In this document: one piece after another, positions 1 through 64,000 of the stretch
Numbering within the stretch: position 1 is the stretch's first letter
Layout of the letters: each line of letters starts with the position of its first letter
Source of the DNA: Hyphobacterium sp. CCMP332
GTDB lineage: Bacteria; Pseudomonadota; Alphaproteobacteria; Caulobacterales; Maricaulaceae
Direction: 5' to 3'
NCBI RefSeq assembly: GCF_014323565.1
Contig: NZ_CP058669.1
Coordinates: forward strand, 1,391,501-1,455,500
DNA length: 64,000 nucleotides
Notes under the pieces: model-generated
What the model was told of the DNA's origin: nothing
Seen by the model: the letters and a program-made list of their open reading frames with translations, nothing else
Databases searched by the model: none
Translations under genes and position numbers: made by a program

Positions 1-89
1 TGCAAGTCACCGAAGTGGAGTTCGGGGTCTGCATAAGCCGATGCGCCCCACACCAGACTGAGGCAAAAAGCGGTTTTGATCATTTTCAT
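1..89 (-). CDS. Secreted protein, N-terminal 29 residues only (runs off left edge)
   Basis: Reading leftwards from an ATG at 89 there is an open frame to the window edge. It begins MKMIKTAF, followed by a hydrophobic stretch and an AYA/D motif, which is a classic Sec signal peptide with signal peptidase I cleavage near residue 20. A GAGAG purine run lies about 7 bases before the ATG. Only about nine mature residues are visible, so no family can be assigned. A second in-frame ATG two codons later could also be the start. It reads in the same direction as the three-gene cluster at 171-2745 but is separated from it by about 80 bases. Confidence 0.55.
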   Translation of the reverse strand, partial: MKMIKTAFCLSLVWGASAYADPELHFGDL

Positions 90-170
90 TGTGAGCTCTC
101 GTTTTCAATCAACCGAAAAAGAGATGCCCAGAAGACCGCGTTCGGATGCAAGCAGTCGATTGTAGGCCGC

Positions 171-923
171 CTATCCCGCGCCGCCATTATTGATCATGTA
201 ATAGGCATACCCCATGCCCAACAGCCCCATGACAATGCCGCCAATGAAAACATAGATCATGGTGACGGCGGCGAAGATACCTCCCTTCAAAACTGTACCG
301 GTCATCGTCATGGCCATGACCCCGCGCGCGCCCCTCACGAAGAAAAGCCAGTACGATAAAAAGATAATCAGCGGCACCCAGCTATACAATGCCATACTCG
401 ACGACAGCGCCGTAATAATCATGACTAAAAGCCCGACAATCGTGCCACCTGTCAAAATCGCGAACGTCAAATTCACCCTCGCGACCCAGCTCAGCGACCT
501 GTTGAAAGCCCCTACCAGAAAAGCCGAAAGAGCAGTGAAGCCGCCAACGACAATGGCATGCAGAAATGTGGCGGCATTGCCGTAATGCTCAGCAATGTCC
601 TCGATCGAGGCATTGAACAGCCCCTCCATTCGCGGAATGGTTTCGGGCTGGGTCTGCCACTGACTGACCAGAAGCCCCGCATAGCCGCCCCACAGGAAGG
701 ATATGAGGACCTGCAAGGCAATCAGACCTACGAACAACCGAACGGCGGGCGTATAGGTCACCCGGTCATTCACAGCATAAGACGCAAAAACAACATTCGG
801 CCGGATGACGATGTCCTTCAGCGTTTTCAGTGCGCGAAAATTGACGCCGAACGCGTCTTCCAGCGTGTTATCGATTTCCTCGCGCTGGCGGGAAGGCGGC
901 GTATCATCCGGATCCCGGCTCAT
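171..923 (-). CDS. DUF3667/Yip1-like polytopic membrane protein, copy 2
   Basis: The protein has 250 residues. A charged cytosolic N-terminus of about 40 residues is followed by a segment like the core of DUF3667 (a proline-containing stretch, then Y-TPAVRLF entering the first membrane helix) and about five hydrophobic helices. The zinc ribbon found at the N-terminus of typical DUF3667 proteins is not visible. The ATG at 923 is chosen because it overlaps the upstream stop as ATGA; the longer frame to 1043 would run deep into the preceding gene. It is paralogous to the protein at 1909-2745: both have an acidic N-terminus, the P-x-VRLF / P-x-IRLF helix entry and a similar helix pattern. It is the third gene of a tightly coupled operon. 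Its function is unknown and no catalytic motif is seen. Confidence 0.7.
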   Translation of the reverse strand: MSRDPDDTPPSRQREEIDNTLEDAFGVNFRALKTLKDIVIRPNVVFASYAVNDRVTYTPAVRLFVGLIALQVLISFLWGGYAGLLVSQWQTQPETIPRMEGLFNASIEDIAEHYGNAATFLHAIVVGGFTALSAFLVGAFNRSLSWVARVNLTFAILTGGTIVGLLVMIITALSSSMALYSWVPLIIFLSYWLFFVRGARGVMAMTMTGTVLKGGIFAAVTMIYVFIGGIVMGLLGMGYAYYMINNGGAG

Positions 924-1912
924 ACCTTCACCAGCATCTTTCCGGTATTGGCGCCCGTGAACAAGCCGAGGAAGGCGTCGGGCATGTTCTCGATTCCCTC
1001 GACAATCGTATTGCGCGGCTTGACCTTGCCTTCGGCCATCCACTTGCCGAGATCGCCAATGAAGGCGGGCAGGAGGTCGAAATGGTCCGAGACGATGAAG
1101 CCCTGGATCCGCAATGACTTGCCGACGATATAGGTCAGATTGTCGGTGATTTTCGCACCCGGATCATTATAGCGCTGGATCATGCCACAGGCAGCAATCC
1201 GGCCTTTCGGCTTCAGAACTTCCAGCGCCGCGGTCCAGTGGGTGCCGCCGACATTTTCAAAATAGGCATTCACGCCGCCGCCATTCGCTTCGGCCACAGC
1301 CTTGTCGAGCCGGTCCACGGCCTTGTAATCCACCGCCGCATCGGCCCCGATGGACAGGCAATACTCCACCTTGTCCTGTCCGCCGGCTGTGGCGACGACC
1401 TTCGCGCCCATCGCCTTGGCAAACTGGATTGCGGCTGATCCCACCGCCCCGGCCCCGGCGGAAACCCAGATGCTCTCGCCCGCCTGCAGATCGATGCAGC
1501 GCTTCAGCCCGACATAGGCGGTCATGCCGGTCAGCCCGGCAATGCCCAGATAGTCTTCCGGAGCGATATGCGTGGTATCGATCTTGTTCAGGCCGGTTCC
1601 GTCCGAGATATAGGCTTCACGCCAACCATGCATGGAATTGACCCAGTCGCCTTCCTTGAACTTCGGATTATGGCTTTCCACCACCTGACCGACGGCACCG
1701 CCATCCATGACGGAATCCAGCGCAAACGGATCGACATAGGTGCGCACACCGCTCATCCGCCCGCGCATATAGGGGTCGACCGACAGGAATTTGTTGGCCA
1801 CCAATACCTGCCCCTCACCGGGGGCGCCGATATCTGTTTCTGCCATTTTGAAATTGGCGGCGGTCGGCTCGGTCTTGGGATAGGCGGTCAGGTGAATTTC
1901 GCGGGATTTCAT
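920..1912 (-). CDS. Zinc-independent NADPH-dependent medium-chain reductase (CurA/leukotriene B4 dehydrogenase type)
   Basis: The protein has 330 residues, the usual size of this family. The N-terminal GroES-like fold carries the diagnostic SVDPYMRGRMS motif (about 45-55). The Rossmann part has AGAGAVGS (about 153-160), the glycine-rich nucleotide loop of the prostaglandin reductase/CurA branch. No zinc-ligand cysteines of alcohol dehydrogenases are visible. Family members reduce the double bond of alpha,beta-unsaturated ketones and aldehydes with NADPH, typically in detoxification. The gene sits between two paralogous membrane-protein genes and overlaps both by four bases (ATGA), so translation is probably coupled. 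The substrate cannot be deduced. Confidence 0.9.
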   Translation of the reverse strand: MKSREIHLTAYPKTEPTAANFKMAETDIGAPGEGQVLVANKFLSVDPYMRGRMSGVRTYVDPFALDSVMDGGAVGQVVESHNPKFKEGDWVNSMHGWREAYISDGTGLNKIDTTHIAPEDYLGIAGLTGMTAYVGLKRCIDLQAGESIWVSAGAGAVGSAAIQFAKAMGAKVVATAGGQDKVEYCLSIGADAAVDYKAVDRLDKAVAEANGGGVNAYFENVGGTHWTAALEVLKPKGRIAACGMIQRYNDPGAKITDNLTYIVGKSLRIQGFIVSDHFDLLPAFIGDLGKWMAEGKVKPRNTIVEGIENMPDAFLGLFTGANTGKMLVKV

Positions 1913-2745
1913 GAATTCTCACTCTCTATGGCGTGTTCGGCACTGATCCGGAACAGATCGATGACTGACATGTCGTATGTATTCTGCAACACCAATTCGG
2001 CAATGCCGTACTGGCCGATCATCATGATGATAAACATGGGAATGACCATGAAGACCAGCCCGGTCACCTGCAGCGTAACAGCGAGCGCACTGCGTCCGTA
2101 GAAACGCAACAGCACCCACACCGCCGAAACGAAATACCAGATCAGAGATCCCACAAAGGCCCAGAAGTAGAGCGTAAATTCGGTTTCCTCGCCAATTCCC
2201 GGCAAGAGACCGATCAGCGCCACAATGGCCATCAGCAGAAACAGCGCCAGGAATGACGCATTCACCGGTGCCAGATAAGCGAGCACATGACCGAAAAAGC
2301 TGCGGCTGGGCCGGTAAGCCTTGAGCAGCAGGACAAACGGCAAGGACGACAGAAAGACCAGGAGCGTGGTGGTCAGCCCGGCGGCATTCTGCAGCGATGT
2401 GTTGACCGCCTCATAACTCTGGCCGGATTCGGCCAGCCAGGCATTGATCGTCAGCGCCGCATCGTCGCTGCTGCGCGCCAGTGCATCGAGGCTGAACCCG
2501 GCCGGAATATCGAAGAAGGCCATGACCGCAAACTGCAAACCGAACAGCACCAGAAACAGCCGGATGATCGGCACATATTTTTCCCGCTCACCGGCATAGG
2601 CCGCTTCCAGAACGCGCGGCGTGTGCAGGAAGGTGTCCCTGATAGTGGTGAAAATACGCGTATCCACGCCGATGGCGGCATCTGCCACATCATCGACATC
2701 GGCCCGCGACGGGCGGGCGTCCTTCTCCTCGTTCGGATTGGTCAT
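1909..2745 (-). CDS. DUF3667/Yip1-like polytopic membrane protein, copy 1
   Basis: The protein has 278 residues. The ATG at 2745 is preceded by AGGAGG at ideal spacing, which decides the start over the longer frame from 2844. A hydrophilic acidic head of about 60 residues leads to YVPIIRLFLVLFGLQ, the membrane entry also seen in the third gene of the operon, and then about five helices. It is the promoter-proximal gene of a three-gene cluster whose stop codons overlap the next starts. The paralogy to the 171-923 product suggests duplication or a heteromeric membrane complex with the reductase between them. No enzymatic motif is visible. The DUF3667/Yip1 assignment is by pattern and not certain. 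Confidence 0.72.
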   Translation of the reverse strand: MTNPNEEKDARPSRADVDDVADAAIGVDTRIFTTIRDTFLHTPRVLEAAYAGEREKYVPIIRLFLVLFGLQFAVMAFFDIPAGFSLDALARSSDDAALTINAWLAESGQSYEAVNTSLQNAAGLTTTLLVFLSSLPFVLLLKAYRPSRSFFGHVLAYLAPVNASFLALFLLMAIVALIGLLPGIGEETEFTLYFWAFVGSLIWYFVSAVWVLLRFYGRSALAVTLQVTGLVFMVIPMFIIMMIGQYGIAELVLQNTYDMSVIDLFRISAEHAIESENS

Positions 2746-2885
2746 CCGGTCCCTCCTGCCGCATACCCTATTCCTCATGCCGATTCTCACAAGAGGCGAC
2801 GCGCGGAAAAGTCCGGCAACAAATATTGAAGCGCCTGACTGCACCGTTTCCTTGCCGGTAAGGTCTTGCCTGCTAGTCAGCGCGC

Positions 2886-3809
2886 ATGAGTATTCACGAT
2901 ACCCAGATGACAGCGGGCGTGATTGGCGCTGGCGTTTTCGGCGGCCACCATGCGCGCAAATATGCCGCCTCAGACCGCGTCCAGCTGATGGGCGTGTTCG
3001 ACGTCGATGCCGAGCGCGCCGAAATACTGGCCGCCCAGCTGGAAACGCGCGCCTATACCGATCTCGACGCCCTGATCGCCGATTGTGACGCGGTCACCGT
3101 CGCCAGCCCGGCCGTGAATCACTATGCCGGCGTGAAAGCGGCGCTGGTGGCGGGCAAGCATGTTCTCGTCGAAAAGCCACTGGCGGATACCGCCGCCCGG
3201 GGCGAAGAGCTGATCCGGATCGCCCGCGCGCGAAATCTCGTATTGCAGGTCGGCCATCAGGAACGCTTCGTGTTCAACGCCATGGGCGTGTTTGACATCG
3301 ACGAAGCGCCCCGCCGCATCGCCGCCCGCCGCATGGGCCTGCGCTCGACGCGCAATCTGGATGTCTCCGTCACGGTCGATCTGATGATCCACGATCTCGA
3401 TCTGGTAATGGCGCTGGCGCGAGCCCCCCTCACCAGCCTTGAGGCCAATGCCAGTAAAATCTTCACAGGCCTGCCCGATGCCGCCGATGTGCGCATGGTC
3501 TTCGAGGACGGTTTCGAGGCCGTTCTGGAATCCAGCCGCGCCGCTGATGCTCTCGATCGCGTCATGCGCCTGGATTATGAAAGCGGCTTTCTGGAAGTCG
3601 ATTTCGTCGCCAAAACATTCGTCAATGAAACCGGCTTTGATCTGAATGCCGATTTTGCCGACGACCCGAAGGCAAGGGATTCGCTCGGCGCCAACGTCAA
3701 CGCCTTCATCGAGTCCGTGCTGGATGGCACACCGGTCGCCGTCCCGGCCGAAGCCGGTCTGGCCGCCCTCGCTCTTGCGCGGGATATCGACCGGGCTGCG
3801 GCGCTCTGA
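2886..3809 (+). CDS. Gfo/Idh/MocA-family NAD(P)-dependent oxidoreductase
   Basis: The protein has 307 residues. The N-terminal Rossmann fold carries GVIGAGVFGGHH (about 11-22), and the family signature EKP is at residues 96-98 (VLVEKPLAD), where the lysine is the expected catalytic residue. The C-terminal alpha/beta half is shorter than in sugar dehydrogenases, as in UDP-N-acetylglucosamine 3-dehydrogenase-like members. The substrate is probably a sugar or nucleotide sugar, but that is inference. There is no strong ribosome site at 2886; an in-frame ATG at 2907, directly before the Rossmann strand, is an alternative start. It lies 140 bases from the divergent membrane-protein operon and 43 bases before nadE. 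Confidence 0.88.
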   Translation: MSIHDTQMTAGVIGAGVFGGHHARKYAASDRVQLMGVFDVDAERAEILAAQLETRAYTDLDALIADCDAVTVASPAVNHYAGVKAALVAGKHVLVEKPLADTAARGEELIRIARARNLVLQVGHQERFVFNAMGVFDIDEAPRRIAARRMGLRSTRNLDVSVTVDLMIHDLDLVMALARAPLTSLEANASKIFTGLPDAADVRMVFEDGFEAVLESSRAADALDRVMRLDYESGFLEVDFVAKTFVNETGFDLNADFADDPKARDSLGANVNAFIESVLDGTPVAVPAEAGLAALALARDIDRAAAL

Positions 3810-3852
3810 CTTCGCGCTTGAACCTGCGTCCGCGCAGGGCTAGATCGCGCCC

Positions 3853-5499
3853 ATGACAACGCTGCGAATTGCTTCCGCCCAGCTGAACCCGACGGTCGGC
3901 GATGTTTCCGGAAATCTGGAAAAGGCGCGGGCCGCCCGCGCCGAGGCCGCCGCGGGCGGCGCAGACCTGATTGTCTTCCCCGAACTCTTCATCCTTGGCT
4001 ATCCGCCCGAGGATCTGGTGCTGAAGCCGGCCGCTGTCGAGGCCTGCCACGACGCCATCGAGGCTTTCGCAAAAGAGCCCGGCATCGCCGCACTGATCGG
4101 CACACCCTGGCGCGAAGACGGCAAGCTCTACAACGCCGTCGTCCTGATTGATGAAGGCAAGGTTCAAGCCGTTCGCTTCAAGCACGACCTGCCCAATTAC
4201 GCCGTCTTCGATGAAAAGCGCGTCTTTGCGCCCGGCCCCCTGCCCGCGCCGGTCGACTGGCGCGATATCAAGCTGGGTCTACCCATCTGCGAGGATATCT
4301 GGCTGGAAAACACCCCACGCGCCCTGGCCGCGGCGGGGGCCGATTTCTTCATCTCCATCAATGGCTCGCCCTGGCGGCGCACCATCGAAACCGAACGCCG
4401 CGAGGCCTTCAGGAACTGGTCCGATCTCAACGTGCCTCTGGTCTTCGTCAACCAGGTCGGCGGACAGGACGAGCTGGTCTTTGACGGCGCATCCTTTGCG
4501 TGGAATCCGGATGGCGCGGAAATCCAGCGCCTGCCCGCCTTTGAAACCGCCATCGCCTTTTCCGACTGGACCAAGACCGACTCGGGCTGGACCGGCGCCA
4601 GCGATCACGCCTCCAGAGTCCTGACCGATCTGGAAGCCGACTGGCAGGCCACCTGTCTGGCGCTTGGCGATTACGTCAACAAGAATGGCTTTCCCGGCGT
4701 CGTGCTTGGCATGTCCGGCGGTATTGATAGTGCCATCTCGGCCGCCATTGCCGCCGATGCGCTTGGGGCCGATCGCGTGTGGGCGGTGATGATGCCGTCG
4801 AAATACACGTCCGATCACAGCCTTGAAGACGCCAGGGCCTGCGCCGAGGCCCTCGGCGTGCGCTATGACATCATTGATGTCGAGCCCGCCATTGCGGCCA
4901 TGGGCGGCATTCTCGCCGATGCCTTCAGGGGCACCACGCCCGATGCGTCCGAGGAGAACATCCAGTCGCGCATGCGCGGCGTCGTGCTGATGGCGCTCTC
5001 CAACAAGTTTGGTCCGATGGTCCTGTCGACCGGCAACAAGTCGGAAATGGCCGTCGGCTATGCCACCCTCTATGGCGACATGAATGGCGGCTATAACGCG
5101 CTGAAAGACATCTATAAATCGGAAGTCTATCAGCTCGCGCGCTGGCGCAATGAACAGAATGCCTCGCCCGGCCTCGCTCCGGCGGGAACCGTGATCCCGG
5201 AACGCATCATCACCAAGGCGCCGTCCGCCGAGCTGAAACCCGATCAAACCGATCAGGACAGCCTGCCCGACTATGACGTGCTGGATGAAATCCTTACCGG
5301 CCTGATCGAAAACGAGTACGGGCCGAAGGAAATCGCGGCCCAAGGCCATGATCCGGCGCTGATCGCCCGCATCGAGAACATGCTCTACCGCGCCGAATAC
5401 AAACGCCGGCAAGCGCCGCCGGGCGCCAAGATCGGGCGCAAGAATTTCGGCCGCGACCGCCGCTACCCGATTACGAACAAGTTCCGGTCGGTGAGGTAA
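3853..5499 (+). CDS. nadE: Glutamine-dependent NAD+ synthetase
   Basis: The protein has 548 residues in two domains. The N-terminal nitrilase-like glutaminase shows the triad Glu44 (VFPELF), Lys110 (RFKHDLPNY) and Cys146 (GLPICEDIW). The C-terminal ATP-pyrophosphatase domain has the SGGIDS loop (288-293) and a [10 protein letters not shown] motif. It converts deamido-NAD to NAD using ammonia channelled from glutamine, the last step of NAD synthesis, in the cytoplasm. The length is normal for the two-domain enzyme. Its stop codon overlaps the start of the macro-domain gene (TAATG), so the two are probably co-translated. Confidence 0.97.
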
Positions 5500-6035
5500 T
5501 GGCTGAGCCGGTCATCGAGGTGCTCAATCAGAGCATCATCGACGTCGACACTGACGTGATCATCAACGCAGCGAACAAGTCTTTGATTGGCGGTGGCGGT
5601 GTCGACGGTGTCATTCATCGCGCAGCCGGGCCGGATCTGTTGGCAGAATGCAAAACGCTGGACGGATGCGAAACCGGGCAGGCCAAACTCACAGGCGCGC
5701 ATGATTTACCGCAGAAAGCTGTTATCCATGTGGTCGGCCCGATCTGGCGGGGCGGCAATTCCGGCGAGGCCGCCATGCTTGCGGATTGTTACCGAAATGC
5801 CCTTTTGCTGGCGGATAGCCACGAATTCAAATCGATAGCCTTCCCTGCGATATCGACAGGTGCGTACAGCTACCCTCCTGATCAAGCGGCCCGGATCGCT
5901 ATCCAGACATCGTTGGAGACGATCGACCAGCTCAAATGCGTCGATCGAATAGTATTTGCATGTATGGGAAAGCACTCGGCAGGCCTCCACCGAAAGGCGC
6001 TCGATCACGCCCGTTCGTCGTCAGGACAATCCTAA
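5499..6035 (+). CDS. Macro-domain protein (O-acetyl-ADP-ribose deacetylase/ADP-ribosyl hydrolase, YmdB-like)
   Basis: The protein has 178 residues and is essentially a single macro domain. Visible signatures are [21 protein letters not shown] (about 19-39), which contains the NAAN and GGGGVDGxI ADP-ribose-binding motifs, and the later [12 protein letters not shown] loop. YmdB-type enzymes hydrolyse O-acetyl-ADP-ribose or remove mono-ADP-ribose from proteins. The start overlaps the nadE stop by one base, so an NAD-producing enzyme and an enzyme acting on an NAD breakdown product are made together. The specific reaction has not been established. Confidence 0.93.
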
Positions 6036-6040
6036 CTTTT

Positions 6041-6056
6041 CCCGTCGAAAGACGGG
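6041..6056 (+). terminator. Short GAAA-tetraloop hairpin after the nadE/macro-domain pair
   Basis: CCCGTC-GAAA-GACGGG forms a perfect six-pair stem closed by a stable GNRA loop, starting five bases after the macro-domain stop codon. It is followed by CGTATTT rather than a run of T, so it would be a weak intrinsic terminator or an mRNA 3'-end stabiliser. Confidence 0.4.
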
Positions 6057-6135
6057 CGTATTTCGCGGGTTAGGGGTTTTCGGCCATCTTGTCGCCAAGA
6101 TGTGAAAGCCAATTGCCAAGCGAAAGGTTCAAAAC

Positions 6136-6531
6136 ATGCTTCGACTACTTGGCGTAATTTTCGTTCTCATGAGTGCAACCGCAACGGCGCAGGAAGCCGA
6201 AGACTGGCCACCTCCACCGGGGCCGATTTGTGGAGAAATCGAGTCCGGCGTGGAAGCTGATTTCCGTTTCCATGAGTTGCAGCTCACCGCGGAAAACTAC
6301 CGACAAGACATGGACGCGATGAATAGCCACGTTCGCCGATGGATTTATCAAAATAGTGAAGCCGGTCGCGAAGCCTTTTCGTGGGAAGTTCAGATGGCTT
6401 GGCACAATAATATGACTGCCATTCACCTTTATGTCTTGCGGCTTGAGGCAATGAGTGCTGAGGGCGAGGATCAACAATTGGCGATCGATCGGTTCTGTGA
6501 TGCGCTCTCCAGCGCATTCATTATGGATTAG
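6136..6531 (+). CDS. Small secreted protein of unknown function
   Basis: The protein has 131 residues. A signal peptide is clear: MLRLLG, a hydrophobic core and a TATAQ cleavage region near residue 18. The mature part is acidic and helical, with two cysteines (in PICGE and DRFCDAL) near its ends that could form a disulfide in the periplasm. I recognise no family. The DNA is visibly less GC-rich than its neighbours, with codons such as AAT, TTT and ATT, which may mean recent acquisition or relaxed selection. It is preceded by a hairpin and followed by a palindromic repeat, so it appears to be a one-gene unit. Confidence 0.6.
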   Translation: MLRLLGVIFVLMSATATAQEAEDWPPPPGPICGEIESGVEADFRFHELQLTAENYRQDMDAMNSHVRRWIYQNSEAGREAFSWEVQMAWHNNMTAIHLYVLRLEAMSAEGEDQQLAIDRFCDALSSAFIMD

Positions 6532-6597
6532 CAGCACAGTCCATTTGCTATGCCCTGCGGCGAACGCAGGCGGGGATGCTGGCAATTGAGTTTAATT

Positions 6598-6700
6598 CGT
6601 CATCCCGGACAGCCCGAAGGGATAATCCGGAACCCACTCTGGAACGGCAGCATTGCGGAATGGGTCCCGGGTTCGTGCTATCGCGGGCCCCGGAACGACC
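6598..6700. repeat. Palindromic intergenic repeat element of the CATCCCGG type
   Basis: About 100 bases upstream of gltX begin with CGTCATCCCGGAC and end with CCCCGGAACGACC, imperfect inverted ends. Inside them, ATCCGGAACCCAC is mirrored by ATGGGTCCCGGGTTC. The transcript would fold into a long imperfect hairpin. Elements built on this GTCATCCCGG...CCCGGGATGAC pattern are dispersed between genes in many alphaproteobacteria. I found no second copy in this window. Confidence 0.6.
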
Positions 6701-6779
6701 GCCCCCAACCGCCCCTCACCCTTGCCGCAATCGCGCATCAGCGCTAAGCCGCGCGCTTCTGTTTCAGCAGGTAGAGTCC

Positions 6780-8111
6780 ATGACCACCAAAGTCCGTTTC
6801 GCCCCCAGCCCGACCGGCAAATTGCATGTCGGCAATGTCCGTACCGCTCTGACCAACGTGCTGCACGCACGCCAGACCGGCGGTGTCTTTGTGCTGCGGA
6901 TTGACGATACGGATCTGGAGCGCTCGACCAAGGCGTTTGAAGACGGCATCCGCGCCGACCTGACCTGGCTGGGCCTGACCTGGGACGAGACCTTCAAACA
7001 GTCTGACCGCTTTGATCAATATGATGCCGCCGCGCAGAAGCTGAAGGATAAGGGCCTTCTCTACCCGGCGTATGAAACCGGCGAGGAACTGGACCGCAAA
7101 CGCAAGATCCAGCGCGCGCAAGGCAAGCCGCCCGTCTATGACCGCGCCGCTCTGAACCTGACCGAGGACCAGAAGGCCGCCTATGACGCCGAAGGGCGCA
7201 AGCCGCACTGGCGCTTCAAATTGTCGGGCAAGCCGGTCAGCTGGAATGATCTCATTCGCGGCGAAACGACGATTGAAACCTCATCCCTGTCCGATCCGAT
7301 CCTGATCCGCGAGGATGGCTCCTATCTCTACACCCTGCCCAGCGTCGTCGATGATATCGATGCGGGCATCACCACGATTATTCGCGGTGAAGACCACACC
7401 ACGAATTCGGGTGCGCAGATCGAGATTTTCCTCGCCCTTGGCGGCAAGGCCCCGGAATTCGGTCACCAGGCCCTGCTGGTCGGTGCCGATGGTGGCAAGC
7501 TGTCGAAACGTCTCGGCACGCTGGCCATCGAGGATTTGCGCGAAAGCGAGGGCATCGAGCCGATGGCGATCCTGTCCCTGCTCGCCAAGATCGGCACGTC
7601 CGATCCCATCGACGCCTATACGAACATCCAGACCCTGATCGACCAGTTTTCATTCGAGAAGTTTTCTCGCGCACCGGCACGGTTTGATCCGGAAGAATTG
7701 AAGCGCATCAATGCCCGCGTCCTGCATCAGCTCTCCTATGCCGAGGTGAAAGACCGCCTTCAGGCCATGGGCGCGGATGGTGGCGAGGCTTTCTGGCATG
7801 CCGTCGCGCCCAATCTGGAACGCCTCTCGGACGCGAGGAGCTGGCACACCCTGATCGAGGGACCGGTCACACCTGTTATCGAGGATGCCGATTATATCGC
7901 CGCCGCCGCCGCCAATCTGCCAGCGGGTGAACTGACCGGCGAGAGCTGGGGCACATGGACGGGCGTGCTGAAAGAGGCCACCGGACGCAAGGGCAAGGAC
8001 CTCTTCATGCCGCTGCGTCTCGCCCTGACCGGCGAAAAGCACGGCCCGGACATGTCCGAACTCCTGCCGCTTATCGGCCGGGATCGCGTTCTGGAGCGGC
8101 TCTCCGCCTAA
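6780..8111 (+). CDS. gltX: Glutamyl-tRNA synthetase
   Basis: The protein has 443 residues. The class I signatures are present: FAPSPTGKLHVGN (HIGH-type motif, residues 7-19) and GGKLSKRLGT (KMSKS-type) near residue 240. It charges tRNA-Glu, and perhaps tRNA-Gln where GatCAB operates. Alphaproteobacteria often carry two gltX paralogues; this window does not show which one this is. The ATG at 6780 is chosen because conserved sequence begins right after it, while the longer frame runs back through the palindromic repeat. The stop overlaps the end of the convergent LOG gene by four bases. Confidence 0.96.
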   Translation: MTTKVRFAPSPTGKLHVGNVRTALTNVLHARQTGGVFVLRIDDTDLERSTKAFEDGIRADLTWLGLTWDETFKQSDRFDQYDAAAQKLKDKGLLYPAYETGEELDRKRKIQRAQGKPPVYDRAALNLTEDQKAAYDAEGRKPHWRFKLSGKPVSWNDLIRGETTIETSSLSDPILIREDGSYLYTLPSVVDDIDAGITTIIRGEDHTTNSGAQIEIFLALGGKAPEFGHQALLVGADGGKLSKRLGTLAIEDLRESEGIEPMAILSLLAKIGTSDPIDAYTNIQTLIDQFSFEKFSRAPARFDPEELKRINARVLHQLSYAEVKDRLQAMGADGGEAFWHAVAPNLERLSDARSWHTLIEGPVTPVIEDADYIAAAAANLPAGELTGESWGTWTGVLKEATGRKGKDLFMPLRLALTGEKHGPDMSELLPLIGRDRVLERLSA

Positions 8112-8662
8112 CTTTCGAGTTTGGCCAGCAGATGATCAATCGCCTCGCCGGCATCGGTGTGGACGCTGACATGGTCGTGAAAGCCATCCGGCGTGAAGCC
8201 TTCCTGCTCGGTCCGGTAAAGCAGTTTGAAGAAGGGCTCCCAGAAGGCCTCGACATCTAGAAAGGCCACCGGCTTGTCATGCTGGGACAGACGCTGGCGT
8301 GACAGAACATCGAAGATTTCTTCCAGTGTTCCCACACCGCCGGGCATGATCAGGAAAGCATCGCTCTCCTCGATCAGCATGTTCTTGCGGATCGACATGG
8401 TGGTAACGATCCGGGTCTCGGCGGCCTCATAGAGGCCTTCGGTCGCGATCATGAATTCGGGAATCACGCCCAGCACCTTGCCGCCGGAGTCCAGCGCCGA
8501 ATGGGCGGCTTGCCCCATCAGACCGACATCTCCCCCGCCATAGACCAGGCGGCAACTGCGATCGGCGATGGCTTTACCCGCAGAACGCGCCGCCGTGACA
8601 TAGGCAGGGCTGCGCCCGGTAGCTGAACCGCAAAAAACACCAATCGACCGTAGTTTCGCCAT
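8108..8662 (-). CDS. LOG-family (TIGR00730) protein, probable nucleotide 5'-monophosphate phosphoribohydrolase
   Basis: The protein has 184 residues, typical for the family. The signature motifs are SIGVFCGSATG (about 5-15), YGGGDVGLMG and PGGVGTLEE, the last being the PGGxGTxxE motif with the catalytic glutamate. Members were long labelled lysine decarboxylases but cleave the N-glycosidic bond of nucleoside monophosphates, including cytokinin ribotides in plants; the bacterial substrate is often AMP-like. It is convergent with gltX and divergent from the LysM gene, and stands alone. Confidence 0.92.
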   Translation of the reverse strand: MAKLRSIGVFCGSATGRSPAYVTAARSAGKAIADRSCRLVYGGGDVGLMGQAAHSALDSGGKVLGVIPEFMIATEGLYEAAETRIVTTMSIRKNMLIEESDAFLIMPGGVGTLEEIFDVLSRQRLSQHDKPVAFLDVEAFWEPFFKLLYRTEQEGFTPDGFHDHVSVHTDAGEAIDHLLAKLES

Positions 8663-8762
8663 TTCTATGTGCCCTTGTGACTGTGAAAGAGATCATAAGC
8701 CGCGATTGTACATGTTGCGACAGTCGATGGCCGTGGTAGACCAGTAAAAAAAGGAGTTCGGC

Positions 8763-9749
8763 ATGACCGCCATGCGGTCCCTCATTCTTGCCGCCATTCT
8801 TGGCGCTCTCGCAATCGGCGCAGCCGCCGTTTTCGTGCTCACGCGCGCGCCTGCCCCTGTGGAGGTCGCGGATACATCCGCGCCAGCCCAATCAGCGGTC
8901 AGTGACGACATGTTGCCGACAACGCCTGCGCCGACCTTCGACATCGTTCGTATCGATCCGGCTGGCACCGCCGTCATTGCGGGCCGCGGCGTGCCGGAAT
9001 GGACACTGGAAATTCTCGCCGATGGCGACGCCATTGCCGAAGCCGATATTGATGATCGCGGGGAGTGGGTGATTATTATCAACCAGCCATTGCCCGCCGG
9101 CTCGATCGAGCTGTCACTGGCCATGCAATCCCCGACCGGCGAAATCATTACCTCAGAACAAACCGTTCTGGTGTCGATCCCGGAATCCCGGGACGAAATT
9201 CCGCTGGTGATCATCACGCGCCCCGGCGAGGCCAGCGAAGTCCGCCAGGGCCCCATGTCTGGCGTTTCGACCGGACCGCTTTCTCTTGAAACCGTCGACT
9301 ATGATGATGAAGGCGCTGTGATTTTCGCGGGCCGCGCGACGCCGGGCAATCGCGTCCGCGTCTTTGCCAATGGCGCCATTGTCGGCGAAACCAGCGCCAA
9401 TCCGGATGGCCGCTGGTCCATGCGCGCAGCGGAAACCCTCGCCCCCGGCGTCTATGATCTGCAGATTGATATGCTGTCGGTGGATGGTCAGGTTGTAGCC
9501 GTCATCGCCCTGCCCTTCGAGCGCGTCGCTCCGGAAGATATCCAGCTTGGCGAAGGCCGTGTCATCGTCCAGCCCGGAAACAGCCTGTGGCGGATAGCCC
9601 GCCGGGTCTATGGCGAGGGCTTGCGCTACACCGTGATCTATCGCGCCAATCAGGACCAGATCCGCGACCCGGACCTCATCTATCCGGGCCAGGTTTTCTC
9701 GACACCCAGTCAGGGTGACATTCCGCAGGATGAAAACGACGACGGCTAG
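8763..9749 (+). CDS. LysM-domain envelope protein with Ig-like repeats
   Basis: The protein has 328 residues. An N-terminal hydrophobic segment (about 5-27, alanine-rich) acts as a signal anchor. Two beta-rich segments share a G-x-x-x-P-x-W / G-x-a-x-P-G-n-x-V pattern (about 70-110 and 185-230) and resemble bacterial Ig-like modules. The C-terminus (about 265-315) is a LysM domain, [17 protein letters not shown] followed by DLIYPGQVF, expected to bind peptidoglycan. A good ribosome site (AAAAGGAG) lies seven bases before the ATG. Similar single-anchor LysM proteins are common in alphaproteobacteria, but no precise role can be given. Its stop overlaps the convergent DAHP synthase stop. Confidence 0.85.
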
Positions 9750-11110
9750 GCAGCGCGGGAGCTTCCCGTGCGGGCCGCCGTCAGTGCTTCAGCGATCCGG
9801 AACGCCATGTCCAGCGCCTGATCCGCATTCAGCCGCGGATCGCAATGAGTGTGATAACGCGACGACAGATCCGCTTCGGTCAGCGCTTTGGCACCGCCAA
9901 CGCATTCGGTCACATCCCGGCCCGTCATTTCAAAGTGCACACCACCCGGATAGGCGCCCTCGCCGGATACGGCCTGCATGAAGCCTTCCAGCTCATTCAG
10001 CACGCGGTCGAAATCGCGGGTCTTATAACCACTATCCGTCTTCACCGTATTGCCGTGCATCGGGTCGCACGACCATACAACCGACCGGCCTTCACGCTCG
10101 ACAGCCCGCACCAGATGCGGCAGGCGATCCCGCACACGATCAGCCCCCATGCGGCTGATCAGCACGATCCGGCCCGCCTCATTGTCGGGGTTCAGCTTGT
10201 CCAGCACCGGGAAGAGATCATCCGGCTCCATGGTCGGGCCGCACTTCATTCCGATCGGATTCATGACACCGCGCGCAAATTCAACGTGAGCGCCATCCGG
10301 ATGCCGTGTCCGCTCGCCAATCCACAGCATGTGGGCGGAGGTTGCCAGCCAGGCGTCACCCGTGGAATCCCGCCGCGTCAGCGCTTCCTCGAACGGCAGG
10401 TGCAGGGCTTCGTGACTGGTGTAGAAATCAACGCTCTCCAGACTGCGCGCGGCATCCCCCGTCACGCCGCAAGCGCGCATGAAGGCCAGGGCTTCCGAAA
10501 TCCGCCCGGCCAGCTCGGTATAACGGTCACTCGCGGGCGAATCCTTTACAAACTCCAGCGTCCACTGATGGACATTGCCGAGATCGGCAAAACCGCCGGA
10601 CGCAAACGCCCGCAACAGGTTGATCGTGGCCGCTGATTGCTCGTACGAGCGGATCAGACGCTGCGGATCCGGACGGCGCGCCTCTGGATCAAACGCCATG
10701 TCGTTCACGCTGTCGCCGCGATAGCTGGGCAATTCCACCCCGTTCTGCATTTCGAACGGATTGGAGCGGGGCTTGGTAAACTGACCGGCAATCCGGCCCA
10801 CTTTCACGACCGGCTTGGCGGCCGCAAACGTCAGGATGACCGCCATCTGCAGAATGACACGGAATGTATCTCGCACATGATCAGCCGAAAACTCCTTGAA
10901 ACTCTCGGCGCAATCTCCGCCCTGCAGCAGGAAGGCTTTGCCCGCCGCGACATCCGCCAATTGCCGTCGCAACCGCCGCGCTTCGCCGGCAAAGACAAGC
11001 GGTGGCTTCGCCGCCAGCTCACCCTCGACGCGCTGCAGGTCAGCGGTATCGGGATAATCCGGCAGCTGTGCGGCCGTCATTTCTCTCCAGGAGGCAGGTG
11101 TCCAGCTCAT
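9746..11110 (-). CDS. 3-deoxy-7-phosphoheptulonate (DAHP) synthase, class II
   Basis: The protein has 454 residues, the length of the plant/actinobacterial-like class II enzyme. Motifs include [19 protein letters not shown]-like [24 protein letters not shown] and CDPMHGNT, all diagnostic. It joins phosphoenolpyruvate and erythrose 4-phosphate as the first step of the shikimate pathway. The ATG at 11110 overlaps the gor stop as ATGA, which favours it over the frame beginning at 11131. It is the last gene of a six-gene operon that also holds rpiA; the pentose-phosphate branch supplies erythrose 4-phosphate, so the linkage makes metabolic sense. Confidence 0.95.
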
Positions 11111-12483
11111 GCGATTTCCGGCGGTGTCCATTTTTCCTTGAGCGTCACCAATTCCTCGGCAACGGTCGGGTGTACGGCGCAGGTGGCATCAAACTGCGCC
11201 TTGGTCAAACCGGCTTTCACGGCAATGCCGACAGCCTGAATGATTTCCGGGCTGTCATCGCCGGCCATGTGCACTCCGACGACACGTTGATCATCCTGCT
11301 TGACCACCAGCTTGACCAGAATCCGGCTTTCGGATCCCGACAGCGCATTTTTCATCGGCTTGAAGGTCGCCTTGTAGATATCGACCTCACCATAGGCTTT
11401 GCGTGCCTCATGCTCGGTCAATCCGACGACGCCAACCGGCGGCTGCGTGAAGACAGCGCTGGCCACATCGGCATGATCGAAGGCGGTCGGCTCGTCGCCG
11501 AACACGGTCGCCGCAAAGGCCGCGCCTTCGCGGATGGCCACGGGCGTCAGATTGATCCGGTTGGTCACGTCACCCACCGCATAGATATTGTCGACATTGG
11601 TCTTGGAAAAACGATCCACAATTATGGCCCCGTTTCCGGATGTCTCGACGCCGGCTTTCGCCAGCCCCAGGCCTTTGGTATAGGCATCCCGCCCCACCGC
11701 CTGAATGACGACGTCCGCTTCCAGCTCTTCGCCGGTATCGGTGAAGACCCGGCGCTGATCATTCGGTGCCTCTTCGATGCGGACGATGTTGGCATGGGTC
11801 ATGACGCGGACACCGGAGCGTTTCAATTCGCCATGGATATGAGCGCGAATGTCATCATCGAAGCCGCGCAATACGGTATCGCCGCGATATATCTGGCAAA
11901 CATCGGATCCAAGACCGGCAAAAACCTGCGCGAACTCGCACGCAATATAGCCGCCCCCCGCGATCACGACCTTCTGCGGCCGTGACTTCAGCAGGAAGAC
12001 CTCATTCGACGATATGGCCAATTCAGCGCCTTCGATGTCCAGGCTGGCCGGCGAGCCGCCAACGGCCACCAGAATGTATTTCGCCGTTATGGTTTTACCG
12101 GCATTGACCAGACGGACCGTGTGTCTGTCTTCCAGCTCAGCGCGATCCTGAAAAATCTCGACACCGGAATTGGACAGGTTTTTCCAGTAGATGCCGGACA
12201 GACGGTCAACCTCATCATGAAGATTGGCGCACAGCTTCGACCAGTCATGACTGACATCGCCAACGTTCCAGCCATAACCCGCAGCCTCCTTGATGGCCTT
12301 GCCATAGGCTGCGGCATAGACGAGGAATTTCTTCGGCACGCAGCCACGAATAACGCACGTACCACCGACGCGATATTCCTCTGCGATGGCGACTCGGGCA
12401 CCGCGCATGGCTGCCATACGCGCCGCCCGGACGCCGCCGGACCCCGAGCCAATTACGAAAAGATCGTAGTCAAAATCTGTCAA
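11107..12483 (-). CDS. gor: Glutathione-disulfide reductase
   Basis: The protein has 458 residues. The FAD-binding loop GSGSGG (12-17) is followed by the redox-active disulfide in GGTCVIRGC (Cys43 and Cys48). The NADPH-binding segment [10 protein letters not shown] and the C-terminal HPTVAEE with the catalytic histidine are also present. It is a cytosolic flavoenzyme that regenerates reduced glutathione with NADPH. It sits 12 bases after the DUF2059 gene and overlaps the DAHP synthase start. Pairing with rpiA in one operon links NADPH use to pentose-phosphate metabolism. Confidence 0.95.
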
Positions 12484-12495
12484 AAGCCTGATCCG

Positions 12496-12969
12496 TTATC
12501 GGTTGGCGAGCATTTCCTGGATGCGCGGGAGGGCATTACTCATAGCCTCTGCGCCATACGCCTCGCCCAGAGTATTGGCGTCGCGATTGATCAGCGGCGT
12601 GACCTCGGTCAGCCGCCCGTCCAGCGTGGTTTCCGGATTATCAAGCATCTCGCGAAGCTCGCTGGCAGTCAGGTGCTGCGCAATCAGCGCCGCATAATCG
12701 TCCGCGAAGCGCGGCATCAAAGCGCGCATTTCGTCCATAAAGAATCCCATGATTTGCTGACCTTCCTCTTCGGTCAGGTCGGGGATATTCGTCCGGAAGG
12801 CCTCAATAATCATGGGTGACGACGTTTCAATTCCCGTCATCACCGCTTCTGTGCCGCCAAATTCAGCCACAAATGTTTCGGCAAGTTCCAGATGGCTGTC
12901 CTGCGCCAATGCCGGCGGGCCCGCAAAACCCACCACCAGGGCGATTATCAAATAAACTATCGACTTCAT
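12496..12969 (-). CDS. DUF2059 secreted protein
   Basis: The protein has 157 residues. It has a signal peptide with a PALAQ cleavage site near residue 23 and a helical mature domain with the DUF2059 look, including the YAALIAQHLTASELREML stretch (about 93-110). DUF2059 proteins are periplasmic and of unknown function. The start codon directly abuts the rpiA stop with no spacer and gor follows after 12 bases, so it is firmly inside the operon and conserved as part of a metabolic gene group. No catalytic residues are evident. Confidence 0.85.
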   Translation of the reverse strand: MKSIVYLIIALVVGFAGPPALAQDSHLELAETFVAEFGGTEAVMTGIETSSPMIIEAFRTNIPDLTEEEGQQIMGFFMDEMRALMPRFADDYAALIAQHLTASELREMLDNPETTLDGRLTEVTPLINRDANTLGEAYGAEAMSNALPRIQEMLANR

Positions 12970-13671
12970 CTAAAGCTCCATAATCCGTGCGCCACGATCT
13001 TCACCGACGATGACGACACGCGCCAGACCGATGAACAGACCGTGTTCCACAACGCCGGGAATGTGAACAAGCCGGTCGGCTAAACCCGGTGCATCCGGGA
13101 TGGCCTTGCAGGCGCAATCGAGGATGTAGTGCCCGCCATCCGTGATGAAAGGCTCAAGCCCATCGCCACGGCGCCGCAGATTCACCTCGCCACGCGCAAT
13201 TCCGGTGGCACGCAGCCCATCAAAAATCTTCTTCGCCGTAATCGTAAAGGCAAACGGGTCCACTTCGACCGGCAACGGAAATTCGCCCAATTGCTCCTTC
13301 AACTTGGTCTCGTCGATGATGACGACCATCAAATCCGAAGCGTGAGCGATAATCTTCTCGCGCAGAAGGCAACCGCCGCCGCCCTTGATCAACTGAAACC
13401 GGCCATCGACTTCATCAGCCCCGTCAACGGTGACATGGATCCGGTCGACATGGTCGATGGGTTTCAGTGCGATCCCGACCTCGGTTGCGAGCTGCGCAGT
13501 TTGCTCCGACGTTGGCACACCAATAATGCTCAACCCGCCCCGAACGCGTTCGCCCAGCAGCTGGACAAATACTTCGGCGGTCGATCCGGAACCGAGTCCG
13601 ACCGTCATGCCATCACTGACATATTCAAGTGCGGCACCGGCGGCATTGATTTTCTGCTGCGACGCGCTCAC
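12970..13671 (-). CDS. rpiA: Ribose-5-phosphate isomerase A
   Basis: The protein has 233 residues. Motifs are VGLGSGSTAE (phosphate loop, about 24-33), VDGADEVD (catalytic aspartates, about 81-88) and LIKGGGGCLLREKI. It interconverts ribose 5-phosphate and ribulose 5-phosphate. The best start is a GTG at 13671, giving a GTGA overlap with the gabD stop. The only upstream ATG, at 13728, lies well inside gabD and would add 19 residues unlike the family. Confidence 0.94.
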   Translation of the reverse strand: MSASQQKINAAGAALEYVSDGMTVGLGSGSTAEVFVQLLGERVRGGLSIIGVPTSEQTAQLATEVGIALKPIDHVDRIHVTVDGADEVDGRFQLIKGGGGCLLREKIIAHASDLMVVIIDETKLKEQLGEFPLPVEVDPFAFTITAKKIFDGLRATGIARGEVNLRRRGDGLEPFITDGGHYILDCACKAIPDAPGLADRLVHIPGVVEHGLFIGLARVVIVGEDRGARIMEL

Positions 13672-15137
13672 GAGTTTACGCCGGCCAGAAGGACGTATTT
13701 CAGCTCGGTGAATTCCTCGACACCCCACTTGCCGCCTTCACGGCCGATGCCGGATTCCTTCATGCCGCCAAACGGCGTTGAGGCCGAGCCAACCATCGGC
13801 GCATTCACGCCGACCATGCCGTAATCGAGCCCTTCTGACATGCGGTGTACCCGACCAATATCCCGTGTGTAGAGATAGGCGGCCAGCCCGTAGGGCGTAT
13901 CATTGGCAAGGTCGATGATCTCTTTCTCGTCCTTGGCGCGGTAAACCGAAGCGACAGGACCGAAAATCTCGCTCCGGGCAATCGCCTGATCGAAATCACC
14001 GCCTTCCAGAAGGGTCGGCGCATAGAACGAACCGCCCAGCTCATCGGCCAGGGGCTGTCCGCCGACACGCACGCGAGCGCCTCCGGCGACAGCATCTTTC
14101 ACCAACTGGTCAACCCGTGCGACGGCCTCGTCATGGATCAGCGGGCCGATATCACTGCCGGTGTCGAAGCCGTCTCCGGCCTTGATCTTCGCAATTTTCG
14201 CCTCGAGCAATTCGAGAAACGGATCAGCCGCACCATTCTGGACGATGATACGGTTTGGCGAAACACACGTCTGTCCGCCCGACCGGAATTTGGCCTGCGC
14301 CACACCGGCCGCAGCGGATTCGAGATCCGCATCATCCATGACGATAAAGGGCGCATTCCCGCCCAGTTCCAGCGCAACGCGTTTCACGCCATCCGCAGCC
14401 TGACGCATGATCAGCTTGCCGACTTCCGTGGAGCCCGTGAACCCGACCATGCGCACTTCTGGCGAACCGATCATGACGGGGCCGAGGTCTTCGGCATCGC
14501 CGCAAATGACGTTGAAGACACCGGCAGGAAACCCGGCACGGTGCGCCAACTCGGCCAGGGCCAGCGCCGTCAGGGGCGTTTCCGGCGCTGGCTTGATCAC
14601 AATGGAACACCCTGCAGCGAGCGCAGGCGCAGCCTTCCGCGTGATCATCGCCGACGGAAAATTCCAGGGCGTAATGCAGGACACAACACCCACGGGCTGG
14701 TGAAGGGTCCAGCCACGCGTGCCGGGAAATGGCACGGTCACGGTCTCCCCGTGGATGCGGACCGCTTCGTGTGCCGACCATTCGATGAAGGCAGATCCAT
14801 AGGCAACCTCGCCTTTGGCTTCGGCCCAGGGCTTGCCCATTTCGGACGTGATCAGCGTTGCCAGATCGTCGGCATTTTCATTGATGAGGTTATACCATTT
14901 GATCAATATCCGGGTGCGCTCGAAGGGTGAGGTTTTGCGCCAGATCTTGAACCCTTCGGAGGCGGCTGCGATCGCCGCTCGGGCACCGTCAGCCCCGACA
15001 TCCACCACATCAGCCAGCTTGCTACGATTGGCCGGATTGTCGACAGCGAAGGTCTTGGCACCGGAATGCCACTCCCCGCCGAAATAGGACTGGGTCTTGA
15101 AAAGGGTCTTGTCCTTCAGCCGATCGGACAGATTCAT
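13668..15137 (-). CDS. gabD: NAD(P)-dependent succinate-semialdehyde dehydrogenase
   Basis: The protein has 489 residues, the standard aldehyde dehydrogenase length. The catalytic pair is visible: Glu257 in ALELGGNAP and Cys291 in GGQTCVSPNR. The sequence around them and the ITPWNFP and FTGSTEVG cofactor motifs match the GabD branch. It oxidises succinate semialdehyde to succinate, the last step of the GABA shunt; a related aldehyde substrate is possible. It starts two bases after the glmU stop and overlaps rpiA, so it is in the middle of the operon. Confidence 0.9.
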   Translation of the reverse strand: MNLSDRLKDKTLFKTQSYFGGEWHSGAKTFAVDNPANRSKLADVVDVGADGARAAIAAASEGFKIWRKTSPFERTRILIKWYNLINENADDLATLITSEMGKPWAEAKGEVAYGSAFIEWSAHEAVRIHGETVTVPFPGTRGWTLHQPVGVVSCITPWNFPSAMITRKAAPALAAGCSIVIKPAPETPLTALALAELAHRAGFPAGVFNVICGDAEDLGPVMIGSPEVRMVGFTGSTEVGKLIMRQAADGVKRVALELGGNAPFIVMDDADLESAAAGVAQAKFRSGGQTCVSPNRIIVQNGAADPFLELLEAKIAKIKAGDGFDTGSDIGPLIHDEAVARVDQLVKDAVAGGARVRVGGQPLADELGGSFYAPTLLEGGDFDQAIARSEIFGPVASVYRAKDEKEIIDLANDTPYGLAAYLYTRDIGRVHRMSEGLDYGMVGVNAPMVGSASTPFGGMKESGIGREGGKWGVEEFTELKYVLLAGVNS

Positions 15138-15139
15138 TT

Positions 15140-16483
15140 TTAACGCTCCGCTTTTCGCTTCTGCATCGCCGCGCGAAAACGCGACGCCCAGCCATTCTTG
15201 TTTACCTGCTTGGCGCGTCCCAACGCCAGGGCATCTTCGGGCACGTCTTCCGTCACCACGCCTCCGGAGCCGGTATAGGCCCCTTTGCCAATGGTGACCG
15301 GCGCTACCAGAGACGAATTCGAGCCCACGAATGCGCCGTCGCCGATAACGGTCTGATGCTTGCCGAAACCGTCATAATTGCAGGTGATAGTGCCTGCCCC
15401 GATATTCGCCTTCGCACCGACTGTTGCATCCCCGATATAGGAAAGGTGATTGGCTTTTGCACCCGGACCAAAGGTCGATTTCTTGACTTCAACGAAATTT
15501 CCGATCCGTGCGCCCGGCCCGATGTCCGCCCCGGGGCGGAGACGCGCATAGGGGCCGATATCCGCACCGGACCGCACGATGCAACCTTCGAGATGGGAGA
15601 AAGCGTGAATCGTCGCGCCATCCTCGACCGTCACGCCGGGGCCAAAAACAACATTCGGCTCGATGATAACGTCGCGGCCGATTTGCGTGTCATGCGCGAT
15701 GAAAACCGTCTCGGGTGCGGTCAGTGTGACGCCTGCGCGCATCACTTCCTCGCGGCGGCGGCGCTGCCAGCTGGCTTCGGCTTCGGCCAGATCCACGCGG
15801 GAATTCACACCCAGCACTTCCGCTTCATCGCCTTCAACGGCAATCGCTTTCAGCCCCCGCATGCGGGCAAGCCCGACGACATCCGTCAGGTAATATTCGC
15901 CGTTGGCATTGTCGTTTGTGACTTCGCCGAGCAATTCGAACAGAAGTGGTGCAGGCGCGGCCAGAACACCCGAATTGACGAATCCGATCGCGCGTTCTTC
16001 CTCGTTGGCGTCCTTGAACTCGACAATCCGGTCGAGAATCCCGTCCTTCACCACCAGACGCCCATAAGCCCCGGCGTCCGCGGGCGTAAAGCCCAGCACC
16101 GCGACTGAAGCGCCCGATTCCAGAGCCGCAAAAACCTTCTCGACCGTCGCCGCCGTAATCAGCGGCGTGTCGCCATACAGAACAATGACATTACCGATAA
16201 ACCCGGCCATGGCCGCTTCGGCGCATTGGACGGCATGTCCGGTTCCCTTAGGTGGATCTTGCAAAGCCGTCAGCGTGTTGTTCGCCTCGCCCAACGCGCC
16301 GATTTGCGGGGATTTGTTGCCATAGACCGATACGACACGCTCCGCGCCTGTTTTGCACGCCAGCTCAATCGACCATTCCAGCATCGGACGTCCGCCAACC
16401 TGATGCATACATTTTGGCAGATCGGACTTCATGCGAGTGCCGAGGCCAGCGGCGAGAATAATCGCGGCGCGCGGTGCGGTCAT
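15140..16483 (-). CDS. glmU: Bifunctional N-acetylglucosamine-1-phosphate uridyltransferase/glucosamine-1-phosphate acetyltransferase
   Basis: The protein has 447 residues. The N-terminal pyrophosphorylase domain begins AAIILAAGLGTRMKS, the nucleotide-sugar transferase signature. From about residue 245 there is a left-handed beta-helix of hexapeptide repeats ending in the acetyltransferase active region (NLSYIGDA, GTITCNYDG-type). It makes UDP-GlcNAc for peptidoglycan and lipopolysaccharide. The ATG at 16483 has AGGAG at good spacing, whereas the longer frame from 16537 lacks one. It is the first gene of the minus-strand operon and divergent from gph across 110 bases that must hold both promoters. 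Confidence 0.96.
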   Translation of the reverse strand: MTAPRAAIILAAGLGTRMKSDLPKCMHQVGGRPMLEWSIELACKTGAERVVSVYGNKSPQIGALGEANNTLTALQDPPKGTGHAVQCAEAAMAGFIGNVIVLYGDTPLITAATVEKVFAALESGASVAVLGFTPADAGAYGRLVVKDGILDRIVEFKDANEEERAIGFVNSGVLAAPAPLLFELLGEVTNDNANGEYYLTDVVGLARMRGLKAIAVEGDEAEVLGVNSRVDLAEAEASWQRRRREEVMRAGVTLTAPETVFIAHDTQIGRDVIIEPNVVFGPGVTVEDGATIHAFSHLEGCIVRSGADIGPYARLRPGADIGPGARIGNFVEVKKSTFGPGAKANHLSYIGDATVGAKANIGAGTITCNYDGFGKHQTVIGDGAFVGSNSSLVAPVTIGKGAYTGSGGVVTEDVPEDALALGRAKQVNKNGWASRFRAAMQKRKAER

Positions 16484-16593
16484 ATGCGGCTCCTGATCCC
16501 TACTGCGTTGCAAATCGGATAACGCGCTATAGACCATTCAAATACAGGAAGCGACCGCCTGTTTGGGGGAGATCGCAGACTTGAGGGTCAGGA

Positions 16594-17274
16594 ATGATGA
16601 CAGACTGTTTCCAGGGTGCCGGGATTGCCTTCGATCTGGACGGAACGCTGGTTGATACCGCACCGGACCTTGTACGAGCCCTCAATGAAGTTGTGGCTGC
16701 CGACGGTCTGGAAAATGTGGCCCTGAACGATGTACGGGCGATGGTCGGCCGGGGCGCCCGCGTCCTGATCGAGAGAGCCTATGCCGCTCAACGGCGGAAG
16801 ATTGAGTCCGACGCCGTCGATCAACGCGTTGCGGATTTCATCTCGGTCTACAAATCAGGCATCGCCAATCTCAGCCGCCCCTTCGACGCGGCGGTCGAGG
16901 TTCTGGAGATTCTGAAGGCGCGAGGGTCACGTCTTTCAATATGTACAAACAAGCCCAGCGAGCTTGCGGATGCTTTGCTCGAAGCGCTTGAACTGACAGA
17001 CTATTTTGAACGAATTATAGGCCCGGATCGCACGCAGGCCAAAAAACCCGACGCCGCCCATTTCTGGAGCGCGGTCGGCAATGCAGGGCCCAATCTGGCC
17101 CTCATCGGCGATTCCATAACAGATGCGGAATGCGGACAGGCAGCCGGTATACCGTGCGTCATTCTGACCCACGGATACAGCGAAATACCGCATCAGGCGC
17201 TAGGCGCTGATGCGGTAATCGATGATTTCAGAAGCTTGCCCGATACGCTGGAAAAACTCTGGCAGGACCGGTGA
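16594..17274 (+). CDS. gph: HAD-superfamily phosphoglycolate phosphatase
   Basis: The protein has 226 residues. HAD motif I FDLDGTLVDTAPD is at about 13-25, motif II is CTNKPSE, motif III lies around the AKKPDA lysine and motif IV is GDSITDAE. The order and the GTLVDTAPD extension are typical of Gph, which hydrolyses 2-phosphoglycolate formed from DNA 3'-end repair or oxygenase activity. The ATG-ATG pair makes the start uncertain by one codon. It is convergent and directly adjacent to the small gene at 17275-17529, with no spacer between the stops. Confidence 0.9.
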   Translation: MMTDCFQGAGIAFDLDGTLVDTAPDLVRALNEVVAADGLENVALNDVRAMVGRGARVLIERAYAAQRRKIESDAVDQRVADFISVYKSGIANLSRPFDAAVEVLEILKARGSRLSICTNKPSELADALLEALELTDYFERIIGPDRTQAKKPDAAHFWSAVGNAGPNLALIGDSITDAECGQAAGIPCVILTHGYSEIPHQALGADAVIDDFRSLPDTLEKLWQDR

Positions 17275-17529
17275 TCAGGCCGAGCGCAGTTCCGGCATAC
17301 GGTCATTGGCCGTCCGACGATCAGGCGTCGAATCATTCGCAGCGCTTTGACGGCGCGGCATGCCATTGACCATGTTCGAGCGAACGTCGGTCCGTGCCGA
17401 CCGCATGGCCGGCATGAATCCGGCATCCACCAGTTCAATATTCACATCATAGCCCCGGTCAGCCCAGTAGGCTTCGATCCGTTGCTTCAGTCGACGCGCG
17501 CCTTCCGGCGTGCAGAGGTCATTACTCAT
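17275..17529 (-). CDS. Small conserved protein, 84 residues, function unknown
   Basis: The ATG at 17529 has GGAG seven bases upstream, which decides the start over the longer frame from 17628. The N-terminal half (TPEGARRLKQRIEAYWADRG) looks like an amphipathic helix followed by a short beta segment, DVNIELVDAGF. The C-terminal half is rich in Arg, Ser, Asn and Met with repeated M-P-x-(M)R spacing and is probably flexible. I believe similar small proteins occur widely in alphaproteobacteria, but no characterised function comes to mind. It shows no signal peptide, metal site or known DNA-binding motif. Confidence 0.7.
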   Translation of the reverse strand: MSNDLCTPEGARRLKQRIEAYWADRGYDVNIELVDAGFMPAMRSARTDVRSNMVNGMPRRQSAANDSTPDRRTANDRMPELRSA

Positions 17530-17736
17530 AGCGATACTCCGAACCGGCGGGCCATTCCCGCCTGGGTTACGTGCGCTCCCCTCTTGGAAAACGGAGACTG
17601 CGTGAAAAACACTGCCTCTCCGCACCACCTGATAACAGGCTGGGCGGCTCTATGACGATTTCATGTCGCTGCGTCAAGCCGTTCCGGCCAATTATTTATA
17701 AAAATTTAGAATTGCCTCTCCAATTGTTTGCGACGC

Positions 17737-17766
17737 TTGACCAGCAAGGCAAGCTCGGCCTATACG
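17737..17766 (+). promoter_or_regulatory. Putative sigma-70 promoter of tRNA-Val
   Basis: A TTGACC -35 box at 17737-17742 and a TATACG -10 box at 17761-17766, 18 bases apart, sit directly upstream of the tRNA with about 15 bases from the -10 to the mature 5' end. Confidence 0.6.
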
Positions 17767-17781
17767 CCGCGGCTCTGGAAT

Positions 17782-17856
17782 GGGCGATTAGCTCAGCGGG
17801 AGAGCACTGCCTTCACACGGCAGGGGTCGCTGGTTCAATCCCAGCATCGCCCACCA
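17782..17856 (+). tRNA. tRNA-Val (anticodon CAC)
   Basis: A full cloverleaf can be drawn: acceptor stem GGGCGAT/ATCGCCC, D arm with TTAGCTCAGCGGGAGAGC, anticodon stem CTGCC/GGCAG around the loop TTCACAC (anticodon CAC reading GTG codons) and a TpsiC loop GGTTCAATCCC. The 3' CCA is encoded in the genome (17854-17856). Confidence 0.97.
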
Positions 17857-17946
17857 TTCCCGTTCAATCCATTGATTTCATTACCCGCATTAAAGGGCTC
17901 ACGCAGCTGTATTCCGGAGCGCTGCATTTCGCCGCAGGCGAACTAC

Positions 17947-17963
17947 TTGCGAAACATTCGCAA
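17947..17963. promoter_or_regulatory. Predicted Fur-type operator upstream of the iron ABC operon
   Basis: TTGCGAAACATTCGCAA is a perfect 7-3-7 inverted repeat, ending 38 bases before the fbpA start. It fits the TGCnAAtnnTTnGCA pattern of alphaproteobacterial Fur sites as I recall them. Position and neighbouring genes support iron-dependent repression. Confidence 0.7.
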
Positions 17964-18001
17964 AAATGTAAGTGACAGGCTCAGAGATTACGGAGCTCAT
18001 C

Positions 18002-19021
18002 ATGACCCGCCTGATATTATCTGCGATCATCGCTTTTTCGGCTGTTGCCTGCAGCCAGCCCGACGAGACCGAAATCGTGAACGTCTATTCTGCTCGCCAC
18101 TATGATTCGGATCAGGTGGCCTACGAGCGGTTCACGGAAGAAACCGGCATCGAGGTTCAACTGATCGAGGCCAGCGGCGATCTTCTGATCGAGCGGATCC
18201 GGACGGATGGCGACCGCAGTCCCGCTGATGTGGTGATCACCGTGGATGCGTCCCGGCTGCAACGCGCCGAGGACGCCGGACTTTTCGCCCATACCGATTT
18301 CTCGTCCATCGCGGCTGGCGTCCCGGATCGCTTTATTGATCCGGACGGATACTGGGTCGGCTTCGCGCTTCGCACCCGCGTCATTGCCTATGCCGAAGAT
18401 CGCGTGGATCCCTCCGAAATCACCAGCTATCTGGATCTGGCCGATCCGCGCTGGCAGGGTCGCATCTGCATCCGCAGTTCGGACAATGCCTATAACCAGT
18501 CACTTCTGGCTTCCATCATCGCCCATCACGGCGAAGAGGTCGCAGAGGCCTGGGCACGCAGCGTCGTTGCCAATTTCGCCCGCCCACCCCAGGGCGGCGA
18601 CACGGATCAGCTGCAAGCCATTTATGCCGGTGAATGCGATGTCGCCGTGGTCAATCACTATTATTATCTGCGCCTGAAAAATTCCGATAATCCCGACTAT
18701 CAAAATGTTGCGGACGCGGTCGGTCTGATTTTCCCGGCAGGTGAATACGGTACGCACGTCAATATTTCCGGAGCGGGCATCGCCGCCAATGCCCCCAACC
18801 GCGAAAATGCAGAGGCTCTGATCAGCTTCCTGCTCAGCGAACAAGGGCAACGAATTTATGCCGAACTCACAAACGAAATTCCGGCGGTGACCGGATCCGA
18901 GTTCGACAACCCGGCCCTGAATGATCTGATGGGATTTCAGGCCGACACCCTGAACATGTCGACCCTTGGCGATAATAGTGAAGCGGCCCGCCGGGTATTT
19001 GACCGCGCCGGATGGCCCTGA
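18002..19021 (+). CDS. fbpA: Fe(III) ABC transporter, periplasmic iron-binding lipoprotein
   Basis: The protein has 339 residues. Its N-terminus has a hydrophobic signal ending in SAVACSQ, a lipobox with Cys17, so the protein is probably lipid-anchored. The mature part follows the FbpA/FutA/IdiA type: VNVYSARHYDSDQ at the start and a tyrosine-rich YYYLRL segment that supplies iron-ligand tyrosines. It captures ferric ion in the periplasm for the permease. The ATG at 18002 is preceded by GGAG and by the Fur-like palindrome; the frame from 17972 would add ten residues before the signal peptide. It overlaps the permease gene. Confidence 0.93.
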   Translation: MTRLILSAIIAFSAVACSQPDETEIVNVYSARHYDSDQVAYERFTEETGIEVQLIEASGDLLIERIRTDGDRSPADVVITVDASRLQRAEDAGLFAHTDFSSIAAGVPDRFIDPDGYWVGFALRTRVIAYAEDRVDPSEITSYLDLADPRWQGRICIRSSDNAYNQSLLASIIAHHGEEVAEAWARSVVANFARPPQGGDTDQLQAIYAGECDVAVVNHYYYLRLKNSDNPDYQNVADAVGLIFPAGEYGTHVNISGAGIAANAPNRENAEALISFLLSEQGQRIYAELTNEIPAVTGSEFDNPALNDLMGFQADTLNMSTLGDNSEAARRVFDRAGWP

Positions 19022-20637
19022 CCCCCCGCATGGCCAGATCCAGATCGGGTCCCGCACTCATTGGCAGTCTGGCCGCCCTTGTGGCGGCCGGACCGATTCT
19101 GGCCGTCGCCTGGATTGCGATCACCGCTCCCTGGGGCGATTATCTCCTTCATCTGATCGAGACGCGGCTCGCCGGTTATGTGCTGCATACGATTATCGTC
19201 ACAGCCACGGCCATAGTGCTCGCAGGATTTGTCGGTACAGCGGCGGGCTGGATCATCGCGCGTCTTGAATTTCCCGGACGCGGAATTTTTGCCTGGGCGC
19301 TGGCGCTGCCTTTGGCGGTTCCCGCTTATGTTGCGGCTTATGGCTGGCTCGATCTGACGCAGGCCGCAGGACCGCTTCAGACACCATTGCGGGACGCTGG
19401 TCTGGCCGGACTTGCCGACCTTCTACCGGTCGTCAGAGGCCCCATTGGCGCCGGATTTGTCTTTGCCGTGACGCTTTACCCTTATGTCTATCTGATGGCC
19501 CGTCAGGCCTTCTCGGATCAGCATCCCGACATGCAGAATGCAGCACGCACGCTGGGCGCGTCTCATTGGCAGACCCTGACCGGCGTCACGCTTCCACTGG
19601 TCCGCCCTGCGCTTGCCGCCGGACTTGCTCTGGTGGCAATGGAATCGATGGCGGACTTTGGTGCTGTCGCGCATTTGGGAGCGCCAACCCTGACCGTTGG
19701 CGTTGTACGGGCCTGGGCCGGCGCGGGGTCCGTTCCGGATGCGGCGCGACTGGCCGTCTTGCTCGCCTTCTTCGCCTATCTCGCCTTTGCCCTGGAACGC
19801 CAGAGCCGGGCCCGTGCCCGCTTCGGCCAATCCAGCGGAGGCCGGCAGCACACCCAACGCATTCAGCTCGGCGCCGGACAAACCGTCATCGCCCTATTTG
19901 CGTGCCTTCTCCCCATCATACTGGGGCTGGCGCTGCCCCTGGGCCGCCTGCTTTATCTGGCCCTGACCGAACCGGCCGCACGCGGCGTTTTGGACGCGCT
20001 TCGGCACTCACTCACGCTGGCCAGCATCACGGCCGTCCTCGCCGCCATTCTCGGACTGGGTGCCGCCTATGCCATCCGTGGCGGAACGCGGTTCGGCATT
20101 CTGTCAGCCCGGCTGGCCAGTCTGGGCTATGCCGCTCCGGGTGCTGTGGCTGCTGTGGGTGCACTTGTTCTGTTTGGCGGGCTCCAGAATGTGCTCGATG
20201 GGGTCTGGGACGGGCAATTCCCGGTCTTGCTGTCCGCGACCGCAGGTGCGCTCATTTTCGCTTATCTGTCCCGGTTCGCAGCGGTCGCGATCGCGCCCAG
20301 CGAAACAGCGCTGGCGCGCGTGACGCTTCGCCTGGACGAGGCTGCCAAGACGCTCGGTGCAAAACGCCGGCGCATCGCCGTGGAAATTCATTGGCCTTTG
20401 ATACTTGGCGGCGTTGGCATTGCCGCGCTGATGGTGTTCGTTGAGGTCATGAAGGAATTACCCGCGACCATGATTCTGCGCCCGTTCAACACCGACACGC
20501 TCGCTGTGATCGCGCACAACTATGCCGCTGATGAAAGACTGGGACAGGCGGCCCTGCCCTCCCTGATCATCGTGCTGGCCACCATTCCCGCCATGATCCT
20601 CGCCGCCCGCTCGCTGACGCGGGGGACTGACCGATGA
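19012..20637 (+). CDS. fbpB: Fe(III) ABC transporter permease (fused double-length FbpB)
   Basis: The protein has 541 residues with about twelve transmembrane helices in two homologous halves. Each half carries an EAA-type coupling loop: AARTLGASHWQTLTGVTLPL (about 178-197) and AAKTLGAKRRRIAVEIHWPL (about 443-462). This fused arrangement is typical of FbpB/AfuB/FutB permeases. It forms the inner-membrane pore for ferric ion. The ATG at 19012 overlaps fbpA by ten bases; a second ATG at 19030 is possible. Its stop overlaps the ATPase start as ATGA. Confidence 0.94.
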   Translation: MALTPRMARSRSGPALIGSLAALVAAGPILAVAWIAITAPWGDYLLHLIETRLAGYVLHTIIVTATAIVLAGFVGTAAGWIIARLEFPGRGIFAWALALPLAVPAYVAAYGWLDLTQAAGPLQTPLRDAGLAGLADLLPVVRGPIGAGFVFAVTLYPYVYLMARQAFSDQHPDMQNAARTLGASHWQTLTGVTLPLVRPALAAGLALVAMESMADFGAVAHLGAPTLTVGVVRAWAGAGSVPDAARLAVLLAFFAYLAFALERQSRARARFGQSSGGRQHTQRIQLGAGQTVIALFACLLPIILGLALPLGRLLYLALTEPAARGVLDALRHSLTLASITAVLAAILGLGAAYAIRGGTRFGILSARLASLGYAAPGAVAAVGALVLFGGLQNVLDGVWDGQFPVLLSATAGALIFAYLSRFAAVAIAPSETALARVTLRLDEAAKTLGAKRRRIAVEIHWPLILGGVGIAALMVFVEVMKELPATMILRPFNTDTLAVIAHNYAADERLGQAALPSLIIVLATIPAMILAARSLTRGTDR

Positions 20638-21668
20638 ACAAACCCATACTGTCGGTTCGTGGCGCGGAAAAGTCGCTGGGCGGCAACCCCGTTCTGAAAG
20701 GCGTCGATCTTGATCTTTATTGCGGTCAGGTGAGCGCCGTTCTCGGGCCTTCGGGTGCCGGAAAATCCACGCTGCTGCGCAGTATCGCCGGTCTGGAAAA
20801 GCTGGAAGCCGGCCAGATCAATTCAGGTGCCGAGGTCTGGGATGATGGCAAGCACGCCACGTCGGCCGAAAAGCGCCGCGTCGGCGTTGTGTTTCAGGAT
20901 TATGCGCTTTTTCCACACCTGACGGTGGGCCGCAACATTGCTTTTGGACTCGCAGATCAGAAAGACAAGGTGGCGATCGCTGATCGCGTGATGACGCTCA
21001 TGGAATCCGTCGAGATCGGACATCTTGCACACGCTTACCCGCACGAATTGTCCGGCGGCGAGCAGCAACGGGTCGCCCTCGCGCGCGCGCTCGCACCGCG
21101 GCCGGACATCATCCTGCTGGACGAACCGTTTTCCAGCCTCGACCGGCGGCTGCGCGCGGATCTGCGCGCGCAAACCATGACGGCTATCCGCGAGGCCGGG
21201 GCGGCGGCCCTGATTGTGACCCACGACGCCGATGAGGCCTTTGAGACCGCCGACACCCTGTTCCTGATGGAGGATGGCCGCATCATCCAGTCCGGCTCAC
21301 CGGCAGACGTCTATTGCCGCCCTGTTTCGATATCTTCTGCCCGCTTGCTCGGCGACATCAATGTCGTGTCCGGGACGATCGAAAACCACAGGATCTCTAC
21401 CCTGTTCGGTGCAATCGCAGCGCCGGACTTCAGCAACGGGGCGGCAGTGGATCTGCTCGTCCGGCCCGAAGCACTGCGGGAATCTGGAACCGGCACCGAT
21501 TTCACTGTCGAGGACATCCGGATCCGTCAGGGCCGCCAGCGCCTGCGTGCCACGGCCTCCGACGGGTCGCTCTGGATTGCCGAGCTTCCCCTCGCTCACC
21601 CCATCAAAGCGGGCGAGACCTTGCGCCTTGCGCTTGATGAAACGGCCATGACCTTGCTGCCGGCCTGA
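20634..21668 (+). CDS. fbpC: Fe(III) ABC transporter ATP-binding protein
   Basis: The protein has 344 residues. It has Walker A GPSGAGKST (about 38-46), the signature LSGGEQQR, Walker B IILLDEPFSSLD and the switch histidine in VTHDADEAFE. A C-terminal extension of about 110 residues is a TOBE-like regulatory domain, as in FbpC. It powers the ferric permease from the cytosolic side. It is translationally coupled to the permease and followed by a hairpin that may end the operon. Confidence 0.95.
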   Translation: MNKPILSVRGAEKSLGGNPVLKGVDLDLYCGQVSAVLGPSGAGKSTLLRSIAGLEKLEAGQINSGAEVWDDGKHATSAEKRRVGVVFQDYALFPHLTVGRNIAFGLADQKDKVAIADRVMTLMESVEIGHLAHAYPHELSGGEQQRVALARALAPRPDIILLDEPFSSLDRRLRADLRAQTMTAIREAGAAALIVTHDADEAFETADTLFLMEDGRIIQSGSPADVYCRPVSISSARLLGDINVVSGTIENHRISTLFGAIAAPDFSNGAAVDLLVRPEALRESGTGTDFTVEDIRIRQGRQRLRATASDGSLWIAELPLAHPIKAGETLRLALDETAMTLLPA

Positions 21669-21774
21669 AAGCCATTATCTGCAAAACAGGTTGGAGCGCC
21701 GCGCCCTTCCGGCCCCTCGATTGTTGATTGCAGCGCGGCAGAGACGGGGAACATCAGCGCCGGCCCCCACGTTG

Positions 21775-21801
21775 ACCCTGTGCGCCTTTTGGGCGCAGGG
21801 T
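21775..21801 (+). terminator. Possible intrinsic terminator of the iron ABC operon
   Basis: ACCC-TG-TGCGCC and GGCGCA-GGGT pair into a ten-pair stem with a two-base bulge and a TTTTG loop, followed by TTTCAC. The T tract is short, so efficiency is uncertain. It lies in the 210-base gap between fbpC and the DUF302 gene, in which I see no other element. Confidence 0.4.
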
Positions 21802-21878
21802 TTCACAAATAGTCAGCTGGACGCGTCGCCATCGGGGCGCTGTTCTGACGTTTCGGGTCAATCAAGGAAGAGCGAATA

Positions 21879-22265
21879 ATGTCCTACACAATAGACCGTA
21901 CGTTTCCTGACACCGATATCGATACTGTCGACGCACGCACACGCGAAGCGTTGGCGGCACATGGTTTCGGCGTCCTGACAGAAATTGACGTTACGGCGAC
22001 CATGAAGAAAAAGCTGGATGTCGAGATGCCGGGCTATCGCATTCTTGGGGCCTGCAATCCGGGCATGGCGCATCAGGCCATCGGAATAGAACCACGGGTC
22101 GGCGCGATGCTGCCCTGCAACGTCATCCTGCGCACTGTCGGTTCCGGAGTGGAAGTCAGCGCTATTGATCCGGTGGCCTCAATGCAGGCCATCAACAATG
22201 CTGATTTGCATGCCGTTGCGGGACAGGTGCGGGATATGCTGGCCAAGGCGGTGCATGCGATCTGA
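21879..22265 (+). CDS. DUF302 protein
   Basis: The protein has 128 residues, a single DUF302 domain. The HGFGVLTEIDVTATMKKKL segment (about 28-46), the LGACNPGMAHQA loop and the MLPCNVIL strand are the family hallmarks. There is no signal peptide, so it is cytosolic. DUF302 proteins are small alpha/beta domains of unknown biochemical role, sometimes linked to redox or metal stress. The AAGGAAGAG ribosome site ahead of the ATG is strong. It follows the iron operon after 210 bases and is convergent with the dehydrogenase gene. Confidence 0.9.
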   Translation: MSYTIDRTFPDTDIDTVDARTREALAAHGFGVLTEIDVTATMKKKLDVEMPGYRILGACNPGMAHQAIGIEPRVGAMLPCNVILRTVGSGVEVSAIDPVASMQAINNADLHAVAGQVRDMLAKAVHAI

Positions 22266-22324
22266 CTGTATCGCAGCACCCCGTCGCCAGACATCCACCC
22301 GTAAAAACCTGACTGGCCTTATCT

Positions 22325-23395
22325 TTAAGCTGCGGCGGCTTTGGCAGCAGCCGCTTCTTCCAGACGGGCACGCGCCATTTCGTCGGCAACGACATTGGAC
22401 GGCCGGCCTTCGTTTTCGGCGCGGTCGAGAATTTCGCCCAGTGTTGCTTCCAACCCGACCAGCTTGCACTTGACCCAGGACGGGTCGAAGTCGCCACGGA
22501 TTTCGCCCATCACATTGATGATGCCACCGGCATTGATCACATAATCAGGCGCGTAAAGGATGCCCCGCTTTTGCAACTCCGCACCCATTTCGCGAGTCGC
22601 GAGCTGGTTATTGGCCGCACCGGCAACCATCTTCACTTTCAGGCGGTTGATTGTATCGGGATTGATAATCGAACCCAGCGCGCAGGGTGTGAAAACGTCC
22701 GCGTCCTGATCGTAGATGGCCTCCTTGTCGACGATGACGGCACCAAAATTGTCGACGTGCTTTTGCAAGGCCTCGACATTCATGTCGGCAATGATCAGCT
22801 CGGCACCGGCCTTTGAAAGATGTTCACAAAGATAGCTGCCGACATGCCCGGCTGCGCCCTGAACGGCGACACGAATTCCCGTCATATCTTCAGATCCTGT
22901 CGCACGCTTCACGCAGGCGCGAATACCCCGGAACACGCCTTCAGCCGTCACCGGTGATGGATCGCCAGAGGCCGCCTTGCCTTCCGGCAGTCCGGTGACG
23001 TGGGCGGTTTGCTTATGGACGCTGACCATGTCGGCCGGGCTGACGCCGACATCTTCGGCCGTGATATAATTTCCGTTGAGCGCATCGACGGCGCGGCCAA
23101 AAGCCTGGAACAGGGCATCCCGGTCAAACGGACCATCCGGCTTCATGATGACGCTCTTGCCACCGCCAATCGGGAGGTCCGCCATTACATTCTTGTAGCT
23201 CATGCCCTGTGACAGCCGCAGCGCATCCTGGAGCGCATCCGAAGAGCTGTCATACGACCAGAAGCGGCAGCCGCCGCAGGACGGGCCACGCGCAGTCGAA
23301 TGTACGCTGATGATGGCTTTCAGCCCGGTTTTTTCATCGGTAGCAAACAGGACTTTTTCGTGATTGTCGAAAGAAGGGTGTTCAAAAACACTCAT
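22325..23395 (-). CDS. Leucine/valine-type amino acid dehydrogenase (Glu/Leu/Phe/Val dehydrogenase family)
   Basis: The protein has 356 residues. The catalytic segment MADLPIGGGKSVIM (about 70-83) contains the family lysine. The C-terminal Rossmann domain includes VAVQGAAGHVGSYLCEHL, and YVINAGGIINV is near the end. It deaminates branched-chain (or phenylalanine-like) amino acids with NAD; the substrate within the family is not certain. The ATG at 23395 begins the conserved N-terminus and is chosen over 23437. It is a single gene with its own upstream gap of 116 bases. Confidence 0.9.
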   Translation of the reverse strand: MSVFEHPSFDNHEKVLFATDEKTGLKAIISVHSTARGPSCGGCRFWSYDSSSDALQDALRLSQGMSYKNVMADLPIGGGKSVIMKPDGPFDRDALFQAFGRAVDALNGNYITAEDVGVSPADMVSVHKQTAHVTGLPEGKAASGDPSPVTAEGVFRGIRACVKRATGSEDMTGIRVAVQGAAGHVGSYLCEHLSKAGAELIIADMNVEALQKHVDNFGAVIVDKEAIYDQDADVFTPCALGSIINPDTINRLKVKMVAGAANNQLATREMGAELQKRGILYAPDYVINAGGIINVMGEIRGDFDPSWVKCKLVGLEATLGEILDRAENEGRPSNVVADEMARARLEEAAAAKAAAA

Positions 23396-23511
23396 GAGCC
23401 TATCCGTCGTATCTGGCCGGCTTTTCCGGCATCGCACCAGCCGGGGAGAATTCGGCGCGAGGCGGCGTGGGGATAGCTTTCCTTGACCTATACGGCAAGC
23501 ACCGGACGCGC

Positions 23512-24090
23512 CTATTTCAGAAGAGATTCCATATTGCGCTGCACCATTGCCAATAGCTCGTCTTCGAACCAGAGATGTCGTTTCAGCCAGGCATTATTGC
23601 GCCATGACGGGTGTGGCAGCGGCACGTAGCGCGGCGCATATTCCCGCCATGCCGCGACGGTTGCGGTGACCGTCCCCTTATACCTTTCCCGAAGTACAAA
23701 TTTCTGGGCATAGCCGCCGATCAGGAAAGTTATTTTTACGTTGGAAAGCTCCGCATCGAGCTGGCTTTGCCACAGGCGTGCGCATCGGGTCCGGGGCGGT
23801 TTGTCTCCGCCTTTGGCATCAAGACCCGGAAAACAAAATCCCATAGGCGTGATGGCGACAATGTCCGGATCATAGAATTGATCGTCGCCGATATTCAGCC
23901 ATGCGCGCAACCTCTCGCCCGACGGGTCCGTAAAGGGACGGCCAGACGCGTGAACACGGGTGCCGGGGGCCTGACCGATAATACGTATCCGCGCCGCGCG
24001 CGACGCCTGCAATACTGGGCGCGGCTCTGGTATTTCACCCTCGCAAGCCCGGCAAGCCCGAATCTCTTTCAGGAGCGCGTCCAGTGACAT
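23512..24090 (-). CDS. Uracil-DNA-glycosylase superfamily protein
   Basis: The protein has 192 residues. Motif A is GQAPGTRVHASG (about 39-50) and motif B is LPHPSWRNN near residue 165. Cysteines at 13 and 16 (CRAC) and further cysteines in GFCFPG and RTRCARLW could ligate an iron-sulfur cluster as in family 4/5 glycosylases, though the spacing is unlike the classical four-cysteine set. Such proteins excise uracil from DNA; activity of this subgroup is not established to my knowledge. Motif B has Trp where I expect Pro (PHPSPRN), a possible specificity change. Its ATG overlaps the DUF3253 stop by one base. Confidence 0.85.
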   Translation of the reverse strand: MSLDALLKEIRACRACEGEIPEPRPVLQASRAARIRIIGQAPGTRVHASGRPFTDPSGERLRAWLNIGDDQFYDPDIVAITPMGFCFPGLDAKGGDKPPRTRCARLWQSQLDAELSNVKITFLIGGYAQKFVLRERYKGTVTATVAAWREYAPRYVPLPHPSWRNNAWLKRHLWFEDELLAMVQRNMESLLK

Positions 24091-24335
24091 TACGTTTTCA
24101 GGGTAATGCGGTAGACGCCCTTGAAGTCGGCCGGGCCCACCGGTTTGCCTTTACGCAGGATCTCGACCCGGCCCGCTTGTGCGAGACGGACAGCACCCTG
24201 TTTCACCGCGCTCAGCCGGCTGCGCCAGTTTTCCGCATCCAGTGCCTGCGCCGCTTCAGCCGGGCTGATTGACTTGCCAGCGCCGCTCGCTTCTACAAGG
24301 GACAGGATGGTATTATCGACGGTGTCATCATTCAT
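24090..24335 (-). CDS. DUF3253 small protein
   Basis: The protein has 81 residues. The whole length fits DUF3253: an ISPAEAAQAL helix, NWRSRLSAVKQGAVRLAQAG and a closing GVYRITL strand, a winged-helix-like layout. Its function is unknown; the fold suggests nucleic-acid binding but no experiment is known to me. It is the upstream partner of the uracil-DNA-glycosylase-like gene through a TAATG overlap, which suggests a shared role. It is divergent from the acetyltransferase gene across 16 bases, so promoters must overlap the coding sequences. Confidence 0.85.
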   Translation of the reverse strand: MNDDTVDNTILSLVEASGAGKSISPAEAAQALDAENWRSRLSAVKQGAVRLAQAGRVEILRKGKPVGPADFKGVYRITLKT

Positions 24336-24351
24336 GAGCGTCTTCTAACCT

Positions 24352-25086
24352 GTGAAAGCCGATATGCGAAGAGACCACCGCCCCTACTGGATGCACGCTG
24401 CCTGGGAAAGCTTCGAAAACGCCTGGGCCCGGCACTTTCTGGCGCCCCATTTTGACCGCCTGGGACCGGCCGCCAAACTCACCCAGCCATGGCACATTGA
24501 AGCCTTCGGTCCGAACATATCCATCGGCACGGCTTTGCATATTGTTGCGACCGCGGACCAGAAGGTGCGCCTGACGGTGTGGTCGCCCGCCGACCAGGGC
24601 GGAAAAATCGAGATCGGTGATGCCGTCTTTATCGCGCCCGGCACGCGCATTCAGGCGACCCGGTCCATCACGATCGGACATGCCTGTCTGTTTGCGGCCA
24701 ATACGACCGTGACCGACAGCGACTGGCACGGCCTCTATAACCGCGTCGATCCGGCTCCAGAAGGGCGTCCTGTAAAACTGGGCGACAATGTCTGGGTGGG
24801 AGATGGCGCGTTCATCGGCAAGGGCGTCACCATCGGCGACAATGCCGTCATTGGCGCCCGGTCTGTCGTGACAAGAGATGTCCCGCCTTATGCCGTGGTG
24901 GCAGGCGCGCCGGCGAAAGTCATCAAGATGCTGGATGAAAACACCCCCATGCAGACCCGGCTCGATCTCGTCGGTGAAAGCCGCAAACTGTCCGGCTTCA
25001 TGGACAATGCCTACCGCAAGGCCCTTAAGGGGAATTCGACGTTCGGATGGCTGAGGTCAAAACTCTTTCCGCGCCGAGGCGATTAG
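24352..25086 (+). CDS. Left-handed beta-helix acyltransferase (hexapeptide repeat, CysE/LacA/LpxA superfamily)
   Basis: The protein has 244 residues. Residues about 85-190 are hexapeptide repeats (IEIGDAVFIAPG, VKLGDNVWVGDGAFIGKGVTIGDN) ending in YAVVAGAPAKVIK, the usual end of xenobiotic or sugar O-acetyltransferases. The N-terminal region of about 60 residues has no known motif. It probably acetylates a sugar or cell-envelope component with acetyl-CoA; the substrate is unknown. The start may be GTG at 24352 or ATG at 24364. Its stop overlaps the convergent nucleoside transporter gene by three bases. Confidence 0.88.
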   Translation: MKADMRRDHRPYWMHAAWESFENAWARHFLAPHFDRLGPAAKLTQPWHIEAFGPNISIGTALHIVATADQKVRLTVWSPADQGGKIEIGDAVFIAPGTRIQATRSITIGHACLFAANTTVTDSDWHGLYNRVDPAPEGRPVKLGDNVWVGDGAFIGKGVTIGDNAVIGARSVVTRDVPPYAVVAGAPAKVIKMLDENTPMQTRLDLVGESRKLSGFMDNAYRKALKGNSTFGWLRSKLFPRRGD

Positions 25087-26363
25087 CTGAACAGGCTTAG
25101 CGGCAGCGTGCCGATGACCGCCCCGGTCATCAGCGTGGCAAATGTTCCCGATATGAGTGCTTTGGGTGCGAGCCCCAATATGTCCTCGCGGCGGCTCGGC
25201 GCGATCGCCAGCATGCCGCCGATCAGAATTCCGACGCTGGAGAAATTGGCAAAGCCGCAGACGGCGTAGGCCATGATCAGATGGCTGCGCGGCGACAGAT
25301 CATCGCCCAGCGCGGCCAACCGCTCATACGCGATGATTTCGTTGAGCGCCGTTTTCAGTCCCATCACGGCGCCGGCATCTGTTGCTTCAGACCAGGGCAC
25401 GCCTGCCAGCCAGACAATCGGCGCAAACGCCCAGCCCAGAATCCGGTCGACCGAGAGCGGCAGACCACCAACATCGGGCAAGCCGCCGAGCATCATGTTG
25501 ACGAGCGCCACAATCGCGATGAACACCAAGAGCATGGCGATGATGTTGATGAACAGCCTCACGCCATCTGTTACACCGGTGGTCAGGGCATCCATGGAGG
25601 AATGATAGACGGTCGTCGGGATTTTTTCCGTCGTCCGGTCTTCATCGCCATCCGCATCGGCGGGATGCATCAGCCGGGCGAGCAATACGGCCGCCGGTAT
25701 GGAAATGAGAGACGCCGTCACAATATGCCCGGCCGCGCCATCTATCACATCGCTCAATTGGCCAACATAAACCGCCATGACCGACCCTGCGACCGTCGAG
25801 AACCCCACCGTCATGATCAGGAAGAGATCGCTGCGGCTGATTTGCGGCATGCGTGGCCGGATCAGCAGGGGCGATTCGGTCATGCCGAGGAAAATATTGG
25901 CGGAGGCCCCGAGACTGGCGGCACCTGACAAGCCCAGTGTCTTCCGGAAAGCGAATGCGAAGCCACGGACCACAAGCTCCAGAATGCGCCAGCGCCAGAG
26001 CAGCGCGGAAAGCGCTGATAAAACAATGACCATCGGCAGAGCCTGGAAGGCGAAGATGAACGTCCGCCCGGCACTGCTTTCGTCGATAACAAACGGCGCG
26101 CCACTTCCGGAAAGGTAGCCGAAGACAAAATCGACGCCCTCCATCGTGGCGGTCTGCAGGGCCTGAACCACGCCCGTCAGCGATCCGAGAAAGGCACGTG
26201 TCGGCGCGAAGGAGTAAAGGGCTATGGCGATCAGGAACTGGAGCGCCAGTGAACCGCCAATCAGCTTTACCGGCACTGATTTTCGAGGCCCCAGAGCCCA
26301 GCAGATCGCGATAAACGCGAACAGGCCCAGAAAGCTGCGCAGCTGCAATCCCGGATCGTCCAT
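25083..26363 (-). CDS. Concentrative nucleoside transporter (NupC/CNT family)
   Basis: The protein has 426 residues with about ten transmembrane segments. The CNT core motifs include LGMTESPLLIRP (about 190-201) and the C-terminal CGFANFSSVGILIGG. These cotransport nucleosides with protons or sodium across the inner membrane. The ATG at 26363 follows a GGGGG ribosome site, so the longer frame from 26429 is not used. A hydrophilic loop of about 30 residues near 250-280 is somewhat longer than usual. The gene is alone on its strand. Confidence 0.92.
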   Translation of the reverse strand: MDDPGLQLRSFLGLFAFIAICWALGPRKSVPVKLIGGSLALQFLIAIALYSFAPTRAFLGSLTGVVQALQTATMEGVDFVFGYLSGSGAPFVIDESSAGRTFIFAFQALPMVIVLSALSALLWRWRILELVVRGFAFAFRKTLGLSGAASLGASANIFLGMTESPLLIRPRMPQISRSDLFLIMTVGFSTVAGSVMAVYVGQLSDVIDGAAGHIVTASLISIPAAVLLARLMHPADADGDEDRTTEKIPTTVYHSSMDALTTGVTDGVRLFINIIAMLLVFIAIVALVNMMLGGLPDVGGLPLSVDRILGWAFAPIVWLAGVPWSEATDAGAVMGLKTALNEIIAYERLAALGDDLSPRSHLIMAYAVCGFANFSSVGILIGGMLAIAPSRREDILGLAPKALISGTFATLMTGAVIGTLPLSLFS

Positions 26364-26455
26364 GAATCCCCCCACTTGGCTATCGCAACCTATTCCCTGT
26401 TCTGGCAAACGGGCAATGCTTGCGTGCACGGCGCAGCGCGCTAGATATGCACCGC

Positions 26456-26647
26456 ATGAGCATCTGGTCGCCCTGCGTTAAAGTCTGTTTCGTCGATCCC
26501 GACGCTGCGATCTGCGTGGGGTGTTTTCGAACCTTGCCCGAACTGGCGCAATGGACACGGTTTTCAGATGCCGAGCGCGAAGCAATTGGCGCTGAATTGC
26601 CCGAGCGAAAAAAGCAATACCAGGAAAAGAAGGCTCGTCCGTCCTGA
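26456..26647 (+). CDS. DUF1289 small cysteine-rich protein
   Basis: The protein has 63 residues. The DUF1289 signature is complete: SPCVKVC, seven residues, then CVGCFRTLPELAQW, giving four cysteines that probably bind zinc or an iron-sulfur cluster. A lysine-rich tail follows. Its function is unknown. The start is uncertain: ATG at 26447 or 26456, neither with a clear ribosome site. It is divergent from the nucleoside transporter and convergent with the TauE gene five bases away. Confidence 0.85.
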   Translation: MSIWSPCVKVCFVDPDAAICVGCFRTLPELAQWTRFSDAEREAIGAELPERKKQYQEKKARPS

Positions 26648-26651
26648 CGAT

Positions 26652-27473
26652 TTAACCGCCGACGAAGGCCTCCCGAAGCAGGCTCACTGCCGTCGCAATC
26701 AGACCCAGTGCGAACAGGCGGCGCAATAGTTTCTCGGGCATGGAATGTGCCAGCCGGGCACCGATCGGCGCGATAAAAAACGCCGAAGCTGCCAGGATCA
26801 GAAAGCCGAGCGTGTCCACATATCCGAGCGCGGTCGGTGTTCGCCCCGGCTCGTCCCAGCCCCAGATGATGAATCCCAGCGCACCCGGAACGCCTATGGC
26901 CACGCCAAAACCTGCGGCTGTTGCAACGGCCTGGCGAATGGACTTGCCGCAGAGCGTCATCAGGGTGACGCCAAAGACGCCTCCGCCAATGCCGAGCAGA
27001 GACGACAAACCGCCGATCATCGCCCCCAGCCCCGCTCTGACAACGCCGCCCGGCATGTTTTCCGCCACACGCCAGTCGAGGCGGCCAAAGAAAAATTGCG
27101 CCGAAAGCAGCAAGGCCACGACACCGAAAAGCCCGGTCAGGCCGCGGCCGGGAATGGCATCCGCCACATAGCCGCCAATCAGGGCCCCGGCCACAATCCA
27201 GGGCGTCCATGTTTTCAGGATCTCGAAATCAACGGCCTTGTGCCGTGCATGTGCCGAGACCGAGCGGAGCGACGTCGCCACGATAACCGCCAGGGAGGTA
27301 CCCACCGCCATATGCATGCGCGGGCCGTCTTCATAACCCATCGCGCCCAGCACAAAATAGAAGGCCGGCACCATCACAACACCGCCGCCAATTCCGAAAA
27401 GCCCGGCAATCAGACCGGCAAACAAGCCGGTTGCGATCAGCGCCGCCGCCAACCCGATCAGCTCGGCGCTCAT
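26652..27473 (-). CDS. TauE/SafE-family membrane exporter
   Basis: The protein has 273 residues with about eight hydrophobic helices. The GLFGIGGGVVMVPAF motif (about 25-39) and its second-half echo SLLGIGGGVFGV are the duplicated hallmarks of the family, thought to move sulfite or organosulfonates. The substrate is unknown. Its ATG overlaps the dusA stop (ATGA), so it is the second gene of a dusA operon. Confidence 0.9.
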   Translation of the reverse strand: MSAELIGLAAALIATGLFAGLIAGLFGIGGGVVMVPAFYFVLGAMGYEDGPRMHMAVGTSLAVIVATSLRSVSAHARHKAVDFEILKTWTPWIVAGALIGGYVADAIPGRGLTGLFGVVALLLSAQFFFGRLDWRVAENMPGGVVRAGLGAMIGGLSSLLGIGGGVFGVTLMTLCGKSIRQAVATAAGFGVAIGVPGALGFIIWGWDEPGRTPTALGYVDTLGFLILAASAFFIAPIGARLAHSMPEKLLRRLFALGLIATAVSLLREAFVGG

Positions 27474-28465
27474 GCGGTCGCCAATGCAGGCGATGTGGCA
27501 GAAAGCGCGGCCATCACAACATCAAGGCCCGCCCCGTCCTTCACGGCGTTCTCGGACAGTGTGCGCCGCCATTGACGTGCGCCGGGGCGGCCGTGAAACA
27601 GGCCGAGCATGTGACGCGTCATCGCGTGCAACCGCACGCCCTTTGCCAGCTGATTTTCGATATACGGCAGATAGGCCAGAACGGCTTCATCTGGCGCACT
27701 GAAGCGACGTTCGGCACCATAAATCAGCGGGTCGACACCGGACATCTCCCAGGGCGTATGATAGGCGGCCCTGCCCAGCATGATGCCGTCCAGATTTTGC
27801 TGTGCCTCGAGTCCCGATTGCAGCGTCTCCAGCCCGCCATTGAGAATGATTTCCATATCCCGAAAGGCGGTTTTCATTTGATAGACGAGCGCGTAATCAA
27901 GCGGCGGAACGCTCCGGTTTTCCTTCGGACTCAGCCCTTTGAGCCATGCCTTTCGGGCATGGATGATCGCCGTGAAGATACCGCGTGACCGGACAAGCTC
28001 CAGCAAGTCCGGCAACGCAGCAGCAGGGTCCTGATCGTCGACGCCGATCCGGCACTTAAGCGTCACCGGAACGCTGACCGCATCCTGCATCGCCGAAAGG
28101 CAATCCGCGACGAGCTCCGGCTCGCGCATCAGACAGGCACCAAATTTGCCCGATTGCACACGATCTGATGGACAGCCGACATTCAGGTTGATTTCGCAAT
28201 AACCCAGATCCGCACCAATCCGCGACGCCTGTGCGAGCTCGCCCGGATCGGATCCGCCAAGCTGAAGCGCCACCGGTTGCTCCGCCGCGTCAAAGCCGAT
28301 CAGACGATCAACATCACCATGCGTTACCGCAGCGCTGGTCGCCATTTCGGTATAAAGCAAGGCGTGACGTGTCAGGACGCGGTGGAAGGCCCGGCAATGC
28401 CGGTCGGTCCAGTCCATCATCGGTGCCACGCAAAAGCGGCGATCGGGTTTCGCAAACGTCGTCAT
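27470..28465 (-). CDS. dusA: tRNA-dihydrouridine(20/20a) synthase DusA
   Basis: The protein has 331 residues. The flavin-dependent TIM barrel starts with FCVAPMMDWTDRHCR (about 12-26). The catalytic cysteine is in NLNVGCPSDRVQSGKFGACLM, and the DusA-type NRSVPPLDY segment is present. It reduces uridine 20/20a in tRNA. The ATG at 28465 has GGGAG at good spacing; the longer frame from 28501 does not. It is the first gene of a pair with the TauE exporter. Confidence 0.94.
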   Translation of the reverse strand: MTTFAKPDRRFCVAPMMDWTDRHCRAFHRVLTRHALLYTEMATSAAVTHGDVDRLIGFDAAEQPVALQLGGSDPGELAQASRIGADLGYCEINLNVGCPSDRVQSGKFGACLMREPELVADCLSAMQDAVSVPVTLKCRIGVDDQDPAAALPDLLELVRSRGIFTAIIHARKAWLKGLSPKENRSVPPLDYALVYQMKTAFRDMEIILNGGLETLQSGLEAQQNLDGIMLGRAAYHTPWEMSGVDPLIYGAERRFSAPDEAVLAYLPYIENQLAKGVRLHAMTRHMLGLFHGRPGARQWRRTLSENAVKDGAGLDVVMAALSATSPALATA

Positions 28466-28515
28466 GGCCGCTCCCATAGCGCGCGCGAACAAAATCAACA
28501 AACCGAACAGACGGC

Positions 28516-28530
28516 TTAACGCTGTTCTAA
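28516..28530. promoter_or_regulatory. Candidate CtrA box upstream of the 28575 gene
   Basis: TTAACGCTGTTCTAA is TTAA-N7-CTAA, one base off the CtrA consensus TTAA-N7-TTAA, 44 bases before the ATG of the next gene. A second copy with the same one-base difference lies at 29120-29134. Confidence 0.4.
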
Positions 28531-28574
28531 GGCCATTTTGCTAGCTTTTCGCCGAGTGACCGGAGCAGACCGCC

Positions 28575-29123
28575 ATGGCAAAAGCCCATTTTCACAAGCA
28601 CCAGCGCGTTTTTGTACGCCCCGTCGGCACGTGGGCCCTGATCGAGCAGGTCAAGCCGCATTGGGTCAAAGGCATGGATGAACCGGTCAGAATTTCCTAT
28701 GATTGCGGTCTGGGCCGTGACTTCACTACGGATGAATTGTCGGAGGAAGAGCGCGACGAGCAGGACACCGGCCGCTGGCGCCTGATGCGCGCCAAAAACA
28801 AATGGCAATCTCCTGATGAATGCGCTCACCATCCTTTTCCAGGCACATTCCCAATTATCGTTACCGATGAACAGGATTGGGGAGGCTGGCGAGTACCCGG
28901 CGCGGAATATGACCGCGATCCGCAGCTCATCGAATTTCAGGCCCGTATCATCACAGCTGCGCCGACCTTGATGAAGCTCGCGGAAAAACTCGCCGAACAA
29001 GCCGAGAAGCCGGACGAATTGCCGGACGATCTCAGAGAGATTGTGGAGGTGGCGCGCACCACGCTCAAACGCATCAAATCGCGGCCATCTGAGTCAGCCC
29101 CTTCCGGCGCGCGCGCTGCTTAA
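28575..29123 (+). CDS. Conserved hypothetical cytosolic protein upstream of the PleC locus
   Basis: The protein has 182 residues and no signal peptide or membrane helix. The first 110 residues are mixed alpha/beta with FHKHQRVFVRPVGTW at the start and an unusually high number of Trp residues. Residues about 130-160 are acidic and helical (LAEKLAEQAEKPDELPDDL), followed by a basic tail. I recall homologues only from alphaproteobacteria, without experimental role. It is followed after 56 bases by the receiver protein and PleC on the same strand, and both gaps carry a candidate CtrA box, so a cell-cycle connection is possible but inferred. Confidence 0.7.
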   Translation: MAKAHFHKHQRVFVRPVGTWALIEQVKPHWVKGMDEPVRISYDCGLGRDFTTDELSEEERDEQDTGRWRLMRAKNKWQSPDECAHHPFPGTFPIIVTDEQDWGGWRVPGAEYDRDPQLIEFQARIITAAPTLMKLAEKLAEQAEKPDELPDDLREIVEVARTTLKRIKSRPSESAPSGARAA

Positions 29124-29134
29124 CGTCGGCCTAA
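29120..29134. promoter_or_regulatory. Candidate CtrA box upstream of the receiver gene
   Basis: TTAACGTCGGCCTAA, again TTAA-N7-CTAA, overlaps the preceding stop codon and lies 45 bases before the receiver-protein ATG at 29180. Confidence 0.4.
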
Positions 29135-29179
29135 CCGTTTTGTGCTAATTTGCCGCTTCAATTAATCACGGTTGAGCCG

Positions 29180-29689
29180 ATGGCTGCAGATCTGAACAAG
29201 CTTTCCTTCCTGATTGTCGATGACAATGCGCATATGCTGAAGATCGTTCGCACTTTGCTGAATGGTTTCGGCGTTACAAAGGTCTATGAAGCGTGCGCGG
29301 GGCAGGAAGCGCTGGAAGTTTTGCGAAACGAGAAAATCGATATCGCGATTCTCGATTTCCAGATGGACGGCATGGACGGCTTGGAACTGATCAAATACAT
29401 GCGCGACGAAGATCGCAGGGAAAATCCCTTCATGCCGATTGTCATGCTCTCCGCCTATGCTGAGAAAACCAGAGTGCTGGCCGCGCGCGATGCCGGCGCC
29501 ACGGAATTTTGCGCCAAACCGATCACCGCCACCGACCTGTATCGCAAAATCGGAGCGGTTATTGACCGCGCCCGCCCCTTTGTCAGAACAAAAGTTTTCT
29601 TCGGTCCGGACCGTCGCCGGCATGACCCCGACAAGTATAAGGGACCGGAGCGCCGGTCTGATGACCCGGCGCAGCCCAATACCGGCTGA
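29180..29689 (+). CDS. Single-domain response regulator (CheY-like receiver with basic tail)
   Basis: The protein has 169 residues. The receiver acidic pair is Asp14/Asp15 (LIVDDN), the phosphoacceptor is Asp59 (AILDF) and the conserved lysine is in FCAKPI. The C-terminal 40 residues carry no DNA-binding or enzymatic domain and are basic, with FFGPDRRRHDPD and GPERR, a tail common to stand-alone receivers in alphaproteobacteria. It lies 56 bases before the PleC-type kinase on the same strand, so it is a natural candidate partner, although PleC's known targets are DivK and PleD. The start ATG at 29180 is chosen because the receiver fold begins just after it. Confidence 0.88.
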   Translation: MAADLNKLSFLIVDDNAHMLKIVRTLLNGFGVTKVYEACAGQEALEVLRNEKIDIAILDFQMDGMDGLELIKYMRDEDRRENPFMPIVMLSAYAEKTRVLAARDAGATEFCAKPITATDLYRKIGAVIDRARPFVRTKVFFGPDRRRHDPDKYKGPERRSDDPAQPNTG

Positions 29690-29745
29690 TTGGCTGCCAA
29701 AATGTTGGTCGACAGCCTGCCCATTGGGTCTCTAATCTGGGCAGA

Positions 29746-32325
29746 ATGATTCGCCGTGATTCAGCCCCGCCCGCAAGGGCCAGAAATGTTCGCCCGAAGA
29801 GGCGAGGGAAAGCTGCCAGCGAAAAAGCAAATTCATTCTCGGGTGAAGTCCGCGGCGTGGTCTGGATCGTGCTGTCCGTCATCCTGTTTACCGCCATGTT
29901 TGGCGGCGTCATCGGCTTCAAGCTTTATCAGGAAAGCGTCTCTGCAAGATCAGAGGCTCAGGAAAGCCATTCGCGCGAAGCGGTCTATCGCGCCGACGGG
30001 GCAGCGGCGGTCCTGCGTGAAACCCTGACGGCTGTCCGCGTCGCCATTTCAGATTCCGATGCCATCGCGGCGGAGCAGTTTCGCGCCATACTCGAACAGC
30101 GGCTGGATCCGGTCCGGTCTATCAGCGCGGTTCGGGAAGTGATCTATCTGGCGCCGGGTGAAAACATACCCGCCAACCTTCAATCGCTGGCCGGTGCGGC
30201 GCTTGCTTCGCCGTCCGGGGTTTCATCAGTGGTTTCAAATCTGGACGGGATTCCGGAAATTGCCGCCGCCATTCCCGTGCGCACCCGATCAGGTGAAGTC
30301 GGGGCCATTCTTGTTCGGCTGGATCCGGCGGCCTTGCTGCCGGTCGCTGACCCTTCGCATGTTGCGATCCTGTTGGGCGCTGATGGTCGCGCACTGGCCA
30401 TGCAGCCCCCCCGCTCTGACGGCCTCTTTGCTGAACCACTGTCGAGGCGCTTCGGTTTGAGCGATGGCAGAGTTCAGCAGATTGCCCGATCGGGCGAAGC
30501 GTTGACAGATATCCGGATCGGCGAGCGGGAAATGGTGCTGGCGGCGGCGGCCTTGCCCTATGAAGGCCTGACCATCGCCGTCATCGGCGTACCCAATATC
30601 AATCAGGGCGCATGGACGCGGACGCGTATTTTATACGGGCTTCTTTTTGTCGCGCCGGTCATTTTCGCCATCGGATTGTCGGCCGCACTTTCCACACAGA
30701 TGAATAGTCTCAAATCTGCCCGCCTGGCACTGGGCGATAGTGAAAAGCGGTTCCGCCTCGCCATCGAAGGGGCGCGCTGCGGCGTGTGGGACTGGGATCG
30801 AAATCGCGACACGGTCTATCTGACGGATTCCTTTGCGCGCATCGTCGGCCGGAATGAAGCCATGATGCTGTCCGGTTCGGAATTTCTGGCGCTCTTCAGT
30901 CAACATGACCGGCAACGGATTGCGGCGGCCATTCGCGGTTCCAGCAAGGCCGGGGATATTGATATCGAGGCCCAGGCCAGCGGCTTGCCGGTCTGGTTTC
31001 ACTTGCGCGGACGCCCCTGGGGCGAGATGCAGGACGGCCTGACGGACCGTCTCGTCGGTGTGGCGATCGATATCACGGAACGCAAGGGCGCTCAGGCGCG
31101 TGTGGCCGCCGCTGAAAACCGCCTGCGCGCCGCACTGGAATCCATGTCGGAATCCTTTGTTCTATGGGATCCACGACGGCGTCTCGTGATGTGGAATCGG
31201 AAATTCCGTGATTTCTTCGACTTCACCGAAAACGGGCTGAAGCCGGGAATGTCCTATGGAGATGTGGAAGCCGATGCCGGCCTGGCCATCCGGTCTGTGC
31301 AGGGCGGAGCGAATTCCGGTGAAGCCTACGAGATGGAATTGAAGGACGGTCGCTGGCTTCACTATTCCGAGCGAGCCACCAGCGATGGCGGCCTGGTCAG
31401 CGTCGGTGCCGATATCACCGATCTCAAAAATCAGGAACGCGCCCTCAAGGATTCCGAACAGCGTCTGCGCAACACTGTCGAAGATGTCCGCAAGAACCAG
31501 CAACGCATTGCCGAACTCGCAAACAAGTATGAGCAGGAAAAAATCCGCGCCGAGGAAGCCAATCGGTCGAAGAGCGAATTCCTGGCCAATATGAGCCACG
31601 AACTGCGCACACCGCTCAACGCCGTCAACGGTTTCTCGGAAATCATGTTGCGTGAAATGTTCGGTCCGCTCGGCGACAATCGCTATGTCGATTACGTGAA
31701 GGACATCCACACATCCGGGCAGCATCTGTTGTCGCTGATCAACGACATTCTGGATATGTCCAAGATCGAGGCCGGCAAGATGCAGCTCCAGAAAGAGCCC
31801 GTCAGCCTGTCGGACATCGTCGAGCAGAGCACCCGTCTGGTCAGGGCACGCGCCGACGAGAAATCCATCCGTCTGCTGACGGAATTGGACGACACGCTCC
31901 CGGACATGACAGCCGATCCCCGCGCCTTCAAGCAGGTCATCCTCAACCTGTTGTCCAATGCGGTGAAATTCACCCCCGAAGAAGGCCGCGTCACGATCCG
32001 CAGCTTCGAGTATGAGAGCCGGCTAGCCATACAGGTCGCCGATACCGGTATCGGCATTCCAAAAGAAGATTTGCCACGTCTTGGCCGGCCATTCGAGCAG
32101 ATAGAAAGTCAGCATTCCAAGAGCCATCAGGGCACGGGTCTGGGGCTCGCCCTCTCAAAATCTCTGGTCGAGATGCACGGCGGCGAAATGAAGATCGATA
32201 GCGAACTGGGCGAAGGCACGTCCGTCACGATCATCGTGCCATTCGATGGCGGAGAATCGGAAGACAGGCTGGCGTCCGATGAACAACCCCGGTCATTCAG
32301 CCAGGCCAAAATAAACGCCGCCTGA
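29746..32325 (+). CDS. pleC: PleC-type membrane sensor histidine kinase
   Basis: The protein has 859 residues. Layout: a basic head; TM1 at about 38-60; a periplasmic sensor region at about 61-290; TM2 at about 295-315; two PAS-like domains (about 330-445 and 450-570); a coiled coil; HisKA with phosphoacceptor His618 in NMSHELRTPLN; and an ATPase domain with DTGIGIPKED and GTGLGLALSK. The EIMLREMFGPLGDNRY stretch after the H-box is characteristic of the PleC/DivJ group. Caulobacter PleC is of similar length and acts on DivK and PleD at the flagellar pole. Proximity to glnE and the cyc genes, as I recall it for rhizobial pleC, supports the assignment. It is convergent with the anti-sigma cluster across a shared hairpin. 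Confidence 0.78.
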   Translation: MIRRDSAPPARARNVRPKRRGKAASEKANSFSGEVRGVVWIVLSVILFTAMFGGVIGFKLYQESVSARSEAQESHSREAVYRADGAAAVLRETLTAVRVAISDSDAIAAEQFRAILEQRLDPVRSISAVREVIYLAPGENIPANLQSLAGAALASPSGVSSVVSNLDGIPEIAAAIPVRTRSGEVGAILVRLDPAALLPVADPSHVAILLGADGRALAMQPPRSDGLFAEPLSRRFGLSDGRVQQIARSGEALTDIRIGEREMVLAAAALPYEGLTIAVIGVPNINQGAWTRTRILYGLLFVAPVIFAIGLSAALSTQMNSLKSARLALGDSEKRFRLAIEGARCGVWDWDRNRDTVYLTDSFARIVGRNEAMMLSGSEFLALFSQHDRQRIAAAIRGSSKAGDIDIEAQASGLPVWFHLRGRPWGEMQDGLTDRLVGVAIDITERKGAQARVAAAENRLRAALESMSESFVLWDPRRRLVMWNRKFRDFFDFTENGLKPGMSYGDVEADAGLAIRSVQGGANSGEAYEMELKDGRWLHYSERATSDGGLVSVGADITDLKNQERALKDSEQRLRNTVEDVRKNQQRIAELANKYEQEKIRAEEANRSKSEFLANMSHELRTPLNAVNGFSEIMLREMFGPLGDNRYVDYVKDIHTSGQHLLSLINDILDMSKIEAGKMQLQKEPVSLSDIVEQSTRLVRARADEKSIRLLTELDDTLPDMTADPRAFKQVILNLLSNAVKFTPEEGRVTIRSFEYESRLAIQVADTGIGIPKEDLPRLGRPFEQIESQHSKSHQGTGLGLALSKSLVEMHGGEMKIDSELGEGTSVTIIVPFDGGESEDRLASDEQPRSFSQAKINAA

Positions 32326-32340
32326 TCAGAAACGATCAGG
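32321..32340 (-). terminator. Hairpin between convergent pleC and the sigma-factor operon
   Basis: CCTGATC-AGAAAC-GATCAGG is a perfect seven-pair stem that spans both stop codons. On the minus strand it is followed by CGGCGTTTATTTT, a T-rich tail, so it best serves the minus-strand operon. Confidence 0.5.
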
Positions 32341-32862
32341 TGGGGGTCTGCGATCATCGCCGCGCGTTCCGCGTCGATGCGGCGGCGGGCCGCGTCGGCC
32401 AGCTTGCATCGCGCGCATTCTTTCCTCTGTCGGCAAATCGGCAATGACGTCCAGCACGACCGCTTCAAACGCACTTTCGATGGCGAAGCGTCGTTCACGC
32501 AAATCATTCAACGCGGCAGCCGCCGCCTCCGGATCATAGGGCGTTGCCGACAAAGCCCGTTCCGCCGCCAGCTGGGCGTCGCGGGCGTCGATCATCAGCC
32601 CGCGTATGGTTTCGCGTTCCGTCTCGAATCGGTCGCGGGCAATCTCCCGCTGTTCCTCCGGCAGGTTGCGCATGAAGGCCCGGATGTTGAAGCCCGGCCC
32701 GCTTTGCCGGACCTCGCCTTGTGGCGGCCTATGGCCATCATGTGGCCGGCCACTGTCAATGCGGGGGCCACCGACCACCTGATGCAGAACAAGCCCGGTC
32801 ATCACGCCGTTGGCGGTGAGCGAAATCAACAGAGCGACAATCCAGGGCAAGGCGCGGGTCAT
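32326..32862 (-). CDS. Periplasmic metal-sensor-like protein (Spy/CpxP/Metal_resist type)
   Basis: The protein has 178 residues. An N-terminal membrane anchor (about 5-30) is followed by a His/Pro/Gly-rich linker and a helical domain with FMRNLPEEQREIARDRFETE and DLRERRFAIESAFEAV. This helical hairpin pattern is that of the Metal_resist/Spy/CnrX class. The tail is rich in Arg, Pro and His (GPPPHRRG), a possible metal-binding tract. The gene overlaps the anti-sigma gene (ATGA) and closes the operon. A role as periplasmic sensor or buffer for the anti-sigma factor is inferred from order only. Confidence 0.72.
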   Translation of the reverse strand: MTRALPWIVALLISLTANGVMTGLVLHQVVGGPRIDSGRPHDGHRPPQGEVRQSGPGFNIRAFMRNLPEEQREIARDRFETERETIRGLMIDARDAQLAAERALSATPYDPEAAAAALNDLRERRFAIESAFEAVVLDVIADLPTEERMRAMQAGRRGPPPHRRGTRGDDRRPPPDRF

Positions 32863-33272
32863 GCGTCACTCCATTCCCATGCTGACCAGTCTTCCATCAG
32901 ACCATCGAAGGCATCGGCATATTCCAGAGACATCGTGTCGTCGTCCTGCGCCGGTACAAGCGTGCCGCCGGCAAATCCACCCATTAGACCGATCACCAGC
33001 GCGGCAGCCGCCGCGACTGCCGGGCGGCGCCAATCGGCATCGAAAGCCGGTTTGGGAAAAGACCGCAGGATACGGCGCTCCAGCAAATCGCTGGTTGTTA
33101 CCGGCATCTCCCCGGCCAGAATGGCATCCAGTTGCGCGGCCTCACGGAGACAGGCTGCGGCGGAAGGTTCAGCCTCAAGAAACGCCGCGGCTTCCGAGCG
33201 CACCTCTGCCGGCCAGCGCGATATACTATCGCCCCAGCTATCCGCCAGCGCTTCAAATCTCTTCATGTCCAT
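32859..33272 (-). CDS. Probable membrane anti-sigma factor
   Basis: The protein has 137 residues. The cytosolic part (about 1-80) is acidic and helical, and one transmembrane helix lies at about 87-108 (AVAAAAALVIGLMGG). A short acidic periplasmic tail rich in Asp and Trp follows (GLMEDWSAWEWSDA). This size and one-helix layout are typical of small anti-sigma factors encoded behind ECF sigma genes. The ATG at 33272 has GGAGG seven bases upstream; a GTG at 33275 overlapping the sigma stop is the alternative. The zinc-binding HxxxCxxC motif of ZAS anti-sigma factors is absent. Confidence 0.75.
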   Translation of the reverse strand: MDMKRFEALADSWGDSISRWPAEVRSEAAAFLEAEPSAAACLREAAQLDAILAGEMPVTTSDLLERRILRSFPKPAFDADWRRPAVAAAAALVIGLMGGFAGGTLVPAQDDDTMSLEYADAFDGLMEDWSAWEWSDA

Positions 33273-33898
33273 CACATCACCTCCGGCGTTGACCCTGTCC
33301 GACGGGACAGGCTGGACATCAACTCTTCTCGTTGTGGCATAAGTAATGCCTTTAAAGTTCGCCGTCCCCGCGCCAGCAGGGATTCAAGCGCATCGACGCT
33401 GATCTCCAGGCGCTCGGCGGCTTCGATATTGCTGAAATCCTGAAAATGGCAGAGCTCCAGCGCCAATCGTTGCCGCTCCGGCAGAGTCCCGATCGCGTCG
33501 GTCACACTCAATCCAGCCTGGCTCGCCACCAGGACATCGTCGGCAGCAATAGCGCCGTCCTGCATCTCCGGTGGCGTTTCCATTGTGGTCTCACGCTTTT
33601 TTCGTAACCGGTCCAGACACAGATTGGTCGCAATCCGGCACATCCAGCTCTCCAGTCTTGCCTGACCCGGCTGCCAGCTCCCGGCGGCCTTCCAGGCTCT
33701 CACAAATGTATCCTGCGCCAGATCCTCGGCTTCAATCGGGTCCCGCAACATTCTCCGCCCGATGGCCAGAACCGGCTTGAGAGACCTTTCCATCAATTCA
33801 CGACCAGCATCCCGATCGCCCGAAGCGATGCGGCGCATCAGCGCCGCATCTGCCTCGAAGTCAGGCTGTATTCGGCCGTGTGAGGGAAGTTCAGGCAT
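33272..33898 (-). CDS. ECF RNA polymerase sigma factor
   Basis: The protein has 208 residues. Region 2 contains AEDLAQDTFVRAWKAA (about 57-72) and the DNA-melting SWMCRIATNLCLDRLRKK. Region 4 has LPERQRLALELCHFQDFSNIEAAERL followed by the helix-turn-helix ISVDALESLLARGRRTL. The linker between them is about 50 residues. It directs transcription of an extracytoplasmic stress or metal regulon, presumably held by the following anti-sigma product. It is 45 bases downstream of the EF-hand gene on the same strand and may share its transcript. The stop overlaps the anti-sigma start region. Confidence 0.93.
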   Translation of the reverse strand: MPELPSHGRIQPDFEADAALMRRIASGDRDAGRELMERSLKPVLAIGRRMLRDPIEAEDLAQDTFVRAWKAAGSWQPGQARLESWMCRIATNLCLDRLRKKRETTMETPPEMQDGAIAADDVLVASQAGLSVTDAIGTLPERQRLALELCHFQDFSNIEAAERLEISVDALESLLARGRRTLKALLMPQREELMSSLSRRTGSTPEVM

Positions 33899-33943
33899 AA
33901 ATGCTCAGCAACCTTTCATCCCCTCAAAAGCCGGGAAGTTACA

Positions 33944-34492
33944 TCAGTCACGCCACCAGAAACGGCGATTTTCACGCCGATTGCTGGCCGATTCGACAGC
34001 GGCATCCAGCTCGTCCGGCGAGATTATGCTATCATTATTGGTGTCGAGACGTTCAAAAATGCGGCTCTCGCCCCCCATGAATTCATCACGCGATATCTGG
34101 CCATCGCCATTTGCATCGCGGCCTTCATTTCCACCCGGACCGCGTCGGCCATGATGTCGTCCGCGTTGACGGTCTTCGCTTGCACCTTCGGCTTCGTGGA
34201 TCGCCATCAAGCGTTGGTGCATTGGCGAGCGATCGGCCGCCGACAGGACACCATCGCCATTGCGGTCCATCCAGTCGAACATTTCACCCTGCAAAGCGCG
34301 AACTTCGGCCAGAGTGATATTGTTGTCCTGATTGGCATCGGATGCGCGGAGCATCATCATGACATGTCGGGGACCATGGTCACCACGGCCGCCATGTTCG
34401 CCGCGGCCACCCGGGCCGCGATGCTGCGCGTCTGCGGCAGCAGCGAATACAAGTGTTCCGGCCAAGCCGGCAAGAATAAGGAAGGATTTCAT
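33944..34492 (-). CDS. Secreted EF-hand calcium-binding protein with four EF loops
   Basis: The protein has 182 residues. The signal peptide ends at ADAQ (about residue 23), followed by a Gly/His/Arg-rich stretch. Four calcium loops are visible, all with Asp at positions 1 and 5: DANQDNNITLAE (52-63), DRNGDGVLSAAD (76-87), DANGDGQISRDE (126-137) and DTNNDSIISPDE (150-161). Loop 2 ends in Asp instead of Glu. The likely location is the periplasm or outside. The ATG at 34492 has GGAG at ideal spacing and lies a single base after the glnE stop, so the pair is almost certainly co-transcribed. The His/Gly-rich linkers could also bind metal. Confidence 0.9.
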   Translation of the reverse strand: MKSFLILAGLAGTLVFAAAADAQHRGPGGRGEHGGRGDHGPRHVMMMLRASDANQDNNITLAEVRALQGEMFDWMDRNGDGVLSAADRSPMHQRLMAIHEAEGASEDRQRGRHHGRRGPGGNEGRDANGDGQISRDEFMGGESRIFERLDTNNDSIISPDELDAAVESASNRRENRRFWWRD

Positions 34493-34493
34493 T

Positions 34494-37430
34494 TCAGTCT
34501 CCAGATTGTGGCCTCGCACTCCATACAACGAAGCGTGGCGGCTGATCCGTCGCCTCCTCCTGCAATTTTCCAAGGCAGGTTTCAAAAATTGTCCGAATGC
34601 CGTCGGCGCGAAGCTCGACGAACTCACCCAATGCCCGGATATCGCTCTGGCCGGCCACGTCCGACAGCCTTTGGGCAAAAGCTCTGGACGCTGAATAGGG
34701 ATCAAATCCGCTGCCGTGGGCCGTCCGGATGATCTGCGAAAGGTTGAGCCAGAGCCGCATGGACTGGCGCAAGGAATGCGCCTCCTCTGCTGTCAGCAGG
34801 CCGGCGGCCTCAAGCGCGGATATCTGAGCGGCTGTATCCACGCAGCGTTGATATTGCCCCCGCTGAGCCAGCAATAGCTGTCCGGTCTGGGCCAGAAACT
34901 CGATATCGAGGATTCCCCCCGGCCGGCGCTTTAAATCCCATGCCCCTTTGGCCGGACGCTCCCGCTCGAGGCGGCGCCGCATGTCCAGCACATCCTGGAC
35001 GATCTGTTCTGGCTCGGCCTCGCTGGTCAGCGCGCGCTCGATGTCTTCGCTGATCCGCTTCGTCAATTCCGCAGAACCCGAAATCACGCGCGCGCGCGTC
35101 AACGCCATGCGTTCCCAGGTCCACGCGCTCGCCTGATAATATTCCCCGAAACTCGACAGCCGAACGGCAACAGGCCCCGACTTACCCGAAGGGCGAAGCT
35201 GCATATCCGTGTCATACATGCTGCCCTCTTCCGTCGGCGACGACAGAGCGCTGACAAGGCGCTGCGTCAGCCGGGTGAAATAGGCCGGAGCAGCTCCGCC
35301 CTGGCCCTCGGCCGGATCGTAGATCACCATGATGTCGAGATCGGAATCCGCCGCCAGTTCATGACTGCCGAGTTTGCCAAGCCCCAGCACCGCGAATTCG
35401 CCGGGCGGCGGGCCATAGCGTTCCGTAATCTGTTTGCGCGCAACATCAGCCATCGCCCTGATCGCTATATCCGCCAACTGGCCAAAGGCCGCGCCGGCCG
35501 ATTTCGCATCGGCCCGCCCGACCAGAAGCTGCGACCCGATACGAAAGCGCTCCTCGCGAACCAGCCGCCGCCCGCGATTCATTGCGTCTTCGGTATCCAC
35601 TGCCTCCGCCATCTGATAGGCCATACGGTCCGCCAACTCGTCGGACTCATCCTCGCCAAGGGGAGTCGAAAAGCGCGTCTCCATCATGACATCCATGACA
35701 GCAGGGCGCTGCGCCAGTGTCGTCGCCATCCGCGGTGCCAGCCCGATAATCGCCACCAGCTCTCGCGCCAGAAGAGGCTCGTTTTCCAGCATCGACAAGG
35801 GCTGGACCCCCATCGGCAAACCCTCAATGAACGCGGCAAAGCGCGTGAAGGCCGAATCCGGTTCGCTCGTGTAGGACATGGCTCTCAAAAGGCGCGGCGC
35901 GACGCGCGTGAGCACTTGCCGCGCCCTGTTGGTACGCAGCGCCCTCGCCTTTCCCGCCAGCCAGGCATTCATGCGCGCCCAGGCCGTCTCCGGAAATTCG
36001 AAGCCCAGAGCGGACAGGGTCTCCAGGGTTTCCGCCGTCGGTTCCACGCCGGTAAAGACCAGACTGCCCGACTCATCGGCCAGACTGTCTTCATGGGAGA
36101 ACTGACGGGAGAACGCCGCATGGACGCCCTGTAACGTCTCGACGATTTGCGAATCCAGCGCTGCCACTGACGGCAACCCGGCCAGATATGCGATGGCGGT
36201 CCGGCGCTGATCATCAACGGGCAGAGTCTGCGTCTGTTCGTCCGCAATCATCTGAATGCGGTGCTCGACCATGCGCAAAAAGCGATAATGGGTCTGGAGC
36301 ACATCGGCGCTATCCCGATCAATGACATCGGCATCGGCCAGTGCGGTCAGCGCCTGATAGGGCGACCCCAGCCGCAAGGCCGGCAGCCGCCCGCCCATCA
36401 CCAATTGCGGCACCTGCGCATAAAATTCGATCTCGCGAATTCCGCCCCGGCCCAGCTTGAGGTCGTGGCCCCCCGGCCGGATTTTCGCGCGGTCCCCGAC
36501 CGCCTGAATTTGGCGGGCCAGGGAATGGATATCCTCGACCGCCGCATAATCCAGCGTGCGCCGCCAGATGAAAGGCCGCATATCTTCGAGGAAATGACCG
36601 GCCGCTTCCCTGTCGCCAGCACAGGCTCTTGCCTTGATATAGGCAGCACGTTCCCAGTTCTGCCCGAGAGATTCATAGTAATTCATCGCTGCCGTCACCG
36701 ACATGATGGGCGGCGTCGCGGACGGGTCCGGACGAAGGCGAAGATCAACGCGAAAGACATATCCGTCGGGCGTATTGTCCTCCAGCAACCGCACCAGCGA
36801 TTTGATCAGGCGCGGCAATCTTTTGCCCGGGTCTTCCGCGACAGGTCCGGTCAGGAGGTCCGGATCAAAAAGGGCAACAAGGTCGATATCGCTGGAAAAA
36901 TTGAGTTCGCTCGCGCCCAGCTTCCCCAGAGCCAGAATGAAAACGCCCGGAATCGGGTTGTCCGAGTCTGAATACGGTGCAAACTTTTCCGCTTCCGCGC
37001 CCAGTCGGACCAGTCCGGCCAAACCGGCCCTGACACAGGCATCCGCAAATTCCGAAAGAATGGAAGCCGCCTTCATCACCGCCAGCGCGCCGGATATCTC
37101 TGCAAGACCAAGCGCCAGATGGGCATCGCCTTTCAGCGCGCGCAGACTGGAAGCGAGCTTTTCCTCGGTCGCGGCGGTCTCGGCCGCTTCCATGACCTTG
37201 CGGGATAATCCGCCAAGAACGTGGCGGACATTCTGCTCTGCCAATTGCGCCAGCAAAGCCTCGCGCGTTCTTGCCAGCCGGGCAAGATAGGGCGAGTTGG
37301 CAAACACCGTATCAAGAAAACCCATATCAACAGGGCGCAAGGCCTCCGGATAGCGACACGGCCGTTCGTGAAGCTGAACGTCGATCGGGTTGAATGAGCG
37401 AAGTGCGAAAAGAGTGTCAGCGAGTGTCAT
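34494..37430 (-). CDS. glnE: Bifunctional glutamine synthetase adenylyltransferase/deadenylase
   Basis: The protein has 978 residues, the usual length. It carries two nucleotidyltransferase domains: the deadenylase half with LGKLGASELNFSSDIDL (about 170-187) and the adenylylase half with LGLGKLGSHELAADSDLD (about 688-705). Both have the G-S/A-x-ELxxxSDxD motif. It attaches or removes AMP on glutamine synthetase in response to PII and glutamine. It is preceded by the kinase of a two-component system and followed after one base by the EF-hand gene. A hairpin ends four bases before its ATG and no clear ribosome site is visible. Confidence 0.96.
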   Translation of the reverse strand: MTLADTLFALRSFNPIDVQLHERPCRYPEALRPVDMGFLDTVFANSPYLARLARTREALLAQLAEQNVRHVLGGLSRKVMEAAETAATEEKLASSLRALKGDAHLALGLAEISGALAVMKAASILSEFADACVRAGLAGLVRLGAEAEKFAPYSDSDNPIPGVFILALGKLGASELNFSSDIDLVALFDPDLLTGPVAEDPGKRLPRLIKSLVRLLEDNTPDGYVFRVDLRLRPDPSATPPIMSVTAAMNYYESLGQNWERAAYIKARACAGDREAAGHFLEDMRPFIWRRTLDYAAVEDIHSLARQIQAVGDRAKIRPGGHDLKLGRGGIREIEFYAQVPQLVMGGRLPALRLGSPYQALTALADADVIDRDSADVLQTHYRFLRMVEHRIQMIADEQTQTLPVDDQRRTAIAYLAGLPSVAALDSQIVETLQGVHAAFSRQFSHEDSLADESGSLVFTGVEPTAETLETLSALGFEFPETAWARMNAWLAGKARALRTNRARQVLTRVAPRLLRAMSYTSEPDSAFTRFAAFIEGLPMGVQPLSMLENEPLLARELVAIIGLAPRMATTLAQRPAVMDVMMETRFSTPLGEDESDELADRMAYQMAEAVDTEDAMNRGRRLVREERFRIGSQLLVGRADAKSAGAAFGQLADIAIRAMADVARKQITERYGPPPGEFAVLGLGKLGSHELAADSDLDIMVIYDPAEGQGGAAPAYFTRLTQRLVSALSSPTEEGSMYDTDMQLRPSGKSGPVAVRLSSFGEYYQASAWTWERMALTRARVISGSAELTKRISEDIERALTSEAEPEQIVQDVLDMRRRLERERPAKGAWDLKRRPGGILDIEFLAQTGQLLLAQRGQYQRCVDTAAQISALEAAGLLTAEEAHSLRQSMRLWLNLSQIIRTAHGSGFDPYSASRAFAQRLSDVAGQSDIRALGEFVELRADGIRTIFETCLGKLQEEATDQPPRFVVWSARPQSGD

Positions 37431-37434
37431 AAGA

Positions 37435-37452
37435 CGAAGCCTTACTGCTTCG
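37435..37452 (-). promoter_or_regulatory. Hairpin immediately before the glnE start codon
   Basis: CGAAGC-AGTAAG-GCTTCG (minus strand) forms a perfect six-pair stem in the 40-base gap between the kinase stop and glnE, four bases from the ATG. It could be a weak terminator or a structure limiting ribosome access. Confidence 0.35.
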
Positions 37453-37470
37453 CGCTCAATTTCAAGCCCT

Positions 37471-38883
37471 CTATTCGTCAGCCGGGAAGATCATGGCAAT
37501 CCGCAAGCCCGGTCCATGACCATCGACGCCGCCGGCACCTTCATCCAGCATCAGCGCGGCACCGTGCACATCGGCAATGGCCTTAACGAGACTCAATCCC
37601 AGGCCGGAGCCGGGCTGATTGCGCGATTTTTCGAGACGGACAAAGCGTTGGGTCACACGTATGCGATCCGCTTCAAGGATGCCCGGACCGGTATCGGTGA
37701 CTGAAATCTCCACTCGGCCATCGCTGCACCGGCGCAAGCGCAACTGGATCGCCCCGCCTTCGGGCGTGTATTTGACGGCGTTATCCAGCATGTTCGCCAT
37801 GGCCTGGGAGACGAGACTCTTATCGCCCCGGATTTCAAGTCCCGCTTCAACCTGCATGCCAAAACTGTGACCGCTATCCTCGCAAACGGGTTCGTAGAGT
37901 TCACCGATATCTGTCACCAGTGGCGCAGCATCGAAACTCTGGAAGGAATCGCGGCGCTCACCCGCTTCAATACGCGAAATGCTCAGGATCGCATTGAAGA
38001 CGCCGAGCAATTCATCGGAATCACTGAGGGCCTGCTCCAATGCGGCCTGGCGGCTCTGATGATCACCATCATCGCGCAAGGCATCTTCCAACCGGTTGCG
38101 CATTCGCGTGAGAGGAGATCGCAAATCATGCGCGATGGAATCGCCGACATTGCGCATCCTCTGCATCAGCTCTTCCAGCCGCTCCAGCATGCCATTGAAG
38201 TTGGCCGACAATTCATCGAGTTCGTCGCCGGATCCATTGCGCGGGGCGCGCGGTGATAGATCACCGCCCTTCACCGTTCGGGCCACGGCGTTGATGGCAT
38301 CAAGGCGGCGCGAAAACCGGCGGCTGACGACAACACCCGACGCGATACCCAGCGCGATAACCAGCGCGGATGCGATCAGAATGGCGCGCAACATCCGGCC
38401 GATCAGCCGGTCTTCGTCTTCAAAATCCACGCCGATGAAAACGGAATAACCGTCTCCGACCTCTACCAGCCGGGCCCGGGCCCGGCGGCTGTCGCGGGCA
38501 TCATCTTCCTCGCCGGCCGGGGCCCGCCCATAGACGAAATCCAGCCAGCCCTCACTATCCGGCAGAGTATCCGGCATCCCGTTGAGATTGCCGGACAAAA
38601 CGCGGCCATTCGGGTTGATCAGCAGATAGAGGAAATCACTTCCGCCAACGGTTCGTTGCAGAATGTAGCGATTAACCCCGTCTATTCCGGAAGCCTCGAA
38701 CCGCCGTTCAACTGCAGCAAATTCATCCAGAATGACGGCGTCCGTGCGCCGCATCGCGGCACCCGCCGACGCAGCATAGACAAAAGCGAGAATCAGAAAG
38801 CTGGACAGGGCAAACAGCGCCGCCGACAACAAGGTCAGACGGAAAGCAGTCGTTCTGACGAAAGACGGCAGGTGCCGTGTCAT
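37471..38883 (-). CDS. Membrane sensor histidine kinase with HAMP domain, partner of the 38901 regulator
   Basis: The protein has 470 residues. TM1 is at about 18-40, a periplasmic loop at about 41-165 and TM2 at about 166-187. A HAMP domain with RRFSRRLDAINAVARTVKGGDL follows. HisKA has phosphoacceptor His252 in DSIAHDLRSPLTRMRN, and the ATPase domain has DTGPGILEADR and GSGLGLSLVKAI. It has the architecture of envelope-stress or TCS kinases near degP in alphaproteobacteria. It starts 17 bases after the response regulator stop. The signal sensed is unknown; adjacency to DegP suggests envelope state. Confidence 0.9.
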   Translation of the reverse strand: MTRHLPSFVRTTAFRLTLLSAALFALSSFLILAFVYAASAGAAMRRTDAVILDEFAAVERRFEASGIDGVNRYILQRTVGGSDFLYLLINPNGRVLSGNLNGMPDTLPDSEGWLDFVYGRAPAGEEDDARDSRRARARLVEVGDGYSVFIGVDFEDEDRLIGRMLRAILIASALVIALGIASGVVVSRRFSRRLDAINAVARTVKGGDLSPRAPRNGSGDELDELSANFNGMLERLEELMQRMRNVGDSIAHDLRSPLTRMRNRLEDALRDDGDHQSRQAALEQALSDSDELLGVFNAILSISRIEAGERRDSFQSFDAAPLVTDIGELYEPVCEDSGHSFGMQVEAGLEIRGDKSLVSQAMANMLDNAVKYTPEGGAIQLRLRRCSDGRVEISVTDTGPGILEADRIRVTQRFVRLEKSRNQPGSGLGLSLVKAIADVHGAALMLDEGAGGVDGHGPGLRIAMIFPADE

Positions 38884-38900
38884 GCTCTCACGCTCCGGGC

Positions 38901-39572
38901 TCAGGCCTGAAGCCGATACCCTGCCCCGCGCACGGTGTGAAGCAAAGCGTCATCAAACGGTTTGTCGATCTTGGATCGCAAACGCGAGATATGCACATCG
39001 ATGACATTGGTCTGGGGGTCAAAATGATAATCCCATACCTTTTCCAGCAACATGGTGCGCGTCACGACCTGACCGGAATGCTTCATGAGAAACTCCAGCA
39101 GTCGAAATTCGCGCGGCTGCAGCAGGATTTCCTCACCACCGCGAACAACGGTCCGCGCCAGAAGGTCCATTTCCAGATCGCCAACAACCAGCTTGGTCCG
39201 CACCGCTTCCGGATCACGGCGGCGGGCCAGCGCTTCAACGCGAGCCAAGAGTTCTGCGAAGGCATAGGGCTTGACGAGATAGTCATCGCCGCCTGCCTTC
39301 AGGCCTTCGACCCGGTGATCAACTTCACCCAGCGCCGACAGGATCAGGACCGGGGACGAGACGCCTTCATCGCGAAGGGATTCAATGACGGAGAGGCCAT
39401 CCAGTTTTGGCAACATGCGGTCAACGACAAGAATGTCGTATTCCGCCGAGCGCCCCATGGCGAGGCCCTCCTCACCATCCGCAGCATGATCGACCACATG
39501 GCCGGATTCCTTGAGACCCTTGCGGATGTAATTCGCTGCCTCGCGGTCATCTTCGATGATCAGGATACGCAT
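38901..39572 (-). CDS. OmpR-family response regulator downstream of degP
   Basis: The protein has 223 residues. It has a receiver with Asp8/Asp9 and phosphoacceptor Asp51 (ILVVDRMLP), the conserved YLVKPY lysine, and a C-terminal winged helix with LQPREFRLLEFLMKHSGQVVTR and VIDVHISRLRSKID. It controls transcription with the downstream kinase. It starts 26 bases after the degP stop, so protease, regulator and kinase probably form one transcript. Targets are unknown; degP itself is a reasonable guess. Confidence 0.93.
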   Translation of the reverse strand: MRILIIEDDREAANYIRKGLKESGHVVDHAADGEEGLAMGRSAEYDILVVDRMLPKLDGLSVIESLRDEGVSSPVLILSALGEVDHRVEGLKAGGDDYLVKPYAFAELLARVEALARRRDPEAVRTKLVVGDLEMDLLARTVVRGGEEILLQPREFRLLEFLMKHSGQVVTRTMLLEKVWDYHFDPQTNVIDVHISRLRSKIDKPFDDALLHTVRGAGYRLQA

Positions 39573-39598
39573 TTTTCCGGCCTTTTCTGTTGTTAGCG

Positions 39599-41080
39599 CT
39601 AAACGCGATCCAGCGTCAGCGCGACATAGCGCTGGCCGGTGTCGTTCTGAACAAGGAGAAGAATGGCTGTGCGGCCATCTTCGCGCGCTTCATCAATGGC
39701 ATTTTGCAAATCATCGAGGTCGGAGAGGTCTTCTCCCCCGGCTTCCAGGATGACATCGCCCGGACGCAAGCCTTTTTGCGCGGCTTCACTGTTTGGCTGA
39801 AGGTCCACGACAACAATACCCGTCTCGGCCGTCACACCGAGGCGATCAAGGCCCTCCGAACCTGCGGGAACCACCTGCATTCCGAAGAAGACCGTCTGGG
39901 GCGCATCATCCGGCTCGATCGACTGCATCGTACTCAGATCAGTTTCCGCAGGACGATCGCCCAGCGTGGCGCGAACAACGACATTCTCTCCGTCGCGAAT
40001 GACATTGAAGGTCACCTCGGTTCCGGCACCGATACTGCCCACGCGGCGCGTCAGTTCAGCAGAGCCGTCAACACTTTGACCATTGACTGCGGTGATCACG
40101 TCCATCCGCTCGAAGCCGGCATCATCCGCCGGACCACCCGCGACAATGGACGACACGATCGCGCCGCGTTGTTCATCCAGCCCCAGACCTTCAGCAATAT
40201 CATCGGTGACATTCTGGATCTGAACGCCCAGCCAGCCGCGCGCAACGCGGCCATCGGCCAGCAATTGATCGACAATGTTGGCCGCAATATCAGACGGAAT
40301 CGCAAAACCGATCCCGACATTGCCACCGGAGGGCGAGAAAATCTGGGAATTCACGCCTACCACTTCACCATCAAGGCTGAAGGTCGGGCCACCGGAATTC
40401 CCGCGATTGATCGGCGCATCCACCTGCAGGAAGTTGTTATAGACGCTGGAGGGAAGCTCACGCCCCGTCGCCGAAACGATACCCGCCGTTGCCGTGCCAC
40501 CAAGGCCGAAAGGGTTGCCGACCGCGACAACCCAGTCACCGACGCGGATCGACGGATTGCGATCCAACACCACGAAGGGGAAATCTGGCGTGTCATCGGT
40601 CTCAACGCGAAGCAGAGCGATATCCGTCAAGGGATCTGTGCCGATCACTTCAGCGGGGTATTCTTCGCCATTGGACAAAGACACGGTAATTTCAGCTGCA
40701 TTTTCGACCACGTGGTTGTTTGTGACAACATGACCTTCAGCTGAAACAAAAAAGCCTGACCCGAGCGAGCGGCCTTCGCGCTGTTGTGGCTGATTGGGGA
40801 ATTGGCGCTCAAACCATTCGCGAAATTGCGGCGGCATGCCCTCGACATTCGGGACGGCGTTGCCCTGCGGGCCCATCGGCGCGGTGATCCGCGCATTGAT
40901 CGACACAACAGACGGGCTCACATCTTCAATCAGATCGGCAAATGACATCGGCGCGCCCGCCGGAACCGCCGCCGCATAGCGTGGCGCGTCTTCCGTCTGT
41001 GCAAAGGCCATAGGGCTGGTCAGAGCCAGAGCGGCAATGGCGGCCGGGATGATCGAGAAATGGCGAAGTCTGGAAAACAT
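39599..41080 (-). CDS. degP: Do-family periplasmic serine protease/chaperone
   Basis: The protein has 493 residues. The signal peptide cleaves near AFAQ (residue 28). The trypsin-like domain shows the triad His123 (TNNHVV), Asp153 (LTDIAL) and Ser229 (INRGNSGGP). Two PDZ domains follow at about 290-390 and 410-490, the second with GLRPGDVILEAGG. It degrades or refolds damaged envelope proteins. It is followed by a two-component system and preceded by a 114-base gap that should hold its promoter. No cytochrome or metal site is present. Confidence 0.94.
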   Translation of the reverse strand: MFSRLRHFSIIPAAIAALALTSPMAFAQTEDAPRYAAAVPAGAPMSFADLIEDVSPSVVSINARITAPMGPQGNAVPNVEGMPPQFREWFERQFPNQPQQREGRSLGSGFFVSAEGHVVTNNHVVENAAEITVSLSNGEEYPAEVIGTDPLTDIALLRVETDDTPDFPFVVLDRNPSIRVGDWVVAVGNPFGLGGTATAGIVSATGRELPSSVYNNFLQVDAPINRGNSGGPTFSLDGEVVGVNSQIFSPSGGNVGIGFAIPSDIAANIVDQLLADGRVARGWLGVQIQNVTDDIAEGLGLDEQRGAIVSSIVAGGPADDAGFERMDVITAVNGQSVDGSAELTRRVGSIGAGTEVTFNVIRDGENVVVRATLGDRPAETDLSTMQSIEPDDAPQTVFFGMQVVPAGSEGLDRLGVTAETGIVVVDLQPNSEAAQKGLRPGDVILEAGGEDLSDLDDLQNAIDEAREDGRTAILLLVQNDTGQRYVALTLDRV

Positions 41081-41194
41081 GGGATTTCAGTCCTCTCGCA
41101 GGTTTGAAGTTCTGTCAGGCAATGTGTCGCCTCGCGGATATCATCGAGATGTCCGCTTTCTTACGAAAACATTACCAATGGTAGTCGTGTGAGC

Positions 41195-42418
41195 TCAATC
41201 GACAAGGCGGGATCGCACCTTGACCTCGGAATGAAGCGTTTTTTGAACCGGACAACGGTCCGCTATCTCCAGCAATCTCTGCCGCTGCGCTTCATCCAGC
41301 CCGCCTTCGAGCCGGATGGTTTTATCAAACACATCAATCTTTGCATCCTTGCCCTGCTCGCAGCTTTCACAATCCTCGGCGTGGCTCTTGTTGTGGACGA
41401 CCGTCACCGTGACCCGGTCCAGAGGCAATTTCTTGTGCCGCGCATACATACGGATCGTCATGGAGGTACATGCCGCCAGCCCGGCGGACACGTAGCCATA
41501 AGGCGTCATGCCGGAATTATCACCGCCAACAGAGCCCGGCTCATCGGCGAGCAGGGAGAAATCCTGATTCACCACCCAGTTCTGGAACTTGCCCAACCCG
41601 GTTTCCTGCACCACGACGCCATCCCTGACCGGCTTGGGTGGCGCGGGAAGCGGGTCCGCCGCCGCATAGCGTTCTGCCCACGCCGAAATCACATCGGCAA
41701 CGTGAACGGCATCGCTTTCACGCGTCAGCAAATGGTCGGCGTTATCCAGACTGAGGAAACTTTTCGGGTGCCTCGCGGCAACAAACAGACGTGAGGCGTT
41801 ATCAATGCTGACCGTCTGATCAATCGGCGAATGGCAGATCAGGATCGATGCCTTCAGATTGCCAACAGCCTCTTCCAGCGTGTGGCCGGCTATGTCATCC
41901 AGGAATTGTTGTTTGATCTTGAAGGGGCGTCCGGCCAGCGACACCGTCGCCTCACCCTTCTCGTTGATCTCGTCCAACGAGGCGGCGAACTGGTCCGTGA
42001 TGTGTTCGGCATCAGCAGGCGCGCCAATTGTCGCGACAGCTTTGACAGAGGAAATACGATGCGCGGCGGCGATAACGGCAGACCCCCCGAGACTGTGGCC
42101 GATCAATATCGCGGGCGCTTCATATTCGGAGGCCAGATGTTCCGCCGCTTTCACCAGATCATCGATGTTGGACGAAAAATTCGTATTGGCGAAATCACCT
42201 TCGGACTGTCCCAGCCCGGTAAAGTCGAACCGGAGAACCGCAATGCCTTCCCGCGTCAGACGGCGGGCGACGCGGGAGGCTGCGTGAATATCCTTGGAAC
42301 AGGAGAAACAGTGCGCGAAAAGCGCGTAGGCGCGCGGCTTGCCATTCGGCAATTCCAGCCTCGCAGCCAGCGTGTCGCCCAGCGCACCCTGGAATTCGAT
42401 TTTTTCGGATTGCGGCAT
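41195..42418 (-). CDS. Alpha/beta hydrolase fused to an OsmC-type peroxidase domain
   Basis: The protein has 407 residues in two domains. Residues 1-250 are a serine hydrolase with the nucleophile elbow GHSLGG (Ser109) and a likely catalytic His229 in NADHLL. Residues about 265-407 are OsmC/Ohr-like, with the peroxidatic cysteine pair at Cys317 (AACTSM) and Cys389 (DRCPVQ). The C350-E-S-C353 pair preceded by a histidine is an extra feature of this fused subgroup. A role in hydroperoxide or acyl-group detoxification is likely; the natural substrate is unknown. It lies between ccmH and degP, a position I do not recall for this gene in rhizobia. Confidence 0.92.
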   Translation of the reverse strand: MPQSEKIEFQGALGDTLAARLELPNGKPRAYALFAHCFSCSKDIHAASRVARRLTREGIAVLRFDFTGLGQSEGDFANTNFSSNIDDLVKAAEHLASEYEAPAILIGHSLGGSAVIAAAHRISSVKAVATIGAPADAEHITDQFAASLDEINEKGEATVSLAGRPFKIKQQFLDDIAGHTLEEAVGNLKASILICHSPIDQTVSIDNASRLFVAARHPKSFLSLDNADHLLTRESDAVHVADVISAWAERYAAADPLPAPPKPVRDGVVVQETGLGKFQNWVVNQDFSLLADEPGSVGGDNSGMTPYGYVSAGLAACTSMTIRMYARHKKLPLDRVTVTVVHNKSHAEDCESCEQGKDAKIDVFDKTIRLEGGLDEAQRQRLLEIADRCPVQKTLHSEVKVRSRLVD

Positions 42419-42496
42419 GAATTGTCTCCTCGGTCCTGCCGAGGGATTTGGGCCCTATCGGGTCCGCCTGCAAGTCAAACCGCTATAACACTTTCG

Positions 42497-42847
42497 TCAC
42501 TTCCTGCGCGAAGCAACGCCCACCAGCGTCGCTCCGATCAGCAAGAATACCAGCGGGACGATGTAAAGCGGTGCCGTTCGTGCCGACAGGCGGGGCCGCA
42601 TCAGCACCTCGTCACCATATCGTTGAGCCAGGGCGATACGGATCGAATCGGGTTCGGCACCGAGGCCGATCTGGGTCCGGACAAACAGGCGCATATCCTG
42701 CGCCAGCGCCGCGTCGGAATCCGCAATCGATTGCCCGTCGCAAACAACGCAGCGAATCTCCTGCATCAGGTGTGCCGCTTCCATTTCCTCGGCGGGCGTC
42801 AACTCAACAGATTGAAGCAACAAGGCCAATGCCATCATCTTCAACAT
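42497..42847 (-). CDS. ccmH: Cytochrome c maturation protein CcmH (CycL)
   Basis: The protein has 116 residues. An N-terminal signal-like helix is followed by the redox motif RCVVCDGQSI (Cys33 and Cys36), equivalent to the LRCxxCQxQSI of CcmH, and a C-terminal membrane anchor at about 90-110. It handles the reduced apocytochrome CXXCH cysteines at the periplasmic side before heme attachment. It starts two bases after the ccmF stop. ccmG is not between ccmF and ccmH, as expected for the cycHJKL arrangement; ccmABCD and ccmG must lie elsewhere. Confidence 0.94.
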   Translation of the reverse strand: MLKMMALALLLQSVELTPAEEMEAAHLMQEIRCVVCDGQSIADSDAALAQDMRLFVRTQIGLGAEPDSIRIALAQRYGDEVLMRPRLSARTAPLYIVPLVFLLIGATLVGVASRRK

Positions 42848-42849
42848 GT

Positions 42850-44772
42850 TTACGCCTCCAGTCGCTTTGCGCTCAACGCCCGGCCAACAGACGCCATCAA
42901 CCCGCCCAGCACGATCAGCACGGCACCAAACCCCAGCAACCAGACCATCGGATTGAAGGTGACCCGAACCTCATAGGCTAACTCTCCGGTGTCGCGGACT
43001 CTGGGCTCACCCAGAGAGACATAGAGATCGCCCGCGAACCCGGATCGGATCGCGACTTCCCGGGTTGTCGTATCAGCAGCGGCATAGAACCGTCTTTGTG
43101 GCAGAAGCTCGGAAAGGCGGCCATTATCGACCACGAGGCGCGCTTCATCCGCCAGATAGTTCGGGCCGTCAGCGCGCCGCACGCCATCCAGCGTCAGTGT
43201 GAAATCCGGGATCTCGATCTGCTCGCCTTCGGCCAGCGCCTGCACCGTCTCGGGGGCGCCGGTCGAGTCTGCCACTGCTCCCAGAGCGATCGCGACAACG
43301 CCGGCATGCGCCAGAACGCGGCCGGCCAGGCTGAAGCGATTGCCTAAGCCTTGCAGCACGCGATGTTGCCAGAGATCGGTAAAAACGCCGGCAATCGTCC
43401 ATCCTGCGAAGGCCGCGGCGGCGATTGCCACCGGCGAGGCATCGATCAGAAACGCCCAGAGGCCGGCGAGCACGCCCGGTAAAATCCAGGCCGCGGATCG
43501 GAGCGCCAATCGCCGGTTAAAACCGTCCTTCTTCCAGGGCAGAAAGGGTGCCAGAGGAAGGAATATCAGGAGCGCCGCAAGGAAGGGCGTCGCCGTCGCA
43601 TTAAAATACGCCGCGCCAACCGAAATGCCGGTCACGCCGAATGCCGTCATCACCAACGGGTAGAGTGTGCCGAACATGACCGTACCGGTCACCGCAGCCA
43701 GGAGCAGATTATTGACGCCGATAAAGGCTTCCCGGCTAGTCAGGGCAAATCCATCTCCCGCCCCCAGCTTTCCGGACCGGACAGCAAAGAGCGTCAGCCC
43801 ACCGCCGGCCAGAATGGTCATGATCGCGAGGATCCAGAGCCCCCGCTCGGGATCGAGCGCAAATGCATGGACGGATGTCAGAACACCGGAACGTACGAGA
43901 AAGGCGCCCATCGTCGACATGGTGAAAGCCATGATGGCAAGGAAAGCTGTCCAGCCGGCAAAATTACCGGATTTCTCGGTCGCTATGGACGAATGGATCA
44001 GAGCCGCCGCGATCAGCCAAGGCATGAAGCTGGCATTCTCCACCGGGTCCCAGAACCACCATCCACCCCAACCAAGCTCGTAATAGGCCCACCATGCTCC
44101 CAGCGCGATTCCACCCGTCAGCGCCGTCCAGGCGATCAGCGACCAGGGTCGCAGGGCCGTCGCAACAGCACGACCACCTCGCCCCTCGATCAGTCCGGCG
44201 ACCGCCAGGGAAAAGGCTGCGGACAAGCCAACATAGCCGATGTAGAGCGTCGGCGGATGGATGGCGAGCGCGGGGTCCTGGAGGATTGGATTGAGGTCTG
44301 CCCCCTGAATGGGCACGTCCAGCAAGCGGTCAAACGGATTGGACGCAAAGGCCAGAAATCCGAGAAACAGGATCTGGAGAATGGCCTGAATGGACACGGA
44401 CCGGTTCTTCAACTGATCATCATGCTTCAGGGCAAAGCGGGCCAACGCAGCACCAACCCCCACCAGCATGACGCACCAGAGCAACATGGAGCCTTCATGG
44501 CCACCCCAAGCGGCGGCGACCTTGTAAAAGAGCGGTTTGTCGACATGGGAATGCCCGGCCACATAGGCCACGGAAAAATCCGACTGCAGAAAGAGGACAA
44601 TGAGAAGGCCAAAGGCGATCACTGCTGCGGCGAGGGCCGCATAGGCAGCGCGCGCCGACAGTTTTGCCATGGCTGCGGAGCCCGCAGAAGCAGCACGCCA
44701 GCCCGCAAGGCATTGAACGAAGGACAGCGCAAACGCCAGCGCAACCAGGAATCGGCCGATTTCGGCAATCAT
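42850..44772 (-). CDS. ccmF: Heme lyase subunit CcmF (CycK)
   Basis: The protein has 640 residues with around fifteen transmembrane helices. The tryptophan-rich WWD signature WGGWWFWDPVENASFMPW (about 230-247) binds heme near the periplasmic surface. Conserved histidines occur in flanking loops (GGHEGSMLLW, AIHPPTLYIGY). With CcmH and CcmI it transfers heme from holo-CcmE to apocytochrome c. Its start overlaps the ccmE stop (ATGA), and ccmH follows directly. Confidence 0.97.
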   Translation of the reverse strand: MIAEIGRFLVALAFALSFVQCLAGWRAASAGSAAMAKLSARAAYAALAAAVIAFGLLIVLFLQSDFSVAYVAGHSHVDKPLFYKVAAAWGGHEGSMLLWCVMLVGVGAALARFALKHDDQLKNRSVSIQAILQILFLGFLAFASNPFDRLLDVPIQGADLNPILQDPALAIHPPTLYIGYVGLSAAFSLAVAGLIEGRGGRAVATALRPWSLIAWTALTGGIALGAWWAYYELGWGGWWFWDPVENASFMPWLIAAALIHSSIATEKSGNFAGWTAFLAIMAFTMSTMGAFLVRSGVLTSVHAFALDPERGLWILAIMTILAGGGLTLFAVRSGKLGAGDGFALTSREAFIGVNNLLLAAVTGTVMFGTLYPLVMTAFGVTGISVGAAYFNATATPFLAALLIFLPLAPFLPWKKDGFNRRLALRSAAWILPGVLAGLWAFLIDASPVAIAAAAFAGWTIAGVFTDLWQHRVLQGLGNRFSLAGRVLAHAGVVAIALGAVADSTGAPETVQALAEGEQIEIPDFTLTLDGVRRADGPNYLADEARLVVDNGRLSELLPQRRFYAAADTTTREVAIRSGFAGDLYVSLGEPRVRDTGELAYEVRVTFNPMVWLLGFGAVLIVLGGLMASVGRALSAKRLEA

Positions 44773-45212
44773 TCCCCGTCCTCACCTTGCCAGACACCGC
44801 TATCGCGCAGCGCCTCCGCCACTTCGGGCGGCATATAGGTCTCATCGTGTTTGGCCAGAACAGAACTGGCCGCAAAGTCTCCCGACGGCACAAAGGCGCC
44901 TTCGGCCACAACGCCCTGCCCTTCACGGAACAGGTCTGGCAAGGATCCCGAATAGGTGACGCGGATAGTGGCCGCACCGTCGGTGACGACAAAATTGGCA
45001 CCGCCGTCTGCCGGGCGCTCCACGCTGCCCTCTTCAACCAGCCCGCCAATGCGGATACGTTCTCCGATGCCGGGATGTTCAGCCGCAACTTCGCTCGGGC
45101 TGTAAAACAGCACGATCGCATCGCGCAGGGCGACAAGCGCCAATCCGACCGCAGCAACCAGCACCACGCCAGCAACCGCAACCATGACCAGTCTTTGAGA
45201 ACGCGCTCTCAT
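44769..45212 (-). CDS. ccmE: Heme chaperone CcmE (CycJ)
   Basis: The protein has 147 residues. A membrane anchor (about 8-30) is followed by an OB-fold periplasmic domain and the covalent heme-binding motif LAKHDETYMPPE with His122 and Tyr126. It carries heme from CcmC to CcmF. It overlaps both neighbours by four bases. Confidence 0.96.
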   Translation of the reverse strand: MRARSQRLVMVAVAGVVLVAAVGLALVALRDAIVLFYSPSEVAAEHPGIGERIRIGGLVEEGSVERPADGGANFVVTDGAATIRVTYSGSLPDLFREGQGVVAEGAFVPSGDFAASSVLAKHDETYMPPEVAEALRDSGVWQGEDGE

Positions 45213-46144
45213 TCACCTTGTCCTTCATCGGACTGGAGGGCTGCATACAGCAGGTCCAGTATCGTCATCGCACCGGCCCGGTCGGCAAAGCGGGCCCGTG
45301 CGTCTGCCAGAGTGGCCATGCCCCCCGGATCATCGCCGACCATACCGCGAACCCGGATCAAACGGAGATAATCCGCAAAACCGGCCTCACCACTTTCGAC
45401 CCGCATTTCGAGACGTTGAACCATTGCGGCAATACGCGTGCCCGGATCAAAATCCGCAGACGCAGCAGCAGCCTCGACGGCTTCCGCGTTGACCTGAGGC
45501 TGCGAGAGCAGCTGAAAGGCCTGCTCGGCAATAAGGATTTTGTAGGGGTCGCTGTCCTCCAGCCTTTCAATCAGGTCAAGCCAGACCGCTTCGGCTTCAT
45601 CGATATCACCGGATTGAAAAGCGCCCAGTCCCAGAAAAAAGGACGGCTCCGGCATATCAGGGTCCAGCCGCTGGGCTTCCACAAAAGCGGCTCTCGCTTC
45701 ATCTGTTACGCGCCCGTCATTCAAATTCATGAAGGTCTGACCGAGATCAGACAGGGTCCGCGCATTCAGGTCGAGCCGCAAGGATCTCTGAAAGGCATTG
45801 ATGGCTTCCAGCTCCCGTTCTGAACGCGCCAGCATTCGGCCCAGCTGTGCCCATGCCACCGCATCTGTCTCGTCTTCCCGCAGGATATCTCTCAGACGCT
45901 CCATTTGAGCATCACGGCTGAGGTCTGCCGGATTGGCGGCTCTTCGCTCAGCCGCCGCTTGCTGATACGGGACGCCCGGTGCCTGTGGCTGCCCACCCGC
46001 GAGATAGGTCGCGCCAGCCAGAACGATGAGACCCGCCATGATCGCCGGAGCCAGCCATCGCGGCTGCAAGCGTGCAGCCGGCCAGACGGTATAGCCGACA
46101 ATCGCAAATCCGATGATGGCAAGAATGACGGATAGCCAAACCAT
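45209..46144 (-). CDS. ccmI: Cytochrome c maturation protein CcmI (CycH)
   Basis: The protein has 311 residues. Two N-terminal membrane helices (about 3-22 and 32-50) enclose a short cytosolic loop. The periplasmic part contains TPR-like repeats (AWAQLGRMLARSERELEAINAFQRSL, FFLGLGAFQSGDIDEAEAVW). It holds apocytochrome c for the CcmF/H lyase. Its ATG shares a base with the upstream DUF938 stop (TAATG), tying the methyltransferase to the ccm operon. Confidence 0.92.
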   Translation of the reverse strand: MVWLSVILAIIGFAIVGYTVWPAARLQPRWLAPAIMAGLIVLAGATYLAGGQPQAPGVPYQQAAAERRAANPADLSRDAQMERLRDILREDETDAVAWAQLGRMLARSERELEAINAFQRSLRLDLNARTLSDLGQTFMNLNDGRVTDEARAAFVEAQRLDPDMPEPSFFLGLGAFQSGDIDEAEAVWLDLIERLEDSDPYKILIAEQAFQLLSQPQVNAEAVEAAAASADFDPGTRIAAMVQRLEMRVESGEAGFADYLRLIRVRGMVGDDPGGMATLADARARFADRAGAMTILDLLYAALQSDEGQGE

Positions 46145-46794
46145 TATTCAGACCTGCTGAAAATCAGGGACAGATTATTCGACGGCATATCGATCCGCTT
46201 CTCGAGTTGAAATCCGTGCGCAGCAAAAAGCGTTTTCACATCCGCCAGGGCGCGAACGCCCCATTCCGGGTTTCTGGCCTTCAGACTGGAATCAAAATCC
46301 AGGTTCGATGGCGCAGATGCCGTCCCCTCCAGAAAAGGCCCATAAAGGAAAACCCGCCCCTCCGGATGAAGAATATCGGCTGCACCGCGCGCCAATCCCT
46401 TCGCTGTCGCCCAGGGGGAAATATGGATCACATTGCAGCAAACCAGAATGTCGACGTCCGGCAATTCATCGCTCCAGCCAGGTCTGGACACATCCAGATC
46501 AAGTGGCATTTGCATCCCGTCAGACTCTCGCGCGCGGGCCGCCTGACTTTTCCTGGAGGTCACATCCGGATCGCTTGGTGTCCAGAGAATATCTGGGCGG
46601 CGCCGGCAAACCGCCTCACCATGCTCGCCGGTTCCCGAGCCTATTTCGAGCACAAGCGCATGGCTTTTCAGAAGCGGGCACAAAACGTCGGCGATAGGCC
46701 CTGAGTTGCGCGCAGAACTTGGCGAAAAGAGCTTCTTTTCCACAGCCTCACGAGCTTCCATCGCAATCGTTTTTCCGGAAAGTTTTCTATCCAT
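46144..46794 (-). CDS. DUF938 SAM-dependent methyltransferase-like protein
   Basis: The protein has 216 residues. The family opening FSPSSARNSGPI (about 23-34) is followed by the SAM-binding glycine loop VLEIGSGTGEHG and CCNVIHISPW. DUF938 proteins resemble class I methyltransferases but have no established substrate. The start is uncertain: ATG at 46794, or ATG at 46761 nearer the conserved region. It is translationally coupled to ccmI and lies 41 bases after the unknown gene, suggesting membership of the ccm transcript. Confidence 0.85.
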   Translation of the reverse strand: MDRKLSGKTIAMEAREAVEKKLFSPSSARNSGPIADVLCPLLKSHALVLEIGSGTGEHGEAVCRRRPDILWTPSDPDVTSRKSQAARARESDGMQMPLDLDVSRPGWSDELPDVDILVCCNVIHISPWATAKGLARGAADILHPEGRVFLYGPFLEGTASAPSNLDFDSSLKARNPEWGVRALADVKTLFAAHGFQLEKRIDMPSNNLSLIFSRSE

Positions 46795-46835
46795 ACCTGC
46801 GGGATAGGCAGGACAAGCCGTTTAGGCAAGACGCA

Positions 46836-48161
46836 TCACGCGGCGCTTGCCCGTACCGCGACACTCCGCCGCTGGATCAGATCGGCGTTTTCGTCGTCAT
46901 TGAATGCGTGCATGTAGCGAACGCAGATATCGAGAGCAGCCGTCGCCTTTTCGACATCCTCGCCTTCCGCCGCACGCAAGATTTCCAGAAAGGCGCGCAC
47001 GGTATCATCCATTTCCTGACGAACGGCATCGGCGGCATGTTTCTGGGAACTGCCGACCGCCGCCTGTGACGACCACTCCGTCGCAACGGCCAGGAGCCGC
47101 AATTGGGCTTCAGTTTTCAGAATGATATCTTCTTTCGGCAGGGAGCCCGGCTTCGCCAGACCACGGCTTCCCTTCGAAACGTGGGGCAGTGCCCGGGGAA
47201 AGTCGGTTTCAACCTTCTTGAAAAACTCCTCCAGCGCCGTGGAGGCTTTGGCCCGAATGGCAAACAGCGTCTTGCCCCAACGGCCATCCTTGCGAATACC
47301 GAATTCCCGCGTCATTCCCACCGAAACTTTCACAAATTGTTCCAGTGCGTGCCCGGCCGCATCGGCTTCCTCTATTGTCATGGGAGATTTATTGAACTGC
47401 CCGGCGTAAAAGTCGGCATTCGCCAATACAAGATCGCCGACATCTGCGAGATCTGTCTTCGATACCAGAGCATCGTCGCTCTTCCGGCCGATTTTCTCGA
47501 TAACCCGGAATATCTGCGCGGTTCTGGTCAGACGGGCTGTCAGTATCTTGAGGAACCAGAGGCTAGCCTCCGGGGCTTCAGAACAAATGTCATCATAGGA
47601 ATCGCGCGCCCGTGTCGCGAGCTCGGGCGTCAAATCCGTAATCACCGGATCAAATGGCTTCAGCGCAGCGCTCAATTGCGCATCATGCGACAGGAGACAG
47701 GCGGCATCTTCAATCAAGAGCGCAAACCCGGCACCAAAAGCCGCCGTCAACCGGGCTTTCAGTTTTTTATCCGCTTCAGCCCTGTCAATCAGCCCGCGAA
47801 GGCGCAGTGCCGCTTCATGTTTCCATGCCTGCATGGCATCCGGACCCGCGAATTCATTTGGCGCGGGTAATAACGACAGGTCGGCTTCCGCCACGAATTG
47901 GTCCAGAATCTCCCGGGTGAAACGCGCATGGGAGGGCGGGTCGGAGACTTGCCCGGTGACGTCAGCGAACAAGCTGAATAACCGGGACGGATCTACGTCT
48001 TTACCGGCAGTCTGGTTGCGATTCTTTTCAAGGCTTTTCAGAGTTTCCGCCAGACGCCCCTGATTACCCGCTGCTACCAGTAGCTGCTGGCGGATTTTCT
48101 CCGGCAAGCCCTCCCAGAGGGAAGACAGACTTTTCAACTGGCTATCAGTTAACGGTTTCAT
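46836..48161 (-). CDS. Large cytosolic helical protein of unknown family, between feuQ-like and ccm genes
   Basis: The protein has 441 residues with no signal peptide, no membrane helix and no recognisable catalytic motif. It is predicted to be almost wholly alpha-helical: charged helices with periodic leucines run from about 5 to 435. Notable stretches are RLFSLFADVTGQVSDPP (about 60-76), which I read as a possible partner-binding loop, and KGSRGLAKPGSLPKED (about 325-340), a flexible basic linker. The start is ATG at 48161; a GTG at 48170 is possible. It follows the FeuQ-like kinase after 54 bases on the same strand and precedes DUF938 and ccmI. I do not recognise a function. Confidence 0.7.
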   Translation of the reverse strand: MKPLTDSQLKSLSSLWEGLPEKIRQQLLVAAGNQGRLAETLKSLEKNRNQTAGKDVDPSRLFSLFADVTGQVSDPPSHARFTREILDQFVAEADLSLLPAPNEFAGPDAMQAWKHEAALRLRGLIDRAEADKKLKARLTAAFGAGFALLIEDAACLLSHDAQLSAALKPFDPVITDLTPELATRARDSYDDICSEAPEASLWFLKILTARLTRTAQIFRVIEKIGRKSDDALVSKTDLADVGDLVLANADFYAGQFNKSPMTIEEADAAGHALEQFVKVSVGMTREFGIRKDGRWGKTLFAIRAKASTALEEFFKKVETDFPRALPHVSKGSRGLAKPGSLPKEDIILKTEAQLRLLAVATEWSSQAAVGSSQKHAADAVRQEMDDTVRAFLEILRAAEGEDVEKATAALDICVRYMHAFNDDENADLIQRRSVAVRASAA

Positions 48162-48215
48162 CGCATTCACAGACTTTCCAGTCTGAAATCATACGCGAAT
48201 AGGGTTAATTGGGCT

Positions 48216-49598
48216 TTATCGTTGCCGTCCGGGTAAATGCAGCTCTGCCGACAAGCCCCCGATCTCCGAAACGCCAAGCTTCAGCTCCCCGCCATAGACG
48301 CGCGCGAGATCGACAACGATCGATAATCCAAGCCCGGTTCCGGGGGTTTCTTCATCCAGACGCACGCCGCGCTTCAACGCGGACTCCCGCTGTCCGGCAT
48401 CCATTCCCGGTCCGTCGTCTTCCACTCTCAGGAATATCTGGCCATCATCGCGCAGACCGGCCTTTAGCTGCACGGTTCCTTCTGCCCATTTGCAGGCATT
48501 GTCGCAAAGATTACCGACCATTTCCTCCAGATCCTGCCGTTCACCGCGAAATATCAGATCCGGTTCGCAGGCGGCCGAAATGGACTTCGCCTGCCGCGCA
48601 TAAATCTTGTTCAAGGTCCGCGTCAGATCATCCACGACCGAGGTCACATCACAGCGCGCACCGATGGCCTTGGCATGCGCCGCCGCGCGTGCGCGCCGGA
48701 GATGATGATCAACTTGCCGGGACATGGTCTCGGTCTGTCGGCGGACCAGCAGCGATAGCTCGCCAGTATCAGACGACGTCTCGTTCAGAAGCACCGCAAT
48801 CGGCGTCTTCAATGCATGCGCCAGATTCCCTACATGCGTTCGTGCCCGCTCGACGACTTCCCGCGAATGGTCCAGCAGGGAATTCAACTCGACACTCAGC
48901 GGCTGCAGTTCGACCGGATAATCGCCTTCGACCCGTTCGCTTCGCCCTTCGCGCACCTCCGCAACGGCATCGCGCATCTTGAAAACAGGATCGAGGCCAA
49001 TGCGAACCTGCACGATTACACCGGCGGCCAGCACCACGCCAAAAATCAGAAACACGCCAATGGAAACGAAGGCAAAGCGGCGCACTTCGGCGTCCGCGGG
49101 GCGACGGTCCTCCGCAGCAATTGCGAGAATACGTCCGACCTCGCCCGGCAGCTCCACACCCTGGATCACGACCCGAAGCGACTGATTGTCCGGACCTTTT
49201 GTGTTGTAGGATACGGGCTGACCAAAGGTGGCGAGCGCGGCTTCAAAGGCTCTGGGCGATATGTAGATCACCTCGTCCAGCAGGGATTCGGATTCACCGA
49301 GCACATCGCCCGGCTCACCTTCATCAATGTCGTTGATTTGCCAGTATAACCCTTGGAACGCGCGGTTATACCGGCTGTCCAATGGCGGTTGTGCGGGAAT
49401 AATCCGCCCGGTCGGCGTCCGCTCGGCAGTTGCAATCACGGTCAATGCCACGGCTTCGAGCCGGTCATCGAGCGTCCGCAGGACAGAGTTCCTGAAAAGC
49501 GTCGTGAGCGCGAGCGCGACCGCGATCAGGGCAACAAGTGTCCAGACCGTCGCAGTCAATACGAGACGGCGAAAAAGTGATCTGGAACGGGTCTTCAC
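48216..49598 (-). CDS. feuQ: FeuQ/PhoQ-like sensor histidine kinase
   Basis: The protein has 460 residues. TM1 is at about 13-35, a periplasmic sensor domain at about 36-172 and TM2 at about 173-197. A HAMP-like stretch is followed by HisKA with His261 in GNLAHALKTPIAVL, the PhoQ/FeuQ-type H-box, and an ATPase domain with DDGPGMDAGQRE and GTGLGLSIVVDL. The start is a GTG at 49598 overlapping the regulator stop (GTGA). FeuPQ next to cycHJKL is the arrangement I recall from Rhizobium, where it was linked to iron acquisition and later to cyclic glucan export. The signal here is unknown. Confidence 0.75.
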   Translation of the reverse strand: MKTRSRSLFRRLVLTATVWTLVALIAVALALTTLFRNSVLRTLDDRLEAVALTVIATAERTPTGRIIPAQPPLDSRYNRAFQGLYWQINDIDEGEPGDVLGESESLLDEVIYISPRAFEAALATFGQPVSYNTKGPDNQSLRVVIQGVELPGEVGRILAIAAEDRRPADAEVRRFAFVSIGVFLIFGVVLAAGVIVQVRIGLDPVFKMRDAVAEVREGRSERVEGDYPVELQPLSVELNSLLDHSREVVERARTHVGNLAHALKTPIAVLLNETSSDTGELSLLVRRQTETMSRQVDHHLRRARAAAHAKAIGARCDVTSVVDDLTRTLNKIYARQAKSISAACEPDLIFRGERQDLEEMVGNLCDNACKWAEGTVQLKAGLRDDGQIFLRVEDDGPGMDAGQRESALKRGVRLDEETPGTGLGLSIVVDLARVYGGELKLGVSEIGGLSAELHLPGRQR

Positions 49599-50269
49599 GC
49601 GGCCTTGGCGTCAGGATCGATCAGGCGGTAGCCAAGTCCTCGAACGGTCTCGATACGATCTGATCCGATTTTCTTGCGCAAACGGCCGACAAAGACCTCG
49701 ATCGTGTTGGAATCCCTGTCAAAGTCCTGATCATAGATGTGCTCGACCAGCTCGGAGCGGGAAATCACCCGATCCTGATGATGCGCCATATAGCTGATCA
49801 GGCGAAACTCGTGAGAGGTCAGCTTGACCGGCGCGCCATCAATAAAGACCCGCGCACCGCGCGTATCCACTGACAGCGAACCGCAATCAATACTGGAGGA
49901 GGCGTGCCCGGCCGCACGGCGGGTCAGGGCCCGAAGCCGCGCCAGCAATTCCTCTGTATGAAAGGGCTTGGTCAGATAATCATCGGCTCCGGCATCAAAG
50001 CCGGCGACTTTTTCGCTCCACCGGTCTCGGGCGGTCAGGATCAGAACCGGGAAAACCCGCCCGTCCTGGCGCCAGCGCTCCAGAACGGTCACACCATCAA
50101 TCTGCGGCAAGCCCAGATCCAGCACCACGGCATCATAGGGTTCTGTATCACCCAGAAAATGGCCCTCTTCGCCATCGGTTGCGACATCAACGGCATAACC
50201 GGCATCGGTCAATGCCCGATTGAGTTGACGGTTCAGATCCGGATCATCTTCTACGACGAGTACACGCAT
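49595..50269 (-). CDS. feuP: FeuP-like OmpR-family response regulator
   Basis: The protein has 224 residues. It has a receiver with Asp8/Asp9 and phosphoacceptor Asp51 (AVVLDLGLPQ), a conserved lysine in YLTKPFH, and a winged-helix domain with LTSHEFRLISYMAHHQDRVISR and TIEVFVGRLRKKIG. It pairs with the overlapping kinase gene. A PepSY protein gene ends nine bases upstream, so the three appear to be one operon. The FeuP name rests on gene order and the kinase type, not on a computed alignment. Confidence 0.78.
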   Translation of the reverse strand: MRVLVVEDDPDLNRQLNRALTDAGYAVDVATDGEEGHFLGDTEPYDAVVLDLGLPQIDGVTVLERWRQDGRVFPVLILTARDRWSEKVAGFDAGADDYLTKPFHTEELLARLRALTRRAAGHASSSIDCGSLSVDTRGARVFIDGAPVKLTSHEFRLISYMAHHQDRVISRSELVEHIYDQDFDRDSNTIEVFVGRLRKKIGSDRIETVRGLGYRLIDPDAKAA

Positions 50270-50277
50270 GTTTTCAC

Positions 50278-50607
50278 CTATCGCTCGCCAATTATCTGGC
50301 CGGTCTGCGCATCGACCATAACGTTCACACGGCGGCCTTCGCGCGTCAGGATCGTCACCACATATTGTGGCGATGAACCGCCTTGCAGCTGTGCGTTCAG
50401 GACTTCAGCACCCGGATACCGGCCCCGGACAATGGAAATCGCCCGTACTGCCGGAATGACATTCCCGGAATCGCGCGCATCCCGCGCCTGCCCGGCCGAA
50501 TAATTATTCTGCATGCCTTGCGCGCTTGCCGCATTCATCGGCAAAACAGCTCCGGAAACCGAGAGCAAAAGGGCCAAGCCAGCCGTTATGAAGTATCTCT
50601 TGTTCAT
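50278..50607 (-). CDS. Small periplasmic PepSY-like protein upstream of the FeuPQ-like pair
   Basis: The protein has 109 residues. The signal peptide ends at ASAQ (about residue 30). The mature domain carries a PepSY-like pattern: IPAVRAISIVRGRYPGAEVL, a beta strand QYVVTILTREGRRVNVMVDAQTGQIIGE and no membrane helix. The ATG at 50607 is preferred to a TTG three codons upstream. Rhizobia have a small periplasmic inhibitor, FeuN, encoded with FeuPQ; this protein holds the same position, but sequence relationship to FeuN is untested. It is likely a periplasmic modulator of the kinase. Confidence 0.75.
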   Translation of the reverse strand: MNKRYFITAGLALLLSVSGAVLPMNAASAQGMQNNYSAGQARDARDSGNVIPAVRAISIVRGRYPGAEVLNAQLQGGSSPQYVVTILTREGRRVNVMVDAQTGQIIGER

Positions 50608-50658
50608 GAACGGCAATCTGCCCTCTCGTCACTGAACGTCCGCTGAATGAACAAATAA

Positions 50659-51525
50659 TCAGATTTTGACGTTTTTGCGAGGGTTGTATCCCGCAGGCGG
50701 TGTCCAGCCCGACAGAAAATCCCTGAGTGCGGAATCGTCCGGCACATCTATCATCAAGCGTACGATCTGATCGCCCGGTGTCTTGCCCTTGCGTTCAATG
50801 CCACGCCCCTTGAGGCGAAGCAGCGAGCCGGATGTTGAATTCGGGGGGATTTTGACGTCGACATCACCGTGCAGGGTCGGCACCCGCACCTTGGCACCCA
50901 GCGCCGCTTCCTGAATGGAAACGGGAAGGTCGAGCCGGATGTTATTGCCATCGCGGCTCAACCAACGGTGAGATTTGACCCTCAATGTGATCAGCAAATC
51001 GCCGCTGGGGCCGCCTTGCTGGCCTTTCTGGCCCTGGCCGCCCAATCGAAGCACCTTGCCATCTTCGACCCCCGCCGGGATTTTCACAGACACTTTCCGG
51101 CCATCCGGCAAATGAATGAGCTGACTGCCACCTTGAGCCGCGGTCGCGAACTCCACGTCCAGCGAAGCCGCCAGATCACCGCCGCGCTGTGCTCGCGGGG
51201 CATTTGCGCCAAAATCACTGAACAGGTCAGAAAATATATCGGTGAATTCACCACCCTGCCGGCCCGGCCGGGCGGACCTGAAATGATGGTGCGGTGCGAT
51301 CTCATCGCCATTGGCGTCAATCTCGCCACGGTCATAGCGGGCGCGTTTCTTGGCGTCGGAGAGCAAATGGAAAGCCCGGCTGACTTTTTTGAAGCGCTCT
51401 TCGGCAGTCGCATCATCCGGATTGGCGTCCGGATGCAGCTTTTTCGCCAGCGCGCGGTAAGCCGACCGGATCTCGTCAGGGGAGGCGGACTTGGAAATGC
51501 CCAGTATCTTATAAGGATCGCTCAT
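50659..51525 (-). CDS. DnaJ-type co-chaperone without zinc finger (CbpA-like)
   Basis: The protein has 288 residues. The J domain at 1-68 has the HPD motif at 31-33. A Gly/Arg-rich linker follows, then two DnaJ C-terminal client-binding domains (about 120-270) including LRLGGQGQKGQQGG and RLKGRGIERKGKTPGDQ. The four CxxCxGxG zinc repeats of DnaJ are absent, which places it in the CbpA/DjlA-like class II set. It stimulates DnaK ATPase in the cytosol. A strong hairpin ends four bases before its ATG. It is separated from the PepSY gene by 51 bases. Confidence 0.9.
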   Translation of the reverse strand: MSDPYKILGISKSASPDEIRSAYRALAKKLHPDANPDDATAEERFKKVSRAFHLLSDAKKRARYDRGEIDANGDEIAPHHHFRSARPGRQGGEFTDIFSDLFSDFGANAPRAQRGGDLAASLDVEFATAAQGGSQLIHLPDGRKVSVKIPAGVEDGKVLRLGGQGQKGQQGGPSGDLLITLRVKSHRWLSRDGNNIRLDLPVSIQEAALGAKVRVPTLHGDVDVKIPPNSTSGSLLRLKGRGIERKGKTPGDQIVRLMIDVPDDSALRDFLSGWTPPAGYNPRKNVKI

Positions 51526-51529
51526 TGAT

Positions 51530-51559
51530 CCAACTGCTGCCGGAAACCCGGCAGGTTGG
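51530..51559 (-). promoter_or_regulatory. Bulged hairpin directly before the J-protein start codon
   Basis: CCAAC-CTGCCGG, loop GTTT, then CCGGCAG-CA-GTTGG (minus strand) forms a 12-pair stem with a two-base bulge, between the stop of the tail-like fragment (51568) and the J-protein ATG (51525). No T tail follows, so it is more likely a translational or processing element than a terminator. Confidence 0.4.
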
Positions 51560-51567
51560 CAAGCTGG

Positions 51568-52401
51568 CTATGGAGTAATTCTCATCCAGGCCACGCGGCC
51601 GGGGCCGTAATGCGCGGAGATCTGCTGGACCACGATGTCGAATTCCGGAAGCGGGCTTGAGATCCAGCTTTCCAGTTCCGTCAGCAGCAACTGCGCGGCC
51701 GGCTGGGACACCTCGAACACGTGGCGGGTCTCTCCGGCAACCCTGATCGCGATTTGATACCGCTCGCTATCTTCGTTGAGGGGAACATCCGGTGAGACCC
51801 AGTCATCGCCTCCAATTCGGGCGCGCCGAACCCAGCTGATCTCATATCCATCGGTGACGCGGCGGGCTTTGAGATGGACGGGAGCCAGAGGCTGTTGATC
51901 CAGTCCCTGATAGACGGCCAATTCCGATGAATGCAGCGCGGCATCCGGCGTAACACCCGACGGCAGCGCCATGAACGACATTTCCTGACCGCGCTCATAA
52001 GCCTCCATGCCCAGCGTGGAAACGGTCGCATCCAGCACCACACATCGTGAATTTTCTGGCAGGTCAGTGAAATCGGTGGGGCCATCCGCCAGCAGCCCGC
52101 TCAGACGGTAACGCCGCTCTCCCACCAGCTCGGCATACCGGAATTGCAGCGTGAACCAGCGATTTGCTCCCCGTATCGCGAGCCGGTTGGCACCTGCCAG
52201 AACACGGAGATGCGAGTCAGACGAAAGGACGCCGCCGAACATTTCAACCGTCAACGACTGCGCCTCAACCCATCGGCCATCGGGGATGTCCCCCGGTGCG
52301 GTAATGACTTCACCGCCCGGCGACGGGTTGCCTATGGAAGATCGCGCGCGCCACTCGGCGTCTAAAGGCTTCCAGATGATGCCGTGCGCGCGCGGCGGCA
52401 T
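51568..52401 (-). CDS. Isolated C-terminal fragment resembling the gene transfer agent tail protein gp15
   Basis: The frame from ATG 52401 encodes 277 residues. The sequence from about residue 30 on, with LTVEMFGGVLSSDSHLRVL, ANRLAIRG and FRYAELVGERRYRLSGLL, followed by WVRRARIGGDDWVSPDVPL, matches my memory of the C-terminal end of the large GTA baseplate/tail protein (gp15, about 1,300 residues in Rhodobacter). No head, portal, tail or capsid gene is nearby, and the upstream DNA encodes an HTH protein in another frame. It may be a decayed remnant or a domesticated domain. The open frame has no internal stop. It could in principle be a chance resemblance; a profile search would settle it. 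Confidence 0.6.
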   Translation of the reverse strand: MPPRAHGIIWKPLDAEWRARSSIGNPSPGGEVITAPGDIPDGRWVEAQSLTVEMFGGVLSSDSHLRVLAGANRLAIRGANRWFTLQFRYAELVGERRYRLSGLLADGPTDFTDLPENSRCVVLDATVSTLGMEAYERGQEMSFMALPSGVTPDAALHSSELAVYQGLDQQPLAPVHLKARRVTDGYEISWVRRARIGGDDWVSPDVPLNEDSERYQIAIRVAGETRHVFEVSQPAAQLLLTELESWISSPLPEFDIVVQQISAHYGPGRVAWMRITP

Positions 52402-52558
52402 CGTCCTTCGAATATCGCCAGATCTGATGGCGGACCCAGTTTTCGCTGAGGGCCGTCTGAGTGGCGATATCCTCAAGTGTGGCTCCGGCTTCATACTGAC
52501 GGATCAGCAATTCCCAATCCCTGCGGTCCAACCGCCGCGCCTTCATTTCTCCGACCAT
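52310..52558 (-). CDS. Small helix-turn-helix protein overlapping the tail-like fragment
   Basis: The protein has 82 residues, highly basic. Residues about 18-45 (IRQYEAGATLEDIATQTALSENWVRHQI) read as a helix-turn-helix: Ala-Thr-LEDIA as the first helix and SENWVRHQI as recognition helix. The last 30 residues, rich in Arg and Ala, lie in an overlapping frame with the start of the tail-like fragment. A TATAAA with five bases before the ATG at 52558 suggests a leaderless transcript; an ATG at 52546 with GGAGA too close is the alternative. The DNA target is unknown. Confidence 0.55.
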   Translation of the reverse strand: MVGEMKARRLDRRDWELLIRQYEAGATLEDIATQTALSENWVRHQIWRYSKDDAAARARHHLEAFRRRVARAIFHRQPVAGR

Positions 52559-52664
52559 GCCGTTTTATAGCCCGGTGGCCGCGCGCTCCGGATCGCATGT
52601 CTGAACTAAAATACAATGGTTTGAATTGCTTGGGATTATCTCCGGAGACCTGAAGGACAAGGCC

Positions 52665-53120
52665 TCACTTATCCCCACTTTCGCCCGGCCAGTCCCGGAT
52701 GAAAGCCTCATAATCGGCATCATCGACGCGCATTTCGCTGGTGACCTGACCGCGCACCGACATGCCGGCCTTGAAGGTCGATTGCGGATCTCCGGTGACC
52801 AGCGGGTGCCAGTCCGGCAGGTCCCGGCCCTCATGCACCAGCCGGTAGGCGCAGGTTTTCGGCATCCAGGCCAGTTGCCCGACATTCTCCGGTGTCAGTC
52901 GCACGCAATCGGGCACCCGCGCCGAGCGGTTGGCATAATCGCGGCATTGCCCCGACGCACAATCATAGAGCTTGCAGGACAGCGAGGTCAGAACCCGGTC
53001 CCCGTCCTCATCCTCCAGCTGGACCAGACAACATTTTCCGCATCCGTCGCACAGCGATTCCCATTCCGCAGAGCTCATCTCTTGCAGTGATTTCACTTTC
53101 CAGAAGGGGGCATTGGACAT
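52665..53120 (-). CDS. YcgN-family cysteine cluster protein (UPF0260)
   Basis: The protein has 151 residues. The conserved cluster [14 protein letters not shown] (about 24-37) is followed by cysteines in [16 protein letters not shown] and VPDCVRL. This is the full YcgN/UPF0260 set, which may bind zinc or an iron-sulfur cluster. It is cytosolic and of unknown function. It is divergent from the penicillin-binding protein gene across 55 bases and stands upstream of the HTH gene with 106 bases between. Confidence 0.9.
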
Positions 53121-53175
53121 ATTCGCCTAAACCTTGCCACTTTGTGCGGGCTGATACCCGGCAGGGGAAATCCGG

Positions 53176-55128
53176 ATGACTGCTTTCAGAGCCGACCTTC
53201 TAGAGGAAAAGCGCCGCAAGCGCGAACGCCGCGCATGGTTTCTGACGGCAGGTTTTGCAGCAACCGTGATTATCGCCGGTATTATGGGCGGCATTTTCTG
53301 GCGGTGGGCCTTGTCCGACATGCCGTCCCTCCCCGCCAATCTTGAAATCCTGGCCGATGTCCGGCGCGAAAACAGCATCACATTGCTCGATATGAATGGT
53401 GCGGTGATTGATGTGCGGGGTCCGCTCTATGGATCACCGGTCGAGCTGGATCTTCTACCCGATCACGTCGCGCAAGCCTTCATCGCCATCGAGGACCAGC
53501 GCTTCTACGAACATTCCGGCGTTGATCTGCGCGGGACCTTGCGCGCTGTCTTTGCCAATCTTCGCGCTGGCGCGACGGTGCAAGGCGGCTCGACCATCAC
53601 CATGCAGCTGGTGAAAAACCTCGTCCTGACGCCTGAGCGGTCCATGCGGCGGAAAATTCAGGAAATGCGGCTGGCCTGGCAACTGGAACGGCGCCTGAGC
53701 AAGGATGAAATCCTGCAGCTTTACCTCAACCGCATCTATTTCGGTGCCAACGCCTACGGAATCGAAGCGGCGGCACGGCGCTATTTCCAGAAATCAGCCG
53801 CCGAGCTGACGATTGCAGAGGCGGCCATGCTGGCGGCCTTGCCCAAGGCGCCCAGCCGTCTGGATCCGACCAGCAATCTGTCCGCCGCAAGACAGCGTGC
53901 GGCCATTGTGCTGGAGGCAATGGAAGAGGCCGGATTCATTACCGCCGAACAACGCGCCGAGGCCGAGGCCAATCCGGCTTCGCCCATCGAGCCCGAGCCG
54001 GAAACCTATCGCGATCCGGCCGTGTTCGGTTATGTCTTCGATTACGCCGTCCAGCTCGCCGCAGCCGAGCTGGTCGTGCTGCCTGCCGACGCCATCATAC
54101 AGGTGACCATTGACGCGGACCTGCAGGAAGCCGCGCACCGCACCCTGACCGCCCGCATGGACGAGGAGAGCGAAGCGCAGGGTGCGGGCGAAGCCGCCCT
54201 CCTTGCGATGACACCCGATGGCGCGGTTCGTGCCATGGTGGGTGGCCGCGACTATCTGGCAACCCAGTATAATCGCGCCGCGCAGGCCCGCCGTCAGCCA
54301 GGCTCGGCCTTCAAACCCATCGTCTATCTGGCCGCCATTGAAGCGGGCGCATCACCCTTCAGCGTCTATTATGACGAGCCTATTGATCTGGAAGGCTGGC
54401 AGCCGCGCAATTTCGGCGGCAATTATCGCGGCCGCGTCACCTTGCAGGAAGCTCTGCGGCGCTCGATCAATACGGTCTCCGCACAGATCATCGACGAGAT
54501 CGGGCCGGAAACCGTTGTCGACATGGCCGGACGACTGGGTATTGAAACCGAGCTCCCGCCCCTCCCTGCCCTCTCTCTCGGCGCGGTCGAAGTGACGCTG
54601 CTGGAGTTGACGGCGGCCTATTCCACCATTGCCAATTCCGGGACGCGTCATCGCGCCCGCTTCCTGCAACGCATCACCAATTCGCGTGGTGATGTCTTGT
54701 GGGAGCATCCGGCCACCGAGCCGGAGCAGGTTGTCGAGGTAGCCGATGCGCTGACCATCTCGACCATGATGCAGGATATCGTCCTGTCCGGCACAGGAAC
54801 GGCCGCCCGTCTGCCGGACCGTCCGACGGCCGGCAAAACCGGCACCAGCCAGTCATTCCGCGATGCATGGTTCCTGGGCTATTCGGCCGACTATATTGCC
54901 GGTGTCTGGGTCGGAAACGATGACGATACGCCGACCAACAACGTCACCGGCGGCGGTCTGCCGGCTCGCATCTGGCGCGACTTCATGATGGCGGCCCATA
55001 ACAATTTGCCGGCGCGCCTGCTGGCGGCTCCGGCTCCGCGCGAACGCTCGGCCCATGAAGAGGAGCTGGCCGCTTTCTATTCCGAATTGCTGAATGCGTT
55101 TGAAGCGGAAGTGAATGCAATCCCCTAG
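53176..55128 (+). CDS. Class A penicillin-binding protein (PBP1A-type transglycosylase/transpeptidase)
   Basis: The protein has 650 residues. A cytosolic basic head and one TM helix (about 23-45) are followed by the transglycosylase domain with Glu106 in IEDQRFYEH and GGSTITMQLVKN. The transpeptidase domain has Ser377-AFK380 in QPGSAFKPIVYL, a SIN motif near 435 and Lys554-Thr-Gly in GKTGTSQSF. It polymerises and cross-links peptidoglycan. The protein is shorter than E. coli PBP1A and lacks an extra OB domain insertion, in line with the shorter PbpC/PBP1 forms. It is convergent with the channel gene. Confidence 0.93.
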   Translation: MTAFRADLLEEKRRKRERRAWFLTAGFAATVIIAGIMGGIFWRWALSDMPSLPANLEILADVRRENSITLLDMNGAVIDVRGPLYGSPVELDLLPDHVAQAFIAIEDQRFYEHSGVDLRGTLRAVFANLRAGATVQGGSTITMQLVKNLVLTPERSMRRKIQEMRLAWQLERRLSKDEILQLYLNRIYFGANAYGIEAAARRYFQKSAAELTIAEAAMLAALPKAPSRLDPTSNLSAARQRAAIVLEAMEEAGFITAEQRAEAEANPASPIEPEPETYRDPAVFGYVFDYAVQLAAAELVVLPADAIIQVTIDADLQEAAHRTLTARMDEESEAQGAGEAALLAMTPDGAVRAMVGGRDYLATQYNRAAQARRQPGSAFKPIVYLAAIEAGASPFSVYYDEPIDLEGWQPRNFGGNYRGRVTLQEALRRSINTVSAQIIDEIGPETVVDMAGRLGIETELPPLPALSLGAVEVTLLELTAAYSTIANSGTRHRARFLQRITNSRGDVLWEHPATEPEQVVEVADALTISTMMQDIVLSGTGTAARLPDRPTAGKTGTSQSFRDAWFLGYSADYIAGVWVGNDDDTPTNNVTGGGLPARIWRDFMMAAHNNLPARLLAAPAPRERSAHEEELAAFYSELLNAFEAEVNAIP

Positions 55129-55949
55129 CGCTTCATCTCCGCGCGCAGGGCCTTGAGTTCATCGCGTATGGCTTTCAGCTCCGCATGCAGGACTTCCCGG
55201 TCCTGCTGTGCTTCCGCCTCGGCCTCGAGCGCCCGCTCTTCCTCGTCATCGAAATGTTTCGATTGCAGCGAGTCCACGATCACGGCGATGAACATGTTCA
55301 GGACGGCAAAACTGGTCAGCACGATAAAGATCAGGAAAAACAGCCAGGCAAACGGGTAATTCTCCATCACCGGTCGCGCGACATCCATGGCCCAGCCTTC
55401 GAGCGTCATCACCTGAAACAGGGTGAAGGCCGATGCGCCCAGCGATTCAAATTGCTCCGAGGAGCCGCCGAACAGCTTCGTCGCCATGACAGCCGAGACG
55501 TAAAACATCAAAGCCAGCACGGCGAGGATCGCACTCATGCCCGGAATGGCCTTCATCAGGGCCTCTACGACTTTTCGCATTTCCGGCATGACGGAAAACA
55601 GGCGGAAGACCCGCAATATCCGCATCGCCCGCAATACCGTGAATGCGCCGGCATCCGGGAAAAGCGACACGGATACAATGATCAGATCGAACCAGTTCCA
55701 GCCGGATTTGAAGAAGCGCGGCCCGTAAGCCACCATTTTCAACAGCAATTCGATGACAAAGATCATCACGATGACCTTGTCGGCAAGCGGCAGCGCCTCT
55801 GAAAGAATGGGGACATCCACCGGATAGGTTTCAAGCCCGAGCATGACGGCATTGACGAGGATCAGCCCGGTTATGAAATTGATAAAGACCGGGGCCTCGA
55901 CTAATTTGACCAGCCGCTGCCGCCACCCTGTCTGCGCTTCGCTTGTCAT
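55125..55949 (-). CDS. Bacterial voltage-gated cation channel (NaChBac/NavAb family) with TLEGW filter
   Basis: The protein has 274 residues. Six membrane segments are visible. S4 carries four arginines at three-residue spacing (107, 110, 113, 116 in VLRAMRILRVFRLF). The pore loop is VMTLEGWAMD with Glu184 and Gly185. S6 and a C-terminal acidic neck (DDEEERALEAEAE) are followed by a heptad coiled coil (about 240-274), which assembles the tetramer. Canonical sodium-selective channels have TLESW; the Ser-to-Gly change recalls calcium-selective or nonselective channels. Expected in the inner membrane; a link to motility is seen in other bacteria. Confidence 0.93.
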   Translation of the reverse strand: MTSEAQTGWRQRLVKLVEAPVFINFITGLILVNAVMLGLETYPVDVPILSEALPLADKVIVMIFVIELLLKMVAYGPRFFKSGWNWFDLIIVSVSLFPDAGAFTVLRAMRILRVFRLFSVMPEMRKVVEALMKAIPGMSAILAVLALMFYVSAVMATKLFGGSSEQFESLGASAFTLFQVMTLEGWAMDVARPVMENYPFAWLFFLIFIVLTSFAVLNMFIAVIVDSLQSKHFDDEEERALEAEAEAQQDREVLHAELKAIRDELKALRAEMKR

Positions 55950-56096
55950 GCCGCCTGCTCCCGATTCTTGGACGCTTGATTATCGCCACCGGCAGCCGGG
56001 CGCAATCCTGCATAAACCGGTCTGTTAACCAAAAACGGCCACCGTTTCTTTACCGGTTTCGGTGATCTTGGAGAAAACAGAATTTCGGCGGGCTAA

Positions 56097-57182
56097 ATGG
56101 CGGTTCAATCCAATCTTCACAAACTGGTCGATCTCGCCAAGGAAAAGTCCAGCGAGCGCCGCCGTGAACTTCTCCGCGAAGTCACCGATCTCTTCTTTGA
56201 TGACGTCCCCCGGCAGGGATCCAGCGAGCTCGCACAATATGACGGCGTGCTGTCCCGGCTGGCGGAAGACACCGCAGAGGATGCACGGGTTGAGCTGGCC
56301 GCACGCTTCGCCGATGCGCCGCAAGCGCCGCACGGTCTCGTCATGCAGCTGGCGCGCGATGTGATTGAGGTGGCGGCACCCATTCTGAAAAGATCGCGCG
56401 CGCTGACAGAAGCAGACCTTCTGACCATTGCCGAAAATACCAGTCAGTCGCACCTGAAAGTGCTCACCACCCGCCCCACCGTGCCGGAAGCGGTCGCCGA
56501 TACGATTGTCCGGCGCGGCGACGATGACACCGTTGTTTCACTGGTCAGGAATACCGGTGCACAGATTTCCCGGGCCGCTTTCGAGAACATCACCGAACGC
56601 GCCGAGACCAATCCTGATTTCCATGCACCGCTGGTCGAGCGCAAGGAAATGCCGACCGATCTGCTCAACGACATGCTGACCGTGGTGGAAAGCCGTCTGC
56701 GCGACCAGATCCTGCAGAAATTTGATGGCGTTGATCCTGACGAATTACAGCAGGCCATTGATGCCTCTCATGCCCGTCTCGAATCCCGGCTGTCCAATGA
56801 CAAGGATGCTGACGAGGCCAAGCGCTTTGTGAATGCGATGAAACTGCGCCGCCAGCTGGACGGGGCCCTGCTCGTCCGCTTGCTGCGCGAGGGTCAAATG
56901 ATGCGTTGCGCGGCGGGATTGTCCATTATGACAGATACCGATCTGGGCACCGCCAAGCGTGCCCTTGAAAGCCCGAGTATCGATCCGCTCTGCCTGCTTT
57001 GCAAAGCGGGCGGGCTGGATCGCACGCTGTTTGTGACGCTGTCGGTCATGCGCAATGCCGGAAAGGGCGACGCCCTGCGGGATGCGCGCGAATATGGCCG
57101 CATCTTCGACGAATTGTCAGAGCGTGAAGCCCAGAGGGCCATGCGCTTCATGACCATGCGGAAGAACGCCAGCGCAGCGTGA
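56097..57182 (+). CDS. DUF2336 protein
   Basis: The protein has 361 residues. The N-terminal VDLAKEKSSERRRELLREVTDLF stretch (about 11-33) and the helical repeats up to about 210, including ENTSQSHLKVLTTRP and VRNTGAQISRAAFENITERA, are typical DUF2336. The remaining residues form further helices with paired cysteines in LCLLCKAG near 302. No signal peptide or membrane helix is seen. The family is almost confined to alphaproteobacteria and has no settled biochemical role. It is divergent from the channel gene, with 147 bases that must hold both promoters. Confidence 0.9.
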   Translation: MAVQSNLHKLVDLAKEKSSERRRELLREVTDLFFDDVPRQGSSELAQYDGVLSRLAEDTAEDARVELAARFADAPQAPHGLVMQLARDVIEVAAPILKRSRALTEADLLTIAENTSQSHLKVLTTRPTVPEAVADTIVRRGDDDTVVSLVRNTGAQISRAAFENITERAETNPDFHAPLVERKEMPTDLLNDMLTVVESRLRDQILQKFDGVDPDELQQAIDASHARLESRLSNDKDADEAKRFVNAMKLRRQLDGALLVRLLREGQMMRCAAGLSIMTDTDLGTAKRALESPSIDPLCLLCKAGGLDRTLFVTLSVMRNAGKGDALRDAREYGRIFDELSEREAQRAMRFMTMRKNASAA

Positions 57183-57187
57183 TCGCG

Positions 57188-58390
57188 TCAGGTTTCTTCG
57201 CCCGGATTTGCCGGCTGCTGGATGATCTTCTGCCGGGAATTCGATTCCGGCGGCAGGAAGACTTCTGATCCATCGTCCACGTATATTGTCTGTGACGGGA
57301 AGGCGAAGGCGGTGCCGGATTCTTCCACGATCTTCTTCAATTCAAATGCCAGCTCTTCCTTGATCCGTAGCCACTCCGTCCAGTTGGTTGTCACCGTGAA
57401 CGCGTAGAGCTTGAAGTCAATCGAGGACGGCCCAAAGGCGTCCACCCGCATGAAAGTGGTGACCTCCGGCGGTTTGGCAAATTCCGGATGGCCGAGAATA
57501 TAGCCCAGCGTCTTGTCGCGGATATAGGCCAGCTGTTCGGTCGTGGTCTTGTATTCCACACCGATGGCCCAGCTGATCCGGCGATGGGTCATACGCGAGA
57601 AATTGGTGACCGCATTATCCGACAGTTTCGAGTTCGGCACATAGACGGGGCCCTTGTCGAACCGGCGCACAACGGTCGAGCGGAAATTGATCTTCTCCAC
57701 CGTGCCTTCGACCACGCCGTCCACTTGCACCCAGTCACCGGGCAGGAAGCGGCGTTCGGTCAGGATCAGCACACCCGCGATCAGATTCTTGAACAAATCC
57801 TGCGCGCCGAGGCCCACGGCAACGCCGAACAGGCCGAGACCCGCAATGATCGGTCCGACGGGAATCGACCAGATTTCAAGCACAGCCGCCGCGCCGACAA
57901 TAACAAACAGTATCTGAAGCGACTTGGTCATCCAGTCGATCATCACCGGCGTCAGCGACTTTGCGATGGCATCCAGGCTGCGCGACACGGGCGTCACCGC
58001 ATTGTGCAGCGCCCAGAACATCGTGATCGCGATGAGCGACTGGACCAGCCGCGCCCCGATTGATTCCGGTCCGCCCAGACCGACAATCGTTGTGGCAATG
58101 AACAGACCGATGATGACCGGTATCAACTGGAAGGGGCCTGCCAGGGCGTCGACCACAGCGTCGTCTAGCTGATTAGCGGTCTTGCGCACGACCCGCCGCA
58201 TGGCGCTCACCAGCCAGCGTGAAATCATGCCGCGCAAGAACAGGGCGGCGATAACCGCCACCATGGCCAGCAGCCCCTGCCCGACGCTCGCGCCCAGAAA
58301 ACTCGTATTCCAGACGTCAATCACAAGCGACCAGAATTCCGTCGCTTGCGATTGGGCTGCACCGATCAGGGTGTCGTTGGACGTACTCAA
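57188..58390 (-). CDS. Mechanosensitive channel of the MscS family
   Basis: The protein has 400 residues with about five hydrophobic segments. The pore-lining TM3 region GLGLFGVAVGLGAQDLFKNLIAG (about 187-209) and the beta domain entry GDWVQVDGVVEGTVEKINFRSTVVR are diagnostic. It opens at high membrane tension to release solutes. The most probable start is TTG at 58390: AAGGAG lies eight bases upstream and the codon overlaps the prfC stop (TTGA). An ATG at 58432 inside prfC is the alternative. It forms an operon with prfC. Confidence 0.92.
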   Translation of the reverse strand: MSTSNDTLIGAAQSQATEFWSLVIDVWNTSFLGASVGQGLLAMVAVIAALFLRGMISRWLVSAMRRVVRKTANQLDDAVVDALAGPFQLIPVIIGLFIATTIVGLGGPESIGARLVQSLIAITMFWALHNAVTPVSRSLDAIAKSLTPVMIDWMTKSLQILFVIVGAAAVLEIWSIPVGPIIAGLGLFGVAVGLGAQDLFKNLIAGVLILTERRFLPGDWVQVDGVVEGTVEKINFRSTVVRRFDKGPVYVPNSKLSDNAVTNFSRMTHRRISWAIGVEYKTTTEQLAYIRDKTLGYILGHPEFAKPPEVTTFMRVDAFGPSSIDFKLYAFTVTTNWTEWLRIKEELAFELKKIVEESGTAFAFPSQTIYVDDGSEVFLPPESNSRQKIIQQPANPGEET

Positions 58391-59976
58391 CTGTTCCGCT
58401 CCTTGGCCCGCAGGAATTTCAGGTCCGGCCATTTTTCTTCCGAATAGCTGACTTCCCAGGCCGATTTGGCCAGGAAAACCGGATCGCCATCAATATCTTC
58501 GGCGATGGCACTCTTGTGACGATCCGCAAACTTTTCAATGTCCCCATCGGACCCGCTGATCCAGCGCGCCAGTTCATACGGCGCGGCTTCAAACGTTACA
58601 TCCAGCCCGTATTCGACCGCCACACGCTCGGCCATCACCTCGATCTGCAACTGACCCACAGCACCGACGATAAAGTCGCCGCCGATGACGGGCCGGAAGA
58701 GCTGGGTGACGCCCTCTTCGGCCAGAGATTCCAGGGCTTTCTTGAGGTGCTTGGCTTTCAGCGGATCTGCCAGACGCGCCCGGCGCAAGATTTCCGGTGC
58801 GAAATTCGGAATACCCGCAAACAGGATCTCGCCGCTTTCGCTCAGACTATCGCCAACACGCAACAGGCCGTGATTGGGAATGCCGATCACGTCACCGGCA
58901 AACGCCTCATCCGCGATTTCGCGGTCCTGGGCAAAAAACATGATCGGCGAAGACACGGTCAGGGCCTTGCCCTTGTCGGTTTTCAGCTTCATTCCGCGTT
59001 TGAATTTTCCCGACGCCAGCCGCAGAAAGGCGACCCGGTCGCGGTGGTTCGGATCCATATTCGCCTGCACCTTGAAGACAAATCCGGAAACTTCCTTGCC
59101 GCCGGGAGTGACTTCGCCCGGCGCTTTCCGGATCACCGCTTTTTCCGTCTGCGGTCCGGGCGCAATGTCGGCCAGCGCATCGAGCAATTCGACAATGCCG
59201 AAACGGCGTAAGGCCGAACCGAAATAGACCGGCGTCATATGCCCTTCGCGATAGGATTGGGGGTTGAATTCGGGGCACAATTCGCGCGCCATCTCCGTGC
59301 CCTCTTGGAGCTCGGCATACACATCCGGGCTAAGCAGTTTCCCGGCCTGATCGGCCGGCACGCGCTGGCCGGACGACATCTCGCCCTCATCCGGGCGGAA
59401 GGGGATGAATTCGTTGGTCTGAAGGTCCATGACCCCGCCAAAACGTTTTCCCGACGCCGCCGGCCATTGCATGGGCGCGGTGTCGAGCGCCAGCTTGTCC
59501 TGGATATCATCCAGCAATTCTTCCGGCGCGAGGGCTTCCCGGTCCAGCTTGTTGATGAAGGTCAGGATAGGGATATCCCGCAAGCGGCACACCTCCACCA
59601 GTTTCAGCGTCCGTGGCTCCACACCGCGCGCCGCATCCAGCACCATGATGGCGCTGTCGGCAGCGGTCAGCGTCCGGTAGGTGTCTTCCGAAAAATCCTC
59701 GTGCCCCGGCGTATCCAGCAGGTTGAACGTCAGGCCGCGATGCTCATACGTCATCACCGATGCAGAGACTGAAATCCCCCTGTCCTGCTCAATCTTCATC
59801 CAGTCAGACCGTGTTCGCCGGTTTTCACCGCGCGCCCGCACCTGACCTGCCATCCGGATAGACCCGGCTGCGAACAGCAGGTTTTCGGTGAGGGTGGTTT
59901 TACCGGCATCCGGGTGGGAGATAATGGCGTAAGTGCGCCTTTTGGCCCATTCTTCGCCCGATGAAGTCGCGCTCAT
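58387..59976 (-). CDS. prfC: Peptide chain release factor 3
   Basis: The protein has 529 residues. The G1 loop SHPDAGKTTLTENLL (about 20-34), G3 LDTPGHEDFSEDTYRT and G4 FINKLDRE establish a translational GTPase; the GTPase domain and later sequence (AGDVIGIPNHG, QLFRPVIGGD) fit RF3. It recycles RF1/RF2 from the ribosome. The MscS gene begins at its stop codon. About 70 bases lie between its start and the DUF1491 gene stop. Confidence 0.95.
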   Translation of the reverse strand: MSATSSGEEWAKRRTYAIISHPDAGKTTLTENLLFAAGSIRMAGQVRARGENRRTRSDWMKIEQDRGISVSASVMTYEHRGLTFNLLDTPGHEDFSEDTYRTLTAADSAIMVLDAARGVEPRTLKLVEVCRLRDIPILTFINKLDREALAPEELLDDIQDKLALDTAPMQWPAASGKRFGGVMDLQTNEFIPFRPDEGEMSSGQRVPADQAGKLLSPDVYAELQEGTEMARELCPEFNPQSYREGHMTPVYFGSALRRFGIVELLDALADIAPGPQTEKAVIRKAPGEVTPGGKEVSGFVFKVQANMDPNHRDRVAFLRLASGKFKRGMKLKTDKGKALTVSSPIMFFAQDREIADEAFAGDVIGIPNHGLLRVGDSLSESGEILFAGIPNFAPEILRRARLADPLKAKHLKKALESLAEEGVTQLFRPVIGGDFIVGAVGQLQIEVMAERVAVEYGLDVTFEAAPYELARWISGSDGDIEKFADRHKSAIAEDIDGDPVFLAKSAWEVSYSEEKWPDLKFLRAKERNS

Positions 59977-60046
59977 ATCGGTTCTTTGTCTTTGATGTTG
60001 TGAGGGCCGGACCTAATGGCCCCGGACGGAACTGGCAAGCCTCAAC

Positions 60047-60388
60047 TCAGGCTTCAACAGGCTCGGTCAGAAAGTGACGTCCTGAGCGGTCCTCGATTTC
60101 CACGACCCAGATATCCGGATCATCCTCCAGACGGCGGTCGCAATAGGTGTTGAGCCGTTCATCCTCGACCGGCTCGGGGCCGAGCGGCTGTATCCAGATC
60201 CGATGCCCGTCCATATCCCGCGCCGGCACATAGAAGTTGGACGTGCCATCCAGGCGGGAGACACGCACCAGAACCGCGCCGGCATCCACATCGCCCTTGC
60301 GGACGACGCCGCCCATGGCGCCCGCAACTTCTGCGCGCCTCAGGAGGGCCTGCACCCAGAATTCTGAACGAATTTGATTCATTTCCAT
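60047..60388 (-). CDS. DUF1491 protein
   Basis: The protein has 113 residues. The family core EFWVQALLRRAEVAGAMGGVV, followed by LDGTSNFYVPARD and CDRRLEDDPDIWVVEIED, covers its length. It is a small cytosolic alphaproteobacterial protein of unknown function. The start ATG may be 60388 or 60382. It lies upstream of prfC on the same strand by about 70 bases and is divergent from the BcsB-like gene. Confidence 0.88.
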   Translation of the reverse strand: MEMNQIRSEFWVQALLRRAEVAGAMGGVVRKGDVDAGAVLVRVSRLDGTSNFYVPARDMDGHRIWIQPLGPEPVEDERLNTYCDRRLEDDPDIWVVEIEDRSGRHFLTEPVEA

Positions 60389-60438
60389 TGATGGCAAGCC
60401 AATTGCTTAATAAAGTATGAATGGGTGGGGAGCGTATC

Positions 60439-62004
60439 ATGACAGCACGTGTTTTGCGTTGGGTTTTCGCGGTTTTCGTTGGCCTTCAATCGGCTATGGC
60501 CATTGCGGAGGACGGTGTATCGAGTTCGATACACGAAGTCCCGCTGTCCAATCTCAATAACGAAATCAATGAATTGGATATCAATGCGGACTCCGGAGAC
60601 CGGGTGCTGCAATTCGCTCTGGCACCGACCATCACCCCCCTGGAAGGCCGGATTTTTCTGGGGCTGACCCCCGAAAGCTCACATAGCGCCGCTCTGATTG
60701 TGATCGTCAATAATACACGCGCTGTCCGTATCGAGGCCGCAGATGGTGCCATAACCGCTGAAATCGAACTTCCCGGACATGTTCTTCGCACCGGCACCAA
60801 CATTGTCAGCCTTTCCCTTGAAAGCGATGAAAATGATGGCTGGCGGCTGGACGGCGCAAATTCACGCCTGCGCGTCGGTTTTGAGACCACCGGCCAGGCC
60901 GATAGCCTTGGCGATGTCGAAGCCCTCCTTGCGTCTGACATTCCACCGATCAACACGGTCTTCATCGAGGACCGGCGCAATGACGTCATGCTCGAAGCGG
61001 TGATCGCACAAGGCATTGCCATGCGCATGGGGCGGGCTCCGGAATTCGTCCAGACCGCCGCGGGCGCCGATATACGCTTCGGTTTCCTTGTCGACGCGAC
61101 ACTGACCGGTCCGGAAATCCGCTTCTCCGGGGCTGAACTCGACGTTGTGCTCGCCGGACGCCACCAACAGGATCTGGAGACCGCAGCACGCCTTTTCGCC
61201 AGCCGGTCCATCCGTCTGGCAGACGAAACGTTCACAGTGGCAGACGCGCTGACCTCGGCAGCCATCGGCTCGGAAACAACGCGCGTCGAGATCGACGGTC
61301 AAACGCTCCGCGAATTCTCGCAAGCCCGCCTGCCCTTCGGTGACGGTCGCGGTGCCCAGACCGCCGTGGTCATTACCGAACCGGACGGCACCGGCCGGCT
61401 GGCAGCCATGTCGATCATGGCGCGCACCTCGCTCGCGCACGGAACCGCCTGGATCTATGCGTGGTATGGTTCGGAAAGCGACAATGCACCGGAAGATCGC
61501 AATATGGTCTTCATCGGCACAGCTGCCCTTTCAGATCGAAACCTCCTCTCCGGAGCGCCGGTGGAGTTCCGCACCGCTTTGCGCGCGGCCGTTGAACGCG
61601 CCGGCCGGCGCACCGGGCTTCGCCTGTCATCTGCGGCCTATGCCGATGAGGCCGCCAGTGCTGCGGGTGTCGCGACGGTTTTTGCGGATCCGCAAAACCC
61701 GACCCGCTGGATTGCCGGATTTACGTCACCCCAGGCGGAAGGCTTCAATCGCGCCTCCGAAATTCTGTCCCGTTCGGCGCATTGGTCAGCTCTCTCCGGA
61801 CGCGCCGCCCTGTGGGATGAAAGTGGTGTGACCGGCTATGACTATTCCGTCGTGGGCACACCGTCACTGGCCGAACGTTTTGGCCTGCCGGATTTCTCCT
61901 TGCGCGAAATCGCCGCCCTCCTCTTTCTGCTGACATTGCTGTTCGTGCTGAGGGGCGCCTGGCGCCGCCGCCGCGTTCACGACAAATCAAGAGGTTGGAA
62001 GTAG
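60439..62004 (+). CDS. BcsB-like membrane-anchored periplasmic protein
   Basis: The protein has 521 residues. Signal peptide cleavage is near AIAE (about residue 24). Two beta-rich domains follow; the first (about 60-150) has a BcsB-type run: LTPESSHSAALIVIVNN, then ELPGHVLRTGTNIVSL, then WRLDGANSRLRV. A single C-terminal helix (about 488-508) and a basic tail (WRRRRVHDKSR) anchor it, as in BcsB. No BcsA or glycosyltransferase gene lies nearby. The ATG at 60439 has GGGGAG at good spacing. It may help export a polysaccharide; the family call is by pattern. Confidence 0.55.
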   Translation: MTARVLRWVFAVFVGLQSAMAIAEDGVSSSIHEVPLSNLNNEINELDINADSGDRVLQFALAPTITPLEGRIFLGLTPESSHSAALIVIVNNTRAVRIEAADGAITAEIELPGHVLRTGTNIVSLSLESDENDGWRLDGANSRLRVGFETTGQADSLGDVEALLASDIPPINTVFIEDRRNDVMLEAVIAQGIAMRMGRAPEFVQTAAGADIRFGFLVDATLTGPEIRFSGAELDVVLAGRHQQDLETAARLFASRSIRLADETFTVADALTSAAIGSETTRVEIDGQTLREFSQARLPFGDGRGAQTAVVITEPDGTGRLAAMSIMARTSLAHGTAWIYAWYGSESDNAPEDRNMVFIGTAALSDRNLLSGAPVEFRTALRAAVERAGRRTGLRLSSAAYADEAASAAGVATVFADPQNPTRWIAGFTSPQAEGFNRASEILSRSAHWSALSGRAALWDESGVTGYDYSVVGTPSLAERFGLPDFSLREIAALLFLLTLLFVLRGAWRRRRVHDKSRGWK

Positions 62005-62034
62005 TCTCTGCTCCCGGATAACAGGGAGTAGTTC

Positions 62035-62889
62035 ATGCGTGCCGCCCTTGCGGCTCTGGTCGTCTTCAGCGGCGGAGCCCATGCTCAGACAAGTCTGGAT
62101 ATCTATGCGCAGCGCGCCCTCGCCCGCGCGCTGGATGAACGCTGTCAGCTCTTCAGCGAAAACGAGCGGCTCGCTCTGGATGGGGCGTTTCTCCAGGCCC
62201 GCGGCGATCTTTTACGCGCCGGATACGAGGCCGGGCGGATCGACCGGACCTACGACCAGATATCACGCAACGCCGCCAATCAGCCTTGTAACAGCGACGC
62301 GACACTTGCGGTCGCCGCCAATATCCAGTCGGCCTATGTCGGCTGGCAACGCGAGCGGTTTCAGGATTATGTCGGCGCCCCGGCCATGTGGCGCGCCAAT
62401 CGTCCATACGGATATGACAGCTGGGTGATCACCCAGACTTTGCTTGACGCCGATCATTCGCTGATGGCCGGACTCTATAATTCCGACCGGACATATGCCC
62501 TGACGATTGCGGCAGCCGTAACGTCGGAAATTACGTCTCTGACATTGCATGTGCGAGACCCGCAAACGTCTCCTGAGCTGCACGACCCGAGCCTTGGCGG
62601 GTTGCTGGAAGTCGACGGCGTGCCGTCCTGGACACCCTATCTACCGCCTGCGACCGGGAGCCGGCGCTTTATACCTTCGACCCGCTGGTCCGATGAAAAT
62701 CTCAGCTATTTCGGTTTCAGCGAAACGGCGCTGGCGGCGTTCGCCGCTCTGGATCCGCGTGAAGCCGCCCGCATCGAGGCTTTCAATGCGGAAGGCGATC
62801 TTGTCGCCACCCACTATGTCGGCGTCGGAGATTTCGCAGCCGCACTGGCATTTGTCAGATCGTCGCCGGACTGGTCAGCCGGACGATGA
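62035..62889 (+). CDS. Secreted protein of unknown family, next to the BcsB-like gene
   Basis: The protein has 284 residues. The signal peptide is short and ends at AHAQ (about residue 18). The mature part starts with a helical section that holds two cysteines (RCQLFS and QPCNSD), followed by a beta-rich half (ALTIAAAVTSEITSLTLHVRDP). No enzyme motif is recognised. A GGGAG site precedes the ATG and the gene starts 30 bases after the BcsB-like stop, so the two are probably co-transcribed. It overlaps the convergent kinase gene by 15 bases. Confidence 0.7.
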   Translation: MRAALAALVVFSGGAHAQTSLDIYAQRALARALDERCQLFSENERLALDGAFLQARGDLLRAGYEAGRIDRTYDQISRNAANQPCNSDATLAVAANIQSAYVGWQRERFQDYVGAPAMWRANRPYGYDSWVITQTLLDADHSLMAGLYNSDRTYALTIAAAVTSEITSLTLHVRDPQTSPELHDPSLGGLLEVDGVPSWTPYLPPATGSRRFIPSTRWSDENLSYFGFSETALAAFAALDPREAARIEAFNAEGDLVATHYVGVGDFAAALAFVRSSPDWSAGR

Positions 62890-64000
62890 TGCCAGAGACT
62901 GGCTGGCGGCCTGCGCCCGTTGGATACGGGAATGAACTTCCAGCGGATCGCTTTCCTTCGGCGCGCTCTCATTGCCGGCGCGAATGACCGGCATCCTGAC
63001 CGAAACCGTCGTGCCCTCACCCAGCGTGCTCTCAAGCGTCATCTCGCCGCCATGCATGGCCGTCAGCGCCTTCACCAGAGACAGCCCCAGCCCGGATCCC
63101 CGCTCGTCGGACTGATCCGCCGTCGAGGCCTGCATATAGCGCTGGCCCAGACGATCGAGTTCGGCGGGCGCAATACCCGGACCGCTATCCCCGACAGCGA
63201 GCATCAGATCGTCGCCCTGCGTCTTTGCCATCACGACGATGACGCCATCCTTCGGCGTGAACTTGATGGCATTGGACAATAAATTCAGCAAGATCTGCCG
63301 CAATGCCTTGCGGTCGGCATTCACCGGAATGGGCGCGGCCATATCCAGTTCAATCTGGACACCTGCCTGCTCTGCGCGCTGCGACAGCATGCGCGTACAA
63401 AGCTCGACCACATCGGTCGCGTCAAAGTTTTCCCGGCTCAGCGCATAACTATCCGCCTCGATCTTCGACAGGTCGAGCACATCGCCAATCAGCTCCAGAA
63501 GATGCCGCCCGCTCTCGTGAATCAGCTCGGCATATTCGGCATATTTCGCCGGGACCGGCCCGAAAAGCCGCGACTTCATCGCATCGGAAAAACCGATAAT
63601 AGCGTTCAATGGCGTCCGGATTTCGTGGCTCACCGAGGCCAGGAATTCAGATTTCGCGTGGGTTTCTGCCAGCGCGGCATCGCGTTGCTGAACCAATTCG
63701 TCATTCGCCGGCTGGTCCGAGGCCTCAAAAGCATCCGCATGCACCATCGCAATCACGCCTTCGGGTGACCGGAACAGTTGAACCGCTTCGGAATGGCCTT
63801 TGATCCCGCGTATCCGGACCAAAACCGGGGTTTCATCGGCCGGTACGGAAAAGGCGACAGCATCCTGCGCATCAAAGGCAAGATCGGAAACCGGCACACC
63901 GGCCATCTGTGGCGGCATGCCCGGCATCATCGAGCGCAGGGAACGGGAAGTGGCGATGATCTCTCCGTCTTTTTCGGCGACCAGCGCGACAGGTGCAACG
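62875..64000 (-). CDS. PAS-domain sensor histidine kinase, 3' part (runs off right edge)
   Basis: The frame stays open to the window edge, so the ATG at 63930 is internal and at least 375 residues are visible. A PAS-like segment precedes HisKA, whose H-box is SVSHEIRTPLNAIIGF with the phosphoacceptor histidine, followed by FGPVPAKYAEY and LSKIEADSY. The ATPase domain has GDSGPGIAPAELD and GSGLGLSLVKAL. The H-box neighbourhood is of the PleC/DivJ kind, though shorter at the C-terminus. No TM segment is visible in the part present. It is convergent with the secreted-protein gene. Confidence 0.88.
   Translation of the reverse strand, partial: VAPVALVAEKDGEIIATSRSLRSMMPGMPPQMAGVPVSDLAFDAQDAVAFSVPADETPVLVRIRGIKGHSEAVQLFRSPEGVIAMVHADAFEASDQPANDELVQQRDAALAETHAKSEFLASVSHEIRTPLNAIIGFSDAMKSRLFGPVPAKYAEYAELIHESGRHLLELIGDVLDLSKIEADSYALSRENFDATDVVELCTRMLSQRAEQAGVQIELDMAAPIPVNADRKALRQILLNLLSNAIKFTPKDGVIVVMAKTQGDDLMLAVGDSGPGIAPAELDRLGQRYMQASTADQSDERGSGLGLSLVKALTAMHGGEMTLESTLGEGTTVSVRMPVIRAGNESAPKESDPLEVHSRIQRAQAASQSLASSSG

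Follow-up and report, generated by a model that had tools for sequence, protein, structure and literature searches.

The g15 fragment and the g1 stub

The stretch of DNA analysed here (the window, 64,000 nucleotides of the Hyphobacterium sp. CCMP332 genome) carries at 51568-52401 on the minus strand an open frame of 277 codons; on the plus strand the same interval is interrupted by stops. A preliminary description of this DNA had reported an intact frame here with several sequence motifs, all of which are present, and had left the strand unstated. It had also assigned the frame to the far C-terminus of gp15/Rcc01698, the megatron of gene transfer agents (GTAs), and profile matches in Pfam, PHROG and the PDB bear this out. 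The 277 residues match Pfam Rcc01698_C (E 1.8e-16), positions 1060-1308 of the 1309 of phrog_4271 (PHROG 4271; E 2e-39), residues 1035-1299 of the RcGTA megatron (PDB 6tba; E 1.9e-17) and, as the best PDB sequence match, the megatron of roseophage R4C (8gtc; E 2.8e-19). Matches of this strength lie far outside what chance would give and establish homology to the GTA megatron. An AlphaFold2 model of the fragment (mean pLDDT 84) likewise resembles 8gtc most closely among known structures (E 1.3e-13, TM 0.69 by query length). Since residues 985-1304 of the RcGTA megatron (Rcc01698, g15) are assigned to the fibre-binding domain (PMC7296036), the g15 piece corresponds to most of that domain. No signal peptide is visible at the start of the 277-residue frame.

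The frame opens with ~8 codons of g1 read out of frame, followed by ~269 codons of g15, the final fifth of this baseplate gene. Upstream it can be extended to an ATG at 52494 (308 aa), the extension again being g1 read out of frame. The g1 sequence belongs to a second open reading frame, 52310-52558 (minus), which lies directly upstream of the orphan frame and starts as the 5' end of GTA g1; it matches L043:577-1044 with 51% identity over 72 residues (E 3e-15). Its g1 part is a 5' stub of 57 codons (52387-52558, minus), from which the frame continues to a stop at 52310. In R. capsulatus, g1 encodes the small terminase (PMC6854486). In the family to which our host belongs, g1 encodes 149-155 aa (L043:577-1044, L036:18525-18974; 5' part at window 52387-52558), with weak matches to helix-turn-helix families in the 5' part.

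The stub is preceded by a conserved leader of 41 bases, a possible promoter, which ends in the g1 start (52553-52593, minus). All its fixed positions are identical in the Hyphobacterium genome and in two relatives (G003 and G006), with one copy per genome. The earlier statement that no other GTA gene lies in the 64 kb is thus contradicted by the g1 stub and its leader immediately upstream. The remains of the two cluster ends, the g1 5' stub and the g15 3' piece, meet with mismatched frames at an approximate junction at 52377-52386 (minus), which we placed to within ~10 bases by aligning the locus with g1 and g15 of H. indicum at both the nucleotide and the protein level.

The intact cluster of H. 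indicum and the rest of the host genome

On one side the fragment is bordered by a dnaJ-like gene (50659-51525, minus), and beyond the g1 leader lie a CxxCxxCC gene (52665-53120, minus) and a penicillin-binding-protein gene (53176-55128, plus). In relatives the first of these is the downstream flank of the GTA cluster, the second its upstream flank and the third the next flanking gene. H. indicum 2ED5 (G003) has a complete cluster (g1, g2, g3, 3.5, 4, 5, 6/7 and 8-15) at the equivalent site, bounded by exactly these neighbours, and intact clusters occupy the equivalent place in other close relatives too. The suggestion that the locus is a former GTA site therefore stands. Two congeners have g15 in two separate ORFs, with the break near profile position 880-950 (L038:10465-11655 in G006, L037:12584-13711 in G004); a frameshift, a sequencing error and a real split are the candidate causes.

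Because H. indicum has a complete g1-g15 at this site and the Hyphobacterium g1 stub is joined out of frame to the end of g15, we read the locus as an internal deletion scar. The missing stretch, worked out from H. indicum coordinates, measures ~12.5 kb and runs from g1 codon ~57/58 to g15 codon ~1025. Very probably, one internal deletion in an RcGTA-type gene transfer agent cluster, likely a recent one, left this scar, and a single illegitimate, perhaps short-homology, event would have removed the cluster.

The host genome (2.69 Mb, one contig, 99.6% complete) holds no match to a functional RcGTA-type gene set (TerL, major capsid, g12, full g15). A genome-wide search of the kind proposed in the preliminary description, covering g15, TerL, capsid and g12, found no second g15 piece, GTA TerL, GTA capsid or g12/DUF2460. 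A protein scan of genome_contigs with the fragment as query gave nothing. Only megatron profile positions 1060-1308 of 1309 were found in the whole genome, so full-length multi-domain gp15 is absent. Elsewhere in the genome there is an intact DUF2793 gene, 71% identical to its H. indicum counterpart. We take DUF2793 to be a domain of the RcGTA tail fibre.

One assembly was examined, and a cluster that is present in the cell could in principle have been collapsed or lost in assembly. We give this the lowest probability of the explanations considered, as the genome is a single, 99.6% complete contig without a GTA TerL, capsid or g12 match anywhere, and similar deletions occur in other one-contig genomes (G021, G074 and G105). 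The deletion scar, in turn, is favoured by the intact cluster at the equivalent site, the retained g1 stub and leader, the intact DUF2793 gene and the comparable deletions in relatives.

The leftover would encode a fibre-binding domain without a baseplate. The internal ATG at 52401 lies inside g1 and has a Shine-Dalgarno-like AAGGA only 2-3 bases upstream, and the fragment is therefore probably translated poorly or not at all. GTA particles should no longer be made by the cell, which may nevertheless be a putative recipient of DNA from the GTAs of others.

Selection on the two pieces and the age of the deletion

Aligned with four orthologues, the g15 piece shows no gap over 270 codons, and it keeps all columns that are invariant in 30 relatives. 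In a branch model its omega is 0.156 on the host lineage and 0.222 elsewhere, a difference that is not significant, and any neutral part of the terminal branch is at most ~10% (2dlnL 4.0 at 0.10, 8.5 at 0.20). The g1 stub served as a control, albeit a short one of 57 codons: its omega is 0.23 compared with 0.21, and omega = 1 is rejected (2dlnL 9.7). Constraint on the g15 piece (0.156) is thus not in excess of that on the g1 stub (0.23), with little power in a comparison that involves a 57-codon stub.

Constraint on g15 alone cannot separate a young deletion from a functional fragment. The g1 stub and the g15 piece have decayed equally little, which a young deletion explains more simply; since the g1 control is short, this is a preference and not proof. 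The open frame by itself needs no new function: the g1 stub has nothing left to package into and no use as a terminase, yet shows as little decay. Absence of stops had earlier been taken to favour either a separate adhesin or a recent loss. The undecayed state of both pieces favours recent loss over the adhesin. The dN/dS analysis that had been suggested as a sign of domestication does find purifying constraint (omega 0.156), which is expected of domestication and of a young deletion alike; the g1 control (0.23) argues for youth.

These data bear directly on the possibility that the C-terminal domain of g15 is produced by itself and maintained by selection, for example to bind a partner on the cell or the fibre-like DUF2793 protein that the genome retains. 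An open frame with an omega of 0.156, the retention of every column invariant in 30 relatives, a model that folds with a mean pLDDT of 84, the retained DUF2793 gene and ~12 remnants among relatives in which the g15 part is open would all agree with such domestication. We nevertheless consider it unlikely, given that the g1 stub is as undecayed, that the fragment is out of frame with g1 and has only an internal ATG with a poorly spaced Shine-Dalgarno-like site, that no signal peptide is visible, and that the remnants of relatives differ in length and frame. For the first three of these reasons the proposal of a separate adhesin or binding protein is not upheld either.

A further explanation holds that what is kept at the 3' end of g15 is a DNA element, e.g. 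a promoter that drives the downstream dnaJ-like gene, rather than the protein sequence. In five congeners the intergenic stretch between g15 and dnaJ is indeed short and well conserved, and the deletions of relatives end inside g15; however, codon-level constraint along 270 codons is left unexplained, a simple promoter scan found no sigma-70-like site in the g15-dnaJ stretch and no more than chance in the region, and a deletion that stays within the cluster will in any case spare the end of the cluster's last gene. We regard this explanation as very improbable.

GTA disruptions in relatives and known cases of loss

A g15 match was found in 89 of 98 genomes of the family. Besides the host, about a dozen genomes carry g15 pieces with upstream genes missing or rearranged, mostly through internal deletions; the match in G032 was left out of this count, its locus (L042) having no dnaJ, RR or GTA neighbour. 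A capsid stub adjoins g15 in G002 and is in frame with it in G030; g2-g10 are followed by g15 in G074; TerL is in frame with g15 in G105; a transposase-like gene lies between in G009, and G015 is rearranged. Missing or rearranged upstream genes also mark the g15 pieces of G106, G011, G021, G092, G023 and G019 and that of G038, from a sister family. Two in-frame fusions with the g15 end, TerL-g15 (L047:8325-9848, 507 codons) and capsid-g15 (L040:8657-9955, 432 codons), contain no stops. Genus g19 (G025 and G067-G071), G064, G065 and G099 gave no g15, GTA capsid or TerL match, which points either to GTA losses that are older or complete or to genes too divergent to be detected.

The GTA loss in our host is independent of losses in several relatives. 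G011 and G021 have an identical TerL-g15 junction; shared ancestry was rejected as the reason, as the tree groups each with its own intact congener and the events are independent. A short TGG..GAyG sequence that TerL and g15 share can account for the identical junctions. In five genera (L132, L133, L134, L135 and L136) the upstream breakpoint lies at most a few bases away from one particular TerL codon (~165, AW.D; Walker B region), with different g15 partners, and in G009 the transposase-like gene sits at this breakpoint, a possible hotspot of breakage or insertion. An intein or homing endonuclease at the site was dismissed, as no insert is seen except the transposase-like gene in G009.

The examined g15 spans of 12 remnants, host included, contain no stop. 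Neutrality along the entire branch, at a conservative rate of 0.5 synonymous changes per codon, would predict ~273. The spans were chosen as open frames, which favours this outcome; in G092 a single stop lies upstream of the span, within the profile match. No stop interrupts the TerL and capsid stubs of relatives either. For the other remnants, synonymous sites were mostly saturated in three-species omega tests, which were not used; G009 did not fit. The pattern calls either for deletions that are young throughout or for constraint on the pieces; that the remnants vary in length and frame argues against one shared protein function. An even spread of deletion times over the branches would make so many undecayed remnants in the family surprising, unless their carriers are short-lived or the pieces constrained.

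How costly, self-sacrificing GTAs persist against non-producing cheaters is an open question. The Hyphobacterium locus offers a mapped loss beside the complete cluster of a sister species, in a family that holds about a dozen comparable disruptions, and whether such deletions stay rare and young, i.e. are purged, or spread bears directly on that question. Tentatively, and with somewhat more doubt than conviction, we suggest that GTA-negative lineages in this family could be short-lived cheaters, with deletions that arise repeatedly and independently and carriers that vanish before the scars decay. If true, this would account for the fact that nearly all remnants show no decay and are restricted to one species each.

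Several known systems invite comparison. With the RcGTA megatron (PDB 6tba, 6teh) the fragment shares the sequence match, the Pfam C-terminal family and, in relatives, the last position of the cluster, whereas the iris, adhesin-like, peripheral and central domains of that protein and all other structural genes are missing from the Hyphobacterium locus. The roseophage R4C megatron (PDB 8gtc), the best match to the fragment in both fold and PDB sequence, differs in being the full-length tail-tip protein of an infectious phage, the Hyphobacterium piece being a C-terminal fragment. RcGTA g1, the small terminase (PMC6854486), is the first gene of its cluster and adjoins TerL, and the Hyphobacterium stub is a homologue of the H. 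indicum gene in this position; the stub gives weak matches to helix-turn-helix families, whereas R. capsulatus gp1 is reported to be without this motif (PMC6854486).

A literature search found no paper joining Hyphobacterium and GTAs. GTA loss itself is known: the available part of one account describes pseudogenised or lost alphaproteobacterial clusters, with recurrent loss in several lineages and possible cheaters (PMC10883770). Recurrent loss is common to those cases and ours, and that part gives no mapped junction or age. What is new here is that the scar has been mapped, that the g1 stub provides a control and that disruptions across one family, undecayed, species-specific and mostly independent, have been counted; to the cases in that part of PMC10883770, the Hyphobacterium locus adds a mapped junction, a control within the same scar and a family-wide count.
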